DNA of 64,000 nucleotides from NCBI GenBank assembly GCA_031261325.1, contig JAISKH010000064.1, forward strand, positions 1-64,000. The letters are read 5' to 3'. Shown here one piece after another: positions 1 through 64,000 of the stretch. The notes below the pieces were generated by a model that saw nothing but the letters and a program-made list of their open reading frames with translations, had not been told where the DNA came from and did not search any database. How positions within the stretch are numbered: the first letter of the stretch is position 1; every line of letters starts with the position of its first letter. The DNA is from Oscillospiraceae bacterium (GTDB lineage Bacteria; Bacillota; Clostridia; Oscillospirales; Oscillospiraceae). The translations under genes were made by a program, and so were the position numbers.

Positions 1-196
1 CCTGAAAAAATGCACCCTGCCGCTCACGGCGGCAAACGAGGTGGACTACATCATCTCCGAGCTGTGCGTCATTCACAAGACGGACGCGGGCTTGGTGCTC
101 GAGGAGCTCGCCCCCGGCGTTTCGGCTGAAGAAGTCATCTCAAAGACCGCCGCGACCCTGATTATCCCCGAAAAGATTGGAAGTATGCTCAAATGA
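1..196 (+). CDS. CoA-transferase subunit B, C-terminal fragment
   Basis: The reading frame is open from base 2 and stops at 194-196, giving the last 64 residues of a protein that begins outside the window. The end contains CTLPLTAANEVDYI and ends in a KTAATLIIPEKIG stretch. This matches what I know of the C-terminus of the beta subunit of 3-oxoacid/acetoacetyl CoA-transferases (AtoA/ScoB), where a C-x-LPLT segment is typical. These enzymes move CoA between acyl-CoA and a keto or short-chain acid. The stop overlaps the start of the next gene in an ATGA, so the two are probably one operon. That suggests the symporter imports an acid that the CoA-transferase then activates, which is inference. 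The catalytic Glu lies upstream of the window and cannot be checked. Confidence 0.75.
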   Translation, partial: LKKCTLPLTAANEVDYIISELCVIHKTDAGLVLEELAPGVSAEEVISKTAATLIIPEKIGSMLK

Positions 197-1626
197 CCTT
201 GTGGCACATCGTCGGGCTATCGGCGACGCTTATCGTGATTGTCGCCCTCAGTCTGTTTTCCGGCAGGAAGGTTAAGAGCGCGGCGGACTTCGCCTCCGGC
301 GGAGGGAAAACCGGCTCGTTGATTATCGCCGGCGCGATTATGGGTACGCTTGTCGGCGGCTCTTCCACGGTCGGCACGGCGCAGCTTGCTTACGAATACG
401 GGCTTTCCGCCTGGTGGTTCACGCTCGGCGGCGGTATCGCCTGTTTGATTCTCGCGCTCGGCTTTGTTAAGCCGTTCCGCAAGACGGGCGCGTCCACGCT
501 CGTCGGCATCGTCTCGCACGAATACGGGCAAACCTCCGGAATGCTCGCGTCCATTCTGTCGTCAATCGGCACGTTCATCAATATCATCTCGCAAATGCTT
601 GCGGCAACGGCGGTTATCGCCGTCGTCCTGCCCAAGCTCGGAACGGTTCCCGCGCTGCTGTGCGCCGCCGCTCTGATGGCGCTTTACGTAATAGTCGGCG
701 GCGTGCAGAGCGCGGGCGCGGTCGGCGTACTGAAGCTCGTATTGCTCTATGTCGCAATGATAGGCAGCGGAATTATCGTGCTTATCCTGACAAAAGGCTG
801 GAACCCGCTCGTCGCCGATATTCACGCGCTTGAGGCGGCGGCGGTCGAAAGCGGCAAAGCCGTCAATTACTTCAGCCTGTTCGCGCGCGGCTTCGGTAAG
901 GACGCGGGCGCGGGGCTGTCCCTCGTGTTCGGCGTGCTCACGACGCAGACATACGCGCAAGCGGTGCTCGCCGGCAAAAGCGATTCGGCAAGCCGCAAGG
1001 GCGCGCTAATCAGCGCGATTATGATACCGCCAATCGGTATCGGCGGCATACTCGTCGGTCTGTACATGCGCGTTAACTTCCCGCCCGAAACGGGGCTTAT
1101 CGCGAAAAACGCGCTGACGCAGTTCATTCTCGACTACATGCCCGCACCTCTGGCTGGAGTCGTGCTCGCGACGCTGCTGATTGCCGTCGTCGGCACGGGC
1201 GCGGGGTTGTCGCTCGGCATAAGCACGATTATCGGCAACGACATCGTGAAGAAAGTCTCGCACAAAATCGACGACCCGAAGAAAAACCTGCTGTTCAGCC
1301 GCGTCTGCATCATTGTCGTCCTGCTCGTCGCCTGCTCCATGAGCACAGGCTCGCTCGGCGACGTGATACTCAACTTCGCGTTTATGTCGATGGGCTTGCG
1401 CGGCGCGGTCGTGTTTGTGCCGCTACTGGGCGCGCTCTGGTTCCCAGGCAGGATTGACAAGAAGTTTATCATCGCGTCAATCATCATCAGCCCCCTGTGC
1501 GTCCTGATATTCGGCGTAACGGGCTGGGTAACGTTCGATTCGCTGTTTGTCGGCATCGCGGCGAGCTTTGTAATCTGCTTGCTCGGTCTGCTGACAGGTA
1601 AAAACAAGAACTCTCTGAAAGCATAA
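193..1626 (+). CDS. Sodium:solute symporter family (SSS) transporter
   Basis: A 477-residue, very hydrophobic protein with about 12-13 predicted membrane helices. It begins with one helix and a short basic loop (GRKVKSAADFASGGG), the usual start of SSS-family proteins. Next come glycine-rich helices such as IMGTLVGGSSTVGTAQLAY, which resemble the sodium-site region of the family. The length is normal for SSS. The ATG overlaps the stop of the CoA-transferase by four bases, so the genes are probably translationally coupled. The substrate is likely a short carboxylic or keto acid given this neighbour, but it cannot be read from the sequence. A hairpin terminator follows at 1645. Confidence 0.85.
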   Translation: MTLWHIVGLSATLIVIVALSLFSGRKVKSAADFASGGGKTGSLIIAGAIMGTLVGGSSTVGTAQLAYEYGLSAWWFTLGGGIACLILALGFVKPFRKTGASTLVGIVSHEYGQTSGMLASILSSIGTFINIISQMLAATAVIAVVLPKLGTVPALLCAAALMALYVIVGGVQSAGAVGVLKLVLLYVAMIGSGIIVLILTKGWNPLVADIHALEAAAVESGKAVNYFSLFARGFGKDAGAGLSLVFGVLTTQTYAQAVLAGKSDSASRKGALISAIMIPPIGIGGILVGLYMRVNFPPETGLIAKNALTQFILDYMPAPLAGVVLATLLIAVVGTGAGLSLGISTIIGNDIVKKVSHKIDDPKKNLLFSRVCIIVVLLVACSMSTGSLGDVILNFAFMSMGLRGAVVFVPLLGALWFPGRIDKKFIIASIIISPLCVLIFGVTGWVTFDSLFVGIAASFVICLLGLLTGKNKNSLKA

Positions 1627-1644
1627 ATATCCCGCGGCTTACGG

Positions 1645-1697
1645 ATTGCCCCGACACGAAGAACCACGGTTTTTCATGCGGGGCAATTCTTTTTTTC
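1645..1697 (+). terminator. Intrinsic terminator after the symporter gene
   Basis: ATTGCCCCG at 1645-1653 pairs with CGGGGCAAT at 1679-1687 across a 25-base loop. A run of mostly T follows at 1688-1696. It lies 18 bases after the symporter stop and before the next promoter. Confidence 0.7.
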
Positions 1698-1716
1698 CCG
1701 AGAATGAAAATTTATG

Positions 1717-1746
1717 TTGACTTATACCCGCGAATAATTGTATAGT
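1717..1746 (+). promoter_or_regulatory. Sigma-A-type promoter for holB-ricT
   Basis: TTGACT at 1717-1722 and TATAGT at 1741-1746 are separated by 18 bases. The expected transcription start is about 1752-1754, only about a dozen bases before the likely holB ATG at 1765, so the message would be leaderless or nearly so. No Shine-Dalgarno sequence is visible between them. Confidence 0.6.
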
Positions 1747-1764
1747 AGTAATATGTATAATAAT

Positions 1765-2511
1765 ATGCTTCATGCTTATATCATCTACGGAACGGGCGAG
1801 CCGTCTCCCCTGTCCGAGCGGTTGACCGCCGCCGCGCTGTGCTCCGCGTGGGAGGAAAAGCCCTGCGGCACGTGCCGCGACTGCCGCAAGGTCGCGCGCG
1901 GAGTTCACCCCGACGTTACCAACGTAACCTTGCTGAAAGACGCGCGCATAATCACCGTGGAGCAAGCGCGTGACCTGTGCTCCGACGCGCTTGTCGCGCC
2001 GAGCGAGTCGGACGCAAAGGTTTACATCGTGCACCCCGCCGACCTTATGAATCCGCAGGCGCAGAATGCGCTGCTAAAGCTGCTGGAGGAGCCGCCCCCG
2101 CACGTGAATCTCCTGCTGCTCGCGCAAAGCCCCGACGCGTTGCTTGAAACCGTGCGCTCGCGTTGCGTTGAGCTTTACGAGCGCGACGAGACGGAAGCGG
2201 ACGCGCCGTCCGAAGAGACAATGCAGCTGGCGCACGCGTTTTGGACTGCGGCTGACGAGGGTGCGCTCGCGCTCACGGAGTTCTCGTTCAAGCTCGACAA
2301 GCTGGAGCGAGCGGAGTGGACGCCGTTCCTAATTGCCGCAAAATCCGTTGCGGCGCAGCGATTGCGCGAGGGCGCGGGTAAGCTCTCCGCCGAAATGACG
2401 TTCCGCGCCGTGGACGCGCTCACACGCGCGGAGGAATACCTTGCGATGAGCGTGAACGGCACGCACATGGCGGCAATGATTTGCGCCGAAATAACTGTTA
2501 ACGGGCGATAA
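1765..2511 (+). CDS. holB: DNA polymerase III delta-prime subunit (clamp loader)
   Basis: A 248-residue clamp-loader protein. It opens with MLHAYIIYG, the usual beginning of delta-prime proteins. The Walker A region is degenerate (GTGEPSPLSER instead of G-x4-GK-T), as expected for delta-prime, which does not hydrolyse ATP. A Cys cluster, PCGTCRDC, forms the zinc module, and ALLKLLEEPPPH is the well-conserved segment shared with DnaX. The start at 1765 is chosen by homology; an ATG at 1753 and a TTG at 1738 are in frame, but the promoter lies over the latter. The protein helps DnaX and delta load the sliding clamp. ricT follows 25 bases downstream, the same order as in Bacillus. Confidence 0.85.
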   Translation: MLHAYIIYGTGEPSPLSERLTAAALCSAWEEKPCGTCRDCRKVARGVHPDVTNVTLLKDARIITVEQARDLCSDALVAPSESDAKVYIVHPADLMNPQAQNALLKLLEEPPPHVNLLLLAQSPDALLETVRSRCVELYERDETEADAPSEETMQLAHAFWTAADEGALALTEFSFKLDKLERAEWTPFLIAAKSVAAQRLREGAGKLSAEMTFRAVDALTRAEEYLAMSVNGTHMAAMICAEITVNGR

Positions 2512-2536
2512 GCCCGAAAGAAAAGAGGAAAACAAA

Positions 2537-3697
2537 TTGACCGAGGTTGTCAGCATAAAATTCAACGAAAACAGCAGGATATATTTCTTTGACCCGCAGA
2601 GCTTGCGTGTCGCAAAGGGCGACAGCGTTGTCGTCGAAACCGCGAACGGTCTTGAGTACGGCATGTGCATCTATGGCAACCACGAGGTGGACGACAAGCT
2701 TGTGGTGCAGCCGTTTCGCCCCGTTGTACGTCTCGCGACGGACGCGGACAAGAAACGCATGGAGGAAATCGCGCTCCGCAACGACGAAGCGTTTGAGGTG
2801 TGCCAGAAGAAGATTCTCGACTTTGGGCTTGACATGAAGCTCGTGTCCGCCGAGCTGAACTTTGACGGCAGCATGATTGTGTTTTACTTTACGTCCGAGA
2901 CGCGCGTGGACTTCCGCGAGCTTGTGCGCTCCCTCGCGTCGCTGCTTAAAACCCGCATAAAGTTGCTGCAAATCGGCGTGCGCGACGAAGCGAAAAAGGT
3001 CGGCGGACTCGGCGTATGCGGCAAGGCGTTTTGCTGCTCGCAATTCCTGACGGATTTCCACCCCGTATCCATAAAAATGGCGAAAACGCAGGGGCTTTCG
3101 CTCAATCCCGCGAAAATTTCCGGCTCGTGCGGGCGGCTTATGTGCTGCCTGAAGTACGAGGAAGCGGCGTATGAGGATTTGGTTAAGCACGCACCGCGCG
3201 TCGATTCATTCGTCGAAACGCCCTACGGCAAAGGCTCCGTCGTTAACGTCAACCTCCTGCGCAGCAACGCAAAGGTGCGGCTTGAGGAGGGTTCGGACTT
3301 GACGCTGAAAACCGTGTCGTTCGACGATATTGATGTGCTCGGCAACAAGTCGCGCCGCGCGGAATACGTTGCCGCCAAGGCGGAGGGCCGCTTGCTTGAG
3401 GCGGGCTTCACACCGTCAAAGCCGCCACCCGCGCCGACGCTTACCTCCGACTTCGGCGATGCTACTCCCCCGCGCCGCCCGCAGCAGTCGCAGCAATCGC
3501 AGCGGCAAAACAGCAATAACCGCAAGCGTCCCGCGCAAAAGTCCGCCGACGGCGCAAAGCAGGCGCAACCCGACGCAACCGAAAACGCTCCGCGCCCCGC
3601 GCAGGGTAATAAGTCGGGCTTCCGCAATCATCGCGGCGGTCAAAACCGCAAGCCGTCCGCCGCGGGCAACTCCGACGGGGGCAACACTTCGCGCTGA
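2537..3697 (+). CDS. ricT: PSP1-domain protein, RicT/YaaT family
   Basis: A 386-residue protein with the PSP1 domain across roughly residues 60-270. The signature is a Cys-rich core, VCGKAFCCSQFL and then CGRLMCCLKYEE, which in RicT/YaaT proteins takes part in iron-sulfur cluster binding in the RicAFT (Y) complex. That complex affects RNase Y-dependent mRNA maturation and sporulation or competence in Bacillus; this is family knowledge. Translation starts at TTG 2537, eight bases after an AGAGG ribosome site at 2524-2528. From about residue 290 the tail is low-complexity, rich in P, Q, N, R and K, and probably disordered. Such tails vary within the family and could bind RNA. ricA and ricF are not in the window. 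Confidence 0.85.
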   Translation: MTEVVSIKFNENSRIYFFDPQSLRVAKGDSVVVETANGLEYGMCIYGNHEVDDKLVVQPFRPVVRLATDADKKRMEEIALRNDEAFEVCQKKILDFGLDMKLVSAELNFDGSMIVFYFTSETRVDFRELVRSLASLLKTRIKLLQIGVRDEAKKVGGLGVCGKAFCCSQFLTDFHPVSIKMAKTQGLSLNPAKISGSCGRLMCCLKYEEAAYEDLVKHAPRVDSFVETPYGKGSVVNVNLLRSNAKVRLEEGSDLTLKTVSFDDIDVLGNKSRRAEYVAAKAEGRLLEAGFTPSKPPPAPTLTSDFGDATPPRRPQQSQQSQRQNSNNRKRPAQKSADGAKQAQPDATENAPRPAQGNKSGFRNHRGGQNRKPSAAGNSDGGNTSR

Positions 3698-3719
3698 CGC
3701 GAAATATCTCGTTATGCAC

Positions 3720-3748
3720 TTGACGGTTGCCGAAATTTTTGTTATAAT
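3720..3748 (+). promoter_or_regulatory. Sigma-A-type promoter for the response regulator
   Basis: TTGACG at 3720-3725 and a perfect TATAAT at 3743-3748 are separated by 17 bases. The predicted start, about 3755, coincides with the left arm of the hairpin listed next. Confidence 0.75.
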
Positions 3749-3754
3749 GCACAG

Positions 3755-3796
3755 CAGAGCAACAAGGGCGTTCTCGCCTTTATTGCTCTGTTTTTA
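3755..3796 (+). terminator. Terminator-like hairpin in the leader of the response-regulator gene
   Basis: CAGAGCAA at 3755-3762 pairs with TTGCTCTG at 3783-3790, with an inner GGGCG/CGCC pairing and a T-run at 3791-3795. It lies between the promoter at 3720-3748 and the ribosome site at 3802-3808. It may be the terminator for ricT read-through, or a 5' stem or attenuator of the regulator's own mRNA. Confidence 0.6.
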
Positions 3797-3816
3797 TATG
3801 TAAGGAGGTTTGCGAT

Positions 3817-4533
3817 TTGTGGACTGTCCTAATTGTTGACGGGAACCCCGATAGGTGCGCAACTGTGCGCGCATTCCTTGCGGCGCAAGGGCTAAATGTA
3901 ATATCCGCCGAGTCTGCGGACGAGGGCGCGCGGTCTGCGTTCGCGTCCAACCCGTCGCTCGTTGTGATTGAGCAGAGCTTACCCGACGGGCGCGGCATCG
4001 ACCTCACGGAGACGCTTCACGCAAGCTCGGACGTGCCGATTTTGCTGCTGCACGACGCGCACGACGAGATGCAGACCATCATGACGCTTGACCGCGGCGC
4101 GGACGATGTGCTGTCGCGCCCGTTCGGGTTGGGTGAGCTTGCGGCGCGCATACACGCGCTTATACGCAGATACGAGCGGGTTTTGCGGTACCTTCAGTTC
4201 GCGGAGCTTGCGTTGCAGGGAGTTTCAGGTTCCGCGCAGAATGACGAGATGTTCGTCGTGGACACGGGCGCGCGCATAATTACGATGAACGGCGAACCGC
4301 TTTCGCTCACATCAAAGGAGTTTGAGCTGCTGTCGCTGTTCCTCCAAAACCCGGGGCGCGTGTTCGCTAAGAACGAGCTTTATTCGCGTCTCTGGGACTC
4401 GGAGTTTGAGGGCGACACGCGCACGGTCATGGTGTACATCAGTCGGTTACGCAAAAAGATTGAGCTGCACCCCGAAAAGCCGGAAATGCTTATAAACGTT
4501 TGGGGCTTGGGCTATAAGTATAACCCATGTTAG
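3817..4533 (+). CDS. OmpR/PhoB-type response regulator with atypical receiver
   Basis: A 238-residue protein with an N-terminal receiver domain (about residues 1-120) and a C-terminal winged-helix DNA-binding domain (about 140-236; SLTSKEFELLSLF and TVMVYISRLRKKIE are typical of Trans_reg_C). The start is TTG 3817, eight bases after a strong AAGGAGG at 3802-3808. The receiver lacks most of the phosphorylation site: the acidic pair is a single Asp8 followed by Gly, the phospho-acceptor position is Glu52 (VVIEQSLPDG), the switch Thr is His (LLLHDAH) and the conserved Lys is Arg (LSRPF). This points to a regulator that is constitutively active or controlled without phosphorylation. No histidine kinase lies nearby. 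The targets are unknown. Confidence 0.85.
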   Translation: MWTVLIVDGNPDRCATVRAFLAAQGLNVISAESADEGARSAFASNPSLVVIEQSLPDGRGIDLTETLHASSDVPILLLHDAHDEMQTIMTLDRGADDVLSRPFGLGELAARIHALIRRYERVLRYLQFAELALQGVSGSAQNDEMFVVDTGARIITMNGEPLSLTSKEFELLSLFLQNPGRVFAKNELYSRLWDSEFEGDTRTVMVYISRLRKKIELHPEKPEMLINVWGLGYKYNPC

Positions 4534-4549
4534 TGTTTTCGGAAATACG

Positions 4550-4577
4550 AAAAGAGGTTGCGGCGCAACCTCTTTTT
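4550..4577. terminator. Bidirectional terminator between the response regulator and nudC
   Basis: A perfect 12-base stem (4550-4561 with 4565-4576) has a three-base loop and A-run and T-run flanks, so it works on either strand. It separates two convergent genes. Confidence 0.85.
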
Positions 4578-4601
4578 GTGCGTTTATGTATGCCTGCGCG
4601 T

Positions 4602-5444
4602 CTAGCGGAGTTCCTTGCCCTGTCGGAACACGTCCATCATTTCGGCGGTCAGCGCAATGGAGTTATCCAGCGGCGGAACCTCGGCGCGCGGGAGCCAGAT
4701 TGCCTCGGAAAGTTCAGACGTATCAACGGTTATCGTCGGGTCGCCGTCCAATTCGCAGAAGAAGCCCGACAGCAGAGACGACGAGAAACCCCACGGTTGC
4801 GACTTGTAATATTTCAGGTTTTTGACGTGGATTCCCGTTTCCTCCAGCACCTCGCGGCGCACCGTGTCCTCCAGCGATTCGCCTATTTCGGCGAAGCCCG
4901 CGACGAGTGCGTAACGGCTGTAAGGTCCTCCGGCGTAACGGGTTACAAGCAGGTCGTCTCCGTTGTGAACCGCGACGATTACGACGGGGGAAATCTTGGG
5001 GTATTCGATTAAACCGCACTTCGGGCATTGCGTTGCGCGCTCCGTGTCCGAGTGCCCGTTCTCCGCGCCGCACCTGCCGCAGTATCGGCGGGAGTTGTAC
5101 CATTGATTGAGCTGCTGCGCCGTTATGCCCGCAAAGGCGAGATGGCGCGGGTTGGCGATGCGGAACACGCCGCCGTCTTGCTTCGCGTAACCCTCGGGCG
5201 CGTTGCAGGGCAACGTATTATGTACATCGGGCATGAAGAAGCGCTCGTCGTCAATCGCGAACAGGTAGCGGAACTTGACGCCCTCTGTGTTCGTCAATTC
5301 TCCGAATTTCGGGAACGTTACAACGCCCGCGTCGTCGCGATAGTACACCGCGCCGCCCTCAAAGATGATAACCGTGTCGTTCGGCTCGGGCGTGACGTCG
5401 TGGTACTCGACGTGATAGACTTTTGGCGAAATTTCGTGAAGCAT
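4602..5444 (-). CDS. nudC: NAD(+) diphosphatase (Nudix), NudC family
   Basis: A 280-residue protein with the three NudC parts in order: an N-terminal domain, a four-Cys zinc ribbon (Cys122, 125, 140, 143) and a Nudix domain. The Nudix box is complete at residues 183-205 (G-x5-E-x7-REV-x-EE-x-GI). Just after it lies the family's substrate motif, here SQPWGFSSS at 215-223 rather than the usual SQPWPFPxS. NudC enzymes split NADH or NAD+ to nicotinamide mononucleotide and AMP, and in some bacteria remove NAD caps from RNA; that is family knowledge. A GGAGG site precedes the ATG. The motif change may alter substrate preference. The gene stands alone between two terminators. Confidence 0.85.
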   Translation of the reverse strand: MLHEISPKVYHVEYHDVTPEPNDTVIIFEGGAVYYRDDAGVVTFPKFGELTNTEGVKFRYLFAIDDERFFMPDVHNTLPCNAPEGYAKQDGGVFRIANPRHLAFAGITAQQLNQWYNSRRYCGRCGAENGHSDTERATQCPKCGLIEYPKISPVVIVAVHNGDDLLVTRYAGGPYSRYALVAGFAEIGESLEDTVRREVLEETGIHVKNLKYYKSQPWGFSSSLLSGFFCELDGDPTITVDTSELSEAIWLPRAEVPPLDNSIALTAEMMDVFRQGKELR

Positions 5445-5541
5445 GAGAAAACCTCCGTTTTTTTCTTCGATTTTACTCCATTTTTTGCGGAAATACTATC
5501 ACTTTTTCAAACTTTTTACTAACTTTTTGAAATTATTTTGT

Positions 5542-5573
5542 AAAAATAACAGAGCCGCTTTCGCAACTCTGTT
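5542..5573 (-). terminator. Minus-strand terminator after the PRC-barrel gene
   Basis: On the minus strand AACAGAG (5573-5567) pairs with CTCTGTT (5554-5548) and is followed by ATTTTT. It begins six bases beyond the stop codon of the gene at 5579. The rest of 5445-5541 is AT-rich and shows nothing else I recognise apart from the nudC ribosome site. Confidence 0.65.
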
Positions 5574-5578
5574 GTTTG

Positions 5579-5854
5579 CTACCATTTTTTATACCGACGG
5601 CGGTCGCGATTATAATTATCGCCCTGCTCAATCAGGATTATGTCGTCGCCGACGCGCTTGATGCATGTCCACGGAACCACATAGTCCTCCCCTCGCCCGA
5701 ACAGTCCGAAGAACCGAAACGGTCCCGGCACGACGAGCGACACGATTTGCCCGCTGTTCACGTCGAACAGTACGTCCGCGACGAAGCCTAGCCGAAAGCC
5801 TGTGTGTATATTGATGACCTCCTTGCAGCGGAGGTCCGCCAGCCTGCACTCCAC
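5579..5854 (-). CDS. YlmC/YmxH-type PRC-barrel sporulation protein
   Basis: A 91-residue, single PRC-barrel domain protein. It starts MECRLADLRCKEVINI and contains GFRLGFVADVLFD, both characteristic of the small YlmC/YmxH family found in endospore-forming Firmicutes. Family members are linked to sporulation, but their biochemical role is not established as far as I know. Translation begins at GTG 5854, six bases after GAGGTGA. The gene has its own terminator at 5542-5573 and is separated by 50 bases from the regulator gene upstream. Its presence supports a spore-forming host. Confidence 0.75.
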   Translation of the reverse strand: MECRLADLRCKEVINIHTGFRLGFVADVLFDVNSGQIVSLVVPGPFRFFGLFGRGEDYVVPWTCIKRVGDDIILIEQGDNYNRDRRRYKKW

Positions 5855-5904
5855 GAACTATCACCTCACGGTATTCTATTCGGTAGCGCGGGCAATAATG
5901 ATGG

Positions 5905-7008
5905 CTATTGGATTGAGAGCAGCAATTTCTCCGCGGCGATGAAGCGTGGTTCGTTGCGGAGTGCGGCAAGTTGCGGCACATCTATCATGTTGGCGTGAAA
6001 GCGTTCGCGGAAGCTGCGGCTGTCGGCGCTCGGCTCGTCACGCTCCCCCTCCAAACCCGCCAAGAGCGGGGTCATGAAAACGTATTTTTCGGGTAGCCGC
6101 TCATATTTTGCGACGCACCGTGCCGCTTCCTCGATTTCGCGCAACGCTTCGTCTGTCTGCTTCAACTCAACGTACAACTCCGCGAGCTTTGCGTGAGTTG
6201 CCGCTATAACCTCAAGCCAGTCGAAATATTCGCCCTCAAGCACAATATCAAGTATTTGCAGCTGTTTCTTTCCCCACTCGATTTTCTGTGCGGGACTTAC
6301 CTCGCTGACCTCGGCGCGGTGCTTAATCGCGTATGTCAGCGCGCCCAAGCCCGAAACGACCTGCTCGCACGTAAACGTCTCGCGCTCCTCGCCCTCCAGA
6401 ACCCAGTAGAGCACAGCTTCGCGGTGGTTGACGGTTTTGTTTGACGGCAATGACCTTACAATCGCCGCACCCTGTTCTTTCCTGCCCATTTCGTAGTGCT
6501 GAAACCCCAGCCGCGCTTTTGCTTCTAGGCGAATTTCGTCGTCCGTGCAGTACTTCAGTATCCGCTCGCCTAGGGCGATAATCTCCGCGTCGTACCGCAC
6601 TTGATTCTCGCGCCAGTTCGGCACGTCGCCGTCGTCGGAGCCGGAAAGGAACAGCGCGTACATCAGTTGGTTCAACATGCGGTAGTCATTCGGGAAGTCG
6701 CGCACAGCCGCGCGGGAAAGCTCAAGCGCGTCGTCTACCAGTCCTTTTTTCAGCAGCGCGTCGAATTTCGCGGCGTAGTCCGCAACCTTTGCTTCCGCGT
6801 GCGCCTTGCCCTTGCCGAGCAGTTCGTCAACAGTTACGCCGAAGAACTCCGCGAGCGTCGGCAGCAGCGCGATGTCCGGGTACGTCGCGCCCGTCTCCCA
6901 GCGCGACACGGCTTGCGGCGAGACGTTCAGGATTCCCGCCAGTTCCTCTTGCGTGAGGTCGCGCTCGCGCCGCAGGGAGCGCAGGGTTTCGCTTAGGTAA
7001 ATCGTCAT
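5905..7008 (-). CDS. XRE-family regulator with C-terminal TPR-like helical domain
   Basis: A 367-residue protein with an N-terminal Cro/C1-type helix-turn-helix at about residues 5-60 (LTQEELAGILNVSPQAVSRW, then LAEFFGVTVDELL). A long helical region with TPR-like repeats follows to the end. Similar architectures occur in regulators that sense cell state or peptides. Two ATGs (7014, 7008) lie at the front; GGAG at 7017-7020 is too close to the first and eight bases from the second, so I use 7008. A 10-bp palindrome lies between its promoter -10 and the start, which suggests autoregulation. The gene is divergent from ylxM-ffh. Its targets are unknown. Confidence 0.75.
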   Translation of the reverse strand: MTIYLSETLRSLRRERDLTQEELAGILNVSPQAVSRWETGATYPDIALLPTLAEFFGVTVDELLGKGKAHAEAKVADYAAKFDALLKKGLVDDALELSRAAVRDFPNDYRMLNQLMYALFLSGSDDGDVPNWRENQVRYDAEIIALGERILKYCTDDEIRLEAKARLGFQHYEMGRKEQGAAIVRSLPSNKTVNHREAVLYWVLEGEERETFTCEQVVSGLGALTYAIKHRAEVSEVSPAQKIEWGKKQLQILDIVLEGEYFDWLEVIAATHAKLAELYVELKQTDEALREIEEAARCVAKYERLPEKYVFMTPLLAGLEGERDEPSADSRSFRERFHANMIDVPQLAALRNEPRFIAAEKLLLSIQ

Positions 7009-7046
7009 GGTCATATCTCCAATTCAAAACAAGAATTTTGAGTTTT

Positions 7047-7069
7047 GAAGCGCTTCTGTGACCATTATA
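7047..7069 (-). promoter_or_regulatory. -10 box and palindromic operator candidate upstream of the XRE regulator
   Basis: On the minus strand TATAAT occupies 7069-7064, with a weak CTTGCC 17 bases upstream. GAAGCGCTTC at 7047-7056 is a perfect 10-bp palindrome at about the transcription start. A second inverted pair, CAAAA(6)TTTTG, lies at 7025-7040. Confidence 0.5.
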
Positions 7070-7154
7070 GCCCCGCGCGCGGAAAAGGCAAGCAATCATA
7101 TTGAGGGAATTATTCAACTAAAGCGATTGCTCGTAAAACGTATGAAACTTCCCC

Positions 7155-7183
7155 TTGACAAGTTCGCGGGTTTGTTGTATTAT
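7155..7183 (+). promoter_or_regulatory. Sigma-A-type promoter for ylxM-ffh
   Basis: A perfect TTGACA at 7155-7160 and TATTAT at 7178-7183 have 17-base spacing. The start would be near 7190, 35 bases before the ylxM ATG. This shows that the in-frame codons further upstream are not used. Confidence 0.8.
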
Positions 7184-7225
7184 AGCTATCAAGTAATAAT
7201 GGTTTATAGGCAACGAGGTGATGTA

Positions 7226-7504
7226 ATGTCACACGACAATGTATATATCTCGCGGCTGCTGGACTGGTACGGTCCGCTGCTGACGGATAAGCAGCGCGAA
7301 TATTTGAACTGCTACTGCAACGATGATTTGTCGCTGTCGGAAATCGCGGAGAACTTCGGCATTACGGCGGCGGGTGCGCACGACATTATTTCGCGGGCGC
7401 GGAATAAGCTGCTCGACACGGAAAAAAAGCTCGGTTTTATGGCTCGCTTCGGCGATTACGGTGATATTGGCGGAAATAATTTAGAGGTGCAAGATGGCGT
7501 TTGA
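7226..7504 (+). CDS. ylxM: YlxM family SRP-associated helix-turn-helix protein
   Basis: A 92-residue protein with a sigma-70 region 4-like helix-turn-helix: LLTDKQREYLNCYCNDDLS and then LSEIAENFGITAAGAHD. This is the family (UPF0122/YlxM) that almost always precedes ffh in Firmicutes and is thought to modulate the signal recognition particle. The start is ATG 7226, six bases after GAGGTG and downstream of the promoter at 7155. Its 3' end overlaps the ffh start by 11 bases, which implies coupled translation. It is somewhat shorter than the roughly 105-110 residues typical of the family. Confidence 0.85.
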   Translation: MSHDNVYISRLLDWYGPLLTDKQREYLNCYCNDDLSLSEIAENFGITAAGAHDIISRARNKLLDTEKKLGFMARFGDYGDIGGNNLEVQDGV

Positions 7505-8861
7505 GGGTCTATCCGAAAAACTCAGCGCGGCGTTTAAGAAGCTGCGCGGCAAGGGGCGGTTGAGCGAAGCCGACGTTAAGGAGGCAATGCGCGAGGTGCG
7601 CCTTGCGCTGCTTGAGGCGGACGTCAGCTATAAGGTCGTCAAGGACTTTATCGCTAAGGTGACGGAGCGCGCTTCCGGGCATGACGTGCTCGAAAGTCTA
7701 ACGCCCGCGCAGATGGTTATAAAGATTGTTAACGAGGAGCTTTGCGCCCTCATGGGTGGGACTAACGCAAAGCTGAACATTTCGTCCAAGCCGCCGACTG
7801 TCGTCATGCTCGTCGGACTTCAGGGCGCGGGTAAGACGACGAACGGCGCGAAGCTCGCGGCGTTGCAGCGCAAGCAAAATTCAAAGCGTCCGTTGCTCGT
7901 GGCTTGCGACATTTACCGTCCCGCCGCGATTAAGCAGCTTGAGACGGTGGGTAAACAGCTCGACATTCCCGTGTTCCAGATGGGCGAGACAAACCCCGTG
8001 GAGATTGCGACGGCGGCGATTGAGCACGCGCGCAAGCACGGGAACGACATGGTTTTCCTCGACACGGCGGGTCGCCTGCACATTGACGACGCGCTGATGG
8101 ACGAACTGAAAGCGATTAAGTCCGCTGTTCAGCCGAGCGAGATTTTGCTTGTGGTGGACGCTATGACGGGGCAGGACGCGGTAAACGCCGCGAGCGCGTT
8201 TGACGCGGCTCTGGATATTGACGGCGTGATGATAACAAAGATGGACGGCGACGCGCGCGGCGGCGCTGCTCTGTCGGTTTGCGCGGTGACGGGTAAGCCG
8301 ATAAAGTTCGCGGGCACGGGCGAAAAGCTTGACCAAATCGAGGTGTTCCACCCCGACCGCATGGCTTCGCGCATACTCGGCATGGGCGACATGCTGACGC
8401 TGATTGAAAAGGCGGAGCAGAATTTCGACGAGAAGAAAGCGCGCGAGCTTGCCGAAAAGCTGACGAAAAACCGCTTCACGCTGACGGATTACATGGAGCA
8501 GATGACGCAGCTGAAGTCGATGGGCAGTCTGTCCGACATTGCGGGTATGCTCCCCGGCGTGGACGCTAAGGCGCTCTCCGGCGCGACGATTGACGAACGG
8601 CAGATGGCGCGCACAGAGGCGATAATCCTGTCAATGACGCCAAAGGAACGCGAAAATCCCGCGATTCTCAACTCCAGCCGCAAGAAGCGCATCGCGGCGG
8701 GCTGCGGAATGCAGGTTGTGGATATAAACAAGCTGCTGAATCAGTTCGAGCTTATGCAGACGATGAGCAAGCAGATGAGCAAGGGCAATATGCCCGCGAT
8801 GTTCGGCGGCGGCAGAGCGAAAAAGGCGGGCAAAATGAAAAAGTCAGGTAAAAAACGCTAG
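7494..8861 (+). CDS. ffh: Signal recognition particle GTPase Ffh
   Basis: A 455-residue protein in the normal N-G-M order. The N domain is a four-helix bundle in the first 95 residues or so. The G domain has GLQGAGKTT near 108-116, DTAGRLHIDD, and TKMDGDARGG. The Met-rich M domain, which binds 4.5S RNA and signal sequences, covers about residues 325-430 and ends in a lysine-rich tail. Ffh directs nascent membrane and secreted proteins to FtsY. The ATG at 7494 lies inside the end of ylxM. An AGAGGTG element sits just ahead of it. The 87 bases after the stop hold a loose inverted repeat and then the rpsP ribosome site. Confidence 0.97.
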   Translation: MAFEGLSEKLSAAFKKLRGKGRLSEADVKEAMREVRLALLEADVSYKVVKDFIAKVTERASGHDVLESLTPAQMVIKIVNEELCALMGGTNAKLNISSKPPTVVMLVGLQGAGKTTNGAKLAALQRKQNSKRPLLVACDIYRPAAIKQLETVGKQLDIPVFQMGETNPVEIATAAIEHARKHGNDMVFLDTAGRLHIDDALMDELKAIKSAVQPSEILLVVDAMTGQDAVNAASAFDAALDIDGVMITKMDGDARGGAALSVCAVTGKPIKFAGTGEKLDQIEVFHPDRMASRILGMGDMLTLIEKAEQNFDEKKARELAEKLTKNRFTLTDYMEQMTQLKSMGSLSDIAGMLPGVDAKALSGATIDERQMARTEAIILSMTPKERENPAILNSSRKKRIAAGCGMQVVDINKLLNQFELMQTMSKQMSKGNMPAMFGGGRAKKAGKMKKSGKKR

Positions 8862-8948
8862 TGAAATGCTTGGCGGTAACTAATTGAATGTAAATAGCGG
8901 ACATGCTTCGCTGTTACAGATATAACATAATTTTGGAGGAAAAACATC

Positions 8949-9209
8949 ATGGTTAAAATCAGACTGCGCCGCTTGGGCGCGAAAAAGGCTCCTTTCTATC
9001 GCGTCGTCGTTGCGGATTCGCATTTCGCGCGCGACGGGCGGTTCATCGAGGAAATCGGCACATACGACCCGACGACAACGCCGTCAGCAATCAAAATCAA
9101 CCTTGAGCGCGCCCATTACTGGGTCAAGAACGGCGCACAACCGACGGACACGGTTCGCGCGCTGATTAAGAAAGCCGAGGCTGCGGCTCCCGCTCCGGCG
9201 GCGGAATAG
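8949..9209 (+). CDS. rpsP: 30S ribosomal protein bS16
   Basis: An 86-residue protein starting [20 protein letters not shown], which is diagnostic of bS16, followed by [14 protein letters not shown]. It is a structural protein of the small ribosomal subunit body. A GGAGG site precedes the ATG. The C-terminal seven residues or so are an Ala/Pro extension that is not conserved. It sits between ffh and khpA, the standard Firmicutes order. Confidence 0.97.
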
Positions 9210-9212
9210 CCT

Positions 9213-9443
9213 ATGAAAGAACTGCTGCTGTATGTGGCGCAGAGTCTCGTCGATAACCCCGCCGAGGTCACGGTCACGGAGCGTGAGGGCGCGGGTGAGA
9301 CGGTTTTTGAGCTGCATGTCGCTCCCGGGGATATGGGCAAGGTAATCGGTCGGCAGGGGCGGATAGCCAAGGAAATCCGCTCGCTGCTCCGCGCCGCCGC
9401 CATTCGCGCGGGAACGCGCGTGTCGGTCGATATTGTTGACTGA
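9213..9443 (+). CDS. khpA: KH-domain RNA-binding protein KhpA
   Basis: A 76-residue protein made of a single type II KH domain. The GxxG loop is in VIGRQGRIAKEIRSLL. KhpA (YlqC) binds RNA broadly and pairs with KhpB/Jag in Firmicutes, affecting cell elongation and division; this is family knowledge. It starts three bases after the rpsP stop, and its TGA overlaps the rimM ATG (TGATG), so rpsP-khpA-rimM are tightly coupled. Confidence 0.92.
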   Translation: MKELLLYVAQSLVDNPAEVTVTEREGAGETVFELHVAPGDMGKVIGRQGRIAKEIRSLLRAAAIRAGTRVSVDIVD

Positions 9444-9931
9444 TGGCTGCGCAATTTCTTGAAGCGGGGAAAATTGTAAACACTCATGGCGTGCGCGGCG
9501 CGGTTAAGATTCAACCGTGGGCAAACACGCCTGAGTTTTTGTTGCGCTTTGACTCGCTGTATGTGGACGGCGCGCCGCTAAAGGTCATGTCGGCAAGCGC
9601 GGCGCGCGACCTCGTGCTTGTCAAGTTTGAGGGCGTTGACTCGTTTGAGGACGCTCTGCGGCTTAAGAACAAGCTTGTGTTCATCGACCGCGCCGACGCG
9701 GAGCTTGACGAGGGCGAGCGATTCATCGCCGACTTAATTGGGTTGGACGCGCTTGACGACGCGACGGGAGAGAGTTTCGGGCGCGTGACCGACGTGCTGG
9801 ATTTGCCGGCGCACGACGTGTATGTGGTTACGGGAGCGCGGGAGTGGCTTATCCCCGCGGTGCCGGAATTTGTCGTATCCGTGGACGTTGACGGCGGGCA
9901 TGTGCGGTTTCGGTTGCTCGAGGGGCTGTAG
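9443..9931 (+). CDS. rimM: 16S rRNA processing protein RimM
   Basis: A 162-residue protein with the RimM N-terminal beta-barrel (KIVNTHGVRGAVKI is typical) and a C-terminal PRC-barrel ending in VPEFVVSVDVDGGHV. RimM binds uS19 and helps mature the head of the 30S subunit. Its ATG overlaps the khpA stop by one base. The stop is immediately followed by the heptamer repeat listed at 9932. Confidence 0.93.
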   Translation: MAAQFLEAGKIVNTHGVRGAVKIQPWANTPEFLLRFDSLYVDGAPLKVMSASAARDLVLVKFEGVDSFEDALRLKNKLVFIDRADAELDEGERFIADLIGLDALDDATGESFGRVTDVLDLPAHDVYVVTGAREWLIPAVPEFVVSVDVDGGHVRFRLLEGL

Positions 9932-9982
9932 GCAATTGACAGTTGACAATTGACAATTAACAATTTGGGACGAGGGTGCGGG
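9932..9982 (+). repeat. Heptameric intergenic repeat, copy A
   Basis: Four and a half units of AATTGAC or one-base variants run from 9934 to 9965, followed by GGACGAGGGTGCGG. Nearly the same ~50 bases recur at 59351-59400 in the same orientation. Both copies directly follow a stop codon and lie just before the next gene. Each unit contains a TTGACA-like hexamer. Confidence 0.85.
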
Positions 9983-9990
9983 GACTGTAC

Positions 9991-10761
9991 ATGTATCGCA
10001 TTGACATTATGACTTTGTTTCCCGATTCTGTCGGGGCTGTGCTGCGCGAGAGTATTCTCGGGCGGGCGCGTGAGCGCGGGCTGCTCGGGCTTGAGTGCCA
10101 CCAGATACGCGAGTACACGACGAACAAGCAGATGCAGGTTGACGACTACCCTTACGGCGGCGGGCGCGGGTGCGTCATGTACGCGCAACCGCTGTACGAC
10201 TGCCGTCGGCACATATTGGACGGCGCGGCTCCCGAGGAGCGCGTGCGTACAATATACATGTCTCCGTGCGGCGCGCCATTCAGGCAGGCGGACGCAAGAC
10301 GGCTCAGGGACGATTACGACAGGCTGATTCTCGTTTGCGGGCACTATGAGGGCGTGGATGAGCGGTTCATTGAGGAGTGCGTGGACGAGGAAATTTCGCT
10401 CGGCGACTTTGTGGTTACGGGCGGAGAGATTCCCGCGCTTGCTGTCGCGGACGCGGTGTGCCGACTTGTGCCCGGGGTATTGCCCGACGAGGAGTGCTTC
10501 ACGGACGAGAGCCATTGGGACGGCACGTTGGAATACCCGCAATATACGCGTCCCGAGGTTTGGTTGGGGCGCGCTGTGCCGAAGATTTTGCTGTCGGGGC
10601 ACCACGAGAACGTGCGCAAGTGGCGGCGCAAGCAGTCGATTGTGCGCACGCGCGAGCGGCGACCCGACATGTACGAGCTGTTGCGGCTTGACAGTAAAGA
10701 GGACGTCAAGCTGTTGCGGGAGATAGAGCGTGAGACGGAAATTGAGGTTTCCGACGAGTGA
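9991..10761 (+). CDS. trmD: tRNA (guanine-37-N1)-methyltransferase TrmD
   Basis: A 256-residue SPOUT-class methyltransferase. It starts MYRIDIMTLFPD and contains DDYPYGGGRGCVMY, LVCGHYEGVDER and EISLGDFVVTGGE, the knot-forming SAM-binding segments. The C-terminal part HHENVRKWRRKQ binds tRNA. TrmD makes m1G37 next to the anticodon and prevents frameshifting; it is essential in most bacteria. The start is taken as ATG 9991; a GTG at 9976 is in frame but lies in the repeat-derived sequence. It closes the ffh-rpsP-khpA-rimM-trmD run, and a terminator follows. Confidence 0.96.
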   Translation: MYRIDIMTLFPDSVGAVLRESILGRARERGLLGLECHQIREYTTNKQMQVDDYPYGGGRGCVMYAQPLYDCRRHILDGAAPEERVRTIYMSPCGAPFRQADARRLRDDYDRLILVCGHYEGVDERFIEECVDEEISLGDFVVTGGEIPALAVADAVCRLVPGVLPDEECFTDESHWDGTLEYPQYTRPEVWLGRAVPKILLSGHHENVRKWRRKQSIVRTRERRPDMYELLRLDSKEDVKLLREIERETEIEVSDE

Positions 10762-10771
10762 ATAAATAGTT

Positions 10772-10797
10772 AAAGCCCACCTTTTCGGCGGGCTTTT
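10772..10797 (+). terminator. Terminator after trmD
   Basis: AAAGCCCACC and GGCGGGCTTT form a hairpin with one A/C mismatch and a five-base loop, followed by T's. It ends just before the stop codon of the convergent lipoprotein gene at 10802. Confidence 0.75.
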
Positions 10798-10801
10798 CGC
10801 T

Positions 10802-11278
10802 TTATTCGGGGGAGTACGCTTCAAAAGCTATGATGTACAGGCTTGCTTCGAGATTGTAAATGCCGAGCATGTCCTCCGTTATGTCAAGCTCGGGGGTATC
10901 GTCCGTTATGCGGAACCGTTCTTCTTGTTGGCGGCTCGCGTAGTCGATGCCCCATGTCGCGTGCGGGTTGCCGTCCGCCGCGAATGCAGGGTCGCTCATG
11001 TCGGGGTTGATTATCGTGAGCTTCGCGCCCGTCAGGTATGTTATTACGAGCAGGTCAACGTCCGCGCCGCCGTCGTCTTGGTACGTCTCGTTTCTATCGC
11101 CGACGACCTCCGTTACCTCAATTTCAAGCCCCTGATAGGTGAAACGCCGCGTCTCCCCTGTCGGTTCGGGTAATGCGCTCGGACTTGCCGCGCCCTGATT
11201 TGCCGCGCACGACGCGGTGATGACTAACAGCGCGGCTGTCAGCAGTATGCAGATGAGTTTTTCACGCGTTACCTCCAC
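10802..11278 (-). CDS. Uncharacterised lipoprotein
   Basis: A 158-residue protein with a lipoprotein signal peptide: basic start, hydrophobic core LICILLTAALLVIT, and lipobox TASC with Cys24. After a short P/S/T-rich linker, the mature part is one small acidic domain (FTYQGLEIEVTEV..., ITEDMLGIYNLEASLYIIAF) that I do not recognise. The start is GTG 11278, the only usual start codon in frame there. It overlaps the last 10 bases of the AEC carrier gene, so it is probably translated by coupling. It ends the pgk-tpiA-eno-can-AEC run, which may be its transcription unit. A role in sensing or binding at the membrane surface is only a guess. Confidence 0.7.
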   Translation of the reverse strand: MEVTREKLICILLTAALLVITASCAANQGAASPSALPEPTGETRRFTYQGLEIEVTEVVGDRNETYQDDGGADVDLLVITYLTGAKLTIINPDMSDPAFAADGNPHATWGIDYASRQQEERFRITDDTPELDITEDMLGIYNLEASLYIIAFEAYSPE

Positions 11279-12198
11279 GCTATAAATTTCGCGAGTGTTG
11301 CGAAAACGGGTAGCGTTATGATTGACAGCAGGGTTGTCAGCGAGACTATGCGGGCGGCGGTTGCGGTATCGCGCTTGAAGCGTTCGGCGAACATTGCGGT
11401 CACGCCCGCCGACGGCGTTGCGGCAAGGATTACGACCGTGCAGTAGACGATTGGCGGCATGTGCAGCGGCAGCAGCGCGAGCGCGGCAACCGCTGGGAGC
11501 GCGATTAGCTTAAGCGCGCTGACGGCGTACAGCTCGCGCACTTTGAATAGCTTGAGTAAATCCGCGTCCGCCATTTGTGCGCCGATTACGAACATCGCCA
11601 TCGGCGTGTTAACGTCCGCGACGAAGCGGAGCGCGTTGCCAATCGGCGACGGGAGCTTGATATTCAGCGCGAAAAACAGCAAGCCGATGATGAAGCCGAA
11701 CGTGCCCGGGTTGACAAGCACGGCTCGCAGCGACGCGTTTTCGCGCCCGCCCATGAGGACTACGCCGTGCGTCCAATGGACGAGCTGGAAGATTATCAGG
11801 AACACCGTCGCGAATATCAACGCCTCCCCGCCGAGAACGGAGTTAATCAGCGGGATTCCCATAAACGCGCAGTTCGTGTATATGCCGCCGAAACGGAGCA
11901 CGTCGCGCGTGTCGGGCGGCTGCTTGCGGAACAGTATGCCGCTCGGAATTATGGAAATTACGAAGTAGATTATACAACCGAGCGCGGCAAAGCCCATGTC
12001 GCGCCACGCGGACGCGGTCGGCTCAAGTTGCATGGAATTGATAATCAGGCACGGCGACACGACATACAGCAGGATAAACATAATCTGCGACTGCGCGGGT
12101 TGCGTGAGTTTTTTGAGTTTTTTCAGCACAAAGCCCGCCGCCATCATGATGAACAGCGTCAGCACCTGCCCCGCGACGGTTAGTAGATTTGTCAGCAT
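11269..12198 (-). CDS. AEC-family (auxin efflux carrier-like) transporter
   Basis: A 309-residue membrane protein with about ten helices. The start TVAGQVLTLFIMMAAGFVL is typical of bacterial AEC-family carriers, as are the repeated helix pairs and the central VVSPCLIINS segment (equivalent to the half-site in this fold). Known bacterial members carry malate, malonate or other dicarboxylates or monocarboxylates; the substrate here is not readable. The ATG at 12198 overlaps the carbonic anhydrase stop (TGATG), and the 3' end overlaps the lipoprotein start. Coupling to carbonic anhydrase and glycolytic genes suggests organic-acid export linked to CO2 fixation, as inference. Confidence 0.82.
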   Translation of the reverse strand: MLTNLLTVAGQVLTLFIMMAAGFVLKKLKKLTQPAQSQIMFILLYVVSPCLIINSMQLEPTASAWRDMGFAALGCIIYFVISIIPSGILFRKQPPDTRDVLRFGGIYTNCAFMGIPLINSVLGGEALIFATVFLIIFQLVHWTHGVVLMGGRENASLRAVLVNPGTFGFIIGLLFFALNIKLPSPIGNALRFVADVNTPMAMFVIGAQMADADLLKLFKVRELYAVSALKLIALPAVAALALLPLHMPPIVYCTVVILAATPSAGVTAMFAERFKRDTATAARIVSLTTLLSIITLPVFATLAKFIAWR

Positions 12199-12761
12199 CA
12201 ATAGAACTCGACCGCGCCGGTTTCTATATCGTAGACGGCTTTATGTATCGCGGCTTTGCCCGCGTTTACGAGTTCGCGCAGCTCCGCGTTTTCGAGCAGT
12301 CGGGCGACGCTGTTGTCGATATTCTTGCGGCACGCGGCGAGCGGTTCCGTCTCACCCGCGAGTGCGTACGTTATCTCGCCGACGAGCGCGCCAAGCCCCG
12401 TGTGCCCGTGGGCATGTCCGCCTTCCAGAGCCGCGCCGACCGCGCCGCAATGCGTGTGCCCCATTACGACGATTACTTGCGCGCCGAGATGCGCGGCGGC
12501 GTACTCCGCGCTGCCGCTCTCGAAGTCGCCGACGACGTTGCCCGCCGTGCGAATTACGAACAGGCTGCCGAGTCCGACCGAGAAAATATGCTCCGGCACG
12601 ACGCGCGAATCCGCGCAGGTGAGCACCACGGCGAACGGGTGCTGTCCGTTAACCGCAAGGTCGCGGCGGCGCGCTTCCGACACGTCGCCGTTGTTCGTCT
12701 TTGCCGAGAGGTATTCGGCGTTGCCCGATTTGAGAGCCTCGATTATTTCTGTGACTGTCAT
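12198..12761 (-). CDS. Beta-class carbonic anhydrase
   Basis: A 187-residue enzyme interconverting CO2 and bicarbonate. The zinc ligands are Cys49 in TCADSR, His102 and Cys105 in GHTHCG, with the Asp51/Arg53 dyad present. It is cytoplasmic, with no signal peptide. ATG 12761 is chosen because GGAG lies nine bases upstream; the frame is open for 19 more codons but without a ribosome site. The eno stop lies 29 bases upstream and the AEC gene overlaps downstream, so it appears to be co-transcribed with glycolytic genes. Bicarbonate could feed PEP or pyruvate carboxylation. The length is on the short side for the class but complete. Confidence 0.9.
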   Translation of the reverse strand: MTVTEIIEALKSGNAEYLSAKTNNGDVSEARRRDLAVNGQHPFAVVLTCADSRVVPEHIFSVGLGSLFVIRTAGNVVGDFESGSAEYAAAHLGAQVIVVMGHTHCGAVGAALEGGHAHGHTGLGALVGEITYALAGETEPLAACRKNIDNSVARLLENAELRELVNAGKAAIHKAVYDIETGAVEFY

Positions 12762-12790
12762 TTGTGACGTCTCCTTTTCTGTTGCTATAT

Positions 12791-14829
<2,039 letters not shown>

Positions 14830-14842
14830 TCTTCTCACTTTT

Positions 14843-16057
14843 TTACGCGTCCAACAGGCAGTCGATGCCGGGGAGCACCTTGCCCTCCAAGAACTCAAGC
14901 GTCGCGCCGCCGCCGGTTGAGACGTGCGTGACGCGTCCTTCAAGTCCGAACTGCCGAACCGCCGCCGCGCTGTCTCCGCCGCCGACGATTGAGACAATGC
15001 GCGGGTCGGTCATCGCCATTGCAACCATGCGCGAGCCGTTTGAGAACTTGGGCAGCTCGAACATGCCCATGGGTCCGTTCCAGATGACGGTGCCCGCGTC
15101 CTTGATGATTGACACAAACTCGTTCGCCGCCTTGGGTCCGATGTCGATACCCATCATGCCGTCGGGAATATCATAGCTTGAAACGACTTGCGGCTCCGCG
15201 TTTTCCGTGGTTTCGGCGGCTATCAGCGAATCGCTCGGTAACACGAGACGCACGCCGAGCTTCTGCGCCTTTTCTATTACGTCACGCGCGTATTGCAAGC
15301 GGTCGTCGTCGCAGATTGACGAGCCGATTGAGCCGCCGCGCGCCTTGATGAACGTATACGCCATGCCGCCGCCGAGCAGCAGCGTGTCGGCTTTGTCGAG
15401 AAGATTTACGATTACTCCCAGTTTATCACTGACCTTGCTGCCGCCGAGTATTGCAACGAAAGGCGTTTTCGGGTCGGCGAGCGCTTTGCCGATGTGATAA
15501 AGCTCCTTTTCGAGCAGGAATCCCGCGACGGCGGGCAGATAGTGCGACACGCCCTCAATCGAAGCGTGCGCGCGGTGGACGCTGCCGAACGCGTCCTCCA
15601 CAAATATGTCGGCAAGCGACGCGAGCTGCCGCGCGAACTCGGGGTCGTTCTCTTCCTCCTCCGCGTGGAAGCGGAGATTTTCGAGAAGCATAATCTCGCC
15701 CCATTTCAGCTCCGCGGCGAGTCTGCGCGCGTCCTCACCTATCACGTCGCGCGCCATTTTGACGGGCTTGCCAAGTAGCTCCGTCAGGCGTTCGCCGACG
15801 ACCTTGAGCGAAAATTCGTCGCTGCGCTCACCCTTGGGTCTGCCGAGGTGCGAGCAGGCGATGACAGCCGCGCCTTGGTCGAGCAGATAACGGATAGTGG
15901 GCAGCGCGGAGATGATGCGACCGTCGTCCGTTATCGCGCCCGTGGGGTCGAGCGGGATATTGAAATCGCAGCGCAGCAGAATCTTTTTGCCCTTAACCTC
16001 AATGTCCGAAATGGACTTCTTGTTGTATTGCATTATCTTTTCCTTTACAAAACTCAT
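14843..16057 (-). CDS. pgk: Phosphoglycerate kinase
   Basis: A 404-residue two-domain kinase making ATP and 3-phosphoglycerate from 1,3-bisphosphoglycerate. The N domain has LRCDFNIPLD (the PGK signature), CSHLGRPKG and the substrate-binding arginines. The C domain has the nucleotide segment GGSKVSDK and the GGGDSAAA and STGGGATLE loops. Two starts are possible: ATG 16057 with AAGGAGG just upstream, used here, and ATG 16033 (MQYNKKSI), which would match family length better. It heads the glycolytic run, with a promoter at 16123-16151. Confidence 0.96.
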   Translation of the reverse strand: MSFVKEKIMQYNKKSISDIEVKGKKILLRCDFNIPLDPTGAITDDGRIISALPTIRYLLDQGAAVIACSHLGRPKGERSDEFSLKVVGERLTELLGKPVKMARDVIGEDARRLAAELKWGEIMLLENLRFHAEEEENDPEFARQLASLADIFVEDAFGSVHRAHASIEGVSHYLPAVAGFLLEKELYHIGKALADPKTPFVAILGGSKVSDKLGVIVNLLDKADTLLLGGGMAYTFIKARGGSIGSSICDDDRLQYARDVIEKAQKLGVRLVLPSDSLIAAETTENAEPQVVSSYDIPDGMMGIDIGPKAANEFVSIIKDAGTVIWNGPMGMFELPKFSNGSRMVAMAMTDPRIVSIVGGGDSAAAVRQFGLEGRVTHVSTGGGATLEFLEGKVLPGIDCLLDA

Positions 16058-16093
16058 GGTTCCTCCTTCGTCCTCACGGACTGTCTGCTCATG

Positions 16094-16151
16094 CTGCCGT
16101 CGGCAGGGTCACAGTTCTTTTTATTGTATCGTGAACGCGGATACATTTCAA
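16094..16151 (-). promoter_or_regulatory. Promoter and palindrome upstream of pgk
   Basis: On the minus strand TTGAAA (16151-16146) and TACAAT (16128-16123) are 17 bases apart. CTGCCG-T-CGGCAG at 16094-16106 is a near-perfect palindrome about ten bases into the transcript. It is an operator candidate; the regulator is not known. Confidence 0.65.
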
Positions 16152-16224
16152 GCTATTTTTTCCTCAATACACCGTTTTCTATTCGCGGCGGTGTTCGGTA
16201 ATTCCTGCGTAAAGTAAGAATAAG

Positions 16225-16254
16225 CAGGTACCGCGCCTTTTGGCGCAGTACCTG
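16225..16254 (-). terminator. Hairpin after the DUF2716-like gene
   Basis: CAGGTAC-c-GCGCC pairs with GGCGC-a-GTACCTG around a four-base loop. On the minus strand a T-rich but interrupted stretch follows. It is probably the terminator of the nadB-nadC-DUF2716 run; the weak U-tract lowers confidence. The remainder of 16058-16288 holds the pgk promoter. Confidence 0.55.
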
Positions 16255-16288
16255 TTGTATCTTCATGTCGCAATATCTACGACTTGGG

Positions 16289-16849
16289 TTACGATTCGTT
16301 ACCTCGGGTTACGCGGAGCAGGTCCAAATCGGCGGATTGTTCGCGGAAAAGGTTCATCAGCTTTTCTCCGAATACCCAGAATTTTTTTAACCAAGGGTGC
16401 GTGAAGTAGCCCCACGAGAAATCTCTCGCAACAAAGAAATAATAGTCGCCGTCGGGATAAAATCGCGGGAAATAAGCGTTATACCCGTCGGGGTATTCGA
16501 GACTTATTGTGAAAGCAGGATTCGCTTTGGTTGCAAGGCTGATTCGCGGATTATAGCGGAAGCACGTGTGTTGCCAATCAAGCGCGTAAAGGTAATCGTC
16601 CTCCCCCAAGCAAGCAATCAGGAATGATATGATAAGCTCGTCCTGCGCCGTATCCTCCGCTAAGTCCCAATTGTGGCTCTCCTGAATGTCATATTCGTCG
16701 AATGGCAGAGAAAAGACAAACGCGTCATAAGGTATTGGCGGTTTGCTGTATTGCGGCTTGAATTTGAAGTCCGCGTATATCTTATCCCATACCGTTTGAC
16801 TTTCGTTTTCCTCAAGTATAGTCCAAACCTCGTTCTGCATATATGACAC
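16289..16849 (-). CDS. DUF2716-like protein
   Basis: A 186-residue soluble acidic protein rich in Trp, Tyr and Phe. The segments YALDWQHTCFRYNPR, FYPDGDYYFFVARDF and GYFTHPWLKKFWVFGEKL resemble my memory of the DUF2716 family, small cytoplasmic proteins of unknown function common in Bacilli and Clostridia. The frame begins at GTG 16849, with an ATG at 16840 as the alternative; neither has a clear ribosome site. It starts ten bases after nadC, so it is probably translated from the same message. No catalytic motif is visible. A role in NAD metabolism is suggested only by position. Confidence 0.6.
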   Translation of the reverse strand: MSYMQNEVWTILEENESQTVWDKIYADFKFKPQYSKPPIPYDAFVFSLPFDEYDIQESHNWDLAEDTAQDELIISFLIACLGEDDYLYALDWQHTCFRYNPRISLATKANPAFTISLEYPDGYNAYFPRFYPDGDYYFFVARDFSWGYFTHPWLKKFWVFGEKLMNLFREQSADLDLLRVTRGNES

Positions 16850-16859
16850 CGCAATTCTG

Positions 16860-17699
16860 TCAGAATTTAAGGCTGATATCCATTGCGCGTACCGTGTGGG
16901 TCAGCGCGCCAATTGAGATTATGTCCACGCCCGTTTGCGCAACCTCACGCAGGTCGCGGTCGCCCATGTTGCCTGAGGCTTCGGTTAGCGCGCGCCCCGC
17001 GACGCGAGCTACAGCCGCCGCCATTTGCGGGATTGTCATGTTATCGAGCATGATAATGTCCGCGCCCGCCGCGAGTGCTTCATCGAGTTGCGCTTCGGTT
17101 TCGACTTCGACCTCAATCTTCAGCGTGTGCGGCGCGTTCAACCGCGCGGCGTTAACGGCGTTCGTGATGCCGCCCGCCGCGGCTATGTGGTTGTCCTTAA
17201 TCAGTATGCCGTCCGACAGCCCGAAACGGTGATTGCTTCCGCCACCGCAACGTACCGCGTACTTTTCGAGGACGCGCATACCCGGCGTTGTCTTGCGCGT
17301 GTCCGCAATGCGCGCGCGGGTGCCGCTTACTGTCGCGACGGCTTGCGCCGTGCGCGTGGCTATGCCCGACAGACGTTGCAGCACGTTGAGCGCGACGCGC
17401 TCGCCCGTCAAGACCGCGCGGGACGCTCCCTCAATTTCGGCGATAATGTCGCCCTTTGCGACGTGCGCACCGTCGGCGACGAGCGGCTTGACCGCAACGT
17501 CCGCGCTGACGAGCGCGTACACACGCGCGATAAGCCCAATGCCGCAGATTACGCCAGACTCCTTGGCGCGGAACACGCCGCGTGAGCGCGCGTCCTCGGG
17601 TACGCAGCACGTTGTCGTTACGTCGCCCGTGCCTATATCCTCCGCAAGCGCGGCGCGCAGGAAGTTTTCAAGACCCGGGAAGTCAAGTAAATCCGCCAT
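16860..17699 (-). CDS. nadC: Nicotinate-nucleotide pyrophosphorylase (carboxylating)
   Basis: A 279-residue quinolinate phosphoribosyltransferase. It joins quinolinate and PRPP to give nicotinate mononucleotide, CO2 and PPi in de novo NAD synthesis. Signatures are ALAEDIGTGDVTT, ALNVLQRLSGIATRT, DTRKTTPGMR and GGGSNHRFGLSDGILIKDNH, with the substrate-binding Arg, Lys and His residues present. The C-terminal barrel continues with VEVETEAQLDEAL and IMLDNM. ATG 17699 has GGAGGAATAGCA in front, lying over the nadB stop. The nadA gene expected with nadB and nadC is not in the window. Confidence 0.96.
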   Translation of the reverse strand: MADLLDFPGLENFLRAALAEDIGTGDVTTTCCVPEDARSRGVFRAKESGVICGIGLIARVYALVSADVAVKPLVADGAHVAKGDIIAEIEGASRAVLTGERVALNVLQRLSGIATRTAQAVATVSGTRARIADTRKTTPGMRVLEKYAVRCGGGSNHRFGLSDGILIKDNHIAAAGGITNAVNAARLNAPHTLKIEVEVETEAQLDEALAAGADIIMLDNMTIPQMAAAVARVAGRALTEASGNMGDRDLREVAQTGVDIISIGALTHTVRAMDISLKF

Positions 17700-17701
17700 T
17701 G

Positions 17702-19252
17702 CTATTCCTCCGTTTCAGGCTCGATATAGTGCGAGCCTATGCTTTCGGGTCGCGCGAGCGCGGCGGCGAGCACTTCCCGCGCGACTGTCGCGATATTTAG
17801 CGCTTCGAGATAGTCCGTGTGGTCGCTGTACACGGCTTCGAGCTGCGCGAGCATCGCCGTCACCTCACCCAGCGCGTATGTAAGCCCGCTTTTTTTGCGG
17901 ATTACATAGCCGTATTCACTCATCAGCGAACGAATACGGTCACGAATTGCGGCGCAGTTCAGCTCGGACTTCGGGCGTTTGGGGAGCGACGCGATGTCGG
18001 GCGCGGAAGCGGGGCGCACGCCGCTCATGGCGTTGATGTCCTCCGCCGCGCGCCGCCCGTACACAAGGCACTCGAGCATGGAGTTCGACGCAAGGCGGTT
18101 CGCGCCGTGTACGCCCGTGCAGGCAACCTCGCCGCAAGCGTACAGCCCCTGAATATTCGTGCGCGCGTAGAGGTCAGTTTCGATGCCGCCCATTAGATAG
18201 TGCTGCACGGGGCAGACGGGAATCCAGTCTTCGGATATGTTAATGCCGCGCGACAGGCACTCGTTGAAGATTGTCGGGAAGCGGCGCGACAGTTGCTCCT
18301 CGCTCTCGGCGGTGATGTCAACGTACACATGGTCCTCGCCCGAGCGTTGCATTTCGCGGAATATTCCGCGTGCCACAATGTCGCGCGGGGCAAGCTCGCC
18401 AAGTTCGTGCTGACCCGTCATGAAGCGCACGCCGTCCTTGTTTTTCAGCAGGCCGCCCTCACCGCGCACGGCTTCGGAGATTAGAAATTCGCGCTCCTCG
18501 GGCGTTGCGCACCATAGCCCCGTCGGGTGGAATTGTATAAATTCGAGATTCTTCACCTTTGCGCCGACACGCACCGCCGCCGCAAGTCCGTCGCCCGTTG
18601 CGACAGATGGGTTTGTGCTTGAGCGGTAAACCTGACCTATGCCGCCCGTCGCGAGTACGACGCGCCCTGTTTCAATCAGGATAAAGCTGCCGTCGTCATG
18701 GCGCACGACGATGCCCGCCGCGCTGCCGTTACTGTCGAGCACAACATCGAACACGCAGGAATGCTCGAAAAATACGATGTTTTTCCGTTGCGCCACGATG
18801 TGTGCGAGTGCTTTGACCGTCTCGCGTCCCGTCGCGTCGCCTCCCGCGTGGAGCACACGATTTTTGTGGTGCCCGCCCTCGCGCGTTATTTGCAGGTCGC
18901 CCGCTTCGTCAAGGTCGAACGGCACGTTGAGTGACACGAGACGCGCGATGTCGCGCGGTCCCTCACCGACGAGTACTTCAACCGACTTGCGGTCGCACAG
19001 TCCCGCGCCGGCGATGAGCGTATCCTCCAGGTGGAATATCGGCGCGTCGTCCTGCGCGACGGCGGCGGCGATTCCGCCCTGCGCAAACCACGAGCTGGAG
19101 CTGTCGATGCTCTCCTTTGCGAGAATGCAGCACGACAGACGGTCGTCGATATTCAGCGCGGTGTACAGTCCCGCAAGCCCCGCGCCGACTATTACAACGT
19201 CGTACCGCTCTGAGCGGGAAATTTTTGTGTCGCCGTCAATGGCGTATTTCAT
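17702..19252 (-). CDS. nadB: L-aspartate oxidase
   Basis: A 516-residue flavoenzyme oxidising L-aspartate to iminoaspartate, which NadA then condenses to quinolinate. The N-terminal FAD-binding Rossmann motif is VIVGAGLAGLYTA. Next come the flavin-contacting SSSWFAQGGIAAA and TGGIGQVYRSSTNP, and the HYLMGGIETD and HGANRLASNSMLE segments shared with fumarate reductase. The C-terminal helical domain is complete. The start is ATG 19252 after GAGGTG. As an oxidase or fumarate-dependent enzyme it also works in anaerobes. nadC follows after two bases. Confidence 0.95.
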   Translation of the reverse strand: MKYAIDGDTKISRSERYDVVIVGAGLAGLYTALNIDDRLSCCILAKESIDSSSSWFAQGGIAAAVAQDDAPIFHLEDTLIAGAGLCDRKSVEVLVGEGPRDIARLVSLNVPFDLDEAGDLQITREGGHHKNRVLHAGGDATGRETVKALAHIVAQRKNIVFFEHSCVFDVVLDSNGSAAGIVVRHDDGSFILIETGRVVLATGGIGQVYRSSTNPSVATGDGLAAAVRVGAKVKNLEFIQFHPTGLWCATPEEREFLISEAVRGEGGLLKNKDGVRFMTGQHELGELAPRDIVARGIFREMQRSGEDHVYVDITAESEEQLSRRFPTIFNECLSRGINISEDWIPVCPVQHYLMGGIETDLYARTNIQGLYACGEVACTGVHGANRLASNSMLECLVYGRRAAEDINAMSGVRPASAPDIASLPKRPKSELNCAAIRDRIRSLMSEYGYVIRKKSGLTYALGEVTAMLAQLEAVYSDHTDYLEALNIATVAREVLAAALARPESIGSHYIEPETEE

Positions 19253-19272
19253 AAAGACACCTCATATGTTAT

Positions 19273-19286
19273 GGCGCGAACGCGCC
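19273..19286 (-). promoter_or_regulatory. GC-rich palindrome ahead of nadB
   Basis: GGCGCG-AA-CGCGCC lies between the chrA stop and the nadB ribosome site. It could be a small hairpin or an operator. It has no U-tract on the minus strand, so it is not a convincing terminator for the chromate pair. Confidence 0.35.
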
Positions 19287-19313
19287 TGTTTTACGTGTGC
19301 TGTTTTCGGTTAA

Positions 19314-19880
19314 TCAGAACTTGAACAGGATTCCGATAACCGCGCATATCGCAATCATGATAATCGGGTCAACCTTGCGGAAGCGCATAATCGGCAGCAG
19401 GAATGCAGCGAGTATTACGGATTTCCAATCGACGCGCGAGAGAAAGTCCAATTCCGGCGCGGTGCGCAATAGTGACAGACGCGCCATTTCAAGCCCAGCC
19501 GAGGCTATCAGCGCGAGGGACGCTGGGCGCAACCCGTACATCACGTTCTTGACAATCGCGTTTTCGCGAAAGCGCGCGAGCAGCTTTGAGACGATGGCGA
19601 TGATGATTACGCTCGGCGCGGCTATACTAAGCGTCGCAACCGCCGCGCCGATTACGCCCGCGGTATTGTAGCCGACGTAGGTCGCCATGTTTATGCCGAT
19701 TGGTCCCGGCGTGGACTCCGACACCGCAACCATGTCCACGAGCTGTTCAATCGTGAACCAGCCCGTGCGCTCCGCCATGTCGCGCAGGAACGGCAATGTG
19801 GCAAGCCCGCCGCCGATTGACAGCAGACCGGTGAGGAAAAACTCATAGCACAGGCGCAGGTAAATAATCAGTCCGCTCAT
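19314..19880 (-). CDS. Chromate transporter, short-chain subunit 2
   Basis: A 188-residue membrane protein forming one half of a split CHR-type transporter. It has the family's repeated motif: FFLTGLLSIGGGLATLPFL, then SESTPGPIGINMATYVGY, then several helices. The ATG at 19880 overlaps the stop of the partner gene (ATGA), so the two are made together and probably form a heterodimer. Family members export chromate, or take up sulfate by analogy, but many are uncharacterised. The long frame upstream of 19880 is shadow reading of the partner gene. Confidence 0.8.
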   Translation of the reverse strand: MSGLIIYLRLCYEFFLTGLLSIGGGLATLPFLRDMAERTGWFTIEQLVDMVAVSESTPGPIGINMATYVGYNTAGVIGAAVATLSIAAPSVIIIAIVSKLLARFRENAIVKNVMYGLRPASLALIASAGLEMARLSLLRTAPELDFLSRVDWKSVILAAFLLPIMRFRKVDPIIMIAICAVIGILFKF

Positions 19881-20422
19881 TTGCCGCGCCCCTGTCTTAC
19901 CGCGCCGATTGCGACGCCCGCAACGCCCGACGCGACGATAAGCAGCGCGAGCGGAACGCCCGTGAACGCCGACAGCGCGAATATCGGGACGAAAATCGCT
20001 ATTGCGGGTCGGTCCGCCACGGAGGTTTTCCACAGGCGGAGCACCGTCGTGATAATCATGACGACGACGCACGCGCGTATGCCCGCAAACGCGCTCTTTA
20101 CCTGCGGAACGTCCGCAAAGTTGTTGAGAACCGCAGCTATCGCGAGGATAATGACGAACGACGGGAACACCATTCCGAGCGTTGCGACTATGCCGCCGAT
20201 AACTCCGCGCCGCTTGCAGCCGAAGAACGTCGCGACGTTGACGGCGATAATGCCCGGCATCGCCTGGCTGATTGCGTACCAGTCAAGAAGCTCCGTGCTC
20301 TCCGCCCAACCGCGCTTTTCGGCAAGCTCGCGTTCCAGAATCGGAACCATGGCGTAACCGCCGCCGAACGTGCAAACGCCGATTTTCGCGAAAACTATAA
20401 ACAGGTTCAGCAGCTCGGTCAT
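19877..20422 (-). CDS. Chromate transporter, short-chain subunit 1
   Basis: A 181-residue membrane protein, the other half of the split CHR pair. It shows FAKIGVCTFGGGYAMVPILE and ISQAMPGIIAVNVATFFG, the same G-G-G and P-G-I motifs as subunit 2 but in the N-terminal version. The start is ATG 20422 with GAGGG upstream. A promoter on the minus strand (TTGTGA, 18 bases, TATAAT at 20460-20455) lies back to back with that of the ABC-F gene. Whether chromate is the real substrate is not known. Confidence 0.8.
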   Translation of the reverse strand: MTELLNLFIVFAKIGVCTFGGGYAMVPILERELAEKRGWAESTELLDWYAISQAMPGIIAVNVATFFGCKRRGVIGGIVATLGMVFPSFVIILAIAAVLNNFADVPQVKSAFAGIRACVVVMIITTVLRLWKTSVADRPAIAIFVPIFALSAFTGVPLALLIVASGVAGVAIGAVRQGRGK

Positions 20423-20454
20423 GTCAATCCCTCAGTTATCCTTATTAGTCTGTC

Positions 20455-20501
20455 ATTATATCATAATGCGGTTGAGTTTCACAAGGGTTTTGTGGTAAGA
20501 T
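20455..20501. promoter_or_regulatory. Overlapping divergent promoters for the chromate pair and ABC-F
   Basis: Minus strand: TTGTGA (20484-20479), 18 bases, TATAAT (20460-20455). Plus strand: TTGAGT (20472-20477), 18 bases, TAAGAT (20496-20501). The two polymerase footprints overlap, so one may exclude the other. Confidence 0.55.
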
Positions 20502-20545
20502 ATATGTGATGGAATTTAAGCAAAAATTTGTGACGGGGCGGACAT

Positions 20546-22414
20546 ATGATAGACATTGCGATTAACAACGTCGTTAAGGCGTTTGAAGAGGGTAATAATA
20601 TACTTGACGGCGTGAGCTTTAACGTGAACTCGGGCGAGCGCGTGGGGTTGCTCGGCAAGAACGGCGCGGGTAAGACGACGCTGTTTCGGCTGATTATCGG
20701 CGAGCTTGAGTCTGACGAGGGCGACGTTGTTGTGCCCGCCGATAAAAAGTTGGGGCTTATATCGCAGATACCGCGCTATCCCGAGGGTTTCACGGTTGAG
20801 GACGTGCTGTGCTCCGCGCACGCGCATTTGCGCTCGGTTAAGCGGCGCATGGACGAGCTGACCGAGCAGATGGAGCGTGTCGAGTCCAACAATGAGCTGT
20901 TGCGGGAGTATGACGCGCTGGCGTTCGAGTTTGAGCGGAGCGGCGGGTACACGATGGAGACGGAGCGCAACCGCGTCGCGAACGGGTTGCTTATTCCCAA
21001 GGCGCAGCGCGAGCAATTGTTTGACACGCTGTCCGGCGGCGAAAAGACGCGCGCGAACCTAGCGCGGCTCATACTGGAGGACACGAATATCCTCCTGCTG
21101 GACGAACCGACGAACCACCTTGACATGCGCGCCGTCGAGTGGCTTGAGGACTACCTCGCGAAGTTCAAGGGCACGGTGCTCGCAATCTCGCACGACAGGT
21201 ATTTCCTCGATAAGATTGTGACGCGCACGGTCGAAATTGCAAACGGCAAGGCGGAGTTTTACGGCGGCAATTACAGCTATTATGTCGTTGAAAAGCAACG
21301 TCGGCTTGAGGAGCAGCTCAAACGCTACGAGCGCGAACAGGCGGAAGCGAAGCGTCTGCAAGCCGCCGCCGACAAGCTGCGCCAATGGGGAACGCTGGAT
21401 AAAGGCAGCGACGCGCTTGTCGTAAAGGCTCGCGCCATTGAGACGCGCATTGAGCGGCTGACGAAAACTGAACGCCCGAACAGCGACCGACACATAAAGG
21501 CGCGGTTTGGGGAGCGCGACTTTCGCGCGGATGAGGCGTTGGTTATGCGCGGGGTCACGAAGTCTTACGGCGAGAAACGCCTGTTTACGGACGTTGAGCT
21601 GGAGGTCAAGCCCGGCGAGCGCATTGCGCTTATCGGCGACAACGGCTCGGGTAAATCGACGCTGATTCGCCTGATTATGGGCGAGGAAAAGCCCGACGCG
21701 GGCATAATCAAGCGCGGTCCCGCGGCGAAGTTTGCGTTCCTGCCGCAGATTGTGAAGTTCGACCACCCGTATCGCTCCGCGCTCGACACGTTCGTTTCGG
21801 AGACGAACAGCTCGGTGCAGACGGCGCGAAACCGTCTCGGCGCGTTCAAATTCTCGGGCGAGGACGTGTTCAAGCTCGTCAGCGCGCTCTCCGGCGGAGA
21901 GCAGAGTCGGTTGCGGCTGTGCATTTTGATGAACGAGGAAATCAACTTTCTGATACTCGACGAACCGACGAACCATTTGGACATTTCGTCGCGCGAGTGG
22001 ATTGAGGAAGCCGTTTCGGACTTTGACGGCACGCTGCTGTTCGTGTCGCACGACAGGTATTTCATTGAGCGATTCGCGACGCGCGTTTGGGAGATTGACG
22101 GCGGTGAGTTTACGGACTTCCACGGGACGTTTGAGCAGCTCCGCGCCGCAAAGGCTAAACCTCAGGACGTAAAGCGCGCGGTTACGGTTAAGAAAGAGGA
22201 CACGCGTCCGCCGCGCGCGCGCGACACGGCAAAGCAGGTTGCGAAGCTTGAGCGCGAGATTGCGGCGATTGAGACAAAGCTCGCGGACGTTGCCGCCGAG
22301 CGTTGGTTGAACGCCTCCGACTTTGAGAAGCTGCTCGAATTGGACGACGATGAAGCCCGACTTAACGCCGAGCTTGAGGGCAAGTATGATGAGCTGGTGC
22401 TGTTGGACGGTTAG
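20546..22414 (+). CDS. ABC-F family ATPase
   Basis: A 622-residue soluble protein with two ABC ATPase domains and no membrane segment. Domain 1 has GLLGKNGAGKTTL, LSGGEKTRANLA and LLLDEPTNHLDM. Domain 2 has LIGDNGSGKSTLI, LSGGEQSRLRLC and LILDEPTNHLDI. Between them lies the charged linker (about residues 240-310) that in ABC-F proteins reaches the ribosomal P or E site. A C-terminal coiled-coil of about 70 residues follows a Lys/Arg-rich hinge, as in YdiF/Uup-type members. Roles in relieving stalled ribosomes are known for the family; antibiotic resistance cannot be claimed. Its stop overlaps that of the convergent gene by three bases. Confidence 0.9.
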   Translation: MIDIAINNVVKAFEEGNNILDGVSFNVNSGERVGLLGKNGAGKTTLFRLIIGELESDEGDVVVPADKKLGLISQIPRYPEGFTVEDVLCSAHAHLRSVKRRMDELTEQMERVESNNELLREYDALAFEFERSGGYTMETERNRVANGLLIPKAQREQLFDTLSGGEKTRANLARLILEDTNILLLDEPTNHLDMRAVEWLEDYLAKFKGTVLAISHDRYFLDKIVTRTVEIANGKAEFYGGNYSYYVVEKQRRLEEQLKRYEREQAEAKRLQAAADKLRQWGTLDKGSDALVVKARAIETRIERLTKTERPNSDRHIKARFGERDFRADEALVMRGVTKSYGEKRLFTDVELEVKPGERIALIGDNGSGKSTLIRLIMGEEKPDAGIIKRGPAAKFAFLPQIVKFDHPYRSALDTFVSETNSSVQTARNRLGAFKFSGEDVFKLVSALSGGEQSRLRLCILMNEEINFLILDEPTNHLDISSREWIEEAVSDFDGTLLFVSHDRYFIERFATRVWEIDGGEFTDFHGTFEQLRAAKAKPQDVKRAVTVKKEDTRPPRARDTAKQVAKLEREIAAIETKLADVAAERWLNASDFEKLLELDDDEARLNAELEGKYDELVLLDG

Positions 22415-23154
22415 CGCGCCCGCTGTTGCAGTATGCGCTCTACGAGCTCGAGCTGTTCGACGTTGTTCACGCCGACAATTTGGTTGCCGAGTTCCATGTT
22501 ACACGTGCCGACTTTTCCGCCGCGCTCGGCTATTATGGTCGGCGCGTCCGTCAGGTACAGCTCGCCCTGATTGTTATTTGTGCGCAGCGCATGTAGTGCG
22601 GGAATGAGACGCGGCAGGGAGAATATGTAAACGCCCGCGTTAAGCTCGCGAATGTTCAGTTGCTCCGCCGTGCAGTCGCCGTTTTCGACGATGCGCAGGA
22701 ACTCGCCGTTCTCGTCGCGCAGTACCCTGCCGTATGGCAGCGGAACCTCGCTTGAGCCTGTCAGCATCGTGCAGTCGTTGCCGTCCGCGAAGTGGCGGTT
22801 CAGCAGCTCGCGATACGTTTCGCGGCTGACGAGCGGCATGTCGCCGCAGCAGATTAGCACCGCACCTGTGTAGTCCGTCAGCAATTCCGCGCCGCACAAC
22901 GCCGCGTGTCCCGTGCCCTTTTGCTCCGACTGCACCGCGTAACGATAGCCCGAAAATTCCTCGATTACGCGCTCTTTTTGATAGCCGACGACAATTATGG
23001 TGTCGTCGGCTTTTGCAAAGTCCAGAGCTTCGAGCACGTATGCGAGCAGGGGTTTCCCGTTCGCGCGGCGCAGGACTTTCGGCAGGTCAACGCCCTCGGT
23101 GCGTATGCGCTTCCCCTGCCCCGCGGCAAGGACTATAACTTTAACAGGTTGCAT
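22411..23154 (-). CDS. GlmU-like sugar-1-phosphate nucleotidyltransferase, single domain
   Basis: A 247-residue protein equivalent only to the N-terminal uridyltransferase domain of GlmU. Motifs are VIVLAAGQGKRI (nucleotide), LPKVLRRANGKPLL, QSEQKGTGHAA, CCGDMPL (metal Asp), YGRVLRDENG and ELNAGVYIF. The left-handed beta-helix acetyltransferase half is absent, and the gene ends cleanly after VNNVEQLELVERIL. The expected activity is transfer of UMP to N-acetylglucosamine-1-phosphate or a related sugar phosphate. The ATG at 23154 follows GGAGG by eight bases. Direct repeats lie in the upstream gap. A separate acetyltransferase would be needed elsewhere if it serves peptidoglycan synthesis. Confidence 0.82.
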   Translation of the reverse strand: MQPVKVIVLAAGQGKRIRTEGVDLPKVLRRANGKPLLAYVLEALDFAKADDTIIVVGYQKERVIEEFSGYRYAVQSEQKGTGHAALCGAELLTDYTGAVLICCGDMPLVSRETYRELLNRHFADGNDCTMLTGSSEVPLPYGRVLRDENGEFLRIVENGDCTAEQLNIRELNAGVYIFSLPRLIPALHALRTNNNQGELYLTDAPTIIAERGGKVGTCNMELGNQIVGVNNVEQLELVERILQQRAR

Positions 23155-23195
23155 CTTGTAAACCTCCGAATAGTAGTTCCGAAGCATATTATCAC

Positions 23196-23226
23196 TTTCC
23201 CGAACCATATAATATTTTCCCGAACC
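23196..23226 (-). repeat. Tandem direct repeat upstream of the GlmU-like gene
   Basis: TTTCCCGAACC occurs at 23196-23206 and 23216-23226, exactly 20 bases apart. On the minus strand these read GGTTCGGGAAA, and a partial third copy (GCTTCGGAAC) follows at about 23186-23177. They are candidate tandem regulator sites in the 75-base gap. Confidence 0.6.
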
Positions 23227-23229
23227 GCG

Positions 23230-24354
23230 TTACACCTTTGGCGTGGTTTCAACGATTCGCGCCACGAGGTATTGCCGCTCGGCGAGGTATTGCAGTATCC
23301 CGGGCAGTATGTTCCCCGCGTTTGCGGAACAGGCGAAGCGGAAATCGCGGCGCGCTCCGTCCGTCACGGGAAGCCGCGCGACGACGGACAGCACGGAAGC
23401 GTTCGAGTCCGCGCCGTATATGCGCGACGCTGTGCGCAGGACAAGACCGCGCTCCGCCGCCGTGCTCTCCGCCGCCGCTGTCGCGGTATCGGGCGCGGCA
23501 ATGAGGACGGTTTTGAGCTTTGCCGCGTCGAACAGCAGACGCGACGCTTCGTCGTATTCCTCCTCCGTGCCCGTGTTCAGCCATATGCCGACGCTGTGCC
23601 CGCTGCCGTGAATACGGCGCGCGTTTGACGGCTCATCGCGCAGCTCCTGCGGCGAGAGGAAGAAGCACGCGGTCACGTTCGCGTCCATAAGCGCGGCAAG
23701 AATACGGTCAAGTCCGCCCGCGCCTGTGCCGTAAAAGCTCAGGTGTATCGTCGTGCTTGGGAATGTCGGCTCCGCCGACGCTATGGGCGCGGACGGTATC
23801 GGGTTAAAGGACGGGGGCGGAGTCGCCTCCGCCGCGAAATACGCGTCATACGCGAACTGCATTTGGCGGCGGTTGTTGCTTATGAGTTCCTTGTCACTAT
23901 ACGTCGCAGACGAGGATTTTATGCGCAGGACGCTCGCGGGTTCGCTCGGCGTGACGGTATACTCAAGGTCGAAGTGGGAGCACATGAAAGCAATCGGCAC
24001 GTAGGCAATGCCGCCCGAAATGCGCGCCGTTACGCCGGGCAATTTGTCGCCGCTCTCGTCGTAAGTCGTCTCGCTCTTGATGTAGAAGTCAAGGCGTTTT
24101 TTGCCCTTGTAGACGTACAAGTGCTCGTCGGTTACGGAATACGCGTTGTACACGCCCAAGTGCGAGAACACGGTATATGGCAGGTACAGCTCGCTGCCGA
24201 AGTAAATGGGCATGACGGATTCGCGCAATGGCAGGAGCAGCGTGTCCTCCACGGCGGTGAAGCAGAACAGCGTACCCGCCGCTCGCGTCTGCGGCACAAG
24301 CAATGCGGCGGCTGTTAATATTATCAATATGACGGCGACGAATTTCTTTCGCAT
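23230..24354 (-). CDS. Exported protein with stalk-like domain and degenerate polysaccharide-deacetylase domain
   Basis: A 374-residue exported protein. Residues 1-25 are a signal peptide (RKKFVAVILIILTAAALL). Residues about 35-150 resemble the copper-amine-oxidase-N-like stalk domain common in Clostridia surface proteins (VYKGKKRLDFYI, VTARISGGIAYVPI). After a Pro/Ser linker, about 185-374 follows the NodB fold: HLSFYGTGAGGLDRILAAL, ACFFLSPQEL and GHSVGIWLNTG. The metal-binding Asp of TFDDG and the H-x3-H are missing, so deacetylase activity is unlikely. ATG 24354 follows GAGGTG. It is divergent from spoIVFA and may act in the cell wall or spore; that is inference. Confidence 0.65.
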   Translation of the reverse strand: MRKKFVAVILIILTAAALLVPQTRAAGTLFCFTAVEDTLLLPLRESVMPIYFGSELYLPYTVFSHLGVYNAYSVTDEHLYVYKGKKRLDFYIKSETTYDESGDKLPGVTARISGGIAYVPIAFMCSHFDLEYTVTPSEPASVLRIKSSSATYSDKELISNNRRQMQFAYDAYFAAEATPPPSFNPIPSAPIASAEPTFPSTTIHLSFYGTGAGGLDRILAALMDANVTACFFLSPQELRDEPSNARRIHGSGHSVGIWLNTGTEEEYDEASRLLFDAAKLKTVLIAAPDTATAAAESTAAERGLVLRTASRIYGADSNASVLSVVARLPVTDGARRDFRFACSANAGNILPGILQYLAERQYLVARIVETTPKV

Positions 24355-24378
24355 TGCGGTATCACCTCTAATACGGGT

Positions 24379-24407
24379 ATTGTACCACAAACTTTGCGCG
24401 GTTTCAA
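24379..24407 (-). promoter_or_regulatory. Sigma-A-type promoter for the deacetylase-like gene
   Basis: TTGAAA (24407-24402) and TACAAT (24384-24379) on the minus strand with 17-base spacing. Confidence 0.65.
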
Positions 24408-24410
24408 TGT

Positions 24411-24439
24411 GAATAAGGCGGAAACCAAGCTCATATAAT
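24411..24439 (+). promoter_or_regulatory. Possible sporulation sigma-E-type promoter for spoIVFA
   Basis: GAATAAG at 24411-24417 and CATATAAT at 24432-24439 are 14 bases apart. This resembles the Bacillus sigma-E pattern (-35 near GAATATT, -10 near CATACAAT), and spoIVF genes are sigma-E-dependent there. A sigma-A reading of the same TATAAT has no good -35. Confidence 0.45.
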
Positions 24440-24457
24440 CCCTTGAGGTGAGCAATT

Positions 24458-25402
24458 ATGGACAACACATCTGCGCGGCGGCACACTTCTCGTCGCCGCC
24501 GTCACTCAACCGCCGCGCCGCAAAGCTCCGTTATTCGCCCGAACGAAGCGCGGCTTGCGATTTGCGCCGCACTTTTCCTGCTCGCCGTGCTTATGAAGCT
24601 CGCGTTTCCTACGGCGACGCACGCTATGGCGCAATGGCTGGGCTTCAGCGTCGATTACAAGGCGGCTCTTGCCGCGCTCGGCGACGGTGTGAGCGGTGAG
24701 CGCGACTTCTCGGACGTGATGAGCGACGTTTGGACAATCGCGTTTCGCGGCGAAACTCCCGAGGTTGAGGTCGTCGTCGTGCCGCCGACGGTTGAGGACG
24801 GCGACAATCGCGTTGAGACGGGTGCCGACAGCGACGCGAACTTGCCCGCGTTTGCCGAGAACAGTCCGCAAACGCCCGCGGGTGACGAAGTGCCGACGGG
24901 GATACCCACCGCGCCCGACGAGTTGGCGCGAGCCGTAATCGCGGCTTGGAACGAGGGTCAGCGCGAGTTCGAGGGCTACGGCGTGCCCGCCGGCGTGAGC
25001 TACGACATGCCCGCGCTCGGCGTCGGCTTTACCGCTCCCGCTGACGGCACCGTGTCGTCCGGCTTCGGTTATCGCAGATTGAACGGCACGGTCAAGTTCC
25101 ATTACGGTACCGACGTTGCGGCGGAGGAGGGCGCGCCTGTGCGCGCCTTTTCGGACGGCGTTGTTACCGCCGTCGGCGACAGCACCACTTACGGCAACTA
25201 TATTATAATCACGAGCGGCGCGGTCGATACGCGTTACGCGCATTGCAAGACCATATCCGCGCAGGCGGGACAAGCCGTCGCCATGGGCGAAGAAATCGCG
25301 ACGGTGGGCGCGACGGGCAACGCGACAAGCCCCTGTCTGCATTTCGAGCTGCGAATTGACGGCATGTATGTTAACCCCGAGTTCTATCTGACATGGGCGT
25401 GA
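24458..25402 (+). CDS. spoIVFA: SpoIVFA-like membrane protein with M23/LytM domain
   Basis: A 314-residue protein with a basic cytoplasmic head (RRHTSRRRRH), one membrane helix at about 38-55 (AICAALFLLAVLMKLAF), a long acidic and Pro-rich linker, and a C-terminal LytM/M23 domain. Ligands His215 and Asp219 (HYGTD) and His295 are kept, and YAHCK is present. The usual H-x-H is Cys293-Leu-His295, so one catalytic His is lost. In Bacillus SpoIVFA has a degenerate LytM domain and holds the SpoIVFB protease inactive until the sigma-G signal. The next gene is an M50 protease overlapping it by ten bases, which supports the assignment. The start is ATG 24458 after GAGGTGA. Confidence 0.72.
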   Translation: MDNTSARRHTSRRRRHSTAAPQSSVIRPNEARLAICAALFLLAVLMKLAFPTATHAMAQWLGFSVDYKAALAALGDGVSGERDFSDVMSDVWTIAFRGETPEVEVVVVPPTVEDGDNRVETGADSDANLPAFAENSPQTPAGDEVPTGIPTAPDELARAVIAAWNEGQREFEGYGVPAGVSYDMPALGVGFTAPADGTVSSGFGYRRLNGTVKFHYGTDVAAEEGAPVRAFSDGVVTAVGDSTTYGNYIIITSGAVDTRYAHCKTISAQAGQAVAMGEEIATVGATGNATSPCLHFELRIDGMYVNPEFYLTWA

Positions 25403-25986
25403 GCCTGCCATTCTTCGCAAAGCTGCGGGTCGGCGCGGGAGCGTTTCTCGCGCTCGCGGTGATGATGCTCGTCGGGGAGGGTTCGCTCATTCCCTGCGCG
25501 CTGATTGCCGCGCTGTTCCATGAATTGGGGCACTACGCCGCCGTGCGCTTATGCGGCGCCGAGATTCGGAGCGTATTTGTCGGGTTCACGGGGGCGACTA
25601 TGGAGTATTACGGCGGAACCGTGGGCTACGGCGGCGAGGTTGCGATTGCACTCGCGGGACCTGTCGCGAGTCTCGCGCTCGCCGTAATTGCGTCGTTTAT
25701 CGGGCGCGAGTTCGCGCTTGAGGTCGCAACCGAGCTTGCTGGTTTGTCGTTCGTTCTGTGCGTATTTAACCTTGTGCCGATACGCGCGCTTGACGGCGGG
25801 CGCGCTTTGGGAGCCGCGCTGTCGCGGTTCTTCCCCATAGCAGCCGCGCGAGTGATGCTTGTACTGAGCGCAATACTGACGCTCACATTGCTTGCGGTCG
25901 GCGCGTATCTCGCGCTTACGGCGTTCAATGTCACGCTGCTGGGCACGGCGGTCGTGCTCGCGCTTATGGTGATACGCGAGCGATAA
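25393..25986 (+). CDS. spoIVFB: SpoIVFB-like intramembrane metalloprotease (M50)
   Basis: A 197-residue, mostly hydrophobic site-2-type protease. The zinc motif HELGH is at residues 43-47, inside a membrane segment. The third ligand motif is N126-x2-P-x4-Asp134-GG. About six helices are predicted. No CBS domain follows, so it is shorter than Bacillus SpoIVFB (about 288 residues). In Bacillus this enzyme cuts pro-sigma-K in the mother cell membrane. The ATG at 25393 lies within the end of spoIVFA. The stop codon sits in the stem of a terminator hairpin. Confidence 0.78.
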   Translation: MGVSLPFFAKLRVGAGAFLALAVMMLVGEGSLIPCALIAALFHELGHYAAVRLCGAEIRSVFVGFTGATMEYYGGTVGYGGEVAIALAGPVASLALAVIASFIGREFALEVATELAGLSFVLCVFNLVPIRALDGGRALGAALSRFFPIAAARVMLVLSAILTLTLLAVGAYLALTAFNVTLLGTAVVLALMVIRER

Positions 25987-26009
25987 CGCACTTGCGTTAT
26001 CGCTTTTTT
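25980..26009 (+). terminator. Terminator overlapping the spoIVFB stop codon
   Basis: GCGATAACGC (25980-25989) pairs perfectly with GCGTTATCGC (25994-26003) across a four-base loop, followed by six T's. The TAA stop at 25984-25986 is inside the left arm. Confidence 0.9.
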
Positions 26010-26020
26010 GCGTGTATACT
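25992..26020 (+). promoter_or_regulatory. Promoter for tsaE-tsaB, embedded in the terminator
   Basis: TTGCGT at 25992-25997 and TATACT at 26015-26020 are 17 bases apart. The -35 lies in the right arm of the spoIVFB terminator. The predicted start is near 26027, 25 bases before the tsaE ATG. Confidence 0.55.
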
Positions 26021-26051
26021 CATAAATAAAACGAGCCACGGAAGTGACAAT

Positions 26052-26477
26052 ATGACCATCACAACAAATAGCGAGCGCGAAACCTCGACTGTCGGCAAAA
26101 GGCTCGCCGCGCGTCTGTCGCCAAACACCGTCGTCGCGCTGTTCGGCGACCTCGGGGCGGGCAAAACCGCGTTCGTTCGCGGACTTGCCGAGGGGCTTGG
26201 GATTGCCGCGCGCGTGTCCAGTCCGACGTTTACGATTGTCAACGAGTATCCGAATATTCAAGCCGCCATGCCGCTGTTTCACTTCGACATGTACCGTCTG
26301 GCAACGTCGGACGAGCTTTACGATATAGGTTGGGACGATTATTTGGAGCGCGGCGGGATTATCGCCGTTGAGTGGAGCGAGAACGTTGAGGACGCGCTCC
26401 CGCCCGATTGCGTGACTGTTCGCATCAGTAAAACCGACGACAGTTCGCGCTGTATCGACATCAATACTGAGGTGTGA
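26052..26477 (+). CDS. tsaE: tRNA threonylcarbamoyladenosine biosynthesis ATPase TsaE
   Basis: A 141-residue P-loop protein. Walker A is [19 protein letters not shown], followed by [13 protein letters not shown] and HFDMYRL, and [10 protein letters not shown], all typical of TsaE (YdiB). TsaE works with TsaB and TsaD to place t6A at position 37 of ANN-reading tRNAs. ATG 26052 is chosen over an upstream in-frame codon because GGAAGTGA precedes it and the upstream part is terminator and promoter DNA. tsaB follows after four bases. tsaD and tsaC are not in the window. Confidence 0.92.
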
Positions 26478-26481
26478 GCCA

Positions 26482-27150
26482 ATGAAAATTCTGGCGTTTG
26501 AGTCCTCCGCAAAAGCCGCGTCCGTTGCGCTTACGGACGGCGACCGCTTACTGTCGCAGTACTTTCAGGACAGCGGGCTGACGCACAGCCGCACGCTGTT
26601 GAAAATGGCGCAGGACATGCTGGCGAACACAGAGCAGTCATTGCAGGACGTTGACCGACTCGCGGTATCCGTCGGTCCCGGGTCGTTTACGGGCGTGCGC
26701 ATCGGCGTTGCGGCGGCTAAGGGGCTTGCGTGGGGCGCGGATTTGCCGATTTGCGGCGTGTCCACGCTCGAAGCGATGGCTTCCCTGCCCGAAATTGAGG
26801 GCGTAATCCTCTGCCCCGTGATGGACGCGCGACGTTCGCAGATTTATAACGCGAAGTTTGAGTATCGCGGCGGCTCTCTTGTTCGACTGTGCGACGACCG
26901 AGCGCTGTCGATTGCGGAGCTTGCCGAGGAAGCGCGGGTCAGCGCACGACCGTTCTGTTTGCTCGGTGACGGGGCGGAGCTGTGCTTTCCGCTGCTGCCG
27001 AACGCGGTTCTTGCTCCCAAGGCTTTGCGGCAGCAGTCCGCATACGGCGTTTCGCTAGCGGCTTTGCATTGCGACGCAACCGATGTGAGCGCGCTTGTTC
27101 CCGTCTACCTGCGCCCGTCGCAGGCGGAACGCGAGCTTGGCAAGAAGTAG
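26482..27150 (+). CDS. tsaB: tRNA threonylcarbamoyladenosine biosynthesis protein TsaB
   Basis: A 222-residue protein of the ASKHA fold. It starts MKILAFESSAKAASVAL and shows LAVSVGPGSFTGVRIGVAAAKGLAWG, the hallmark of TsaB. TsaB dimerises with TsaD and is needed for t6A formation but has no catalytic site itself. Its ribosome site is GAGGTG in the end of tsaE. The C-terminal half is variable, as usual. The sce7726-like gene begins only six bases after its stop, so they may be co-transcribed. Confidence 0.92.
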   Translation: MKILAFESSAKAASVALTDGDRLLSQYFQDSGLTHSRTLLKMAQDMLANTEQSLQDVDRLAVSVGPGSFTGVRIGVAAAKGLAWGADLPICGVSTLEAMASLPEIEGVILCPVMDARRSQIYNAKFEYRGGSLVRLCDDRALSIAELAEEARVSARPFCLLGDGAELCFPLLPNAVLAPKALRQQSAYGVSLAALHCDATDVSALVPVYLRPSQAERELGKK

Positions 27151-27156
27151 CCGCGC

Positions 27157-27693
27157 ATGAACGACTTTGAAATTCGCGAGGCTCTATGCGCGTATTTGGA
27201 CGAGCTTCACCCGAAGATTCGGTTCTTTGACGAGCTTGTAATCGGCAACGCGCGCGCCGACATCGTTGCCGTAACCGACCGCGTGACAGGCTACGAAATC
27301 AAGGGCGACACGGATACTTACGCGCGTTTGCCCGGGCAAATTACCGAGTACAGCCGCTATTTTGAGGAGAATTATGTCGTCGTCGGGGCGAGTCACCGCC
27401 GTCACGTCGCGGAGCATGTGCCCGATTACTGGGGCATAATTTGCTTGGGTGAGGACGGGTTCGAGCGCGTTCGCGAGGCGGCGCAAAGCCCGAAGTTCAC
27501 TTGGCGCAAGCAATTGCACCTGCTGTGGCGCAATGAGTTGGGGCACATTTTGAAGCAAAACGGGTTGCCGAAATATTACAATCAGCGCAAGCCGTTTCTC
27601 ATAAAAGCGCTGCTTGCGCACGCGCCGACGGACGCGCTTAGACTGCAAATCTGCGAGGAGCTGTTTGAGCGCGACTACACGCTGCACACTTAG
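27157..27693 (+). CDS. sce7726-family protein (putative PD-(D/E)XK fold)
   Basis: A 178-residue soluble protein. The core FFDELVIGNARADIVAV followed by GYEIKGDTDTYARLPGQ gives the spaced Asp and E-x-K pattern of the restriction-endonuclease-like fold. WGIICL and the C-terminal helical part match my recollection of the sce7726 family, found sporadically in bacteria and phages and with unknown function. The ATG at 27157 comes six bases after tsaB. A DNA-cleaving or repair role is a family-level guess; no partner methyltransferase or helicase is nearby. Confidence 0.7.
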   Translation: MNDFEIREALCAYLDELHPKIRFFDELVIGNARADIVAVTDRVTGYEIKGDTDTYARLPGQITEYSRYFEENYVVVGASHRRHVAEHVPDYWGIICLGEDGFERVREAAQSPKFTWRKQLHLLWRNELGHILKQNGLPKYYNQRKPFLIKALLAHAPTDALRLQICEELFERDYTLHT

Positions 27694-27714
27694 TTTACGA
27701 ACGGAGGACAAAAT

Positions 27715-28059
27715 ATGTCACGCTACATCAACGAAATCGCCGTGCCAACGCTGCCCGCGCAGCTTGAGCAAGAGCTTGCCGATTACATGGCAAAGGAGGG
27801 CTTCAAGCTCATCAGCTACAAGGGGCAATCCCTGTGGCGCAAGGGTTACGGGCTTGCCATGGGTCCGCAGTATATCGGCATTTACTATTCTCCCGATGTG
27901 ATACGGCTTGAGGCGTTCGTTAAGTTCGCGCTTGCGCCGGGCGTGTATTTCGGCGAGATGGGGCTGTCGGGGACGCTCGCCGCCGTGCTGAAGCAGCATT
28001 TGAAGCCGCGCGTCTTGGTGATTGAGCGGTACATTCGCGAGCAATGCGGGATTAAGTAG
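27715..28059 (+). CDS. Conserved hypothetical protein
   Basis: A 114-residue protein that I cannot assign to a named family. It starts MSRYINEIAVPTLP and has a pattern of short beta strands (GFKLISYKGQSLWRKGYGLAMGPQYIGIYY) and then IRLEAFVKFALAPGVYFGEMGLSG. Similar sequences occur in Clostridia, often joined to a zinc ribbon, as far as I recall. There is no signal peptide or membrane helix. A GGAGG site lies eight bases before the ATG. It follows the sce7726-like gene by 21 bases and ends before a bidirectional terminator, so it probably closes the tsaE run. Confidence 0.65.
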   Translation: MSRYINEIAVPTLPAQLEQELADYMAKEGFKLISYKGQSLWRKGYGLAMGPQYIGIYYSPDVIRLEAFVKFALAPGVYFGEMGLSGTLAAVLKQHLKPRVLVIERYIREQCGIK

Positions 28060-28072
28060 CTTGGGATAGTAA

Positions 28073-28112
28073 AACAGGGCCATACGAAACGGGCGTTTCA
28101 TATGGCTCTGTT
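28073..28112. terminator. Bidirectional hairpin between convergent genes
   Basis: AACAG(G)GCCATA and TATGGC(T)CTGTT form a long stem with an inner GAAAC/GTTTC pairing. T-rich sequence follows on the plus strand. It separates the hypothetical gene from clpE. Confidence 0.7.
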
Positions 28113-28127
28113 ATTGTTTGTTTGCCG

Positions 28128-30449
28128 TTAGATTGCGAGAATTTGTATATTGCCTTCTACCGCGGTCACGCCGACCTTTGTCACCTTGCGCGCGTAGCCC
28201 GAAATCAGCTCGGCGGCGATTGCGTCCTCAACATCCTTTTGAATCGTGCGGCGCAGGTTGCGCGCTCCGTAGGTTTCGGAGAACGACTTCTTCGTGAGGT
28301 AATCGACAAGGCTGTCGTCGTATGTCAGCTCAATGCGCCGCTCCGCCATGGACTCCGCAAGCTCGTCAAGCATGAGCCGCGCGATGTGCTTGAAGTTGTC
28401 CTCGGTCAGGCGGTTGAAGTACACAACCTCGTCAACGCGGTTGATAAACTCGGGGCGCAGGAAGTCGTGCAGAGCTTTTTCGGACTTCTCCTTGCCCTGC
28501 TCGTTGACCGAGCGGTTAAAGCCGAGCGAGGTTTCGCGCCGCTCGCTGCCCGCGTTTGTCGTCATGATGATTATTGTGTTCTCAAAGTTCACCGTGCGCC
28601 CGTGCGCGTCGGTCAGCCGCCCGTCGTCAAGGATTTGCAGGAGGATATTCATAACGTCGGGGTGCGCCTTTTCAATTTCGTCGAACAGTATCACGCTGTA
28701 GGGTCGGCGGCGAATCTTCTCGGTCAGTTGCCCCGCTTCGTCGTAACCCACGTATCCCGGTGGCGAGCCGATGATGCGCGAAACGGTGTGACGCTCCATG
28801 AACTCCGACATGTCGAAGCGTATGAGCGCGTCGGGCGCGTCAAACAAGTCCTCCGCCAGACGCTTAACAAGCTCCGTTTTGCCAACGCCCGTGGAGCCGA
28901 TGAAGATGAACGACGCGGGCTTGCGCTTTGCGGAAATGCCGACGCGGTTGCGGCGAATCGCCGCCGTCACGAGGTCAACCGCTTGGTCCTGCCCGATGAT
29001 GTGCGCCTTAAGCCGCGTGTCAAGGTCGGCGAGCCGCCTGTACTCGTCCTCACGTATGCTGCTCGCGGGAATCTTTGTCCAAAGCTCAATTACTCGCGCA
29101 AGGCTGTCAAGCGTCAATTCGGGCGCGCCGTTCTTTTCGAGCTGCTCAAGTTCTTCGGAAATCTGAATGTCGCGGCTGCGCAGCTCCGCAAGGCGCGCGT
29201 AATCCTCCGCGCCGGAGGGCTGCGACAGAATCAGTTCGCGCTCTTTTTGCAAATCCGCCTTTTCGCGGCGAATCTTGTCCGAGCGAATAATCTGCTCGCT
29301 CTTGAGGTTCATATCGGAGCACGCCTCGTCAATCAGGTCAATCGCCTTGTCCGGCAGGAAACGGTCGGTGATGTACCGCTCGCTGAGGACGACGGCTTTC
29401 TGCGCCATCTCGTCGGAGATTGAAATGCCGTGGTACTGCTCGTAATAGTGCTTGATTCCGCGCAGAATTTCAACGGACTCCGCGATTGACGGCTCGTTCA
29501 CCGTTACGGGTTGGAAGCGACGCTCAAGCGCGCTGTCTTTTTCTATGTGCTTGCGGTATTCGTTGAACGTCGTCGCGCCGATAACCTGAATTTCGCCGCG
29601 CGACAGGGCGGGCTTCAGTATGTTCGCGGCGTTCATCGAACCCTCCGCGTCGCCCGCGCCGACTAGGTTGTGCACCTCGTCGATAACGAGAATTATGTTA
29701 CCCAGAGCCTTGACCTCTTCGATAAGACCTTTCATGCGGCTCTCAAACTGTCCGCGGAACTGCGTGCCCGCGACGAGCGCCGTTAGGTCAAGCATGTACA
29801 CCTCTTTGTCGGCGAGCTTATAGGGCACGTCGCCGCTGACAATGCGCTGCGCAAGTCCCTCCGCAATCGCCGTTTTACCGACGCCGGGTTCGCCAATGAG
29901 ACAAGGGTTGTTCTTTTGGCGGCGGTTAAGTATCTGCACGACGCGCTCCGTCTCACCGACGCGCCCAATCATGCGGTCGAGCTTGCCGTCCCGCGCGCGC
30001 TGTGTCAGCGAGATGCAGTAGCTCTCGAGGTATTTGCGCTTCTTGTCTCCGCCGCTCTGCTGTGCGTTTTGCGCGCGCTCACGCCCGTCGCGCCACGGTT
30101 GCGGCGGACCGTCGTCATTTCCCCGCGCGGGGGGCGGCGTTGCATCGTCGGGCGGACCGCTGAACAGGCGGTTAAGGAACGGAAATGTCTCTGTTCTGCC
30201 GTTATCGGACGACTCGGGGGCTTCCGTCATGCCGTCCATGCTCCCCAGAACCTCCATAATTTCCTCGCTCGCGCCGTCGAGGTCCTCCTCCGTCAGCCCG
30301 AAACGCTTGATTAAGTCGTCAATCGGCTTCAGGTGAATCTCGTGCGCGCACTTTAGACATATACCGCCGTTGGTGGGGGTTCCGTTTTCATATCGCGTGA
30401 TTGGAACCACCGCCGCATTTTTCTTGCATCTGGAGCACATTGTTGGCAT
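28128..30449 (-). CDS. clpE: ClpE-type AAA+ unfoldase
   Basis: A 773-residue Hsp100 ATPase. It begins with a zinc finger (Cys5, Cys8, Cys31, Cys34), the mark of ClpE among ClpC-like proteins, and has no Clp N-terminal double repeat. A low-complexity linker leads to D1 ([16 protein letters not shown]), a middle coiled-coil (about 400-460, containing a UVR-like stretch) and D2 ([28 protein letters not shown]). It should feed unfolded proteins to ClpP. ATG 30449 follows GAGGT; the open frame upstream belongs to another gene's shadow. No CtsR operator is seen in the short leader. Confidence 0.87.
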
Positions 30450-30477
30450 AGATACTACCTCTTTTCTCAATCTGAAT

Positions 30478-30531
30478 ATATGGGCTGAATTTGCCCTATA
30501 TCTGCCGCCGCCAATCGAGCCTTGCGGCGGC
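30478..30531 (-). other. Two hairpins in the pgsA-clpE gap
   Basis: GCCGCCGC at 30504-30511 pairs with GCGGCGGC at 30524-30531 (8 bp). ATATGGGC at 30478-30485 pairs with GCCC(T)ATAT at 30493-30501. Neither has a U-tract. They lie in the 95-base gap before clpE and could be an RNA leader or a weak pgsA end. Confidence 0.4.
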
Positions 30532-30544
30532 GATGAATCTTGCG

Positions 30545-31087
30545 TTACTTTTGCTCGTCTGCTTTGATTGCCTTTGCATAGGTCGCGATATAGCTCACGA
30601 GAGCGACGAACATCAGCGCAATTGCAACGGCAATCATCACCGTCGCCCACTTGCTTGGAATGTCGCGGAACACCATGAGCACGATGCAGACGACGAGGAA
30701 CACGACGGTTGACGTCTTGCCGAAGATGTTGGACGGCGGTATCTCGCCCGCCCGACTGTGGAGCAGAAGTCCGCCCACGCCCATGATTAGTTCCTTGCCG
30801 AAAGCCGCCGCGACAGCCCACACGGGGATAATCCCGTCAATCGTGATACACGTCATAACCGATACCATCATGAGCTTGTCGCCCAGAGGGTCAAGTATCT
30901 TGCCCAAGTTAGAGGTCACATTCAGGCGGCGCGCAATGAAGCCGTCTAAAAAGTCCGTAACGCCCGCGACAAAATATATAATGACGGCAAATATCTTTAC
31001 GTCACCCGTCTGCGAAAAATACGCGTAAACAAAAACGGGTACGAGACATATCCGAAACGCAGAAAACATGTTCGGTATTCTCTTCAC
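30545..31087 (-). CDS. pgsA: CDP-diacylglycerol--glycerol-3-phosphate 3-phosphatidyltransferase
   Basis: A 180-residue membrane protein with the full CDP-alcohol phosphatidyltransferase motif: Asp48-Gly49-x2-Ala52-Arg53-x8-Gly62-x3-Asp66-x3-Asp70. About five or six membrane helices surround it. The start MKRIPNMFSAFRICLVPVF is typical of PgsA, which makes phosphatidylglycerol phosphate from CDP-diacylglycerol. Translation begins at GTG 31087, eight bases after AAGGAG. Closely related enzymes with other head-group acceptors cannot be excluded from the motif alone. It lies 46 bases from cvpA. Confidence 0.88.
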   Translation of the reverse strand: MKRIPNMFSAFRICLVPVFVYAYFSQTGDVKIFAVIIYFVAGVTDFLDGFIARRLNVTSNLGKILDPLGDKLMMVSVMTCITIDGIIPVWAVAAAFGKELIMGVGGLLLHSRAGEIPPSNIFGKTSTVVFLVVCIVLMVFRDIPSKWATVMIAVAIALMFVALVSYIATYAKAIKADEQK

Positions 31088-31133
31088 GCTTACGTCTCCT
31101 TAATAATACGTTTTTACCAAGCTGCGGTTTGGG

Positions 31134-31841
31134 CTAAATGCCCAGAGTATTCGCGATTACGTTGTGGTTAACGAAGAAGTCCAGCACAGCCGTTTGCTCC
31201 ACCGCGTCGGGCTTCAGTATGCCGACATAGCGCACCACAAGCGCGATAAACAGCACGACGAGCAGTCCCTTTCCAAGCCCGAAAGTCCCGCCCGCGATTG
31301 CGTTCAGCAGCTTCAAGCCCGGCAGCTCGAACACGAAATTCACGAGGTTGCCGATTACGGCGATGATTATCGACAGCAGAATGAACGCTATCGCGAACAC
31401 AGCCACGTATGACAGCGTTGAAGTCAGCTTATCCGTAAGCGCGCGGGAAATTGAGTTGCCTCCGCCCTCCGTGTCGCCCGCGATTTTCTCCGCGAGTGAC
31501 TTCGCGGCGGAATCGAACAGCCCGATTTTGCGAAGCGCGTTGTATGCCGCGTTATAAACCTCTCCCCCGCCCTCAACGTCAAGCGGCACGTCGCCGTCCA
31601 CCGCGTCCGACCCGGCGGGACGCAGCACGTCGGTAAGCGTTGAGTCCACAAGCCCGCCGACGAATGGGCGAAGCATACCGGAGAACTCGGGCGAGAACGT
31701 GTTTGCCAGTATGTTCGCGCCGATAATCGCGACAAGCAAGCCCAATATGCCGAATATTCCGCGAACAAGACCGTTTTTCCAGCCGCGCCAGAACGATAAG
31801 CCGAGGATAGCAATAAGCACAAAATCAATTATGAAAGCCAA
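31134..31841 (-). CDS. CvpA family membrane protein
   Basis: A 235-residue protein with four membrane helices in the CvpA arrangement: FIIDFVLIAILGLSFWRGWKNG at the N-terminus, a second helix GILGLLVAIIGANILA, and two more at about 140-215. A loop of about 60 residues between helices 2 and 3 makes it longer than the roughly 165-residue E. coli CvpA. Family members are linked to colicin V production and envelope stability, without a clear molecular role. The start is TTG 31841, eight bases after GGAGG; no other start fits the conserved N-terminus. Confidence 0.75.
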   Translation of the reverse strand: MAFIIDFVLIAILGLSFWRGWKNGLVRGIFGILGLLVAIIGANILANTFSPEFSGMLRPFVGGLVDSTLTDVLRPAGSDAVDGDVPLDVEGGGEVYNAAYNALRKIGLFDSAAKSLAEKIAGDTEGGGNSISRALTDKLTSTLSYVAVFAIAFILLSIIIAVIGNLVNFVFELPGLKLLNAIAGGTFGLGKGLLVVLFIALVVRYVGILKPDAVEQTAVLDFFVNHNVIANTLGI

Positions 31842-31890
31842 AGCACATTCCTCCGAAGCGGAAAGCGGTATTTCCGCAGTCCGATTTATT

Positions 31891-33024
31891 TCAGTCTATT
31901 TCAAACACGGACGCGTTGTGCGCGCCAATCGCCAGAGCTTTTCCGTTGCGCCGCAGGAGCACTGATGACAGTCCGAGCGCGTTTTCCCGCGTGCCGCGCT
32001 CCGCAAGGCGTTTGTCGTACCCGACGAGCCGCGCTTCCCACAGCACCGCAATGCGGTCGCCGTATGCGTCAAGCCAAAGCAGGTCGCCCTCTGCGGGAAT
32101 GTCCGCCAGCACCGCGCCGTTCGTCGCGCCGAGGTCCACCGTTACAAGTCTCGCCGCTTTCCCGTCGCGCAACAGGAGCGGCACATAGCCGTCTCCGCCG
32201 AGCGAGAATCCGCCGAGGACGCTGCCCGCGTAATCGTACACAACGGAGCGATTTGCGCTTCTGCTGTTGACAGTATATACACCGCTCCGCCCGATTGCGA
32301 CAACATTCCCGTCGCCGCCGTATGCTATGTCGAGCAGCAGCTCGCCGTCGAACACGCATTGCGCGCGTTCAGTTTCGCTGTCAAGGCTGAAGAAGTGAAT
32401 TATGCTTCCGCCGTTTTGCGCGGTCAGAATCGCGACGCTCTTGTTGTCGTTAGAGACAGCCGCCGCAATAACGTAGCCGTCCGCTGTGCGCCACCTGTAT
32501 TTGCCGCTGTAGTTGCGTCCGCCGAACACCTTAACGCCCGAGATGTACCCGCCGCCCTCATCTGTCACGAGCGCGACATAACCGCCCGCGCCCACGGAGC
32601 AGGAGACAATCGGGGTTTCAGACTCAAGCTTTGCCAGCGCGCCGTCCTTGTCAACTATGCGGAGCGACGTTCCGCCTATGTCGTAAACCGCGGCAATGCC
32701 GCCGGAGCGCGCGATTGCGGGCGTGCCCAACCGCACAATGTCGCGGTGCAGCACCTCGCCGTCCACTCCGATAACCTGCAAGCCGACGTCGCCCGCGGCG
32801 ACAATCGAGTCCCCGACGCTCGCGAACACGCGGTCTACCCCTTGTTCAAAGAAAAATTCCGACGCGGCTTCGCGCTTCTTAAAGCTCGATAGCGCCTTGC
32901 GCGCGCCGTCCACGCTTAACTCGCCGCCGACGAATAACATCAGCGCGAGAGCTGTGATAACAAGGAGAATCAGAACTAACGAGATAATCCGAGCCGCGAC
33001 TTTTTTCTTTTTAGGCTTCGTCAT
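31891..33024 (-). CDS. DUF5711-like membrane-anchored beta-propeller protein
   Basis: A 377-residue protein with a basic cytoplasmic head (MTKPKKKKV), one membrane anchor at about 11-32, and a long extracytoplasmic region of repeated short beta strands (GLQVIGVDGEVLH, SLRIVDKDGALAKL, VAIGRSGVYTV) that looks like a beta-propeller. I recall this architecture as DUF5711 in Clostridia; its function is not known. ATG 33024 follows GGAGGG. A TATAAT on the minus strand at 33070-33065 may be its -10. It probably leads the cvpA-pgsA run, as gaps are short. Confidence 0.65.
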   Translation of the reverse strand: MTKPKKKKVAARIISLVLILLVITALALMLFVGGELSVDGARKALSSFKKREAASEFFFEQGVDRVFASVGDSIVAAGDVGLQVIGVDGEVLHRDIVRLGTPAIARSGGIAAVYDIGGTSLRIVDKDGALAKLESETPIVSCSVGAGGYVALVTDEGGGYISGVKVFGGRNYSGKYRWRTADGYVIAAAVSNDNKSVAILTAQNGGSIIHFFSLDSETERAQCVFDGELLLDIAYGGDGNVVAIGRSGVYTVNSRSANRSVVYDYAGSVLGGFSLGGDGYVPLLLRDGKAARLVTVDLGATNGAVLADIPAEGDLLWLDAYGDRIAVLWEARLVGYDKRLAERGTRENALGLSSVLLRRNGKALAIGAHNASVFEID

Positions 33025-33133
33025 ATGCCCTCCGACGGCGATATTTCACACTATACATAGGGACATTATAGCATGGCAGTATTAAAAAAGATACAACAAA
33101 TTGTGAACAAACGCGAGCGAGCGTCACAAGCCG

Positions 33134-33916
33134 TCACCGCGCCATCATCTCGCCCACTTCTCCGTCGTACCATATGCGCGAAAGGTACAGTCCGTGCGGC
33201 GGCACCGTCGGTCCCGTGAGCCGCCTGTCGCCAAGCTCGAGCAGACGCGGAATTTCCTCCGCCGCGAGCTTGCCCTCCGAGACGTACAGCAGCGTTCCGA
33301 CCATCGCGCGCACCATGTTGTACAGGAAACCATCGGCGCAGACGCGAAATGTCAGCGCGTCGCCGTCCATCTCTGACTCGAACCAATGCACGGTTCGCAC
33401 GGTCGTTTTCGTCATCGTTCCGACGTTGCGAACGGCGGCAAAGTCGTGCGTTCCGACAAAGGCTTGCGCCGCCGTGCGCATCGCCGCAAGGTCGGGCGTT
33501 TGCCCGTAATAGTGCACCCGATTCGCAAGAAACGGGTCGCGTAAACGCGAGCAGATTACGCGGTAGGTGTATTCTTTTTTTACGCATGACAGAATCGCGT
33601 TGAAGTCGTCGGGCGCGTCCGCTGCGTCCACCGCCGCAATCTCCGGCGGCAGCACCGTATTCAGCGCGTAAGGCAGACGCTCCGCGGGGATTGTCCCCTC
33701 TGTCCTGAAGCTTGCGCAGTATCGCTCCGCGTGCACTCCCGCGTCCGTCCTCCCGCAACCGACGACGCTGACGGGCGACTTCAGGATTTTGGCAAGTCCG
33801 CGCTCAACCTCGCCGCAGACGGTCGGGAGAGGTCTTTCGGCGCGTTTCGTCTTTTGCACCTGCCAACCGTGGAACCGCGAGCCGTCATAGCGCAGGCGCA
33901 GCGCGAGCGTTCTCAC
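33134..33916 (-). CDS. truA: tRNA pseudouridine(38-40) synthase TruA
   Basis: A 260-residue pseudouridine synthase. The catalytic Asp is in GCGRTDAGVHA, and the N-terminal LRLRYDGSRFHGWQVQ and the later MVRAMVGTLL are further TruA marks. It isomerises uridines 38-40 in the tRNA anticodon arm. The start is GTG 33916, overlapping the ecfT stop (GTGA). truA follows ecfT in many Firmicutes, so the order is conserved. Confidence 0.94.
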   Translation of the reverse strand: MRTLALRLRYDGSRFHGWQVQKTKRAERPLPTVCGEVERGLAKILKSPVSVVGCGRTDAGVHAERYCASFRTEGTIPAERLPYALNTVLPPEIAAVDAADAPDDFNAILSCVKKEYTYRVICSRLRDPFLANRVHYYGQTPDLAAMRTAAQAFVGTHDFAAVRNVGTMTKTTVRTVHWFESEMDGDALTFRVCADGFLYNMVRAMVGTLLYVSEGKLAAEEIPRLLELGDRRLTGPTVPPHGLYLSRIWYDGEVGEMMAR

Positions 33917-34713
33917 AGCAGGATATTCAGCGCGACGACCGCGCCGATAATGACCACGCCGCCCAACAGCGCAACGTAATCGCGCGCTTCGGCGTGGAGC
34001 GTGTTCATGCGCGTGCGCCCGATGCCGCCGTGGTAACAGCGGCTTTCCATCGCGTCGGCAAGCTCGTCCGCGCGGCTGAACGCGCTGATGAACAGCGGCA
34101 CGAGAATCGGCAGCATCGCCTTTGCGCGGCGCAAGATGTTGCCCGTCTCGAAGTCCGCGCCGCGCGCCTTTTGCGCGCTCATAATCTTGTCCGTTTCCTC
34201 AATCAACGTCGGTATGAACCGCAGCGCGATACTCATCATCATCGCAAGCTCGTGAACGGGAAAATGCAGCTTTTTCAGCGGCGACAGCAGCGACTCAATC
34301 GCGTCCGTCAGCGCGAGCGGCGAGGTTGTGTAGGACACCATGAACGTGCCCGTAACGAGCAGTATGAGCCGCACCGCCATGAGCACCGCCATGATAATCC
34401 CCTCAACCGAAATGCTGATAATCCACCACTCGAAAATCGGCTCTCCCGGCGTTAGGAAAATGTTGAGTATCGCCGTGACGATAATAATTATTGCGACGGG
34501 CTTCAAGCCCTTGAGTATCACGCGCGCGTTGAGCTGTGACGCGACGATAATCGCGACGAGCACGACCGCCATGAGCGCGAACGCGAAGTAGCTCTTGCAC
34601 ATGAACAGCGCGACAATATAGAACAGCGTGAGCGCGAGCTTCGTCCTCGGGTCAAGCCTGTGCACGATTGAGTTGCCGGGGAAAAACTGCCCCAGAGTGA
34701 TGTCTTTAAGCAT
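33913..34713 (-). CDS. ecfT: ECF transporter transmembrane protein EcfT
   Basis: A 266-residue membrane protein. It starts MLKDITLGQFFPGNSIVHRLDPRTKL, the typical EcfT N-terminus, has about five or six helices, and carries the ATPase-contacting helices with A-R-G: SAQKARGADFETG and RADELADAMESRCY. It joins two EcfA ATPases and an exchangeable S component to import vitamins or metals. ATG 34713 follows GGAGGG. It overlaps ecfA2 upstream by eight bases and truA downstream by four. No S component is encoded in the window. Confidence 0.92.
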   Translation of the reverse strand: MLKDITLGQFFPGNSIVHRLDPRTKLALTLFYIVALFMCKSYFAFALMAVVLVAIIVASQLNARVILKGLKPVAIIIIVTAILNIFLTPGEPIFEWWIISISVEGIIMAVLMAVRLILLVTGTFMVSYTTSPLALTDAIESLLSPLKKLHFPVHELAMMMSIALRFIPTLIEETDKIMSAQKARGADFETGNILRRAKAMLPILVPLFISAFSRADELADAMESRCYHGGIGRTRMNTLHAEARDYVALLGGVVIIGAVVALNILL

Positions 34714-35584
34714 TTGTCCCTCCACCCCGAATCGCCGCGCGCATACTTGCAAGCTCCGTCGCAAGCTGCTCTATCGTGTAAATGTCCGCGCTGACCGCAA
34801 CGCCCGCGTCGCGCAGTCTGTGCGCAATCTCCGTTACCTTCGGTACGGCAAGCCCCATTTGCCGCAACTCGTCCCCGCGCAAAAACACCGCTCGCGGAGT
34901 ACCGCTGATGACAATTTCGCCGCCGGAGAACACAAACAGGCGGTCCGCGCTCTTCGCGATTTCGTCCATGCTGTGCGTCACGACGAGAATCGTCGCGTTG
35001 GTGGAGCGTCTGTAGGCGTCGATGTTGCCCAGAATTTCGTCGCGCCCGTGCGGGTCAAGCCCCGCCGTCGGTTCGTCGAGAATCAGGACTTCGGGTCGCA
35101 TTGCGATAACTCCCGCAATCGCGGCGCGGCGTTTCTCTCCGCCCGACAGGTCGAACGGTGAAACCTCAAGCTTCGCGTCCGGCAGTCCGACGAAGCCCGC
35201 CGCCTCGCGCACGCGCGCGTCAATTTCCGTTTCCGACAGCCCCATGTTGCGCGGACCGAACGCTATGTCCTTGAACACGGTTTCCTCAAACAACTGATAC
35301 TCGGGGTATTGGAACACAAGCCCGACCTTGAAGCGCACGTCTCTCGTCGCCGCCTTGGACGCGCGAATGTCGTTTCCGTCGTACAGCACGCGCCCGGAGG
35401 ACGGGACGAGCAAACCGTTCAGATGCTGAATAAACGTCGATTTGCCGGAGCCTGTGTGCCCGATGACACCGATGTACTCACCGCGCTCCGCCTCGAAATC
35501 CACGTCTTTAATCGCAACGCGCTCAAACGGCGTGTCAACGCTGTACACGTGCGAAATTTTTTCTGTTTTGATGATAGGGTTCAT
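34706..35584 (-). CDS. ecfA2: ECF transporter ATPase EcfA2
   Basis: A 292-residue ABC ATPase. Motifs are GHTGSGKST (Walker A), VFQYPEYQLF (Q-loop), LSGGEKRRAAIAG (signature), ILDEPTAGLDP (Walker B) and a switch His in VTHSMDE. It pairs with EcfA1 on EcfT. Two starts are possible, 35596 and 35584; AAGGT sits directly against the first, so I prefer the second, which also matches the family N-terminus. It lies 40 bases after ecfA1 and overlaps ecfT. Confidence 0.9.
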   Translation of the reverse strand: MNPIIKTEKISHVYSVDTPFERVAIKDVDFEAERGEYIGVIGHTGSGKSTFIQHLNGLLVPSSGRVLYDGNDIRASKAATRDVRFKVGLVFQYPEYQLFEETVFKDIAFGPRNMGLSETEIDARVREAAGFVGLPDAKLEVSPFDLSGGEKRRAAIAGVIAMRPEVLILDEPTAGLDPHGRDEILGNIDAYRRSTNATILVVTHSMDEIAKSADRLFVFSGGEIVISGTPRAVFLRGDELRQMGLAVPKVTEIAHRLRDAGVAVSADIYTIEQLATELASMRAAIRGGGTNA

Positions 35585-35624
35585 TCGGCTTACCATACCT
35601 TATCAGACTTCGCGTCTAAAATAT

Positions 35625-36467
35625 TCATTGCAATTGCGCGAGAATCGCGTTCGCGCATTCCTCAACCGTCAGCGCGCCGAGTTCAAGCCCGAAGCCGCGC
35701 GCGTTCAGCTCGTCCATAAGCAGCACCGTTTCGGGCACGTCAAGCCCAATCTCGCGCAGGTCGGCAATCCGCGTGAATATCTCGCGCGGCGTGCCCTCCA
35801 TGGCGACCTCTCCCGCGTTGAGCACGAGTATGCGGTCCGCGCCGATTGCTTCCTCCATGTGGTGCGTTATCAGCACAATCGTCACGCCCAGTTCCTCGCG
35901 CAGCTTGTGGATAAGCCCGACGACATGCTCTCGTCCGAGCGGGTCAAGCATCGCCGTCGGCTCGTCAAACACGATACATCGCGGCTTCATCGCGAGCGTG
36001 CCCGCAATCGCGACGCGCTGCTTTTGCCCGCCTGACAGTCTGTGCGGCGCGTGCTCGCGGTACTCGTACATGCCCACGGCGTTCAGCGCGTCGTCCACTC
36101 GTCTGCGAATCTCGTCAGGCGCGCAGCCGAGGTTTTCGGGCGCGAACGCCACGTCCTCTTCAACCACGTTGGCGACGAGCTGGTTGTCGGGGTTCTGGAA
36201 AACCATTCCGACAAGGCGGCGAATTTCGAGCACAAGCTTCTCGTCCGCGGTGTCCATGCCGCCGATTAAGACGCGCCCACCCGCAGGCAGGAGCATCGCG
36301 TTGAAGTGCTTCGCAAGCGTCGATTTGCCGGAGCCGTTGTGACCGAGTATCGCGACGAACTCGCCCTCTTGAATCGCTATATCCAGTCCGTTCAGCGTCA
36401 GTCGCTCGCTGCCATCCGTCTCGCGATATGAGAACGAAAGCTGCTGCGTTTCAATAATTCCGCTCAT
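35625..36467 (-). CDS. ecfA1: ECF transporter ATPase EcfA1
   Basis: A 280-residue ABC ATPase with GHNGSGKSTL, VFQNPDNQLV, LSGGQKQRVAIAG, IVFDEPTAMLDP and ITHHMEEA. The FQNPDNQ Q-loop and C-terminal EcfA extension mark it as the first ATPase of the ECF pair. ATG 36467 follows GGGAG by nine bases and overlaps the methyltransferase stop (ATGA), so the ECF module is coupled to that gene rather than to rplQ as is usual. Confidence 0.9.
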   Translation of the reverse strand: MSGIIETQQLSFSYRETDGSERLTLNGLDIAIQEGEFVAILGHNGSGKSTLAKHFNAMLLPAGGRVLIGGMDTADEKLVLEIRRLVGMVFQNPDNQLVANVVEEDVAFAPENLGCAPDEIRRRVDDALNAVGMYEYREHAPHRLSGGQKQRVAIAGTLAMKPRCIVFDEPTAMLDPLGREHVVGLIHKLREELGVTIVLITHHMEEAIGADRILVLNAGEVAMEGTPREIFTRIADLREIGLDVPETVLLMDELNARGFGLELGALTVEECANAILAQLQ

Positions 36468-37330
36468 ACGATACGCTCCCACCTGCACGCCGCGCCGCAG
36501 GGCAACACAAGCCCCGAGCTTGTTACGGGCAGCCCCAATTCTTGGCTCTCCGCCTTGCCGCCGAACCTTTTGCCGAACAGCGACTCCGAAATATACGTCA
36601 GCACGGCGGGTGAAAGTCCCGTCGTGTAGGAATTGATTATCACAAACAGCGGGTCGTCGGACAATACGCCGACGCAGAGCTTTACAAACGCGTACAAATC
36701 GTCCTCAAGCTTCCATGTCTCGCCCGAGGGTCCGCGCCCGTAAGACGGCGGGTCCATAATAATCGCGTCGTAGCGTCTGCCGCGCCGAATTTCGCGCTCC
36801 ACAAACGCCGCGCAGTCGTCCACAATCCAGCGCACGGGCTTCTCCTCAAGTCCCGAGGACTTGGCGTTGTCACGCGCCCAGTTTACCATGCCGCGCGCCG
36901 CGTCCACGTGGCAAACGCTCGCGCCCGCGGACGCCGCGGCGACGGAAGCCGCGCCCGTGTAAGCGAACAGGTTCAGGACGCTAATCGGTCGCTCCGCCTT
37001 GCGAATAGTTCGCGCGGCGTAATCCCAGTTCGTCGCCTGCTCGGGGAATACGCCCGTGTGCTTGAAGTTCATCGGGCGCACGTTAAACGTCAGCTCGCCG
37101 TACTTGACCTGCCAACTATCGGGCAAATCGGACTTGTCCCAATGTCCGCCGCCCGTTGACGAGCGCGAGTAACGCGCGGACGGGTTGCGCCAGCCCGCGT
37201 GCGTCTTTGGCGTTTGCCATATAACCTGCGGGTCGGGGCGCACAAGTATCTGCTTGCCCCACCGCTCAAGTCGCTCCCCGCCGGAGCAGTCGAGCAACTC
37301 GTAGTCATGCCACTTGTCGGAAACCCACAT
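36464..37330 (-). CDS. Class I SAM-dependent RNA methyltransferase, RlmI-like
   Basis: A 288-residue methyltransferase. The SAM-binding loop is VLNLFAYTGAASVAA, followed by VCHVDAARGMVNWARDN. The catalytic segment is IIMDPPSYGRG, of the type in RlmI/RlmK and related 23S rRNA methyltransferases. The usual N-terminal PUA domain of RlmI is not evident; a beta-rich stretch replaces it. ATG 37330 follows GGGAGGG by seven bases; the ATGs at 37348 and 37345 lie before that site. Promoter TTGACA-17-TAGAAT at 37371-37399 drives it and probably the ECF-truA genes. The exact target base is not readable. Confidence 0.8.
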   Translation of the reverse strand: MWVSDKWHDYELLDCSGGERLERWGKQILVRPDPQVIWQTPKTHAGWRNPSARYSRSSTGGGHWDKSDLPDSWQVKYGELTFNVRPMNFKHTGVFPEQATNWDYAARTIRKAERPISVLNLFAYTGAASVAAASAGASVCHVDAARGMVNWARDNAKSSGLEEKPVRWIVDDCAAFVEREIRRGRRYDAIIMDPPSYGRGPSGETWKLEDDLYAFVKLCVGVLSDDPLFVIINSYTTGLSPAVLTYISESLFGKRFGGKAESQELGLPVTSSGLVLPCGAACRWERIV

Positions 37331-37370
37331 CGCGCGCCCTCCCATCATTTGTTACAGTTATTGAATAAAT

Positions 37371-37399
37371 ATTCTATCATTTATAATGTCAAGTGTCAA
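37371..37399 (-). promoter_or_regulatory. Sigma-A-type promoter for the methyltransferase-ECF-truA operon
   Basis: On the minus strand TTGACA (37399-37394) and TAGAAT (37376-37371) are 17 bases apart. It begins nine bases after the stop codon of the MATE gene. Confidence 0.75.
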
Positions 37400-37407
37400 A
37401 CCGCGAA

Positions 37408-38796
37408 CTACACAACAATTTGCGCGTTTGTCGGCTCCGAAGGTAGCTTTCTGTACAGCGTAAAGTACATCGCTCCGCCGCAGACCAAGCCGCCGACGAG
37501 CTGGCTAATCGCCTCGGCAAAGAAAACGCCGTCCGTGCCGAAACCGATTAGCGGCAGCAGCACCGTTAGCGGCGCGGCGATAATTGCCTTGCGCAGCAGC
37601 GAGAAGAAAATCGCCCGCTTGGACTTGCCGAGCGCGAGGAACACCACCTGCGCCGAGGTTTGCATCGACATGAACACGAACATCACGAAGTAAATGCGCA
37701 TTGCGCGCACACCGACGGCGATAAGCTCCGGCTCGTTGTTGAACACGCGGAACAGCGCGCCCGGGAACGCCATCGTCACAATTACGACAAGCAGCGCGTA
37801 GCTCATCGTCACGATTACGGAAAAGCGAATCGCGGTTTTCAGCCTGTCGTACCTCTGCGCGCCGTAGTTGTAGCTCATGACGGGCGTCGCGCCGTTGTTC
37901 AGCCCATTGACCGCCATGAACACCACCTCGCGCACGGCGTTTATAACCGTCATCGCGCCGACGTACAGGTCGCCGCCGTAGCTTTGCAGCGTCGCGTTGC
38001 AGACAATTTGGATTAGGCTCGTCGTCATGCTCATGCAAAAGCCGGACATGCCCAGACCGACGATTTGCAGCACGCGCCGCGCTTGCAGCTTCATGCGGTT
38101 AAATCTCAGTCGTATTATTGCCTTTTTGCCCGTCAAAAACGCGAGCACCCACATGGCGGAGCAAAATTGCGCGATAATCGTCGCGAGTGCCGCGCCTTTT
38201 ATGCCCATATGGAACACGAAAATGAACAGCGGGTCGAGCACTATATTCACCGCCGCGCCGAGCGTGACTGTCATCATTCCGCGCTTTGCCGCGCCTTGCG
38301 AGTTGACGAACGGGTTCAGTCCGAGCCCTATCATGACGAAGATGGTTCCGAGCGTGTAAATCGTCAGGTAATCCTCCGCATACGGCAGCGTCTCGCCGCT
38401 CGCGCCGAACAGAATGAGCAGCGGCTCCTTAAGCGCGATTACGACGGTGGTCATGACAACGCCGAGAATGAGCAGCAGCGAGAACGATGTGCCCATTATG
38501 CGTTCCGCTTCGTCGTTGTCGCCGCGTCCGCGCGCGATTGAGCACAGCGGCGCGCCGCCCGTGCCGCAGAGTGACGCGACGCTCGTCAAGATGCTGATTA
38601 CGGGCATAACTATTCCGATACCCGTGAGCGCGAGCATACCCGTGTCCTGCATACGACCGAGATACATGCGGTCAACAATGCTGTACAGTATGTTTACGAG
38701 CTGCGCCACCGTCATGGGCACCGCAAGACGTAAAATGTGCGCGCGGACGCTGCCCGTGGCAAAGTCCGCACGCTGTTTCAGAGATTCGTTCGCCAT
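37408..38796 (-). CDS. MATE family efflux transporter
   Basis: A 462-residue protein with 12 predicted helices in two pseudo-repeats. It starts with ATGSVRAHILRLAVPMTVAQLVNILYSIVDRMYLGR and has GTGGAPLCSIARGRGD, typical of the bacterial NorM/DinF-like MATE group. Such carriers export cationic drugs or metabolites using Na+ or H+ gradients. The gene is 38 bases after cysS with no terminator between, so it may be co-transcribed with cysE and cysS. The ribosome site before ATG 38796 is weak. The substrate is unknown. Confidence 0.88.
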   Translation of the reverse strand: MANESLKQRADFATGSVRAHILRLAVPMTVAQLVNILYSIVDRMYLGRMQDTGMLALTGIGIVMPVISILTSVASLCGTGGAPLCSIARGRGDNDEAERIMGTSFSLLLILGVVMTTVVIALKEPLLILFGASGETLPYAEDYLTIYTLGTIFVMIGLGLNPFVNSQGAAKRGMMTVTLGAAVNIVLDPLFIFVFHMGIKGAALATIIAQFCSAMWVLAFLTGKKAIIRLRFNRMKLQARRVLQIVGLGMSGFCMSMTTSLIQIVCNATLQSYGGDLYVGAMTVINAVREVVFMAVNGLNNGATPVMSYNYGAQRYDRLKTAIRFSVIVTMSYALLVVIVTMAFPGALFRVFNNEPELIAVGVRAMRIYFVMFVFMSMQTSAQVVFLALGKSKRAIFFSLLRKAIIAAPLTVLLPLIGFGTDGVFFAEAISQLVGGLVCGGAMYFTLYRKLPSEPTNAQIVV

Positions 38797-38834
38797 TGTA
38801 AATTACGCTCTTTTCCGATTAGCTTTGATTGTGT

Positions 38835-40253
<1,419 letters not shown>

Positions 40254-40265
40254 TTGTAAATCCTC

Positions 40266-40916
40266 CTACAAGCCGCTGCTGTCGCGGCTGATTTCAACAA
40301 GTCTCTCTTCCAGCGCCTCAAGCTGACCGCGCATTGCGGACATCTCGACCGCGACCGGGTCTGTATAGCCGATTTGGTCCAACTCGGACGCGAAGTCCGG
40401 CTTCTGCCCCGAAACACGCACGACGCGCGCGGGAACGCCGACCGCCGTTGACTCCGCCGGCACCTCCTTGAGCACGACGGCGCCCGCCGCGATGCGCGAG
40501 TTGTCGCCGACACGGAACGGTCCGAGCACCTTTGCGCCCGCGCCGATAAGAACGTTGTTGCCTATCGTCGGGTGCCGCTTGCCCGTGTCCTTGCCCGTAC
40601 CGCCGAGGGTAACTCCCTGATACAGCAGCACGTCGTCGCCAATCTCCGCCGTCTCGCCGATTACGATGCCGAAGCCGTGGTCAATCACGAACCGCCGACC
40701 GATAGTCGCGCCCGGGTGAATTTCGATTCCCGTCCAAAACCGCGACCATTGCGACACGACACGAGCCAAAAATCGCAATTTTCTTTTGTACAGCCAGTGC
40801 GCGAACCTGTGGTTAATCGTCGCGTGTACGCCCGGGTAGAGCAGGAATATTTCTATGCTGCTCCGCGCGGCGGGGTCACGCGCCTTGTACGCGTTAAGCG
40901 TTTCCCGCAAAGCCAT
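40266..40916 (-). CDS. cysE: Serine O-acetyltransferase
   Basis: A 216-residue enzyme making O-acetylserine, the precursor of cysteine. The N-terminal helical part is short, as in Firmicutes EpsC/CysE. The left-handed beta-helix has hexapeptide repeats ([28 protein letters not shown]) with the catalytic His, and [12 protein letters not shown] is the acceptor loop. ATG 40916 follows AAAGGA by nine bases; earlier in-frame ATGs lie at or before the promoter. The ~45-base leader has no room for a T-box. Confidence 0.93.
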
Positions 40917-40963
40917 ACGGTCAATTCCTTTCGACATATATTGGGACATAATGAGAATATTGT

Positions 40964-40992
40964 ATTTTACCACAACGCGCATAATCTTTCAA
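40964..40992 (-). promoter_or_regulatory. Sigma-A-type promoter for cysE-cysS
   Basis: On the minus strand TTGAAA (40992-40987) and TAAAAT (40969-40964) are 17 bases apart. The -35 touches the terminator of the preceding operon. Confidence 0.7.
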
Positions 40993-40994
40993 GC

Positions 40995-41022
40995 AAAAAA
41001 CGCGCCCGAGCGGCGCGTTTTT
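40995..41022. terminator. Terminator at the end of the hybrid ABC operon
   Basis: CGCGCC (41001-41006) pairs with GGCGCG (41012-41017), flanked by an A-run and a T-run on both sides. It works in either direction and ends the operon at 41081-52164. Confidence 0.85.
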
Positions 41023-41080
41023 CTTTCGCGGGGAAAATTATTGTCGCGGCGGTTCCGCGCGGACGCGGCTTTCGCGTTGT

Positions 41081-43531
41081 TTAGCTGTTTTCGCTGACAT
41101 AAAGTCCGACGCGGCTCTGGATAATGCGCGCCGTCTCCTCCGCCGTCTTTTGACCCGCTATGAACGGACCTGTTTCTTCGTTGATGATGTTCTGAATCTG
41201 CTCGTTGCTGCCCGTGGACAACATGCGCTTCGCGCTCGTGATAATGCCCAAGAACTGGTCGGCTTCCGCTTGCGTCACGGCGTAGTTGTCAATGTCGATG
41301 TCAAAGCCGTTCTTAACGGTCTGCTCAAGCTCTTCGAGCGAGTACACCGTCGTGCCGCTCCAACCGCCGGACAGGTAGTCGCGCAGCTGAACGCCCTCTT
41401 CAAAGTTGCGCTCACGCAACGGAATCATTTCCTTTGCAATCGAGCTTTCAACCACGCGCTTGTCGAGCGTCAGCCCGTAGCGCACCGCCGTGCCGGTTTG
41501 CAGCATTGAGCTGATGAAATCCCACGCGGCTTCTTTGTTCTGCGACGTTGCGGCGATTGCGAAATCGGTGGCTGCCGAAATCATCGAGCCGCCCTCACCT
41601 CCCGACGGGAATCCGACGTAGGTTACATCTTCGCCGAACATCTCTTTCATACCGCGCACGGCTTGCACCTCTTCAACGCCGCCGTATGAGAGCAGAGATT
41701 TGTCGTTTTGGTAGTCCGCGTCCTCGTCCTGACGGTAGTAGCCGTCCGCGTACTGCTGCTCGTATTGCAGCTGCAACTCTTTCTCCGTCTTGAAGCGGCG
41801 CGCGAGATTAAGCGTCGAGGCGAACTCGGGCGTGTCAAAGTTGCAGGTGCTCGTCGCCCAGTCAATGTACTCGTCGAGATTATAGAGTATTGACAGGTAA
41901 ATCCACGTCTCGGCGGAGAACGATTGCAGGAGCTGCGCGTCGGGGTATTTCTCCAGAATCGCGTTCAGCTCGGCGGGCGTGATGCTCGGGTCGGGTCCGA
42001 ATATGGACGCTTTGCCGGCGAGCGAGACGATGCCAAACTGCGGGATTATGTGGTACAGCTTGCCGTCAAGCGAGCACGCCTCGAGAATATTCTCAAACAT
42101 GTTCGCGCGGTCGAGCGTCGGGTCCGCGTCCAGAAGCGGGTTCAGGTCCGCGAGCACTCCCTTGGACGAGTACTTGACGGTGTTAAGCTGTTGCAAATTG
42201 ATGATGTCAGGCGCGCGACCCTGCACGATGTCAAGGTCAAAGTTCGCAATCGCCGTCGTGTAATCAATGTGATTGTCGTCGCTGTAGTCCTTGATTGTGA
42301 TGCGCACGTTCGGGTGCGATTTGTTGTATTTCATCACCGCGCTTGAAAGGTCGCCGCCCGCGTATGTGCTACCGAGCGTAATTAGCGTCTTGCCCTCCAG
42401 CGTCGCGTTCTTGTTCTCCACGAGGTGGTAGTAACCCATTGAGGTCGGTTGACCGCCGCTGCTCCAGTCCATATAAAACGCGACAAAGCTGCCGTCGTCC
42501 ATCGCGGCCATGCCTTGAACGAGACTTGAGTCGATGTCGGAGTTCTGGAAGTTGATAATCTTCGTCTCCGTCATTGTGTCAAGATTCATCGCCCATAGCG
42601 ACGCGCCGAGCACGTAGTAGAACGAGTATTCGCCCGTACCTCTGACGATTGAGTTGAAGTAGGCGGTGCCCGTGTACTTGACAGGCGGGCTCGACTTCTT
42701 CGCCGCGTAGTCAATGGTGCGGAACTCGTAAGCGTCCGTGCCGCGCGAGAGGTACACGACGTTGCCCTTGTTCGTCTCGACCATGCCGTAAATATAATCC
42801 AATTGGTCTTTAAGGGTGAACGCAAGCTCGCCCGTCGCGCCGTCAAAGACAAACACGGAGCCGTTGCTGCCCGTTATGTAGACATTGCCGTCCTTGTCGG
42901 TGCTCATTTGCTGCGAATAGAAGTCCTGTCCGTCGTTGACCGTCTTGAGGTCGAGCGTGGACAGCAACTCGCCCGTTGCGGACAGGTGGGCGAGACTTGA
43001 TTTACTCTCATAGATTGGGTTCACTTGGTCGTTGTTCCATCTCGCTTCCGTCAGCACCAACCAAATGGTTCCGTCCGTTCCCGGCGCGAAAGCGTTAAGT
43101 CCATAGTTGGTAACGAATCCGTCCTCGTCCGGCTCTCCGTTGCCGATGACCTCGGGTTTCCAAATCTCCAGCATCTCCGAGCCGTCCAGCTTTGCGGACT
43201 TCAGCACGGCGTAAGATACGTCGGGTCGCTTGTCGCCGTTTTCGTCAACCTCGCTGACCTTAACGGTTATGTAGTCCATGAACACGATTTTGTCGCCGAC
43301 GACTTCAAAGCCGGAGCCGTAAGCCTGCTCGATTTCAACGGGGATTTTTGTCTCTGTGTACGCGTTTTCAAGCTTGATGATTTCGCCGGGCGCCGACGAC
43401 GGGTTTGTTGACGCGCCGGGGACTGTGCCTGTGCCTGTGCCGTCGTTTTTCGTTGTGGTTCCGCACGCGAAGAGCGTGAGCGCGATGGTCAGCGCGAGTG
43501 CGATTGCCGTGATTGGTCTTAGCTTTTTCAT
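41081..43531 (-). CDS. Propeller-containing extracellular solute-binding lipoprotein, paralogue 2
   Basis: An 816-residue lipoprotein (lipobox FACG, Cys23). After a Thr/Gly/Ser linker, residues about 60-395 are repeated short beta strands with DKDGNVYITGSNGSVFVFD-like blades, suggesting a beta-propeller. Residues about 400-816 form a family-1 type periplasmic-binding fold: GRAPDIINL, GVLADLNPLLDADP, DGKLYHIIPQFG, a C-terminal AAWDFISSML. The C-terminus EETARIIQSRVGLYVSEN matches that of the upstream paralogue closely, as do many internal blocks. It should deliver a ligand to the co-encoded ABC permeases; the ligand is unknown. AAGGAGG precedes the ATG. The propeller fused to a binding protein is unusual. 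Confidence 0.78.
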   Translation of the reverse strand: MKKLRPITAIALALTIALTLFACGTTTKNDGTGTGTVPGASTNPSSAPGEIIKLENAYTETKIPVEIEQAYGSGFEVVGDKIVFMDYITVKVSEVDENGDKRPDVSYAVLKSAKLDGSEMLEIWKPEVIGNGEPDEDGFVTNYGLNAFAPGTDGTIWLVLTEARWNNDQVNPIYESKSSLAHLSATGELLSTLDLKTVNDGQDFYSQQMSTDKDGNVYITGSNGSVFVFDGATGELAFTLKDQLDYIYGMVETNKGNVVYLSRGTDAYEFRTIDYAAKKSSPPVKYTGTAYFNSIVRGTGEYSFYYVLGASLWAMNLDTMTETKIINFQNSDIDSSLVQGMAAMDDGSFVAFYMDWSSGGQPTSMGYYHLVENKNATLEGKTLITLGSTYAGGDLSSAVMKYNKSHPNVRITIKDYSDDNHIDYTTAIANFDLDIVQGRAPDIINLQQLNTVKYSSKGVLADLNPLLDADPTLDRANMFENILEACSLDGKLYHIIPQFGIVSLAGKASIFGPDPSITPAELNAILEKYPDAQLLQSFSAETWIYLSILYNLDEYIDWATSTCNFDTPEFASTLNLARRFKTEKELQLQYEQQYADGYYRQDEDADYQNDKSLLSYGGVEEVQAVRGMKEMFGEDVTYVGFPSGGEGGSMISAATDFAIAATSQNKEAAWDFISSMLQTGTAVRYGLTLDKRVVESSIAKEMIPLRERNFEEGVQLRDYLSGGWSGTTVYSLEELEQTVKNGFDIDIDNYAVTQAEADQFLGIITSAKRMLSTGSNEQIQNIINEETGPFIAGQKTAEETARIIQSRVGLYVSENS

Positions 43532-43553
43532 TGTACCTCCTTAGTACACCCGT

Positions 43554-43580
43554 TGGGAGGCGTGCTTTCGCCGCCTCCCA
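43554..43580 (-). other. Intergenic hairpin between the two solute-binding genes
   Basis: TGGGAGGCG (43554-43562) and CGCCTCCCA (43572-43580) make a perfect 9-bp stem with a nine-base loop. There is no U-tract after it on the minus strand. It probably stabilises the mRNA or sets differential expression rather than terminating. Confidence 0.65.
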
Positions 43581-43621
43581 TTCTATTGCCTCTATCTCTG
43601 TCTGCTGTGGGTTTTTATCTT

Positions 43622-46042
43622 TTAGCCGTTCTCGCTCACGAAGATTGAGGCGCGGCTTTGGATAACTTTTGCGGTTTCCTCTGCGGATTTCTGTCCCGCC
43701 CAGTAAGCGGAGGTTTCTTCCGAGATGATGTTCCAAATCTGGTCGTTGCTGGACATTATTTTCGTCGCGCTCTTGATTGCGTTCAGCACCGCGTCGGCTT
43801 CCGCCTGCGAAAGCTCGTAGTCGGTGTAGAGCGACATGTCAACGTCCGCCTTATTGGTGTATGTGATAGGCATCGAGTAACCGCCCCACGAGACGTTCAG
43901 GGTTACGCCCTTTTCAAAGTCGCGGTCCGCGACGGGGGTTGTTTCGATTGCCGCCTGTTCCTCCAGCCAATGACGGTTGAGCGGAATGTCACCACCGCCG
44001 CCGCCGAACATGCCCGCCGACGCCGCTGATTTGTTCTCGGGCGTGAGCATGGTGGCTATGAACTCCCAAGCGAGGTCTTGATGCTGCGAGAAGGAGGATA
44101 TTGCGTAGTCCGTCGTGACTGTGATGATATTGCCGCTGCCCGACTCGACAGGGTAGCCGATGAAGTTAACATCCTCGCCGAATTGCGCAACCTGGTCGCG
44201 CCCGACGCGGATACCGCTAAGTGTCACGAACGAGAGGAGCGCCTTTTCGTCGCTGTACATCGTCTGCATCGCGGAGAAGTCCATGTTGGAGTAGTCAATC
44301 TCGGCGGGCAGGTTTTTGCAGAAGTACAGCGTGTCGATAAACTGCTGGCTGTCGAACGAGGTCTTGCTGCCAACCCAATCGACGTAGTTGGAGTTGTTGA
44401 CCATGATGTCAAATTGCAGCCACGAGGACGAGGTCATGCCGAACACGATGTCGGAGTCGGGGCGGTTCTTTTTAATATCGTTCAACTGCGGTGTTGTGAT
44501 GTGGTCGCCCGAGAAGATTGAAGCCTTGCCCGCGAGCGTCATGACGCTGATGCGCGGCGCGATATGGAACAGCTTGCCGTCTGTGCTTAGTGCGGTGAGT
44601 ACGTTCTCAAACAGGTCGCTGCGCGAGATGTTCGGGTCCGCGTCAAGCAGCGGGTACATGTCCGCGAACACACCCTTGTTCGTATACTTCGAGGCTTGCA
44701 AGCCTTGCAGACTGATGATGTCAGGCGCGCGACCGGCTATAATGTCCGCGTCCATCTGCGCCATGCCCTTGTTATAGTCCGTGGCGGTATTATATGTGCT
44801 GTAGTCGCGCAGGACTATGCGGGTTGTCTTGCTCGCCTTGTTAAATTCGAGAATTTGGTTCTTGGTCGCGTCGTCAATGTACATCGCGCCTAATGTAATC
44901 GTCGTCTTGCCCGCAACCGACGGGTCGGTGTTCTGCGCGAGTTTATAGAGTGTCGGCGTTGCGCCGTATGTCGCGGCGGTTTTCATGACGATGAACGTCC
45001 CGTCGCCCATCGGTGCGATGTTACCGATTGTGCGCCCGTCGATGTCGGAATCGAGGTAGTTGATAACGATAACGTCCGTGCCCGTTGCGGTGTCAAACGC
45101 GCACATTGTATCTTGATACGTGAAGTAGAACGCGTACTTGCCGCTTCCCGGGTAGATGCCCATGAAGTACTTGGAGCCTGTGTAGTTCACGCCCGCGTCC
45201 GCCGTGAAAGCCGCGGAGTCAATCGTCTTGACTGTCGTCGCGCCGCCCATCATGCCCGCCGCCGTGATATACAACGCCTTGCCGTTGTTGTCCGTCGTCA
45301 GGCTGGAGATGTAACCCGTCGTCTCCTTGACGGAGGTGAGGTACTGCCCTGTCGCCGCGGAGAACACGAGCACGGACTGTCCACCTTGCAGGTACAGATT
45401 GCCCGCCGCGTCGAACGCGAGGTTCTGCGCGTATGCCGCGCTGCCGCCCTCAATTGTGAGCAGGTCAACCTTTGACAGCTCCGCGCCGCTCGCGTCAATG
45501 CGCATGAGGTTCGTTGCGTATGTAGAGATTACGTTGTCGGGGTCTGTGCGGTCGTCGGTCGCGGTCGTCGCAATCATCCAGATTGTGCCGCTGCCGTCAA
45601 CGCGGAAGATTGAGGGGTAAAGGTGCTCGACAAAGGTTTCCTCCGTCTCGCCGTTAACCTCCTTGTGCGTCCAAACGACTTGCTCGTCCGTGCCGTCCGG
45701 CAGGAGTGAAATGATGCTTGTCGTCATTTCAAGCGGAGCCGCCCACATATTTGTGGGGTCCGGTACCGTCTCCGTCGAGAGGTAATAGACGCGCCCGTCT
45801 TTGACGAACAGCGAGCCTACCTGCCCTTTAAGCGCGATTGGGAGTTGCTCTTCCGTGAACACGGTCGAGAGCTGTACCGCGTCGCTGCCCGAGGGGGAGT
45901 TTGACGAGCCGGGGTTATTGCTGTTTCCGCCGGTCGTGCCGGATGAGGCGGGTTTTTCACCGCACGCTGCCAACAGTGTCACGAGCATGAGCACCGTCAG
46001 TATCGTCGCTATGGCTTTCTTCCAATTCGATGTCTTTGTCAT
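43622..46042 (-). CDS. Propeller-containing extracellular solute-binding lipoprotein, paralogue 1
   Basis: An 806-residue lipoprotein (lipobox LAACG, Cys27). Layout as in the downstream paralogue: linker rich in Gly, Ser and Asn; beta-propeller-like half with DAAGNLYLQGGQSVLVFS; solute-binding half with GRAPDIISL, GVFADMYPLLDADP and LAGKASIFSGD; C-terminus EETAKVIQSRASIFVSENG. ATG 46042 has AAAGGA ten bases upstream. Its first 28 codons overlap, in another frame, the end of the preceding MacB-like gene by 86 bases. The two paralogues probably bind related but different ligands. Confidence 0.78.
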   Translation of the reverse strand: MTKTSNWKKAIATILTVLMLVTLLAACGEKPASSGTTGGNSNNPGSSNSPSGSDAVQLSTVFTEEQLPIALKGQVGSLFVKDGRVYYLSTETVPDPTNMWAAPLEMTTSIISLLPDGTDEQVVWTHKEVNGETEETFVEHLYPSIFRVDGSGTIWMIATTATDDRTDPDNVISTYATNLMRIDASGAELSKVDLLTIEGGSAAYAQNLAFDAAGNLYLQGGQSVLVFSAATGQYLTSVKETTGYISSLTTDNNGKALYITAAGMMGGATTVKTIDSAAFTADAGVNYTGSKYFMGIYPGSGKYAFYFTYQDTMCAFDTATGTDVIVINYLDSDIDGRTIGNIAPMGDGTFIVMKTAATYGATPTLYKLAQNTDPSVAGKTTITLGAMYIDDATKNQILEFNKASKTTRIVLRDYSTYNTATDYNKGMAQMDADIIAGRAPDIISLQGLQASKYTNKGVFADMYPLLDADPNISRSDLFENVLTALSTDGKLFHIAPRISVMTLAGKASIFSGDHITTPQLNDIKKNRPDSDIVFGMTSSSWLQFDIMVNNSNYVDWVGSKTSFDSQQFIDTLYFCKNLPAEIDYSNMDFSAMQTMYSDEKALLSFVTLSGIRVGRDQVAQFGEDVNFIGYPVESGSGNIITVTTDYAISSFSQHQDLAWEFIATMLTPENKSAASAGMFGGGGGDIPLNRHWLEEQAAIETTPVADRDFEKGVTLNVSWGGYSMPITYTNKADVDMSLYTDYELSQAEADAVLNAIKSATKIMSSNDQIWNIISEETSAYWAGQKSAEETAKVIQSRASIFVSENG

Positions 46043-47120
46043 CTTCAAAATTCCTTTCTCCTTCGCGCAGAGCTTCATTTTTACTCGCGCGTTTATTACT
46101 TTTTGCCGTGTCGATGCGCCCTTTGATGAACGGGATTAGGTTGCGTCTGCGGCGTATCAATTTAATGATAAACACCAATACTATAATCGCGGGGAATACC
46201 GTGAACACCAGCGCGAGCAGGTAAAATATCGCGGCGGTGTACATGCGCACGCGCGCGGTGTTTTCCCAGTACGGCAGGGCGATTGCCTTTGTGCGCGTTA
46301 TCGCGCCGCCGAGACTGCCGATTGCCGAGAACAGAGACTTTCCGGTGAAGCGTCCCGCGTTTTCGACGATTTCGCGGTCAATTTCCGGCGTGGTAACGAG
46401 TCCCGTCACCGCGCCGACGCCGTATCCGCCGATGGGATTCGGCAGGACGACCTCCAAGGTTGACAGTTGCACTCCCGGCGTTAACCGCTCAAGCAGCTCG
46501 TAGCTGACGTACACGCGGTTTTGCACCGTATCGTCCTTGCTCTTTTCAAATACACCGCCGACGACGCAGGGTATTCCGCCGACTTCGACGCGCATATCCA
46601 CAATGTCGGACGCGCCGAACAACCGCCACGCGGTGTCCCAATCGAGCAGAACAATGTCCTTGGCGGCTTCGTCCGCCTTAAGCGTTTGCCCCGACATCAT
46701 ATCGAGCGAGTGTATTCTGAAGAACTCGCCTATCACGCCCGTGGCGGTCGCCTGAACCGTGGTACCGTCGCGCGCGACGGCGAGAGCCGTGTCTGTGCTC
46801 GCCGCGTCGAACCACATGCGCGCGCCGACGTTACCCGACGCGGTTATGTCCGCGATTAGCTTTGTTTCCAGCCCCGAGTTAAAGCGCGCGAACGCGTCAT
46901 AATTCAGTCCCGTACCGCGCCCGTAAAACACGGAGACTTGCGTATAGCTTGTGCTGCCGTCGCCCCCGCTCCATGCCTCGGCGGCGCGCTGCTCATATAA
47001 TCCGTTGCCGACTGTACCCGCTAGTATGAACGCTGTCAGCGCGAGCACAACGGATATAATCGCGACTGTCAAGTACGGCGGCGGCAATTTGAACCGCCGT
47101 TTTACGTTTACCGATTTCAA
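45957..47120 (-). CDS. MacB-like extracytoplasmic-domain protein without ATPase
   Basis: A 387-residue protein. One membrane helix at about 18-38 is followed by an extracytoplasmic domain (about 40-285) that resembles the MacB_PCD core: ATGVIGEFFRIHSLDMMSGQ, DIVLLDWDTAWRLFG, VVGGVFE, VYVSYELLERL. A second helix at about 292-318 (AIFYLLALVFTVFPAIIVLVF) and a basic then acidic tail follow. MacB and related permeases have three C-terminal helices and often an ATPase; both are lacking. The tail after about residue 355 is encoded over the start of the next gene. It begins six bases after the fusion-protein gene, so the two probably act together as in MacA-MacB. Confidence 0.72.
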   Translation of the reverse strand: MKSVNVKRRFKLPPPYLTVAIISVVLALTAFILAGTVGNGLYEQRAAEAWSGGDGSTSYTQVSVFYGRGTGLNYDAFARFNSGLETKLIADITASGNVGARMWFDAASTDTALAVARDGTTVQATATGVIGEFFRIHSLDMMSGQTLKADEAAKDIVLLDWDTAWRLFGASDIVDMRVEVGGIPCVVGGVFEKSKDDTVQNRVYVSYELLERLTPGVQLSTLEVVLPNPIGGYGVGAVTGLVTTPEIDREIVENAGRFTGKSLFSAIGSLGGAITRTKAIALPYWENTARVRMYTAAIFYLLALVFTVFPAIIVLVFIIKLIRRRRNLIPFIKGRIDTAKSNKRASKNEALREGERNFEDDKDIELEESHSDDTDGAHARDTVGSVR

Positions 47121-47126
47121 AATCTT

Positions 47127-49169
47127 TTACCCCACCAGCCTGACTTGTGAGCCGGGCGTAATTGGCTTGCTCGATGTTGTGATTACGAACGCCGACCAGC
47201 CGAATTCGCCCGAAACCGCGGTGCTCTTGCTGTCGCTGTTCTGAACCGTCACGTCAACGCGCGTCGCTATGTAGCGTGTGCCCAAAGGCGTGCGCTTATC
47301 CTGAGCAATTAAGACAAACGAGCCTGTCGAGTCCTCACGAACCGCGCTGTTCGGGACTATCATGTCATAGTACTGCGTCCGCGAACCGATTGAGAGGTCA
47401 AGGTTTTGACCCGCCGTCGCGCCGTCGCCCGTAACGTCAAATTCCAGAAGTTTGCGGCGGCTCGGATTGTCGCGGTCAACCTTTATCGCGGACAGTGTGC
47501 AGGTCACGCCGTTCGCGCCCCAACTGTTGATTGTCGCAATGTCGCCGACGCGAACACGCTGCGCTTCCTCGTTTGTAACCGTGAAGCTTAGTGTATAGCC
47601 CTTGCCGTTAATCTCGATTGTCGCGAGAGCGACGCCGGGCATCGTGTTGTCGCCAGCGATTGAAACCACCGACAGAACCGTTCCGCCGTAACGCGTTGTC
47701 ACGTCGTTGCCAACCTCAAGCTCTTTGAGACGCGCGATTTCAAGCTCTTGGTCCTCAATCTGCTTGCGCATTTTGCCAAGCTCAAGGTCGGTTATCGCGG
47801 CTGTCGTCGCCGCCGAATCCTGCGCGGTTTCCAGTTGCAGCATCTTGTCCTCAAGCGCGCGGCGCGCCGACTTTATCGCGTCCTCGGCTTGCTCCGGGGT
47901 GAAGTTCGCTTCCTGCGTCGCCTTTTGGAGAGCGGTTTGCGCGTCTGTCGCGGCGCGCTGAATCGCAACCAAGTCTTTCTTTTTGGAGGACAGCTTGGCG
48001 TTCAGTTCGCTTTTCTTGCCCGCGGTTTCGGCGGTAAGCTCTTTGTTTTCCGCTTCATATGCAACGTCATAGGCTTCCTTTGCGTCCGTCTCGGCGCGCT
48101 GCGCCTTTCTGTAAGCCTCCTGCGCGTTCGGCAGGATTGACGAATCGCCCTGCGCTATTGTCAGCGCGTCCTGCGCGGCTTTGAACATCGCGTCGGCGTT
48201 CTTAACGTCCGTGACCGCCGCGACAAGCGCCGGCGCGGTATGCGGCGTATAGTCCAGGAACGCGCGCAATTCCCTGCTGATTATTGACGAGAACGCGCCG
48301 GCAAGCTCGGCCTTCTTCGCGATAAAATCTTCATACAACGCAAGCTCTTCGCCTACATACGTCGCTTTAACCGCATCTTCAGCCGCGACGAGTATCGAGT
48401 CGTTCAGAGCGCCGCGAACCACCTCTTGCATCGTCGCCATGTGCTGCGTCGCTTCCGCGACGGACGTCGGGTTATTCACCGCCGCCTGTGCGTCCTCTTG
48501 CGCGCGCAGAGCGTGCTTTGAGGTTTCCTTTGCGGCTTGCCACACGTTGTAGAGCCGCAGAACCTCGCCCGTAAGTGTGCTCGGGTCAACAGGCGCGTTC
48601 AGCGCGTTGATTTGCTCGTTGATAAGCGCGATTTCGTCATTCGCTTCGGCGAGCTTATCCTGCGCCGCAAAATCCGCGGCTTTCGCGACCTCGAGCGTTG
48701 ACTGCGCGACAATCGCCTCGTCACGGCGCGTCATCGCGTCGTTCAGCGACTCTTGCAGACGCGCAATCGCAACCTCGTCGGTGCGGTAGTCGTTCGGCTT
48801 GATGTTCAGCAGCTTCATGTTGAACTGATAGCGCAGGTCGGCGAGAGTCGCCTCCGCTTGCTTCAGCTCGTTGCTGTCCGTCGGCTCAAGCTCGAACAGT
48901 ACCTGTCCGGCTTCAACCGTGTCGCCCTGACGCACGAGCACTTTCTTGATGCGGCGCGTGCGGTCAATGCTGACGCTGAAGGCTTCGTTGGACGCGACGG
49001 TGCCCGTGCCGCGCACGGCTGTGGAAATTTCGCCACCGCCCGCCTGCTGCCCCGAAACCTCGGGGAGCGAAGCGTTTAGTATCGTGTTTGAGAAAAACGT
49101 GAGCGCGAGCAGTACAGCCAAGAAGATAATCGCTATATTCTTGACCCAGCCTCTGTTATTTGCTTTCAT
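47127..49169 (-). CDS. HlyD/MacA-like membrane fusion protein with long coiled-coil
   Basis: A 680-residue protein with an N-terminal membrane helix (IAIIFLAVLLALTFFSN). Next is a biotinyl-lipoyl-like strand pair: TAVRGTGTVASNEAFSVSI, then IKKVLVRQGDTVEAGQVLFELEP. A very long helical hairpin follows (about 105-480, rich in Ala, Glu, Gln, Lys), then beta-barrel segments VGDIATINSWG and IVPNSAVREDSTGSFVLIA typical of HlyD-like adaptors. In a Gram-positive cell such a protein would extend through the wall. It follows two importer-type permeases by 12 bases, an odd setting for an adaptor. ATG 49169 is used. Confidence 0.82.
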   Translation of the reverse strand: MKANNRGWVKNIAIIFLAVLLALTFFSNTILNASLPEVSGQQAGGGEISTAVRGTGTVASNEAFSVSIDRTRRIKKVLVRQGDTVEAGQVLFELEPTDSNELKQAEATLADLRYQFNMKLLNIKPNDYRTDEVAIARLQESLNDAMTRRDEAIVAQSTLEVAKAADFAAQDKLAEANDEIALINEQINALNAPVDPSTLTGEVLRLYNVWQAAKETSKHALRAQEDAQAAVNNPTSVAEATQHMATMQEVVRGALNDSILVAAEDAVKATYVGEELALYEDFIAKKAELAGAFSSIISRELRAFLDYTPHTAPALVAAVTDVKNADAMFKAAQDALTIAQGDSSILPNAQEAYRKAQRAETDAKEAYDVAYEAENKELTAETAGKKSELNAKLSSKKKDLVAIQRAATDAQTALQKATQEANFTPEQAEDAIKSARRALEDKMLQLETAQDSAATTAAITDLELGKMRKQIEDQELEIARLKELEVGNDVTTRYGGTVLSVVSIAGDNTMPGVALATIEINGKGYTLSFTVTNEEAQRVRVGDIATINSWGANGVTCTLSAIKVDRDNPSRRKLLEFDVTGDGATAGQNLDLSIGSRTQYYDMIVPNSAVREDSTGSFVLIAQDKRTPLGTRYIATRVDVTVQNSDSKSTAVSGEFGWSAFVITTSSKPITPGSQVRLVG

Positions 49170-49181
49170 AGTCGTTACACC

Positions 49182-50078
49182 TTACCCTTTCAACCCGCCT
49201 GAATACGTGATACCCTCGACGAGATACTCCTCGCCGTAAAGGAACAGTAAAATCGCGGGAACCATATATATTGTTGCTACGGCGAACGCAAGTCCGATTT
49301 CGCCTGTGTTAATCTGCGACAGGAACACGCTTAGCGGCTGCAAATCCGGCTCCGGCATCATAATCAGCACTTGTTCCACCATGTTCCAGTAGTCGATGAA
49401 CACGAGAATCGCCACGGAGAACAGCGCGCCCTTGCACATCGGCAGACACACCTGCGTGAACACGCGCCACTCGCCCGCGCCGTCGAGCTTTGCCGCTTCG
49501 ATGAGCGACTTCGGGATTCTCCGCATCGCTTTTGTGAGGATAAACACGGAGAACGGCGCGAATATACCGGGCAGTATTATGCTCCACCGAGTGCCGAGAA
49601 TATTGAGACTGTCGGCAACCAAGTAGTTCGGCACGAGCGTGACCTGATACGGCATGAGCATTACGAAGATGAACACGAACAGCAGTATTTCCTTGAGCTT
49701 ACCTCGCGTTCGCATAAAGCTGTATGCCGCGAATGCCGCAATCGCCACCTGGAACAGCACTATCGGGAGCACGAGTATCGCGGAGTTCCAGAATTTCAGC
49801 AGGTAGTCGGGGCTTTTCAGCAGCGTCGTCGCGTACTGCGAAAACGTGACCTTATCGGGGATAAGCTTCAGGTTGACCTGTTCTGAAATAAACTGCTTGC
49901 CGCCTGTCTCGTTCTTCTGAAAGACCGCGCCGTAGTTCGCGGTGATTTCGGTTTCGGTCATGAACGAGTTCGCGAAGGTGAGTACCGTCGGCAGAAGGAA
50001 CACGACCGCGAATACGCCGCACCACAATGTCGCGAGCGCGATTTTCAGCCATCTGCCGCCAAATCGAATATTTCTCAC
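49182..50078 (-). CDS. Carbohydrate-type ABC transporter permease, MalG/UgpE-like
   Basis: A 298-residue inner-membrane protein with six helices. The EAA loop is EAAKLDGAGEWRVFTQ...P, which contacts the ATPase. The N-terminal loop of about 55 residues after helix 1 is longer than usual, as is common in the CUT1 second permease. It pairs with the permease encoded just upstream (ATGA overlap at 50075-50078). Sequence type suggests an oligosaccharide, polyol or other organic solute. The ribosome site lies in the upstream gene. Confidence 0.88.
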   Translation of the reverse strand: MRNIRFGGRWLKIALATLWCGVFAVVFLLPTVLTFANSFMTETEITANYGAVFQKNETGGKQFISEQVNLKLIPDKVTFSQYATTLLKSPDYLLKFWNSAILVLPIVLFQVAIAAFAAYSFMRTRGKLKEILLFVFIFVMLMPYQVTLVPNYLVADSLNILGTRWSIILPGIFAPFSVFILTKAMRRIPKSLIEAAKLDGAGEWRVFTQVCLPMCKGALFSVAILVFIDYWNMVEQVLIMMPEPDLQPLSVFLSQINTGEIGLAFAVATIYMVPAILLFLYGEEYLVEGITYSGGLKG

Positions 50079-50950
50079 GACTCCACGTCCTTTCCGAGCC
50101 TGCCGTCAACGATGAACAGTATACCGATAATCAGCGCCATGACGACCGCCATAATTAGCGCGGCGGCGGACAGCTTCTGGTAATCCAAGCTCTTAAACGT
50201 ATTGTTCATAAAGTGCTGTAACAGATACAGGTCCTCATACGGGTAGTCGCCCGTGAGGAGATACACCTCGCGAAAGACCTTGAACGAGTTGATGAGCGAC
50301 AGTATCGTTACGAACAGGAACGTCGGCGACAGGAAGCGGAACTTGATTTGCCAGAAGCGGCGGAACGACGACGCGCCGTCCACCGACGCGGCTTCAACAA
50401 GTGCTTTCGGGATATTCCCGAGCGCCGCCATGAAGAGTATCATGTTATAGCCGAGGTTCTTCCAAAGGAAGAGCGCGACGACAATCAAGTGGCTGTAGTC
50501 GCTCTTGAACCAGTCGATTGGCAGCACACCGAACCGCGCGAACACGTTGTTCAGCACGCCGTTGTAGTCGAACAGTACCTGCCAGATAAGCACAATCGAC
50601 GCGACGGGCACCATCATCGGGCTTAGGAACATCGTGCGGAACTTGCTCTTGCCGGGGATTTTCGCCTCAAGCACCATCGCGAGCAGGAGCGACAGCACAA
50701 CGGCGAGCGGCATCGCTATTGCGGAAAACCGAATCGTATTGCTCGCCGCGCGCTGAAACGCCGCGTTTGCGAACAGCCGCTTGAAGTTATCGAACCCGAC
50801 GTATGTATTGCTGATTGGGTTGTCAACGAGCGAGTAACGGATTATCTGCGCGAACGGAACGATGAAAAACGTGAGCACGCCCGCGAGACTCGGCAGCAGG
50901 TACAGGAACGAGACGGCGCGCGGTTTTGCGCGTCTTAGCATCCGAATCAT
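50075..50950 (-). CDS. Carbohydrate-type ABC transporter permease, MalF/UgpA-like
   Basis: A 291-residue membrane protein with six helices: SFLYLLPSLAGVLTFFIVPF at the N-terminus and the EAA loop VEAASVDGASSFRRFWQ...P near residues 180-210. This is the CUT1 first permease. It overlaps the ATPase stop (ATGA at 50947-50950) and the second permease. Along with the ATPase and the binding proteins downstream, it forms a complete importer. Confidence 0.88.
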   Translation of the reverse strand: MIRMLRRAKPRAVSFLYLLPSLAGVLTFFIVPFAQIIRYSLVDNPISNTYVGFDNFKRLFANAAFQRAASNTIRFSAIAMPLAVVLSLLLAMVLEAKIPGKSKFRTMFLSPMMVPVASIVLIWQVLFDYNGVLNNVFARFGVLPIDWFKSDYSHLIVVALFLWKNLGYNMILFMAALGNIPKALVEAASVDGASSFRRFWQIKFRFLSPTFLFVTILSLINSFKVFREVYLLTGDYPYEDLYLLQHFMNNTFKSLDYQKLSAAALIMAVVMALIIGILFIVDGRLGKDVES

Positions 50951-52164
50951 GACTCCCCGCCCCCATTATCCGACGCGTCAGGCTCGCCGCCGCTATCGGG
51001 TTCCGGCTTCGCGATTTTTGACCGTGCCGATTTGGGCGTTCCGCCGGGGCGCACCGTTATTGAGTCCTCCGTCTCGATGTCGAAGATATGAATTTTCTCA
51101 AGCTGCACCGCAAGGTTCAGCTTTTGCCCGCGCTTGACGGGTACGTCGTTAAACTCGCGCACGACGATGCGCAGGTCGCCGGGCATATCTGTGTGGATAA
51201 TCGTTTCCGCGCCGAGCACCTCAACGATGTCCGCCGACGCGCCGAGCAAGCCCTCACCCACGGCAACGCTGTCCGCAACCGAGATGTGTTCGGGGCGAAT
51301 ACCGATTGTGACCTTTTTGCCGACGAGCGACGCGAGAACGTCCTTATTAACGTTCGTCTTTTCCAGAGACAGCGCGGTCACGCCAAATTTGGCGACGACG
51401 ATTCCGCCCTCACGCGCGACTTCCGCTTCAACGAAGTTCATGCGCGGTGAGCCGATGAAGCCCGCGACAAAGATGTTCGCCGGATAGTCGTAAATGTCCT
51501 TCGGGCTGTCGTTTTGCAGTATCAGACCGCGGTCCATGATGACGATACGGTCGCCCATCGTCATTGCCTCCGTCTGGTCGTGCGTGACGTAGATGAACGT
51601 CGTCTCAAGCCGCTTGTGCAGCCTGATTATCTCCGCGCGCATGTCCGCGCGGAGCTTTGCGTCCAAGTTCGACAGCGGCTCGTCCAACAAAAACACCGCC
51701 GGGTTTCGCACCATCGCGCGCCCGAGGGCGACACGCTGGCTTTCACCGCCTGACAGCGCGCGCGGCTTACGCGCAAGAAGTCGCGTTATACCGAGCATTT
51801 CCGCCGTCTCGCGCACGCGCCTGTCAATTTCCGCCTTATTGAGATGACGGATTTTCAGCGCGAACGCCATGTTCTTGTAGACGCTCATGTGCGGATACAG
51901 CGCGTAGCTCTGGAACACCATCGCGATGTTCCTGTCCTTCGGCTGAACGTCGTTGACGAGGACGTCTCCGATATGTATTTCTCCCTCGGAGACTTCTTCG
52001 AGTCCCGCAATCATTCGCATCGTACTGGATTTTCCGCAACCCGACGGTCCGACGATTACAACGAACTCTTTGTCCTTGATGTCGAGACAGAACCCGTCAA
52101 CAGCTTTTTCACCTGTGCTGCCCGGGTAAATCTTCGACACATCTTTTAGTGTTATGCCTGCCAA
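50947..52164 (-). CDS. ABC transporter ATPase, MsmK/UgpC type
   Basis: A 405-residue ATPase. It has Walker A GPSGCGKSST, the Q-loop FQSYALYPHMSV, signature ALSGGESQRVALGRA, Walker B FLLDEPLSNLDAKLR and switch His in VTHDQTEAMTM. After about residue 230 a TOBE-like beta domain with GIRPEHI follows, the mark of CUT1 ATPases. Translation starts at TTG 52164, seven bases after GGAGG; the in-frame codons further upstream are in the leader. It is the first gene of the operon. A Ser/Gly/Asp-rich tail of about 30 residues is unusual. Confidence 0.92.
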   Translation of the reverse strand: MAGITLKDVSKIYPGSTGEKAVDGFCLDIKDKEFVVIVGPSGCGKSSTMRMIAGLEEVSEGEIHIGDVLVNDVQPKDRNIAMVFQSYALYPHMSVYKNMAFALKIRHLNKAEIDRRVRETAEMLGITRLLARKPRALSGGESQRVALGRAMVRNPAVFLLDEPLSNLDAKLRADMRAEIIRLHKRLETTFIYVTHDQTEAMTMGDRIVIMDRGLILQNDSPKDIYDYPANIFVAGFIGSPRMNFVEAEVAREGGIVVAKFGVTALSLEKTNVNKDVLASLVGKKVTIGIRPEHISVADSVAVGEGLLGASADIVEVLGAETIIHTDMPGDLRIVVREFNDVPVKRGQKLNLAVQLEKIHIFDIETEDSITVRPGGTPKSARSKIAKPEPDSGGEPDASDNGGGES

Positions 52165-52597
52165 GATTTCACCTCCAACTCGATAGACGCTTGTTCGGTT
52201 TGTGCATTTTGCCTTTACCTGCGAATCGCCTATCTGTATATGCATTATAGCACACTTTTCACGAAAATCCATATGTTTTTTCAATATTTTATATGAAATA
52301 TGAAGATTTTTTTATTCAGGTACCCGCACTTTTTGTGCAGATTACATCATTTTACAGCGGCGATTTTTGCAATTATCAATGCATTTTTCGGCAATTTTAT
52401 TACGTAAGTGTGAACCGCTGTTAATTTGCTGTTCAACATTTAACACTTGACGTTTTGTAACTGTTGTAGTTATTAGTTTTGCGCAGTAGTTATTAAATAT
52501 ATTACAAAATTATTAACTGTCCTAAGTTACCTTATCGCGATTTTTGCACTCGTCTCGCGTTTTCGCAACACTTATTATTCAGATGTGTTAACTAAGT
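52165..52597 (-). promoter_or_regulatory. AT-rich regulatory gap ahead of the hybrid ABC operon
   Basis: This 433-base gene-free region is far more AT-rich than its surroundings. On the minus strand an extended -10 (TGCTATAAT) lies at 52252-52244, about 80 bases before the TTG start; its -35 is weak. GTAGTTATTA occurs at 52466-52475 and 52486-52495, 20 bases apart on one face of the helix. No open reading frame, tRNA or riboswitch fold was recognised here. Confidence 0.55.
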
Positions 52598-53839
52598 TTA
52601 GATTTTGACGCGCACGCCTTGGTTTTTCAGCTTGTTTTGCAGTTTTTTTATGTCTATTTTGACGAAATCATTTCCGATTGCGGCGGCGGTGCCCGCGGCT
52701 TCACCTGTTACGGCACACGGCGGTATGACGCGCGTAATGTCCCACATCGCGTCGGTCACAGATATGTCGCGCCCTGCCGCGAGTAGGTTGCGCACCTTGC
52801 CGTGCAGCGTTCCGAACGGTATTTCAAACACGGGTCCGCGGTTGCGCCAGTCACCCGTCAGCCCGATGCTGTCGGGCTGCGGCTTGCGGTTTTCGCTCTC
52901 GTCGAGCGTGTATGCTCCGACGAGACGGCGCGACATGCGAACGAGCGGGATTGTCGATACTGTGACGGGCAGGTATGATTCATCGGACGCGCGGCGATTT
53001 TCAATGTCCTCGAACATCTTCGCGTGCGCGGCGATTACCGCGTCCGACAGCTCCGCGCCGTTCACGCCCGAAAAGCGCACGCTCTTATCCAAGCTCTCTG
53101 TCATGACGGCTTTGTAAGTGTCGTCCGTCGGCTTGCTCGGTGCGGCGTTCGGCGCGACGTCGGCAAGACCGAACATTTTCAGGTTGACCTTGCCTTGTGA
53201 GATGAAGTAGTACCAGCTCGCAAGTCCGTTGCCGTTCGCGTGCAGCGCGATTTCCGCACCCGCGAGTGCGCAAACGTCCGCGTCGCCCGTGCAGTCAATG
53301 ACAGACTCGACGGCAATTGCCGAGCGTCCCGACTTGTTCTCGATTACAACGGCGGATATACTGTCGCCGTCACGCGCAACGCCGCAGACGAGCGTGCCGT
53401 ACAGGATTGTCACGCCGAGCGACAGCAGTAGTTGCTCAGCACGGAGCGCGAACAGGTGCGGGTTGAACTGCGTGAGATAGCGGTTGCGGACGCGCTCTTC
53501 GCGTGCTGCCGTAAATTTGCCCGCGGCAGTTTTGTCCAGCCACGCGGCGGGGTAATTTGCCTCCGCGCCGTGCGCAATCGAGAGTTTGAGCAGCTCCTCC
53601 GCAATGCCGAACACGACTTGGTTTCCCTCGCCGTCGCACAGCGGGAGGTAGATTGTGACAAGTCCTAGCGTCGCCATGCCGCCCAGCATGTATTCGCGCT
53701 CGAGCAGGGTTACGCGCTTGCCGCCGCGCGCCGCCGCGATTGCCGCCGCGATACCGGCAATGCCGCCGCCCGCGACTAGGACTTCGGTTTCGCGCGACAC
53801 TTCAAGCTCGCGCGCGGGTTCGGTGATGAATTTTGACAT
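52598..53839 (-). CDS. FAD-dependent oxidoreductase
   Basis: A 413-residue flavoprotein of the FAD_oxidored type. The dinucleotide-binding motif is VLVAGGGIAGIAAAIAAARGG with LLEREYMLGGMAT after it. Further family segments are VIDCTGDADVCALAGAE and, at the C-terminus, AAGRDISVTDAMWDITRVIPPCAVTGEAAGTAAAI. No signal peptide is present. ATG 53839 has GGAGGAATAAC upstream, overlapping the LysR stop, so it is co-transcribed with the regulator. The substrate is not readable; enzymes of this group oxidise varied organic compounds. Confidence 0.8.
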   Translation of the reverse strand: MSKFITEPARELEVSRETEVLVAGGGIAGIAAAIAAARGGKRVTLLEREYMLGGMATLGLVTIYLPLCDGEGNQVVFGIAEELLKLSIAHGAEANYPAAWLDKTAAGKFTAAREERVRNRYLTQFNPHLFALRAEQLLLSLGVTILYGTLVCGVARDGDSISAVVIENKSGRSAIAVESVIDCTGDADVCALAGAEIALHANGNGLASWYYFISQGKVNLKMFGLADVAPNAAPSKPTDDTYKAVMTESLDKSVRFSGVNGAELSDAVIAAHAKMFEDIENRRASDESYLPVTVSTIPLVRMSRRLVGAYTLDESENRKPQPDSIGLTGDWRNRGPVFEIPFGTLHGKVRNLLAAGRDISVTDAMWDITRVIPPCAVTGEAAGTAAAIGNDFVKIDIKKLQNKLKNQGVRVKI

Positions 53840-53841
53840 TG

Positions 53842-54771
53842 TTATTCCTCCGTTACTGTGTGTGTTTCGCCCGAGAGCATATCAATGAATCGCCGCGCTT
53901 CCGTCGATACCGAGTCGGTTTGCCACGCCGCGACAACGCGAGGAAGCTCCAAGCCGCTCGATTCTGGACTGTGCGTCGGGTAGTACTTTATCAGCGGCTC
54001 GGAACCGCTCGCGAATCTGCCGCAAAGGCTCATGCCCGAGCTTGCGATTGTGTGCAGCAGGGTTTGGAAGTTTGGCACGAACTCAACGCGGCGCGGCGTG
54101 AACCCCAACGCAGCGCATCGCGCAAGCAGCGCGGTCTTGTCGCGCGGCTCGCCCGTCGTCGGCACTATGTAAAACGTCTCGCGTGACAGCTCCGCGATTT
54201 GCAGCTCATCGTATGCCGCCAGCGGGTGCGACGCGGACATTGCGACGCACAGCTCAAACTCCGCGATTTCCTTATAGGATATGCCGTGCAAGCCCGCAAT
54301 AGCGAAGCTCTGCGCAAATACCACATCGGCTTCACCGAAACGCAGCGCGTCGCGCAACGCGCGGAAGTCGCACAGGGATTCAGTAATCGTAACGTCGGCA
54401 TAGCGGCTCGCGTAAGCCGCGAGGTGCCGCTTCAGCGGTGCAAAGTCACCCGCCGCGTCATACGAGCTGGGCGCGACGACGCGCAGGGTAGACACCGCTG
54501 TTTCGGTAAGGGCGCGCGCCGTTTCAATCGCGCGGTTCACGCTGTCGTACAGCGGCACGAGCGACGCGTGCAGGCTCTCCCCCGCCCGCGTGAGCGTAAC
54601 GCCCTGATTGCTGCGCGAGAACAGCTCAAGCCCCAAGCCGTCCTCAAAACGGCGGAGCGTCTTGCTCATCGCGGGTTGTGACACGAACATCGCCTTTGCC
54701 GCGCGGCTTAGGTTCAGGTAACGCGCGACGGTCAGGAATGTCTCGATTTGTTGAAATGTGATATTATACAT
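53842..54771 (-). CDS. LysR-family transcriptional regulator
   Basis: A 309-residue regulator with the N-terminal winged helix: FQQIETFLTVARYLNLSRAA and VSQPAMSKTLRRFEDGLG, then the substrate-binding domain (about 90-300). ATG 54771 is chosen from the family N-terminus; the frame is open further but without homology. It is divergent from the SDR gene and upstream of the FAD oxidoreductase, so it probably controls both. The inducer is unknown. Confidence 0.88.
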   Translation of the reverse strand: MYNITFQQIETFLTVARYLNLSRAAKAMFVSQPAMSKTLRRFEDGLGLELFSRSNQGVTLTRAGESLHASLVPLYDSVNRAIETARALTETAVSTLRVVAPSSYDAAGDFAPLKRHLAAYASRYADVTITESLCDFRALRDALRFGEADVVFAQSFAIAGLHGISYKEIAEFELCVAMSASHPLAAYDELQIAELSRETFYIVPTTGEPRDKTALLARCAALGFTPRRVEFVPNFQTLLHTIASSGMSLCGRFASGSEPLIKYYPTHSPESSGLELPRVVAAWQTDSVSTEARRFIDMLSGETHTVTEE

Positions 54772-54842
54772 AAGCACCGCCTTTTCTTTAGTCTGTTTCG
54801 GTTCGCTATTCCATGCAGGACATAGTACCACAAAATTTGCTA

Positions 54843-54850
54843 TTGTACAA
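54843..54850. promoter_or_regulatory. Candidate LysR operator in the LysR-SDR gap
   Basis: TTGTACAA is a perfect 8-bp palindrome inside a longer imperfect inverted repeat (about 54837-54853), located between the two divergent starts. It fits the loose T-N11-A pattern of LysR sites. Confidence 0.4.
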
Positions 54851-54903
54851 GCGCGGACTTTTGTAGAATTATTAAGTTAACGATTATTTGGGGAGGGCTT
54901 ATT

Positions 54904-55692
54904 ATGTCAAGCAATATCGGTTATTTGGAGTACGGGTTTTCGGGGCGCACCGCGATTATAACGGGCGCGGGAACGGGCATGGGCGAATCCTGCGCAATCG
55001 AGCTGGCAAAGGGCGGGGCAAAGGTCGCGCTGTTCGGTCGGCGCACCGCTCCGCTGGAGGCTGTGCGGGCGGAGTGCCTGAAGTACACGGACGGGGCAAT
55101 CGCGCTGTCCGTTGACGTGAGCGACCGTGACGCCGTTCGCGCGGGGGTTGCAACGGTTATCGAGACATTCGGCAAGGTGGATATTCTCATCAATAACGCG
55201 GGCATTGAGTCTCCGATTGAGTACGGGCACACGCCTTGGGAACTGTTCGAGACGCTTGAGCCGGAGGAGTATCTGCGGTTTTTTGAGATACACACGCTCG
55301 GGCATTACCTCATGAATCTCGCCGTTGTGCCGTCAATGCAGGCGAACCACTTCGGGCGCATCGTGAACATCACGTCGGTCACGGGCGTGGACGCGGGCTA
55401 TTCGTCACCCGCCTACACCGCTTCAAAGGCGGCGGCAATCTGCCAGACAAAGGCTTTCGCGAAGAAATACGGCGCGGACAACATCACGGTCAACTCCGTC
55501 GCGCCCGGAATGGTGAACACGCCGATGAAAGCTCCGTCTCCGCCCGAGGAATTTCAGGCGGTCGCGGACATCACGCCGCTCGGACGCGTTGCGGAGCCGA
55601 TTGATATTGCGCGCGTCGCGCTGTTTTTCGCGCAGGAAAACCTGTTCGTATCCGGGCAAAACCTAATTGTTGACGGCGCGAGCCACGTGTAA
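54904..55692 (+). CDS. Short-chain dehydrogenase/reductase
   Basis: A 262-residue classical SDR. The cofactor motif is TGAGTGMG, followed by DVSDRD, ILINNAG, ITSVTG (catalytic Ser), and YTASK (Tyr and Lys), ending in SGQNLIVDGA. The GRRT after strand 2 suggests NADP(H) preference. ATG 54904 follows GGGGAGGG. It is divergent from the LysR regulator and is its likely target. The substrate is probably a secondary alcohol or ketone and cannot be named. A terminator follows. Confidence 0.88.
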   Translation: MSSNIGYLEYGFSGRTAIITGAGTGMGESCAIELAKGGAKVALFGRRTAPLEAVRAECLKYTDGAIALSVDVSDRDAVRAGVATVIETFGKVDILINNAGIESPIEYGHTPWELFETLEPEEYLRFFEIHTLGHYLMNLAVVPSMQANHFGRIVNITSVTGVDAGYSSPAYTASKAAAICQTKAFAKKYGADNITVNSVAPGMVNTPMKAPSPPEEFQAVADITPLGRVAEPIDIARVALFFAQENLFVSGQNLIVDGASHV

Positions 55693-55713
55693 ATTGACGC
55701 ATCGAGAATAGGC

Positions 55714-55744
55714 AAAGTCCCACCCGAAAAGGTGGGGCTTTTGC
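55714..55744. terminator. Terminator between the SDR and methyltransferase genes
   Basis: AAAGTCCCACC (55714-55724) pairs with GGTGGGGCTTT (55731-55741), 11 bp with one wobble and a six-base loop. The genes on either side converge. Confidence 0.75.
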
Positions 55745-55748
55745 GCGT

Positions 55749-56543
55749 TCAGCGGGGTTTGCGCAGTACGAACGCCGTGTATTTCGCGGCAATTTCAAAC
55801 CCGAACGACGCGGCGACTTCGCCGAGTTCAAAGTCCGCGGTTTCAACGCGGCGCAGCATCGGCGTTTCGCTCTCGACAACGAATCCGCAGCTTTCAAAGC
55901 GCCCTCGCCACGGCAGCGGGTTTTCGGGGTACCAATTCGCCCGTCCCCACAGGTCGAACACCTGCCGAATTATGCCGTAATCCTCAAATTCGTTCTCGAC
56001 CGTGAAGATGTAACCGCCCGCGCGCAGGACGCGATACGCTTCGCGAACGCCGAGCAGGTTGTTCTCCCCCGCGTATCGGAGCGAGGAAAAGCCGATATTG
56101 CTTGTGATAACAGGCACGGAGCAGTCCGCGAGCGGCATGTCGGCGGCGTTGAACGACGCGAAGCTGATTTGCGTCTCGGGCGCGTTTTCGCGCAGGTAGC
56201 GGCTCCACTCGCGAACAACCGTCGGGCATGCGTCCGTTACAAGGCATTGCGCGTTCGGGTTAAACGCAAGCACGTCGGGAACCAGCCCAAGCCCCGGTCC
56301 GCTCGCAATGTCCATAATCGGTTGCGCGAGCTGCGCCGCCGCGCGGCAGAGGTTCATGTAAACCTCGTTGCGAAATTCGTTCGCGGTTCCCCGCGCCGCC
56401 CATCGTCGGGAAAAGCCGCCGCCGACCGTCCATTTCGCAACGTCGGTTTCGTCGAATTGGTCGCCCTCGCGGTCGCTGCCGAAGTACGGGATTCCACCGT
56501 CAACGGTTTGCGGCTGCCGCGAGAAAATTTCGCCGAAATTCAT
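55749..56543 (-). CDS. Class I SAM-dependent methyltransferase
   Basis: A 264-residue cytoplasmic methyltransferase. Motif I is MDIASGPGLGLVPDVL, followed by CLVTDACPTVVREW and FNAADMPLADCSV and the post-motif LGVREAYRVLRAGGYIFTVEN, all of the Methyltransf_11/25 type. The N-terminal 40 residues (MNFGEIFSRQPQTVDGG) are specific to the subgroup. ATG 56543 follows GGGGGAG. The substrate is not readable. It lies just downstream of the surface esterase gene on the same strand, with a hairpin between them. Confidence 0.78.
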   Translation of the reverse strand: MNFGEIFSRQPQTVDGGIPYFGSDREGDQFDETDVAKWTVGGGFSRRWAARGTANEFRNEVYMNLCRAAAQLAQPIMDIASGPGLGLVPDVLAFNPNAQCLVTDACPTVVREWSRYLRENAPETQISFASFNAADMPLADCSVPVITSNIGFSSLRYAGENNLLGVREAYRVLRAGGYIFTVENEFEDYGIIRQVFDLWGRANWYPENPLPWRGRFESCGFVVESETPMLRRVETADFELGEVAASFGFEIAAKYTAFVLRKPR

Positions 56544-56564
56544 GCTTTCAATCTCCCCCACAAG

Positions 56565-56592
56565 AAGCGGGAGGGCTTTCACCCTCCCGCTT
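56565..56592 (-). terminator. Strong hairpin after the SLH esterase gene
   Basis: AAGCGGGAGGG (56565-56575) and CCCTCCCGCTT (56582-56592) form a perfect 11-bp stem with a six-base loop. On the minus strand it is followed by a short CTTCTTG rather than a clean U-run, so termination may be partial. The following methyltransferase ribosome site begins a few bases later. Confidence 0.6.
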
Positions 56593-56606
56593 GTTGCCGT
56601 TTGTTG

Positions 56607-58565
56607 TTATTCCGCGTCCGTGTCGAGGTTCGCGATACGATAGATAATCGCGCTCAGTTCGGCGCGCGTGATGCTGCCTTCGGGGTTGTACTTGCCTTGG
56701 TCGCCCGTGACAATGCCGGCTTCGGCAAGCGCGAGGACGGACGCGTCATCCGTATCCGTGAACGGCGACTCTGTGAGCGTCGTCTCGAGCTTGAGAGCCT
56801 TTGCGGCAATCTGCGCAACCGTCAGACGGTCAATCGGCAGGTCGAGGTCAGCCTCGGTCTTGCCGACAAGCAGCTCGTCCTCAAGCGCTTTGGCGAGGTA
56901 TCCGCCCGCCCAATGCGTGTCTGTGCCTGTCTGCGCGTCGTACTTGGCGGCGAGCAGGACGAGCTTCAACAGCTGACCGAGGTCAGCGTTGGCGTCGGGA
57001 CGGAATGTGTTGTCCTCAAAGCCGTTGACAATGCCGTCGGCGACGAGTGATGTGATGTACTGATAGAACCACTGACCCTCCGCGACGTCCGTAAACGTAA
57101 CCGCGGGCTTCGGCGGCTCAACCGTGCCGTCTGCGCGACCGATGTTCGCCGACGCGGACTGACCGTTCAGCCACTCGATGAGCGTGCTTTCAACATCTTT
57201 CTTGTCCTTATCCTGAATCGGCGCATTGCCTTTCAGCATGTTGGAAAGAGCCGTGGAAGCCCAGATTGCGTGGCTGTTGTCGGAGACGAGTGTGAGACGC
57301 GTGTCGGTGCCGTTGTCCTTTGTGACTTCGAGCAGCGCGTTCAGCGCGGCTGTTGTGCGTGCGGGAGCCGCAACGAAGTCGCCCGCGCCGTGGATTGCCC
57401 ATATCGGGAGGTACGCAAGCTTCTCAACCGCAACGTCGGGGTCTGGGACGTATGTGCGAATGACCGTCTTGGGCGTGGTCAGCGTCTCGGTCTGGGGATA
57501 GCCGGAGACGGGGAACGCCGCCGCGAAGAAGTCGGGACGCTCTTGCACGAGCAGCCATGTCATGCCGCCGCCCATCGACGCGCCGCCGATGTAAATCTTG
57601 TCGGTGTCAATGCCGGGGTTCGCCGCGATGAACTCGTCAAGCGCGAGGTAAACGGAAGCGACTGTCTCTTCGCTCCAGAAGCGACCATAAGGCTCCAAGC
57701 CGATTGACTCGGGCGCTTGCGGGGCAAACACATACGCGCCGCCCGCCGTGAATTGCTCCTGATAAGCCGTGGAAGCGAACTTTGCAATCGGGTTCGTCGC
57801 GTCCGCGATGCTCGACCAAGGCGTTGCGCCGGAACGACCGCCATGCAGCCAGACGACGAGCGGGTACTTCGTGTCAGCCTTTTCGGCGGGCGCGTAGTAC
57901 GCATACGCGGTCTTTAAGCCAGTCTCCGCGTCAACGGAGCCTTCGGCTGTCTGGAACTTCTTAACTTCGTCAAACAGCGGGATTGCCGCCGCGCTCGGCG
58001 AGAATATGAACAGCTTGGTAATTTCGCCCGCCGCGTTCAGGATTGCGCCGTAGGACGCGTAAGCGTTCGCGGTAAGCGTCGCCGCGTCAACTATCGGGCG
58101 CGTGTACTTTGTCGCGTCGCCCTGGTCGTGCGTGTCAACGAGCAGACCGCCGTATTTGTTGCCGACCCATGTCTCGGAGCCTGCGGCGAGGGTGTATTCC
58201 TTGCCGTCGATGCCGAGCTTAATTTTGCCGCCCGAGGCGGGGTTAACGCCGTAGCCATAGACAATACCATCCGGAATACGGAGGCTTGTGATTTCACCTG
58301 CCGCATTGAGCGTGGCTGTGTATACGGTGGTTGTGGCTTCCGCGTTCGCGGCTCTGCCGTGGTAATCGTGCGTCGGCAGAATCTTAATCGCGGTGTTGTA
58401 GGCTTCAACGCCCTCGATAAAGCCGCGAGCCTCTGTCCACGATGCGTTCATCGCGGTCAGAACCACCAGCTTTTCCGTGTCCGCAGCGGACGCGCCGACG
58501 GCAAGCAAGCCCGCCAGCAGGGTGAGAACCAATGCGAAGGTGAGAATCTTTGAGACTTTTTTCAT
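56607..58565 (-). CDS. Cell-surface alpha/beta-hydrolase (esterase-like) with S-layer homology domains
   Basis: A 652-residue exported protein. Residues 1-28 are a signal peptide ending VGASAA. About 30-200 is a beta-rich domain with AGEITSLRIPDGIVYGYG and AGEITKLFIFS repeats. About 200-460 is an alpha/beta hydrolase: LVVWLHGGRSG, nucleophile IGGASMGGGM, then WAIHGAGDFVAAP and the His-containing SDNSHAIW. Three SLH motifs (about 480-650; FTDVAEGQWFYQYI, THWAGGYLAKALED, SPFTDTDDASVLAL) anchor it to the cell wall. The set resembles peptidase S9/feruloyl-esterase-type enzymes acting on plant or cell-wall material. ATG 58565 follows GGAGG. Confidence 0.82.
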   Translation of the reverse strand: MKKVSKILTFALVLTLLAGLLAVGASAADTEKLVVLTAMNASWTEARGFIEGVEAYNTAIKILPTHDYHGRAANAEATTTVYTATLNAAGEITSLRIPDGIVYGYGVNPASGGKIKLGIDGKEYTLAAGSETWVGNKYGGLLVDTHDQGDATKYTRPIVDAATLTANAYASYGAILNAAGEITKLFIFSPSAAAIPLFDEVKKFQTAEGSVDAETGLKTAYAYYAPAEKADTKYPLVVWLHGGRSGATPWSSIADATNPIAKFASTAYQEQFTAGGAYVFAPQAPESIGLEPYGRFWSEETVASVYLALDEFIAANPGIDTDKIYIGGASMGGGMTWLLVQERPDFFAAAFPVSGYPQTETLTTPKTVIRTYVPDPDVAVEKLAYLPIWAIHGAGDFVAAPARTTAALNALLEVTKDNGTDTRLTLVSDNSHAIWASTALSNMLKGNAPIQDKDKKDVESTLIEWLNGQSASANIGRADGTVEPPKPAVTFTDVAEGQWFYQYITSLVADGIVNGFEDNTFRPDANADLGQLLKLVLLAAKYDAQTGTDTHWAGGYLAKALEDELLVGKTEADLDLPIDRLTVAQIAAKALKLETTLTESPFTDTDDASVLALAEAGIVTGDQGKYNPEGSITRAELSAIIYRIANLDTDAE

Positions 58566-58621
58566 GTATACCTCCAAAATAGATAGATTTCGTCGTAATT
58601 CGTTTCACTACAACATTGTTG

Positions 58622-58650
58622 ATAATATACCTGATTTATGCAATTGTCAA
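58622..58650 (-). promoter_or_regulatory. Sigma-A-type promoter for the SLH esterase
   Basis: On the minus strand a perfect TTGACA (58650-58645) and TATTAT (58627-58622) are 17 bases apart, about 50 bases before the ATG. Confidence 0.8.
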
Positions 58651-58716
58651 CGCCATTCTGTACAATATGCTATGTAAATAGTAAAAACATTATCGGGCGG
58701 CGCGCGGATATTCCTC

Positions 58717-58745
58717 TGTACAAAGTGGAGCAAAGATGGTAAAAT
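58717..58745 (+). promoter_or_regulatory. Promoter for the cupin-like gene
   Basis: TGTACA at 58717-58722 and TAAAAT at 58740-58745 are 17 bases apart. The start is expected near 58752. Confidence 0.55.
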
Positions 58746-58757
58746 CTTTTCATATAT

Positions 58758-58780
58758 GCGCCGCCGACCTTGCGCGGCGC
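58758..58780 (+). other. 5' hairpin in the cupin-like gene leader
   Basis: GCGCCGC (58758-58764) and GCGGCGC (58774-58780) form a 7-bp stem at the very start of the predicted transcript, followed by the AAAGGAT ribosome site. It may protect the mRNA 5' end. Confidence 0.5.
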
Positions 58781-58797
58781 GAGAAAGGATTGATAAT

Positions 58798-59349
58798 ATG
58801 AGCGAGCGTAAGTATGAAAAATTGGTGTATCAGTTTAAGCCGGAGTATAACGAAGCGTCGGCGGAGGGCGTCGGCACGGACTTTGTGTACTCGCCGCAGG
58901 CTTATTTCCGCGGCGCGTCCCAGATACCGGGCGCGAAGTACAACGTCGGTTTCCAGATTATGGTCAAGCCCTATTTCCTCGACAGGCTGCCGCATCGTCA
59001 CGCGGTGGACGAATACCTCATCTTCCTCGGCGGCACGTTCCCGAACGTATTTGACTTCGATGCGGAAATTTCGCTGACAATCGGCGAGGAGAAAGAGGAA
59101 TACATCATCACGCAGCCGACGATTGTGCGTATCCCCGCGAACGTCGTGCATTGCCCGCTGAACTTCATTCGCGTTGACAAGCCGATTTTCTTCCAGGCGG
59201 CGTGTATGCAGGGTATGTTCGGCGGTCAGTACGGCGACGGCGACAACACGTTTGAGATGTTCTACAACGGTCCCGGGCAATGCATCTATGACGCGAACAA
59301 AAAGTGCGACTCCTGTCGCAAGTGCTTGCAGGGCGACTGGGACAAATAG
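58798..59349 (+). CDS. Cupin-fold protein with C-terminal Cys cluster
   Basis: A 183-residue cytoplasmic protein. The centre looks like a cupin: motif 1 LPHRHAVDEYLIFLGG carries two His and a Glu for metal, and the later PANVVHCPLNF supplies the third His of motif 2. The ends are unlike common cupins, and the last 25 residues hold three Cys in CDSCRKC, perhaps a metal or redox site. I know related sequences only as hypothetical proteins of Clostridia. ATG 58798 follows AAAGGAT by eight bases. It is a single gene with its own promoter; the heptamer repeat follows its stop. Confidence 0.65.
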   Translation: MSERKYEKLVYQFKPEYNEASAEGVGTDFVYSPQAYFRGASQIPGAKYNVGFQIMVKPYFLDRLPHRHAVDEYLIFLGGTFPNVFDFDAEISLTIGEEKEEYIITQPTIVRIPANVVHCPLNFIRVDKPIFFQAACMQGMFGGQYGDGDNTFEMFYNGPGQCIYDANKKCDSCRKCLQGDWDK

Positions 59350-59350
59350 C

Positions 59351-59400
59351 GGCAATTAACAGTTGACAATTGACAATTGACAATTAGGACGAGGACGCGG
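59351..59400 (+). repeat. Heptameric intergenic repeat, copy B
   Basis: AATT[G/A]AC units and one AGTTGAC run from 59354 to about 59385, followed by GGACGAGGACGCGG. It matches copy A at 9932-9982 with only a few changes. It follows the cupin gene stop by one base and precedes the nnr ribosome site. Confidence 0.85.
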
Positions 59401-59415
59401 AGGTTGGGAGACGCT

Positions 59416-60927
59416 ATGAGACTTTATAGTGTGGCGGAGGTGCGCGCCGCCGAGGAGTATGCGCTACATATGGCGGGTATACCCGACGCGAAGCTCATGA
59501 GTGACGCGGCAGAGCACCTTGTAACCGCCGCGCTTGAGTTTCGGCGGGAGAGCGGCGACGTTCTCGTCCTGTGCGGCACGGGCAACAACGGCGGGGACGG
59601 CATTGCCGCCGCCGCTTTGTTGCGCGGCGTGGGCGTTCCCGTTCGCGCGTTCCTTGTCGGGCGGCGCGAGCGCATGACTTCCCTCTCGCGGGAAATGGAG
59701 CGGCGGCTTGTCGCGTCCGGCGGCTTGCTTGAGGACTTCGACGCGGACGTTGTTGCCGCCGTGCCTTGCGGCGTGATTATTGACGCGCTGTTCGGCATCG
59801 GGCTGAACGCGCCGCCGACGGGTGACGCACTCGCGGCGATTCGTTTCATTAACACGGCGCGTTACGACAGCAGGCACAGAATGGGGCTTGAAACCACCGT
59901 GATTTCGGCGGATATTCCGAGCGGTGTTGCGGCGGACAGTGGGCTTGTCGCGGGCGAAGCCGTGCGCGCCGATGTGACCGTTGCGTTTATCGGCGCGAAA
60001 GTCGGGCACTTTTCCATGCCGGGGCGCATGTACTGCGGCGAGCTGCGCGTTCGCGACTTGGGCGTGCCGCTTGAAGCGTTGAGCGGCGCGGAATCCCGCG
60101 TGTTCGCCGTGACTTCCGGCGACGTTACGCTACCGCGCCGCGAGCCTGACACGCACAAGGGCGATTACGGCAAGTTGCTTATCGCCGCGGGTTGCCGCGA
60201 CTACATGGGCGCGCCCGTAATTGCGGCAAGGGCGGCGACGCGCGCAGGCGCGGGGCTTGTGTTCCTCGGCGTGCCGACGGAAATATTGCCGATTGTCGCG
60301 GCAAAGTGCGACGGCGAGGTTGTGTTCGCGTATGACGGCGTGTCCGACGCGCTGAAAGCTCGACTTGACAAGTGCGACGCGGCGCTTATCGGCTGCGGCA
60401 TGGGCGACACGCCGGAGACGTTTGCTATGGTTGCAGCCGCGCTTCGGGGCAATATTCCGCTGATTCTCGACGCGGACGGCATAAACGCGCTGTCGGGGCA
60501 TATAGATGTGTTGGACGAGGCGGCGTGTTCCGTGGTGTTAACCCCGCATGAGGGTGAATTTACGCGGCTCGGCGGCGACCTGTCGGCGGGTCGGCTGGCG
60601 GCGGCGGTGAAGTTCGCGGCGGAGCACGGTTGCGTTGTGATTCTCAAGGGCTATTCGACGGTTGTCGCGTTCCCAGACGGTTCGGCGTACATCAACACGA
60701 CAGGCTCCCCCGCAATGGCGAAGGGCGGCATGGGCGACGCGTTGGCTGGTGTGCTCGCCGCACTCATCGCGCAGGGGTTCCCGCTAAAGGACGCGTGCAT
60801 CGCCGCCGTGTATCTTCATGGGCTGGCGGGCGACCTTGCGGCGGAGCGGCTCGGCGAATACGCGCTCGCGCCCGGGGACGTTATCGCGGCGCTTTCGGAC
60901 TCGTTCAAATCGGTTACGGAGAGGTGA
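59416..60927 (+). CDS. nnr: Bifunctional NAD(P)H-hydrate epimerase/dehydratase
   Basis: A 503-residue fused repair enzyme. The N-terminal YjeF_N epimerase part (about 1-215) has LCGTGNNGGDG and ADIPSGV. The C-terminal ribokinase-like dehydratase (about 225-500) has THKGDYGKLLI, AAGAG-like RAGAGLVFLG, ILDADGINAL, VLTPHEGEFTRL and the catalytic Asp in KGGMGDALAG. Together they reconvert damaged hydrated NADH and NADPH. ATG 59416 follows GGGAG. The following lipoprotein gene begins four bases after its stop, and alr comes next, an order seen in Clostridia. Confidence 0.95.
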   Translation: MRLYSVAEVRAAEEYALHMAGIPDAKLMSDAAEHLVTAALEFRRESGDVLVLCGTGNNGGDGIAAAALLRGVGVPVRAFLVGRRERMTSLSREMERRLVASGGLLEDFDADVVAAVPCGVIIDALFGIGLNAPPTGDALAAIRFINTARYDSRHRMGLETTVISADIPSGVAADSGLVAGEAVRADVTVAFIGAKVGHFSMPGRMYCGELRVRDLGVPLEALSGAESRVFAVTSGDVTLPRREPDTHKGDYGKLLIAAGCRDYMGAPVIAARAATRAGAGLVFLGVPTEILPIVAAKCDGEVVFAYDGVSDALKARLDKCDAALIGCGMGDTPETFAMVAAALRGNIPLILDADGINALSGHIDVLDEAACSVVLTPHEGEFTRLGGDLSAGRLAAAVKFAAEHGCVVILKGYSTVVAFPDGSAYINTTGSPAMAKGGMGDALAGVLAALIAQGFPLKDACIAAVYLHGLAGDLAAERLGEYALAPGDVIAALSDSFKSVTER

Positions 60928-60931
60928 CGTC

Positions 60932-61516
60932 TTGCGGCAAGTGGTTTCACTTGCACTAATGACAGTCTTGCTTACGGCAAGCATATTCGGTTGCGAAAGC
61001 GTCAACGGCGGCAACGCCCGCGCGGAGCAGCTCACGCTTGACCTGCGTGCCGCGATTATTGCGGCGGAAACCGTGACGCTGCGCGCAACGGTTACGGCGG
61101 ATTACGGCGACCGCGCCTACACGTTCGGGCTGCTTTTCAGCGGCACGGAGAACGACGGCACGCTTGAGGTTCAGTCGCCTGAGAGCATCGCGGGCGTAAC
61201 CTGCGCGGTTCGGGACGGCGGCGCGACGCTGAAGTTTGACGGCGCGGAGCTTGACACGGGGCGCATTGCGGACGATGCGGTTTCCCCTGTTTCCGCCCTG
61301 CCGACGCTGCTCGCGCAATGGCGTTCGGGGTTTATTGACAGCATGACGATTGAGAAAATAGGCGACGCCGACGCGCTGCTTATCGCGTCGCGCATTACGG
61401 ACACGGTGAGCCAAAAAACTTGGTTTGACGCGAAAACTTTCGCGCCGATACGCTCCGAAATTTCGGAGGGCGGACGGCTGGTTATCAAGTGCGACTTTCT
61501 CGCGCTTAGTAAATGA
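60932..61516 (+). CDS. Lipoprotein, possibly GerS-like
   Basis: A 194-residue lipoprotein starting at TTG 60932 after GAGAGGTG. The signal is hydrophobic (VVSLALMTVLLTASIF) with lipobox IFGC, Cys21. The mature part is one beta-rich domain (TLRATVTADYGDRAYTFGLLF, GATLKFDGAELDTG, KTWFDAKTFAPIRSEI) with the pattern of LolA-like or outer-layer lipoprotein-carrier folds. In Clostridioides difficile the germination lipoprotein GerS is encoded with an alanine racemase, and this gene sits before alr. The assignment rests on position and general fold only. Confidence 0.65.
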   Translation: MRQVVSLALMTVLLTASIFGCESVNGGNARAEQLTLDLRAAIIAAETVTLRATVTADYGDRAYTFGLLFSGTENDGTLEVQSPESIAGVTCAVRDGGATLKFDGAELDTGRIADDAVSPVSALPTLLAQWRSGFIDSMTIEKIGDADALLIASRITDTVSQKTWFDAKTFAPIRSEISEGGRLVIKCDFLALSK

Positions 61517-61565
61517 AATAATAAAAAACACTAAAATTTACGAATGAATAATTAGAGATGACATT

Positions 61566-62651
61566 ATGGAACGGACACAAATGAGAACTTGGGCGGAGGT
61601 CAGCGAGGGCGCGCTCGTCGGCAACATTGCGGCTCTGCGCGCGCGGCTCGGCGGTACGCGGCTGATGGGCGTTGTTAAGGCGAACGCTTACGGGCACGGC
61701 GCGGTGTGGACTGCGCGGATACTGGAGCGCGAGGGCGCGGCTTATCTCGCCGTCGCGACGCTTGACGAGGCTGTTCAACTGCGCGAGGCGGGGCTGGCTC
61801 TGCCGATTTTGATTTTCGGAGTTACGCCGCACGAGTTCACGGCGGAGCTGCTGCACTATAATATTACTCAAACTGTCGCGGATTTTGACGCGGCTAAGGC
61901 GTACTCCGACGCTGCCGCGAGCTTGGGCAAGACGCTGAAGTGTCACATTAAGCTTGACACGGGCATGGCGCGGCTCGGCTTTTCCGACGTGAGCGACATT
62001 TGCGGCGCGTTGTCGCTGCCCGCGCTCGACTTTGAGGGCGTGTTTACGCACTTTGCCGTGTCGGACACGGCGGACGGCGGCGAGTTCACGCGGCGGCAAT
62101 TCGGCGCGTTCCGCGACTTGCTCCGCCGCGCGGAGACGTTATCCGGCAAGGCGTTTCGTCTGCGGCATTGCGCGAACTCGGGCGCGACGCTGAATTACCC
62201 CGAGACGTACATGGACATGGCAAGACCCGGGATTTTGCTGTACGGCTATCCCGACCTTACGCCTGTTATGGAGGTCAAGTCGCGCGTTGTGTCGGTGCGT
62301 CGCTTGCCGACGGGCGAGACTGTGAGCTACGGGCGGAAGTTTACGGCGGGGCGTGACACGCTCGTCGCCGTGCTTCCTGTCGGCTACGCGGACGGACTGC
62401 GCCGCACGCTGTCCGGTGGGTTTGAGGTGCTGCTTAACGGTCGGCGCGCGCCGCAAATCGGGACAATCTGCATGGACATGTGCATGGTTGACGTGACCAA
62501 CGTGCCGAATATTCGCGTCGGCGACACGGCGACGGTGTTCGGGCGCGCGCCCGCAATGACGGCGCGGGAGCTAGCCGATTTGAGCGGAACGATTCCTTAT
62601 GAGGTGCTGTGCGCTGTGTCCGCTCGCGTGCCGCGCGTTTATGTTCCGTAG
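61566..62651 (+). CDS. alr: Alanine racemase
   Basis: A 361-residue PLP enzyme making D-alanine for peptidoglycan. The PLP lysine is Lys38 in VVKANAYGHGA. Other signatures are HIKLDTGMARLGF, FTHFAVSD, RHCANSGATLNYP and MARPGILLYGY. The second catalytic Tyr is in VSYGRKFTA, and GTICMDMCMVDVT is the C-terminal signature. ATG 61566 follows GAGATGA. It lies 49 bases after the lipoprotein gene and before mazF, as in many Firmicutes. Confidence 0.95.
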   Translation: MERTQMRTWAEVSEGALVGNIAALRARLGGTRLMGVVKANAYGHGAVWTARILEREGAAYLAVATLDEAVQLREAGLALPILIFGVTPHEFTAELLHYNITQTVADFDAAKAYSDAAASLGKTLKCHIKLDTGMARLGFSDVSDICGALSLPALDFEGVFTHFAVSDTADGGEFTRRQFGAFRDLLRRAETLSGKAFRLRHCANSGATLNYPETYMDMARPGILLYGYPDLTPVMEVKSRVVSVRRLPTGETVSYGRKFTAGRDTLVAVLPVGYADGLRRTLSGGFEVLLNGRRAPQIGTICMDMCMVDVTNVPNIRVGDTATVFGRAPAMTARELADLSGTIPYEVLCAVSARVPRVYVP

Positions 62652-62657
62652 CAAAAC

Positions 62658-62686
62658 TTGACAACCGCGCGGTTGCGGCATATACT
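62658..62686 (+). promoter_or_regulatory. Promoter with embedded 14-bp palindrome
   Basis: TTGACA (62658-62663) and TATACT (62681-62686) are 17 bases apart. CAACCGCGCGGTTG at 62662-62675 is a perfect palindrome overlapping the -35 and spacer, an ideal repressor site. The gene driven is probably mazF, although a second promoter lies closer. Confidence 0.65.
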
Positions 62687-62738
62687 GTAACGGACGGCGC
62701 GAGCCGCCCCGCATATTCGTCGGGCGCAAGCATTATTT

Positions 62739-62766
62739 TTGACAAACGCGATTATTGTGGTATAAA
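62739..62766 (+). promoter_or_regulatory. Proximal mazF promoter
   Basis: TTGACA (62739-62744) and TATAAA (62761-62766) are 16 bases apart. The start falls near 62773, 85 bases before mazF. Confidence 0.65.
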
Positions 62767-62798
62767 TTGCTTCACATTGAGGGACAATTATAGTATCC

Positions 62799-62826
62799 CG
62801 GTTACATAAATTTAATGGCGTAACCG
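62799..62826 (+). other. Inverted repeat in the mazF leader
   Basis: CGGTTAC (62799-62805) and GTAACCG (62820-62826) could form a 7-bp stem with a 14-base loop just before the ribosome site GGAGAG at 62842. Confidence 0.45.
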
Positions 62827-62857
62827 CGGAACTTTATTCGTCGGAGAGTGAAGCTGT

Positions 62858-63211
62858 GTGACAAGCTACGTAAAAAGAGGAGACATTTACTACGCCGACC
62901 TCAGTCCCGTCGTGGGCAGCGAACAAGGCGGTGTGCGGCCTGTGCTGATTGTGCAGAATGACACGGGGAACAAGCACAGCCCAACGGTGATTGCCGCCGC
63001 GATTACATCGCAGATTAACAAAGCGCGTCTGCCCACCCACATAGAACTCGGCGCGAAAATCTACGGGTTGGCAAAGGACTCCGTTGTGCTGTGCGAGCAG
63101 ATTCGGACAATCGACAAGCGTCGGTTAAAGGAGCGCATGGGACAGTTGGACGGACAGCTGATGGACCGCGTGAACGATGCAATCGCCGTGAGCTTCGGCT
63201 TGGAGAGCTGA
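62858..63211 (+). CDS. mazF: MazF/NdoA-type endoribonuclease toxin
   Basis: A 117-residue member of the PemK/MazF family. It starts [21 protein letters not shown] and has [21 protein letters not shown] and [16 protein letters not shown], matching Bacillus NdoA closely. It should cut single-stranded mRNA at a short motif as a dimer. The start is GTG 62858, with GGAGAGTG eight bases earlier. The usual antitoxin gene between alr and mazF is missing: the 206 bases upstream have no reading frame of its size. A terminator-like hairpin follows. Confidence 0.93.
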
Positions 63212-63229
63212 ATGTAAAGAGGCAAAATC

Positions 63230-63253
63230 GGGGACGAGACAATCCTCGTCCCC
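63230..63253 (+). terminator. Hairpin after mazF
   Basis: GGGGACGAG (63230-63238) and CTCGTCCCC (63245-63253) form a perfect 9-bp stem with a six-base loop. A T-rich stretch follows only after about nine bases, so it may be a weak terminator. Confidence 0.65.
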
Positions 63254-63283
63254 TGTCCAATATTTTTATTGAGGTACATAAGA

Positions 63284-63820
63284 ATGAAAAAGACCAGAAT
63301 AATCATCGTCGCCGCGATTTTTATCGCTCTCGTGCTCGGAACCGGCGCGGTCATGCTCGCCGCCGGGAATTACGGCTCGCAGGAGGACCCGCTCATCACG
63401 ATGAGCTATCTGAACGACAAGTTCAAGCCGGAGCTGCTCGCCGCGCTTGCCGAGGAGATTACCAAGGCGCAGGCGGAGGTGGACGCGCAGCTGAACCAAA
63501 AGCTCGCGGAGCTGTCGGGCGCAACGCCCGCGCCCGTGCAGACGGTTCAGACCGCTCCCGAGACGTTTGAGCTGGTCACGCTGACCGCAAACCAAACCGT
63601 TAAATGCGCCGTCGGCACGGAGCTGTTGCTCCGCATCGGTACCGCGAACGGTACAGGCTCCTCCCCCGCGCTGATTGACTCCACAACGGGCGATACTCTC
63701 GCCTCGGGCGCGTCGCTTGCGGCGAACCACATGTACATGGCGACGATTGCGGACAACGGGATTACGGCGACGTCCGACACGGTGAAGCTCCTGATTCGCG
63801 GCGACTATACGATTTCTTAG
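63284..63820 (+). CDS. Uncharacterised exported protein
   Basis: A 178-residue protein with an N-terminal membrane or signal segment (RIIIVAAIFIALVLGTGAVML). Next is a short helical segment (about 45-70; ELLAALAEEITKAQAEVDAQ) that could form a coiled-coil, a Pro/Thr linker, and a C-terminal beta-rich domain (about 90-178; FELVTLTANQTVKCAVGTELLL, ADNGITATSDTVKLLIRGDY). I do not recognise a family. ATG 63284 follows GAGGT; an in-frame TTG at 63269 overlaps that site. It lies 72 bases after mazF, beyond a hairpin, and before a strong terminator. Confidence 0.6.
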   Translation: MKKTRIIIVAAIFIALVLGTGAVMLAAGNYGSQEDPLITMSYLNDKFKPELLAALAEEITKAQAEVDAQLNQKLAELSGATPAPVQTVQTAPETFELVTLTANQTVKCAVGTELLLRIGTANGTGSSPALIDSTTGDTLASGASLAANHMYMATIADNGITATSDTVKLLIRGDYTIS

Positions 63821-63854
63821 AGGTTTTCAGCGCAGATTCTTCGGTAATATTTTC

Positions 63855-63895
63855 AGTCTCTCCCGCATATTTATGTGCGGGGGAGACTTTACTTT
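63855..63895 (+). terminator. Terminator after the exported protein gene
   Basis: A 13-bp stem (63855-63867 with 63876-63888, one T-G wobble) with an eight-base loop is followed by TTACTTTT. Confidence 0.8.
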
Positions 63896-63908
63896 TGGAG
63901 GGATAAGT

Positions 63909-64000
63909 ATGGAATATGATGTGACGCGGCGCGGATTGCGCGCGGGTTCGGTTTCGGTTACGCAGGTCGGGCTGAACACCGTTTTTGAAAGCGACTGCGG
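63909..64000 (+). CDS. Partial CDS, unidentified
   Basis: ATG 63909 follows GGAGGGATAAGT, an excellent ribosome site, and 30 codons are open to the window end (MEYDVTRRGLRAGSVSVTQV...). The fragment is too short to assign. It is probably real because of the ribosome site and the terminator just before it. Confidence 0.6.
   Translation, partial: MEYDVTRRGLRAGSVSVTQVGLNTVFESDC

Follow-up and report, generated by a model that had tools for sequence, protein, structure and literature searches.

The gene at positions 3817–4533 of the window, by which we mean the whole 64,000-nt stretch of Oscillospiraceae DNA analysed here, encodes an OmpR-family response regulator that is, judged by its sequence, an aspartate-less (pseudo-)receiver regulator, an already known protein kind. 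New here is the conserved, promoter-adjacent and terminator-like leader that precedes this gene and its orthologues in all four of the species in which it was found, an unusual arrangement. We propose, with about even confidence, that the protein is an orphan, phosphorylation-independent OmpR-type transcription factor controlled at the level of its synthesis through read-through of that leader. The initial annotation of this DNA had recognized a degenerate receiver; the leader hairpin, which points to control by synthesis, was absent from it.

An aspartate-less receiver without a partner kinase

The predicted protein joins a PF00072 receiver (Response_reg, residues 4–112, a weak match) to a PF00486 winged helix (Trans_reg_C, residues 159–234, a strong match), the domain combination of OmpR/PhoB response regulators (Table 1). 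Its gene lies downstream of ricT, which ends at 3697, and is convergent with nudC; it is monocistronic, as a terminator separates it from nudC. The source organism is a gut bacterium. The neighbouring ricT (2537–3697) has a TTG start in the window and in most of the genus genomes read, and this rare start codon seems conserved.

Table 1. Features of the regulator gene and its leader (positions in the window)
Feature	Position	Strand	Details and basis
SigmaA-type promoter	3720..3748	+	TTGACG-N17-TATAAT with TG extension; 11/12 consensus matches; equivalents in 4/4 orthologues
Terminator-like leader hairpin	3755..3790	+	CAGAGCAACAAGGGCG-TTCT-CGCCTTTATTGCTCTG; starts 6 nt after the −10 element; −21.9 kcal/mol fold; covariation
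T-run following hairpin	3791..3797	+	sequence; T-run in 4/4 leaders
Ribosome-binding site	3802..3808	+	AAGGAGG; sequence
OmpR-family pseudo-receiver response regulator	3817..4533	+	238 aa, TTG start; translation
Degenerate receiver domain	3826..4152	+	PF00072, 56.6 bits; alignment with paralogues
Receiver key residues	E52 3970-3972, H79 4051-4053, V98 4108-4110, R101 4117-4119	+	also D8, G9
Winged-helix DNA-binding domain, conserved	4291..4518	+	PF00486, 93.8 bits; 65–85% identity within clade
Terminator 3′ of the regulator gene, before convergent nudC	4546..4580	+	16-pair stem

The receiver was aligned with 15 canonical paralogues drawn from the window genome and its relatives, all of which carry the acidic pair, the acceptor Asp, the switch T/S, the Y and the K (15/15). 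The window protein has G9 at the second acidic position (DD2), E52 at the acceptor, H79 at the switch T/S and R101 at the Lys position. The initial annotation had thus read the site correctly in describing an acidic pair reduced to one Asp (D8), a Glu acceptor, His for Thr and Arg for Lys. Two further changes are D80 at T+1 and V98 at the K-3 position, which is normally aromatic, and with these residues the Y-T coupling pair has also been lost. The domain is still scored as a receiver and lacks the acceptor Asp and key catalytic residues, which is how aspartate-less or pseudo-receivers are recognized in sequence, and its residue set is ordinary for that class: aspartate-less receivers make up roughly 2% of the OmpR-type family, Glu is their commonest acceptor replacement (26%; PMC4395418), and loss of the second acid and a change of Lys to Arg are common among them (PMC4395418, PMC12632262). 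In an AlphaFold model built from four sequences the receiver was fair (pLDDT mostly 79–91); the C-terminus was poor, and for this reason dimer geometry is not argued from the model.

The claim that no kinase gene is adjacent also stood. The contig carrying the regulator (C78) has no HATPase_c match, with 32 such matches elsewhere in the genome, and the gene is an orphan response regulator in having neither an adjacent nor an evident partner kinase.

Receiver loss across four orthologues

The regulator gene was found in 4 of 12 genus genomes, namely the window genome and those designated G007 (50% identity), G010 (45%) and G008 (66%, counted over the DNA-binding part); of the remaining eight, in which no copy was found, several are incomplete and three are >90% complete. 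A profile run over 400 family genomes gave the fourth orthologue 245 bits vs 201 bits for the best unrelated regulator. No orthologues beyond the four came from these 400 genomes or from a genome-collection scan, and viral contigs held one weak match to the DNA-binding domain. In a tree of 56 regulators the four orthologues, which represent four species of a single Oscillospiraceae genus, form one clade (support 100/99), the sister of which (98/91) is a canonical UBA1320 regulator (L043:3965-4702, 39% identity). This nearest canonical relative of the clade has an intact D-D-D-S-F-K set and a PAS-HisKA-HATPase kinase directly downstream, unlike the window regulator. A clear genus orthologue of that kinase was not found; among the matches listed only the catalytic core aligned, at ~26–38%, and never the PAS part.

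Read across the clade in the order window, G007, G010 and G008, D8 is retained in all four, DD2 is G, S, G and G, the acceptor is E, E, E and deleted, the T position is H, G, S and deleted, K-3 is V, F, F and L, and the Lys position is R, K, K and E, the last two G008 letters coming from an uncertain alignment beside the deletion. E52 and a non-acidic DD2 are common to the three full-length orthologues (3/3), and their recurrence in independent orthologues rejects sequencing error or recent local decay of the window receiver. None of the close orthologues has the intact D-D-T-K set that the initial annotation had named as the finding that would count against it, and its reading of an orphan pseudo-receiver regulator is supported by the Glu in every orthologue that retains the position. 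As for the shared E/H/R set it had asked about, the Glu holds and the His and Arg do not, given the letters found at positions 79 and 101. On the most economical reading of the alignment, the change of D to E and the loss of DD2 would have come first, in the common ancestor, and T, K and the aromatic residue would have been lost later and separately.

In the 162 aa encoded by the G008 orthologue (L040:4911-5396), the DNA-binding domain is intact and an in-frame loss has taken out the greater part of the receiver. Its β2 joins a remnant near β5, there is no Response_reg match, and Trans_reg_C scores 99.9 bits; AlphaFold gave low confidence before residue 60 of this protein and good confidence over most of the DNA-binding domain. 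If it is not an assembly error, the gene is a natural receiver-less version of the regulator.

Identity within the clade is 34–62% for the receiver vs 65–85% for the DNA-binding domain, while in the same genomes three groups of canonical orthologues reach 75–89% and 67–98%, respectively. For receiver identity in the clade vs the canonical sets, three genome pairs gave Fisher p values of 2e-9, 4e-13 and 2e-6, which are descriptive as alignment columns are not independent; the DNA-binding domain showed no such difference. By these alignments the receiver of the clade is shown to evolve far faster than the DNA-binding domain, the latter being under strong constraint. The lost receiver of G008 and the eight genus genomes, several of them incomplete, in which no copy was found could also be taken for terminal decay toward a pseudogene, but we regard this as highly improbable, with all four frames open, the DNA-binding domain conserved to the degree just given, an unchanged recognition helix among the orthologues, and both promoter and leader kept.

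The conserved Glu bears on another reading, in which it mimics phosphorylation and E52 locks the receiver into its active, dimeric state, leaving the regulator always on. Glu can indeed serve as a phosphomimic (PMC4395418), it is kept in the three full-length copies, and the G010 copy (D-G-D, E, S, F, K) comes close to the active-site set of Clostridioides difficile CmrT, which is inferred to be constitutively active (PMC12548384). However, phosphomimicry is thought to act through T and K (PMC12632262), and a Glu combined with a retained T/S, K and aromatic K-3 is seen only in G010 (S, K, F); the window copy has lost all three (H79, R101, V98), and G008 lacks the whole acceptor segment yet keeps its DNA-binding domain. 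In addition, the single change E53A made little difference to CmrT (PMC12548384), and ChxR does not owe its activity to its Glu (PMC4395418). We consider this reading unlikely: an always-on Glu phosphomimic is possible for the clade ancestor and poorly supported for the window protein. The suggestion that the regulator is always on may itself be right, but Glu as the cause is doubtful, since T and K are gone.

A promoter-adjacent hairpin ahead of each orthologue

Upstream of each of the four orthologues there is a TTGAC(A/G)-N17-hexamer promoter with a TG extension, followed in the same order by hairpin, T-run, ribosome-binding site and start codon. The gap between the −10 element and the stem is 6, 5, 6 and 9 nt, and the isolated hairpins have fold energies of −19 to −24 kcal/mol; the T-run is weak in G010. 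Two-sided changes occur in 7 of 19 consensus stem pairs, including inner pairs changed from G-C to A-U, a covariation signal that rests on four sequences and includes some changes in loosely aligned outer pairs. A promoter, a terminator-like hairpin and a T-run conserved before the start codon have the layout of a leader attenuator, and the hairpin presumably terminates transcripts.

The gene upstream of the regulator is ricT in the window and G007 and nifJ in G008, and in G010 the contig edge is reached; because the upstream genes differ, the hairpin accompanies the regulator gene itself and does not serve any single neighbour as its terminator. It does lie about 57 nt past the ricT stop, and generic gene-end terminators reach 45 bits with the leader model, as would be expected if the hairpin simply terminated the preceding gene, next to an incidental promoter-like site. 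We disfavour that reading as quite improbable: it fits poorly with the different upstream gene in G008, with a promoter and a promoter–hairpin spacing kept in 4/4, with the lack of room for another promoter between hairpin and start codon in 3/4 orthologues, and with the near absence of the layout elsewhere in the 925 kb scanned. That scan for promoter, gap, hairpin and T-run (both strands, some overlap) returned five distinct sites, four being these orthologues and one another site, and since its settings were chosen after the four leaders had been seen, it serves as a specificity check and not as an independent test. Within the 64-kb window the layout is unique.

With a covariance model of the leader the genus yielded no additional strong match, the best, in G006, being an unrelated terminator, and the exact dyad pattern of the hairpin has no copy elsewhere in its own genome. 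The element was also sought before other genes, a candidate that was rejected: the weaker family and genus matches inspected, including eight family sites that were read, were ordinary gene-end terminators with no promoter or regulator gene. Identity with a known riboswitch or leader was likewise rejected, as Rfam gave no match above the gathering score in window positions 3600-3900 and only a tRNA in three orthologue loci. The UBA1320 sister gene (L043:3700-3990) has a terminator-like hairpin, AAAGGCGCTTTGAAAAATTCAAAGCGCCTTTTT, shortly before its start, without a clear promoter ahead and with a sequence unlike that of the clade's hairpin. Regulator gene and leader together (stretches before the gene at window 3698-3816 and L040:4780-4910) occupy differing sites in the genus, following either ricT or nifJ, which gives the impression of a self-contained unit that has moved. 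The neighbourhoods (ricT/nudC, ricT/unknown, nifJ/XRE and flagellar genes) differ in all orthologues, and the conserved target gene set that the initial annotation had proposed to look for was not found among these neighbours; nor did a regulon or a binding site emerge.

Stabilizing 5′ stem-loops are known in Bacillus subtilis, and OmpR-type factors usually bind direct repeats. Both facts matter for a further possibility, that the hairpin is a 5′-end mRNA stabilizer or a DNA operator for autoregulation instead of an attenuator, the regulator itself being as we propose. The stem begins only a few nt from where transcription is expected to start, and at the DNA level the inverted repeat can equally be read as a dyad placed like a repressor site; an operator of this form would, however, depart from the usual direct repeats, a T-run follows the stem in 4/4 leaders, and there is no second strong copy of the element elsewhere in the genus. 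We think this rather doubtful.

Control by synthesis and comparison with known regulators

Under our preferred reading, control at synthesis by leader read-through, the receiver of the clade ancestor lost its cognate kinase, its acceptor Asp (to Glu) and its second metal-binding acid, as comparison within the clade and with its relatives shows, and then decayed at differing speeds while the DNA-binding domain stayed constrained. The regulator would bind DNA as soon as it is synthesized, and its receiver would contribute to dimerization at most; in the three full-length orthologues, where the domain is still recognized as a receiver, it may have kept a function. The strong promoter would yield a transcript whose 5′ end is the terminator-like hairpin, as the geometry of the leaders shows, and output would be set by synthesis, presumably by attenuation in response to a signal and by regulated read-through. 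In three of the four orthologues the stretch from hairpin to start codon is too short to hold a second promoter, so that expression would need read-through. A classical antiterminator would have to form in RNA ahead of the hairpin, and a hairpin at the extreme 5′ end is preceded by none; one therefore has to assume either a protein factor or a constant rate of read-through. More tentatively, we suggest that the regulator shed its receiver switch and that control passed to a minimal attenuator whose read-through is governed by some protein, which might be the regulator itself.

A 2025 review treats the switching of pseudo-receiver regulators as an open question and counts synthesis-level control among the options (PMC12632262). 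If this more tentative suggestion is true, the clade would show signal input on its way from protein phosphorylation to RNA, one species having physically deleted the receiver. The series from G010 (nearly intact) through the window protein (heavily altered) to G008 (receiver deleted), with one leader hairpin in all, makes the four orthologues a natural series for asking whether control passed from phosphorylation to synthesis.

ChxR of Chlamydia and HP1043 of Helicobacter are orphan OmpR-type regulators that work without phosphorylation, as proposed here for the window protein, and the acceptor of ChxR is likewise Glu; they belong to unrelated lineages, and dimerization has been shown for them. 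CmrT of C. difficile (receiver structure 2qzj) resembles the clade in belonging to the OmpR family, in having the D-G-D motif and a Glu at the acceptor, which it shares with the G010 orthologue, and in being made under an RNA leader, in its case the c-di-GMP riboswitch of the cmrRST operon (PMC12548384). In contrast to the window protein, it keeps T and K, its gene shares an operon with CmrR and the kinase CmrS whereas the window gene is monocistronic, and the window leader has no riboswitch match in Rfam. By sequence rank CmrT is not an orthologue: 2qzj, a receiver-only chain whose score is limited by its length, matched with an E-value of 2.7e-21 and ranked behind many canonical regulators. 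With aspartate-less and pseudo-receiver regulators in general, the window protein shares a fold recognized by PF00072, the replaced acceptor Asp, the lost second acid and an orphan gene (PMC4395418, PMC12632262); the window clade differs from them in combining one loss of the receiver segment with a conserved, promoter-adjacent hairpin leader.
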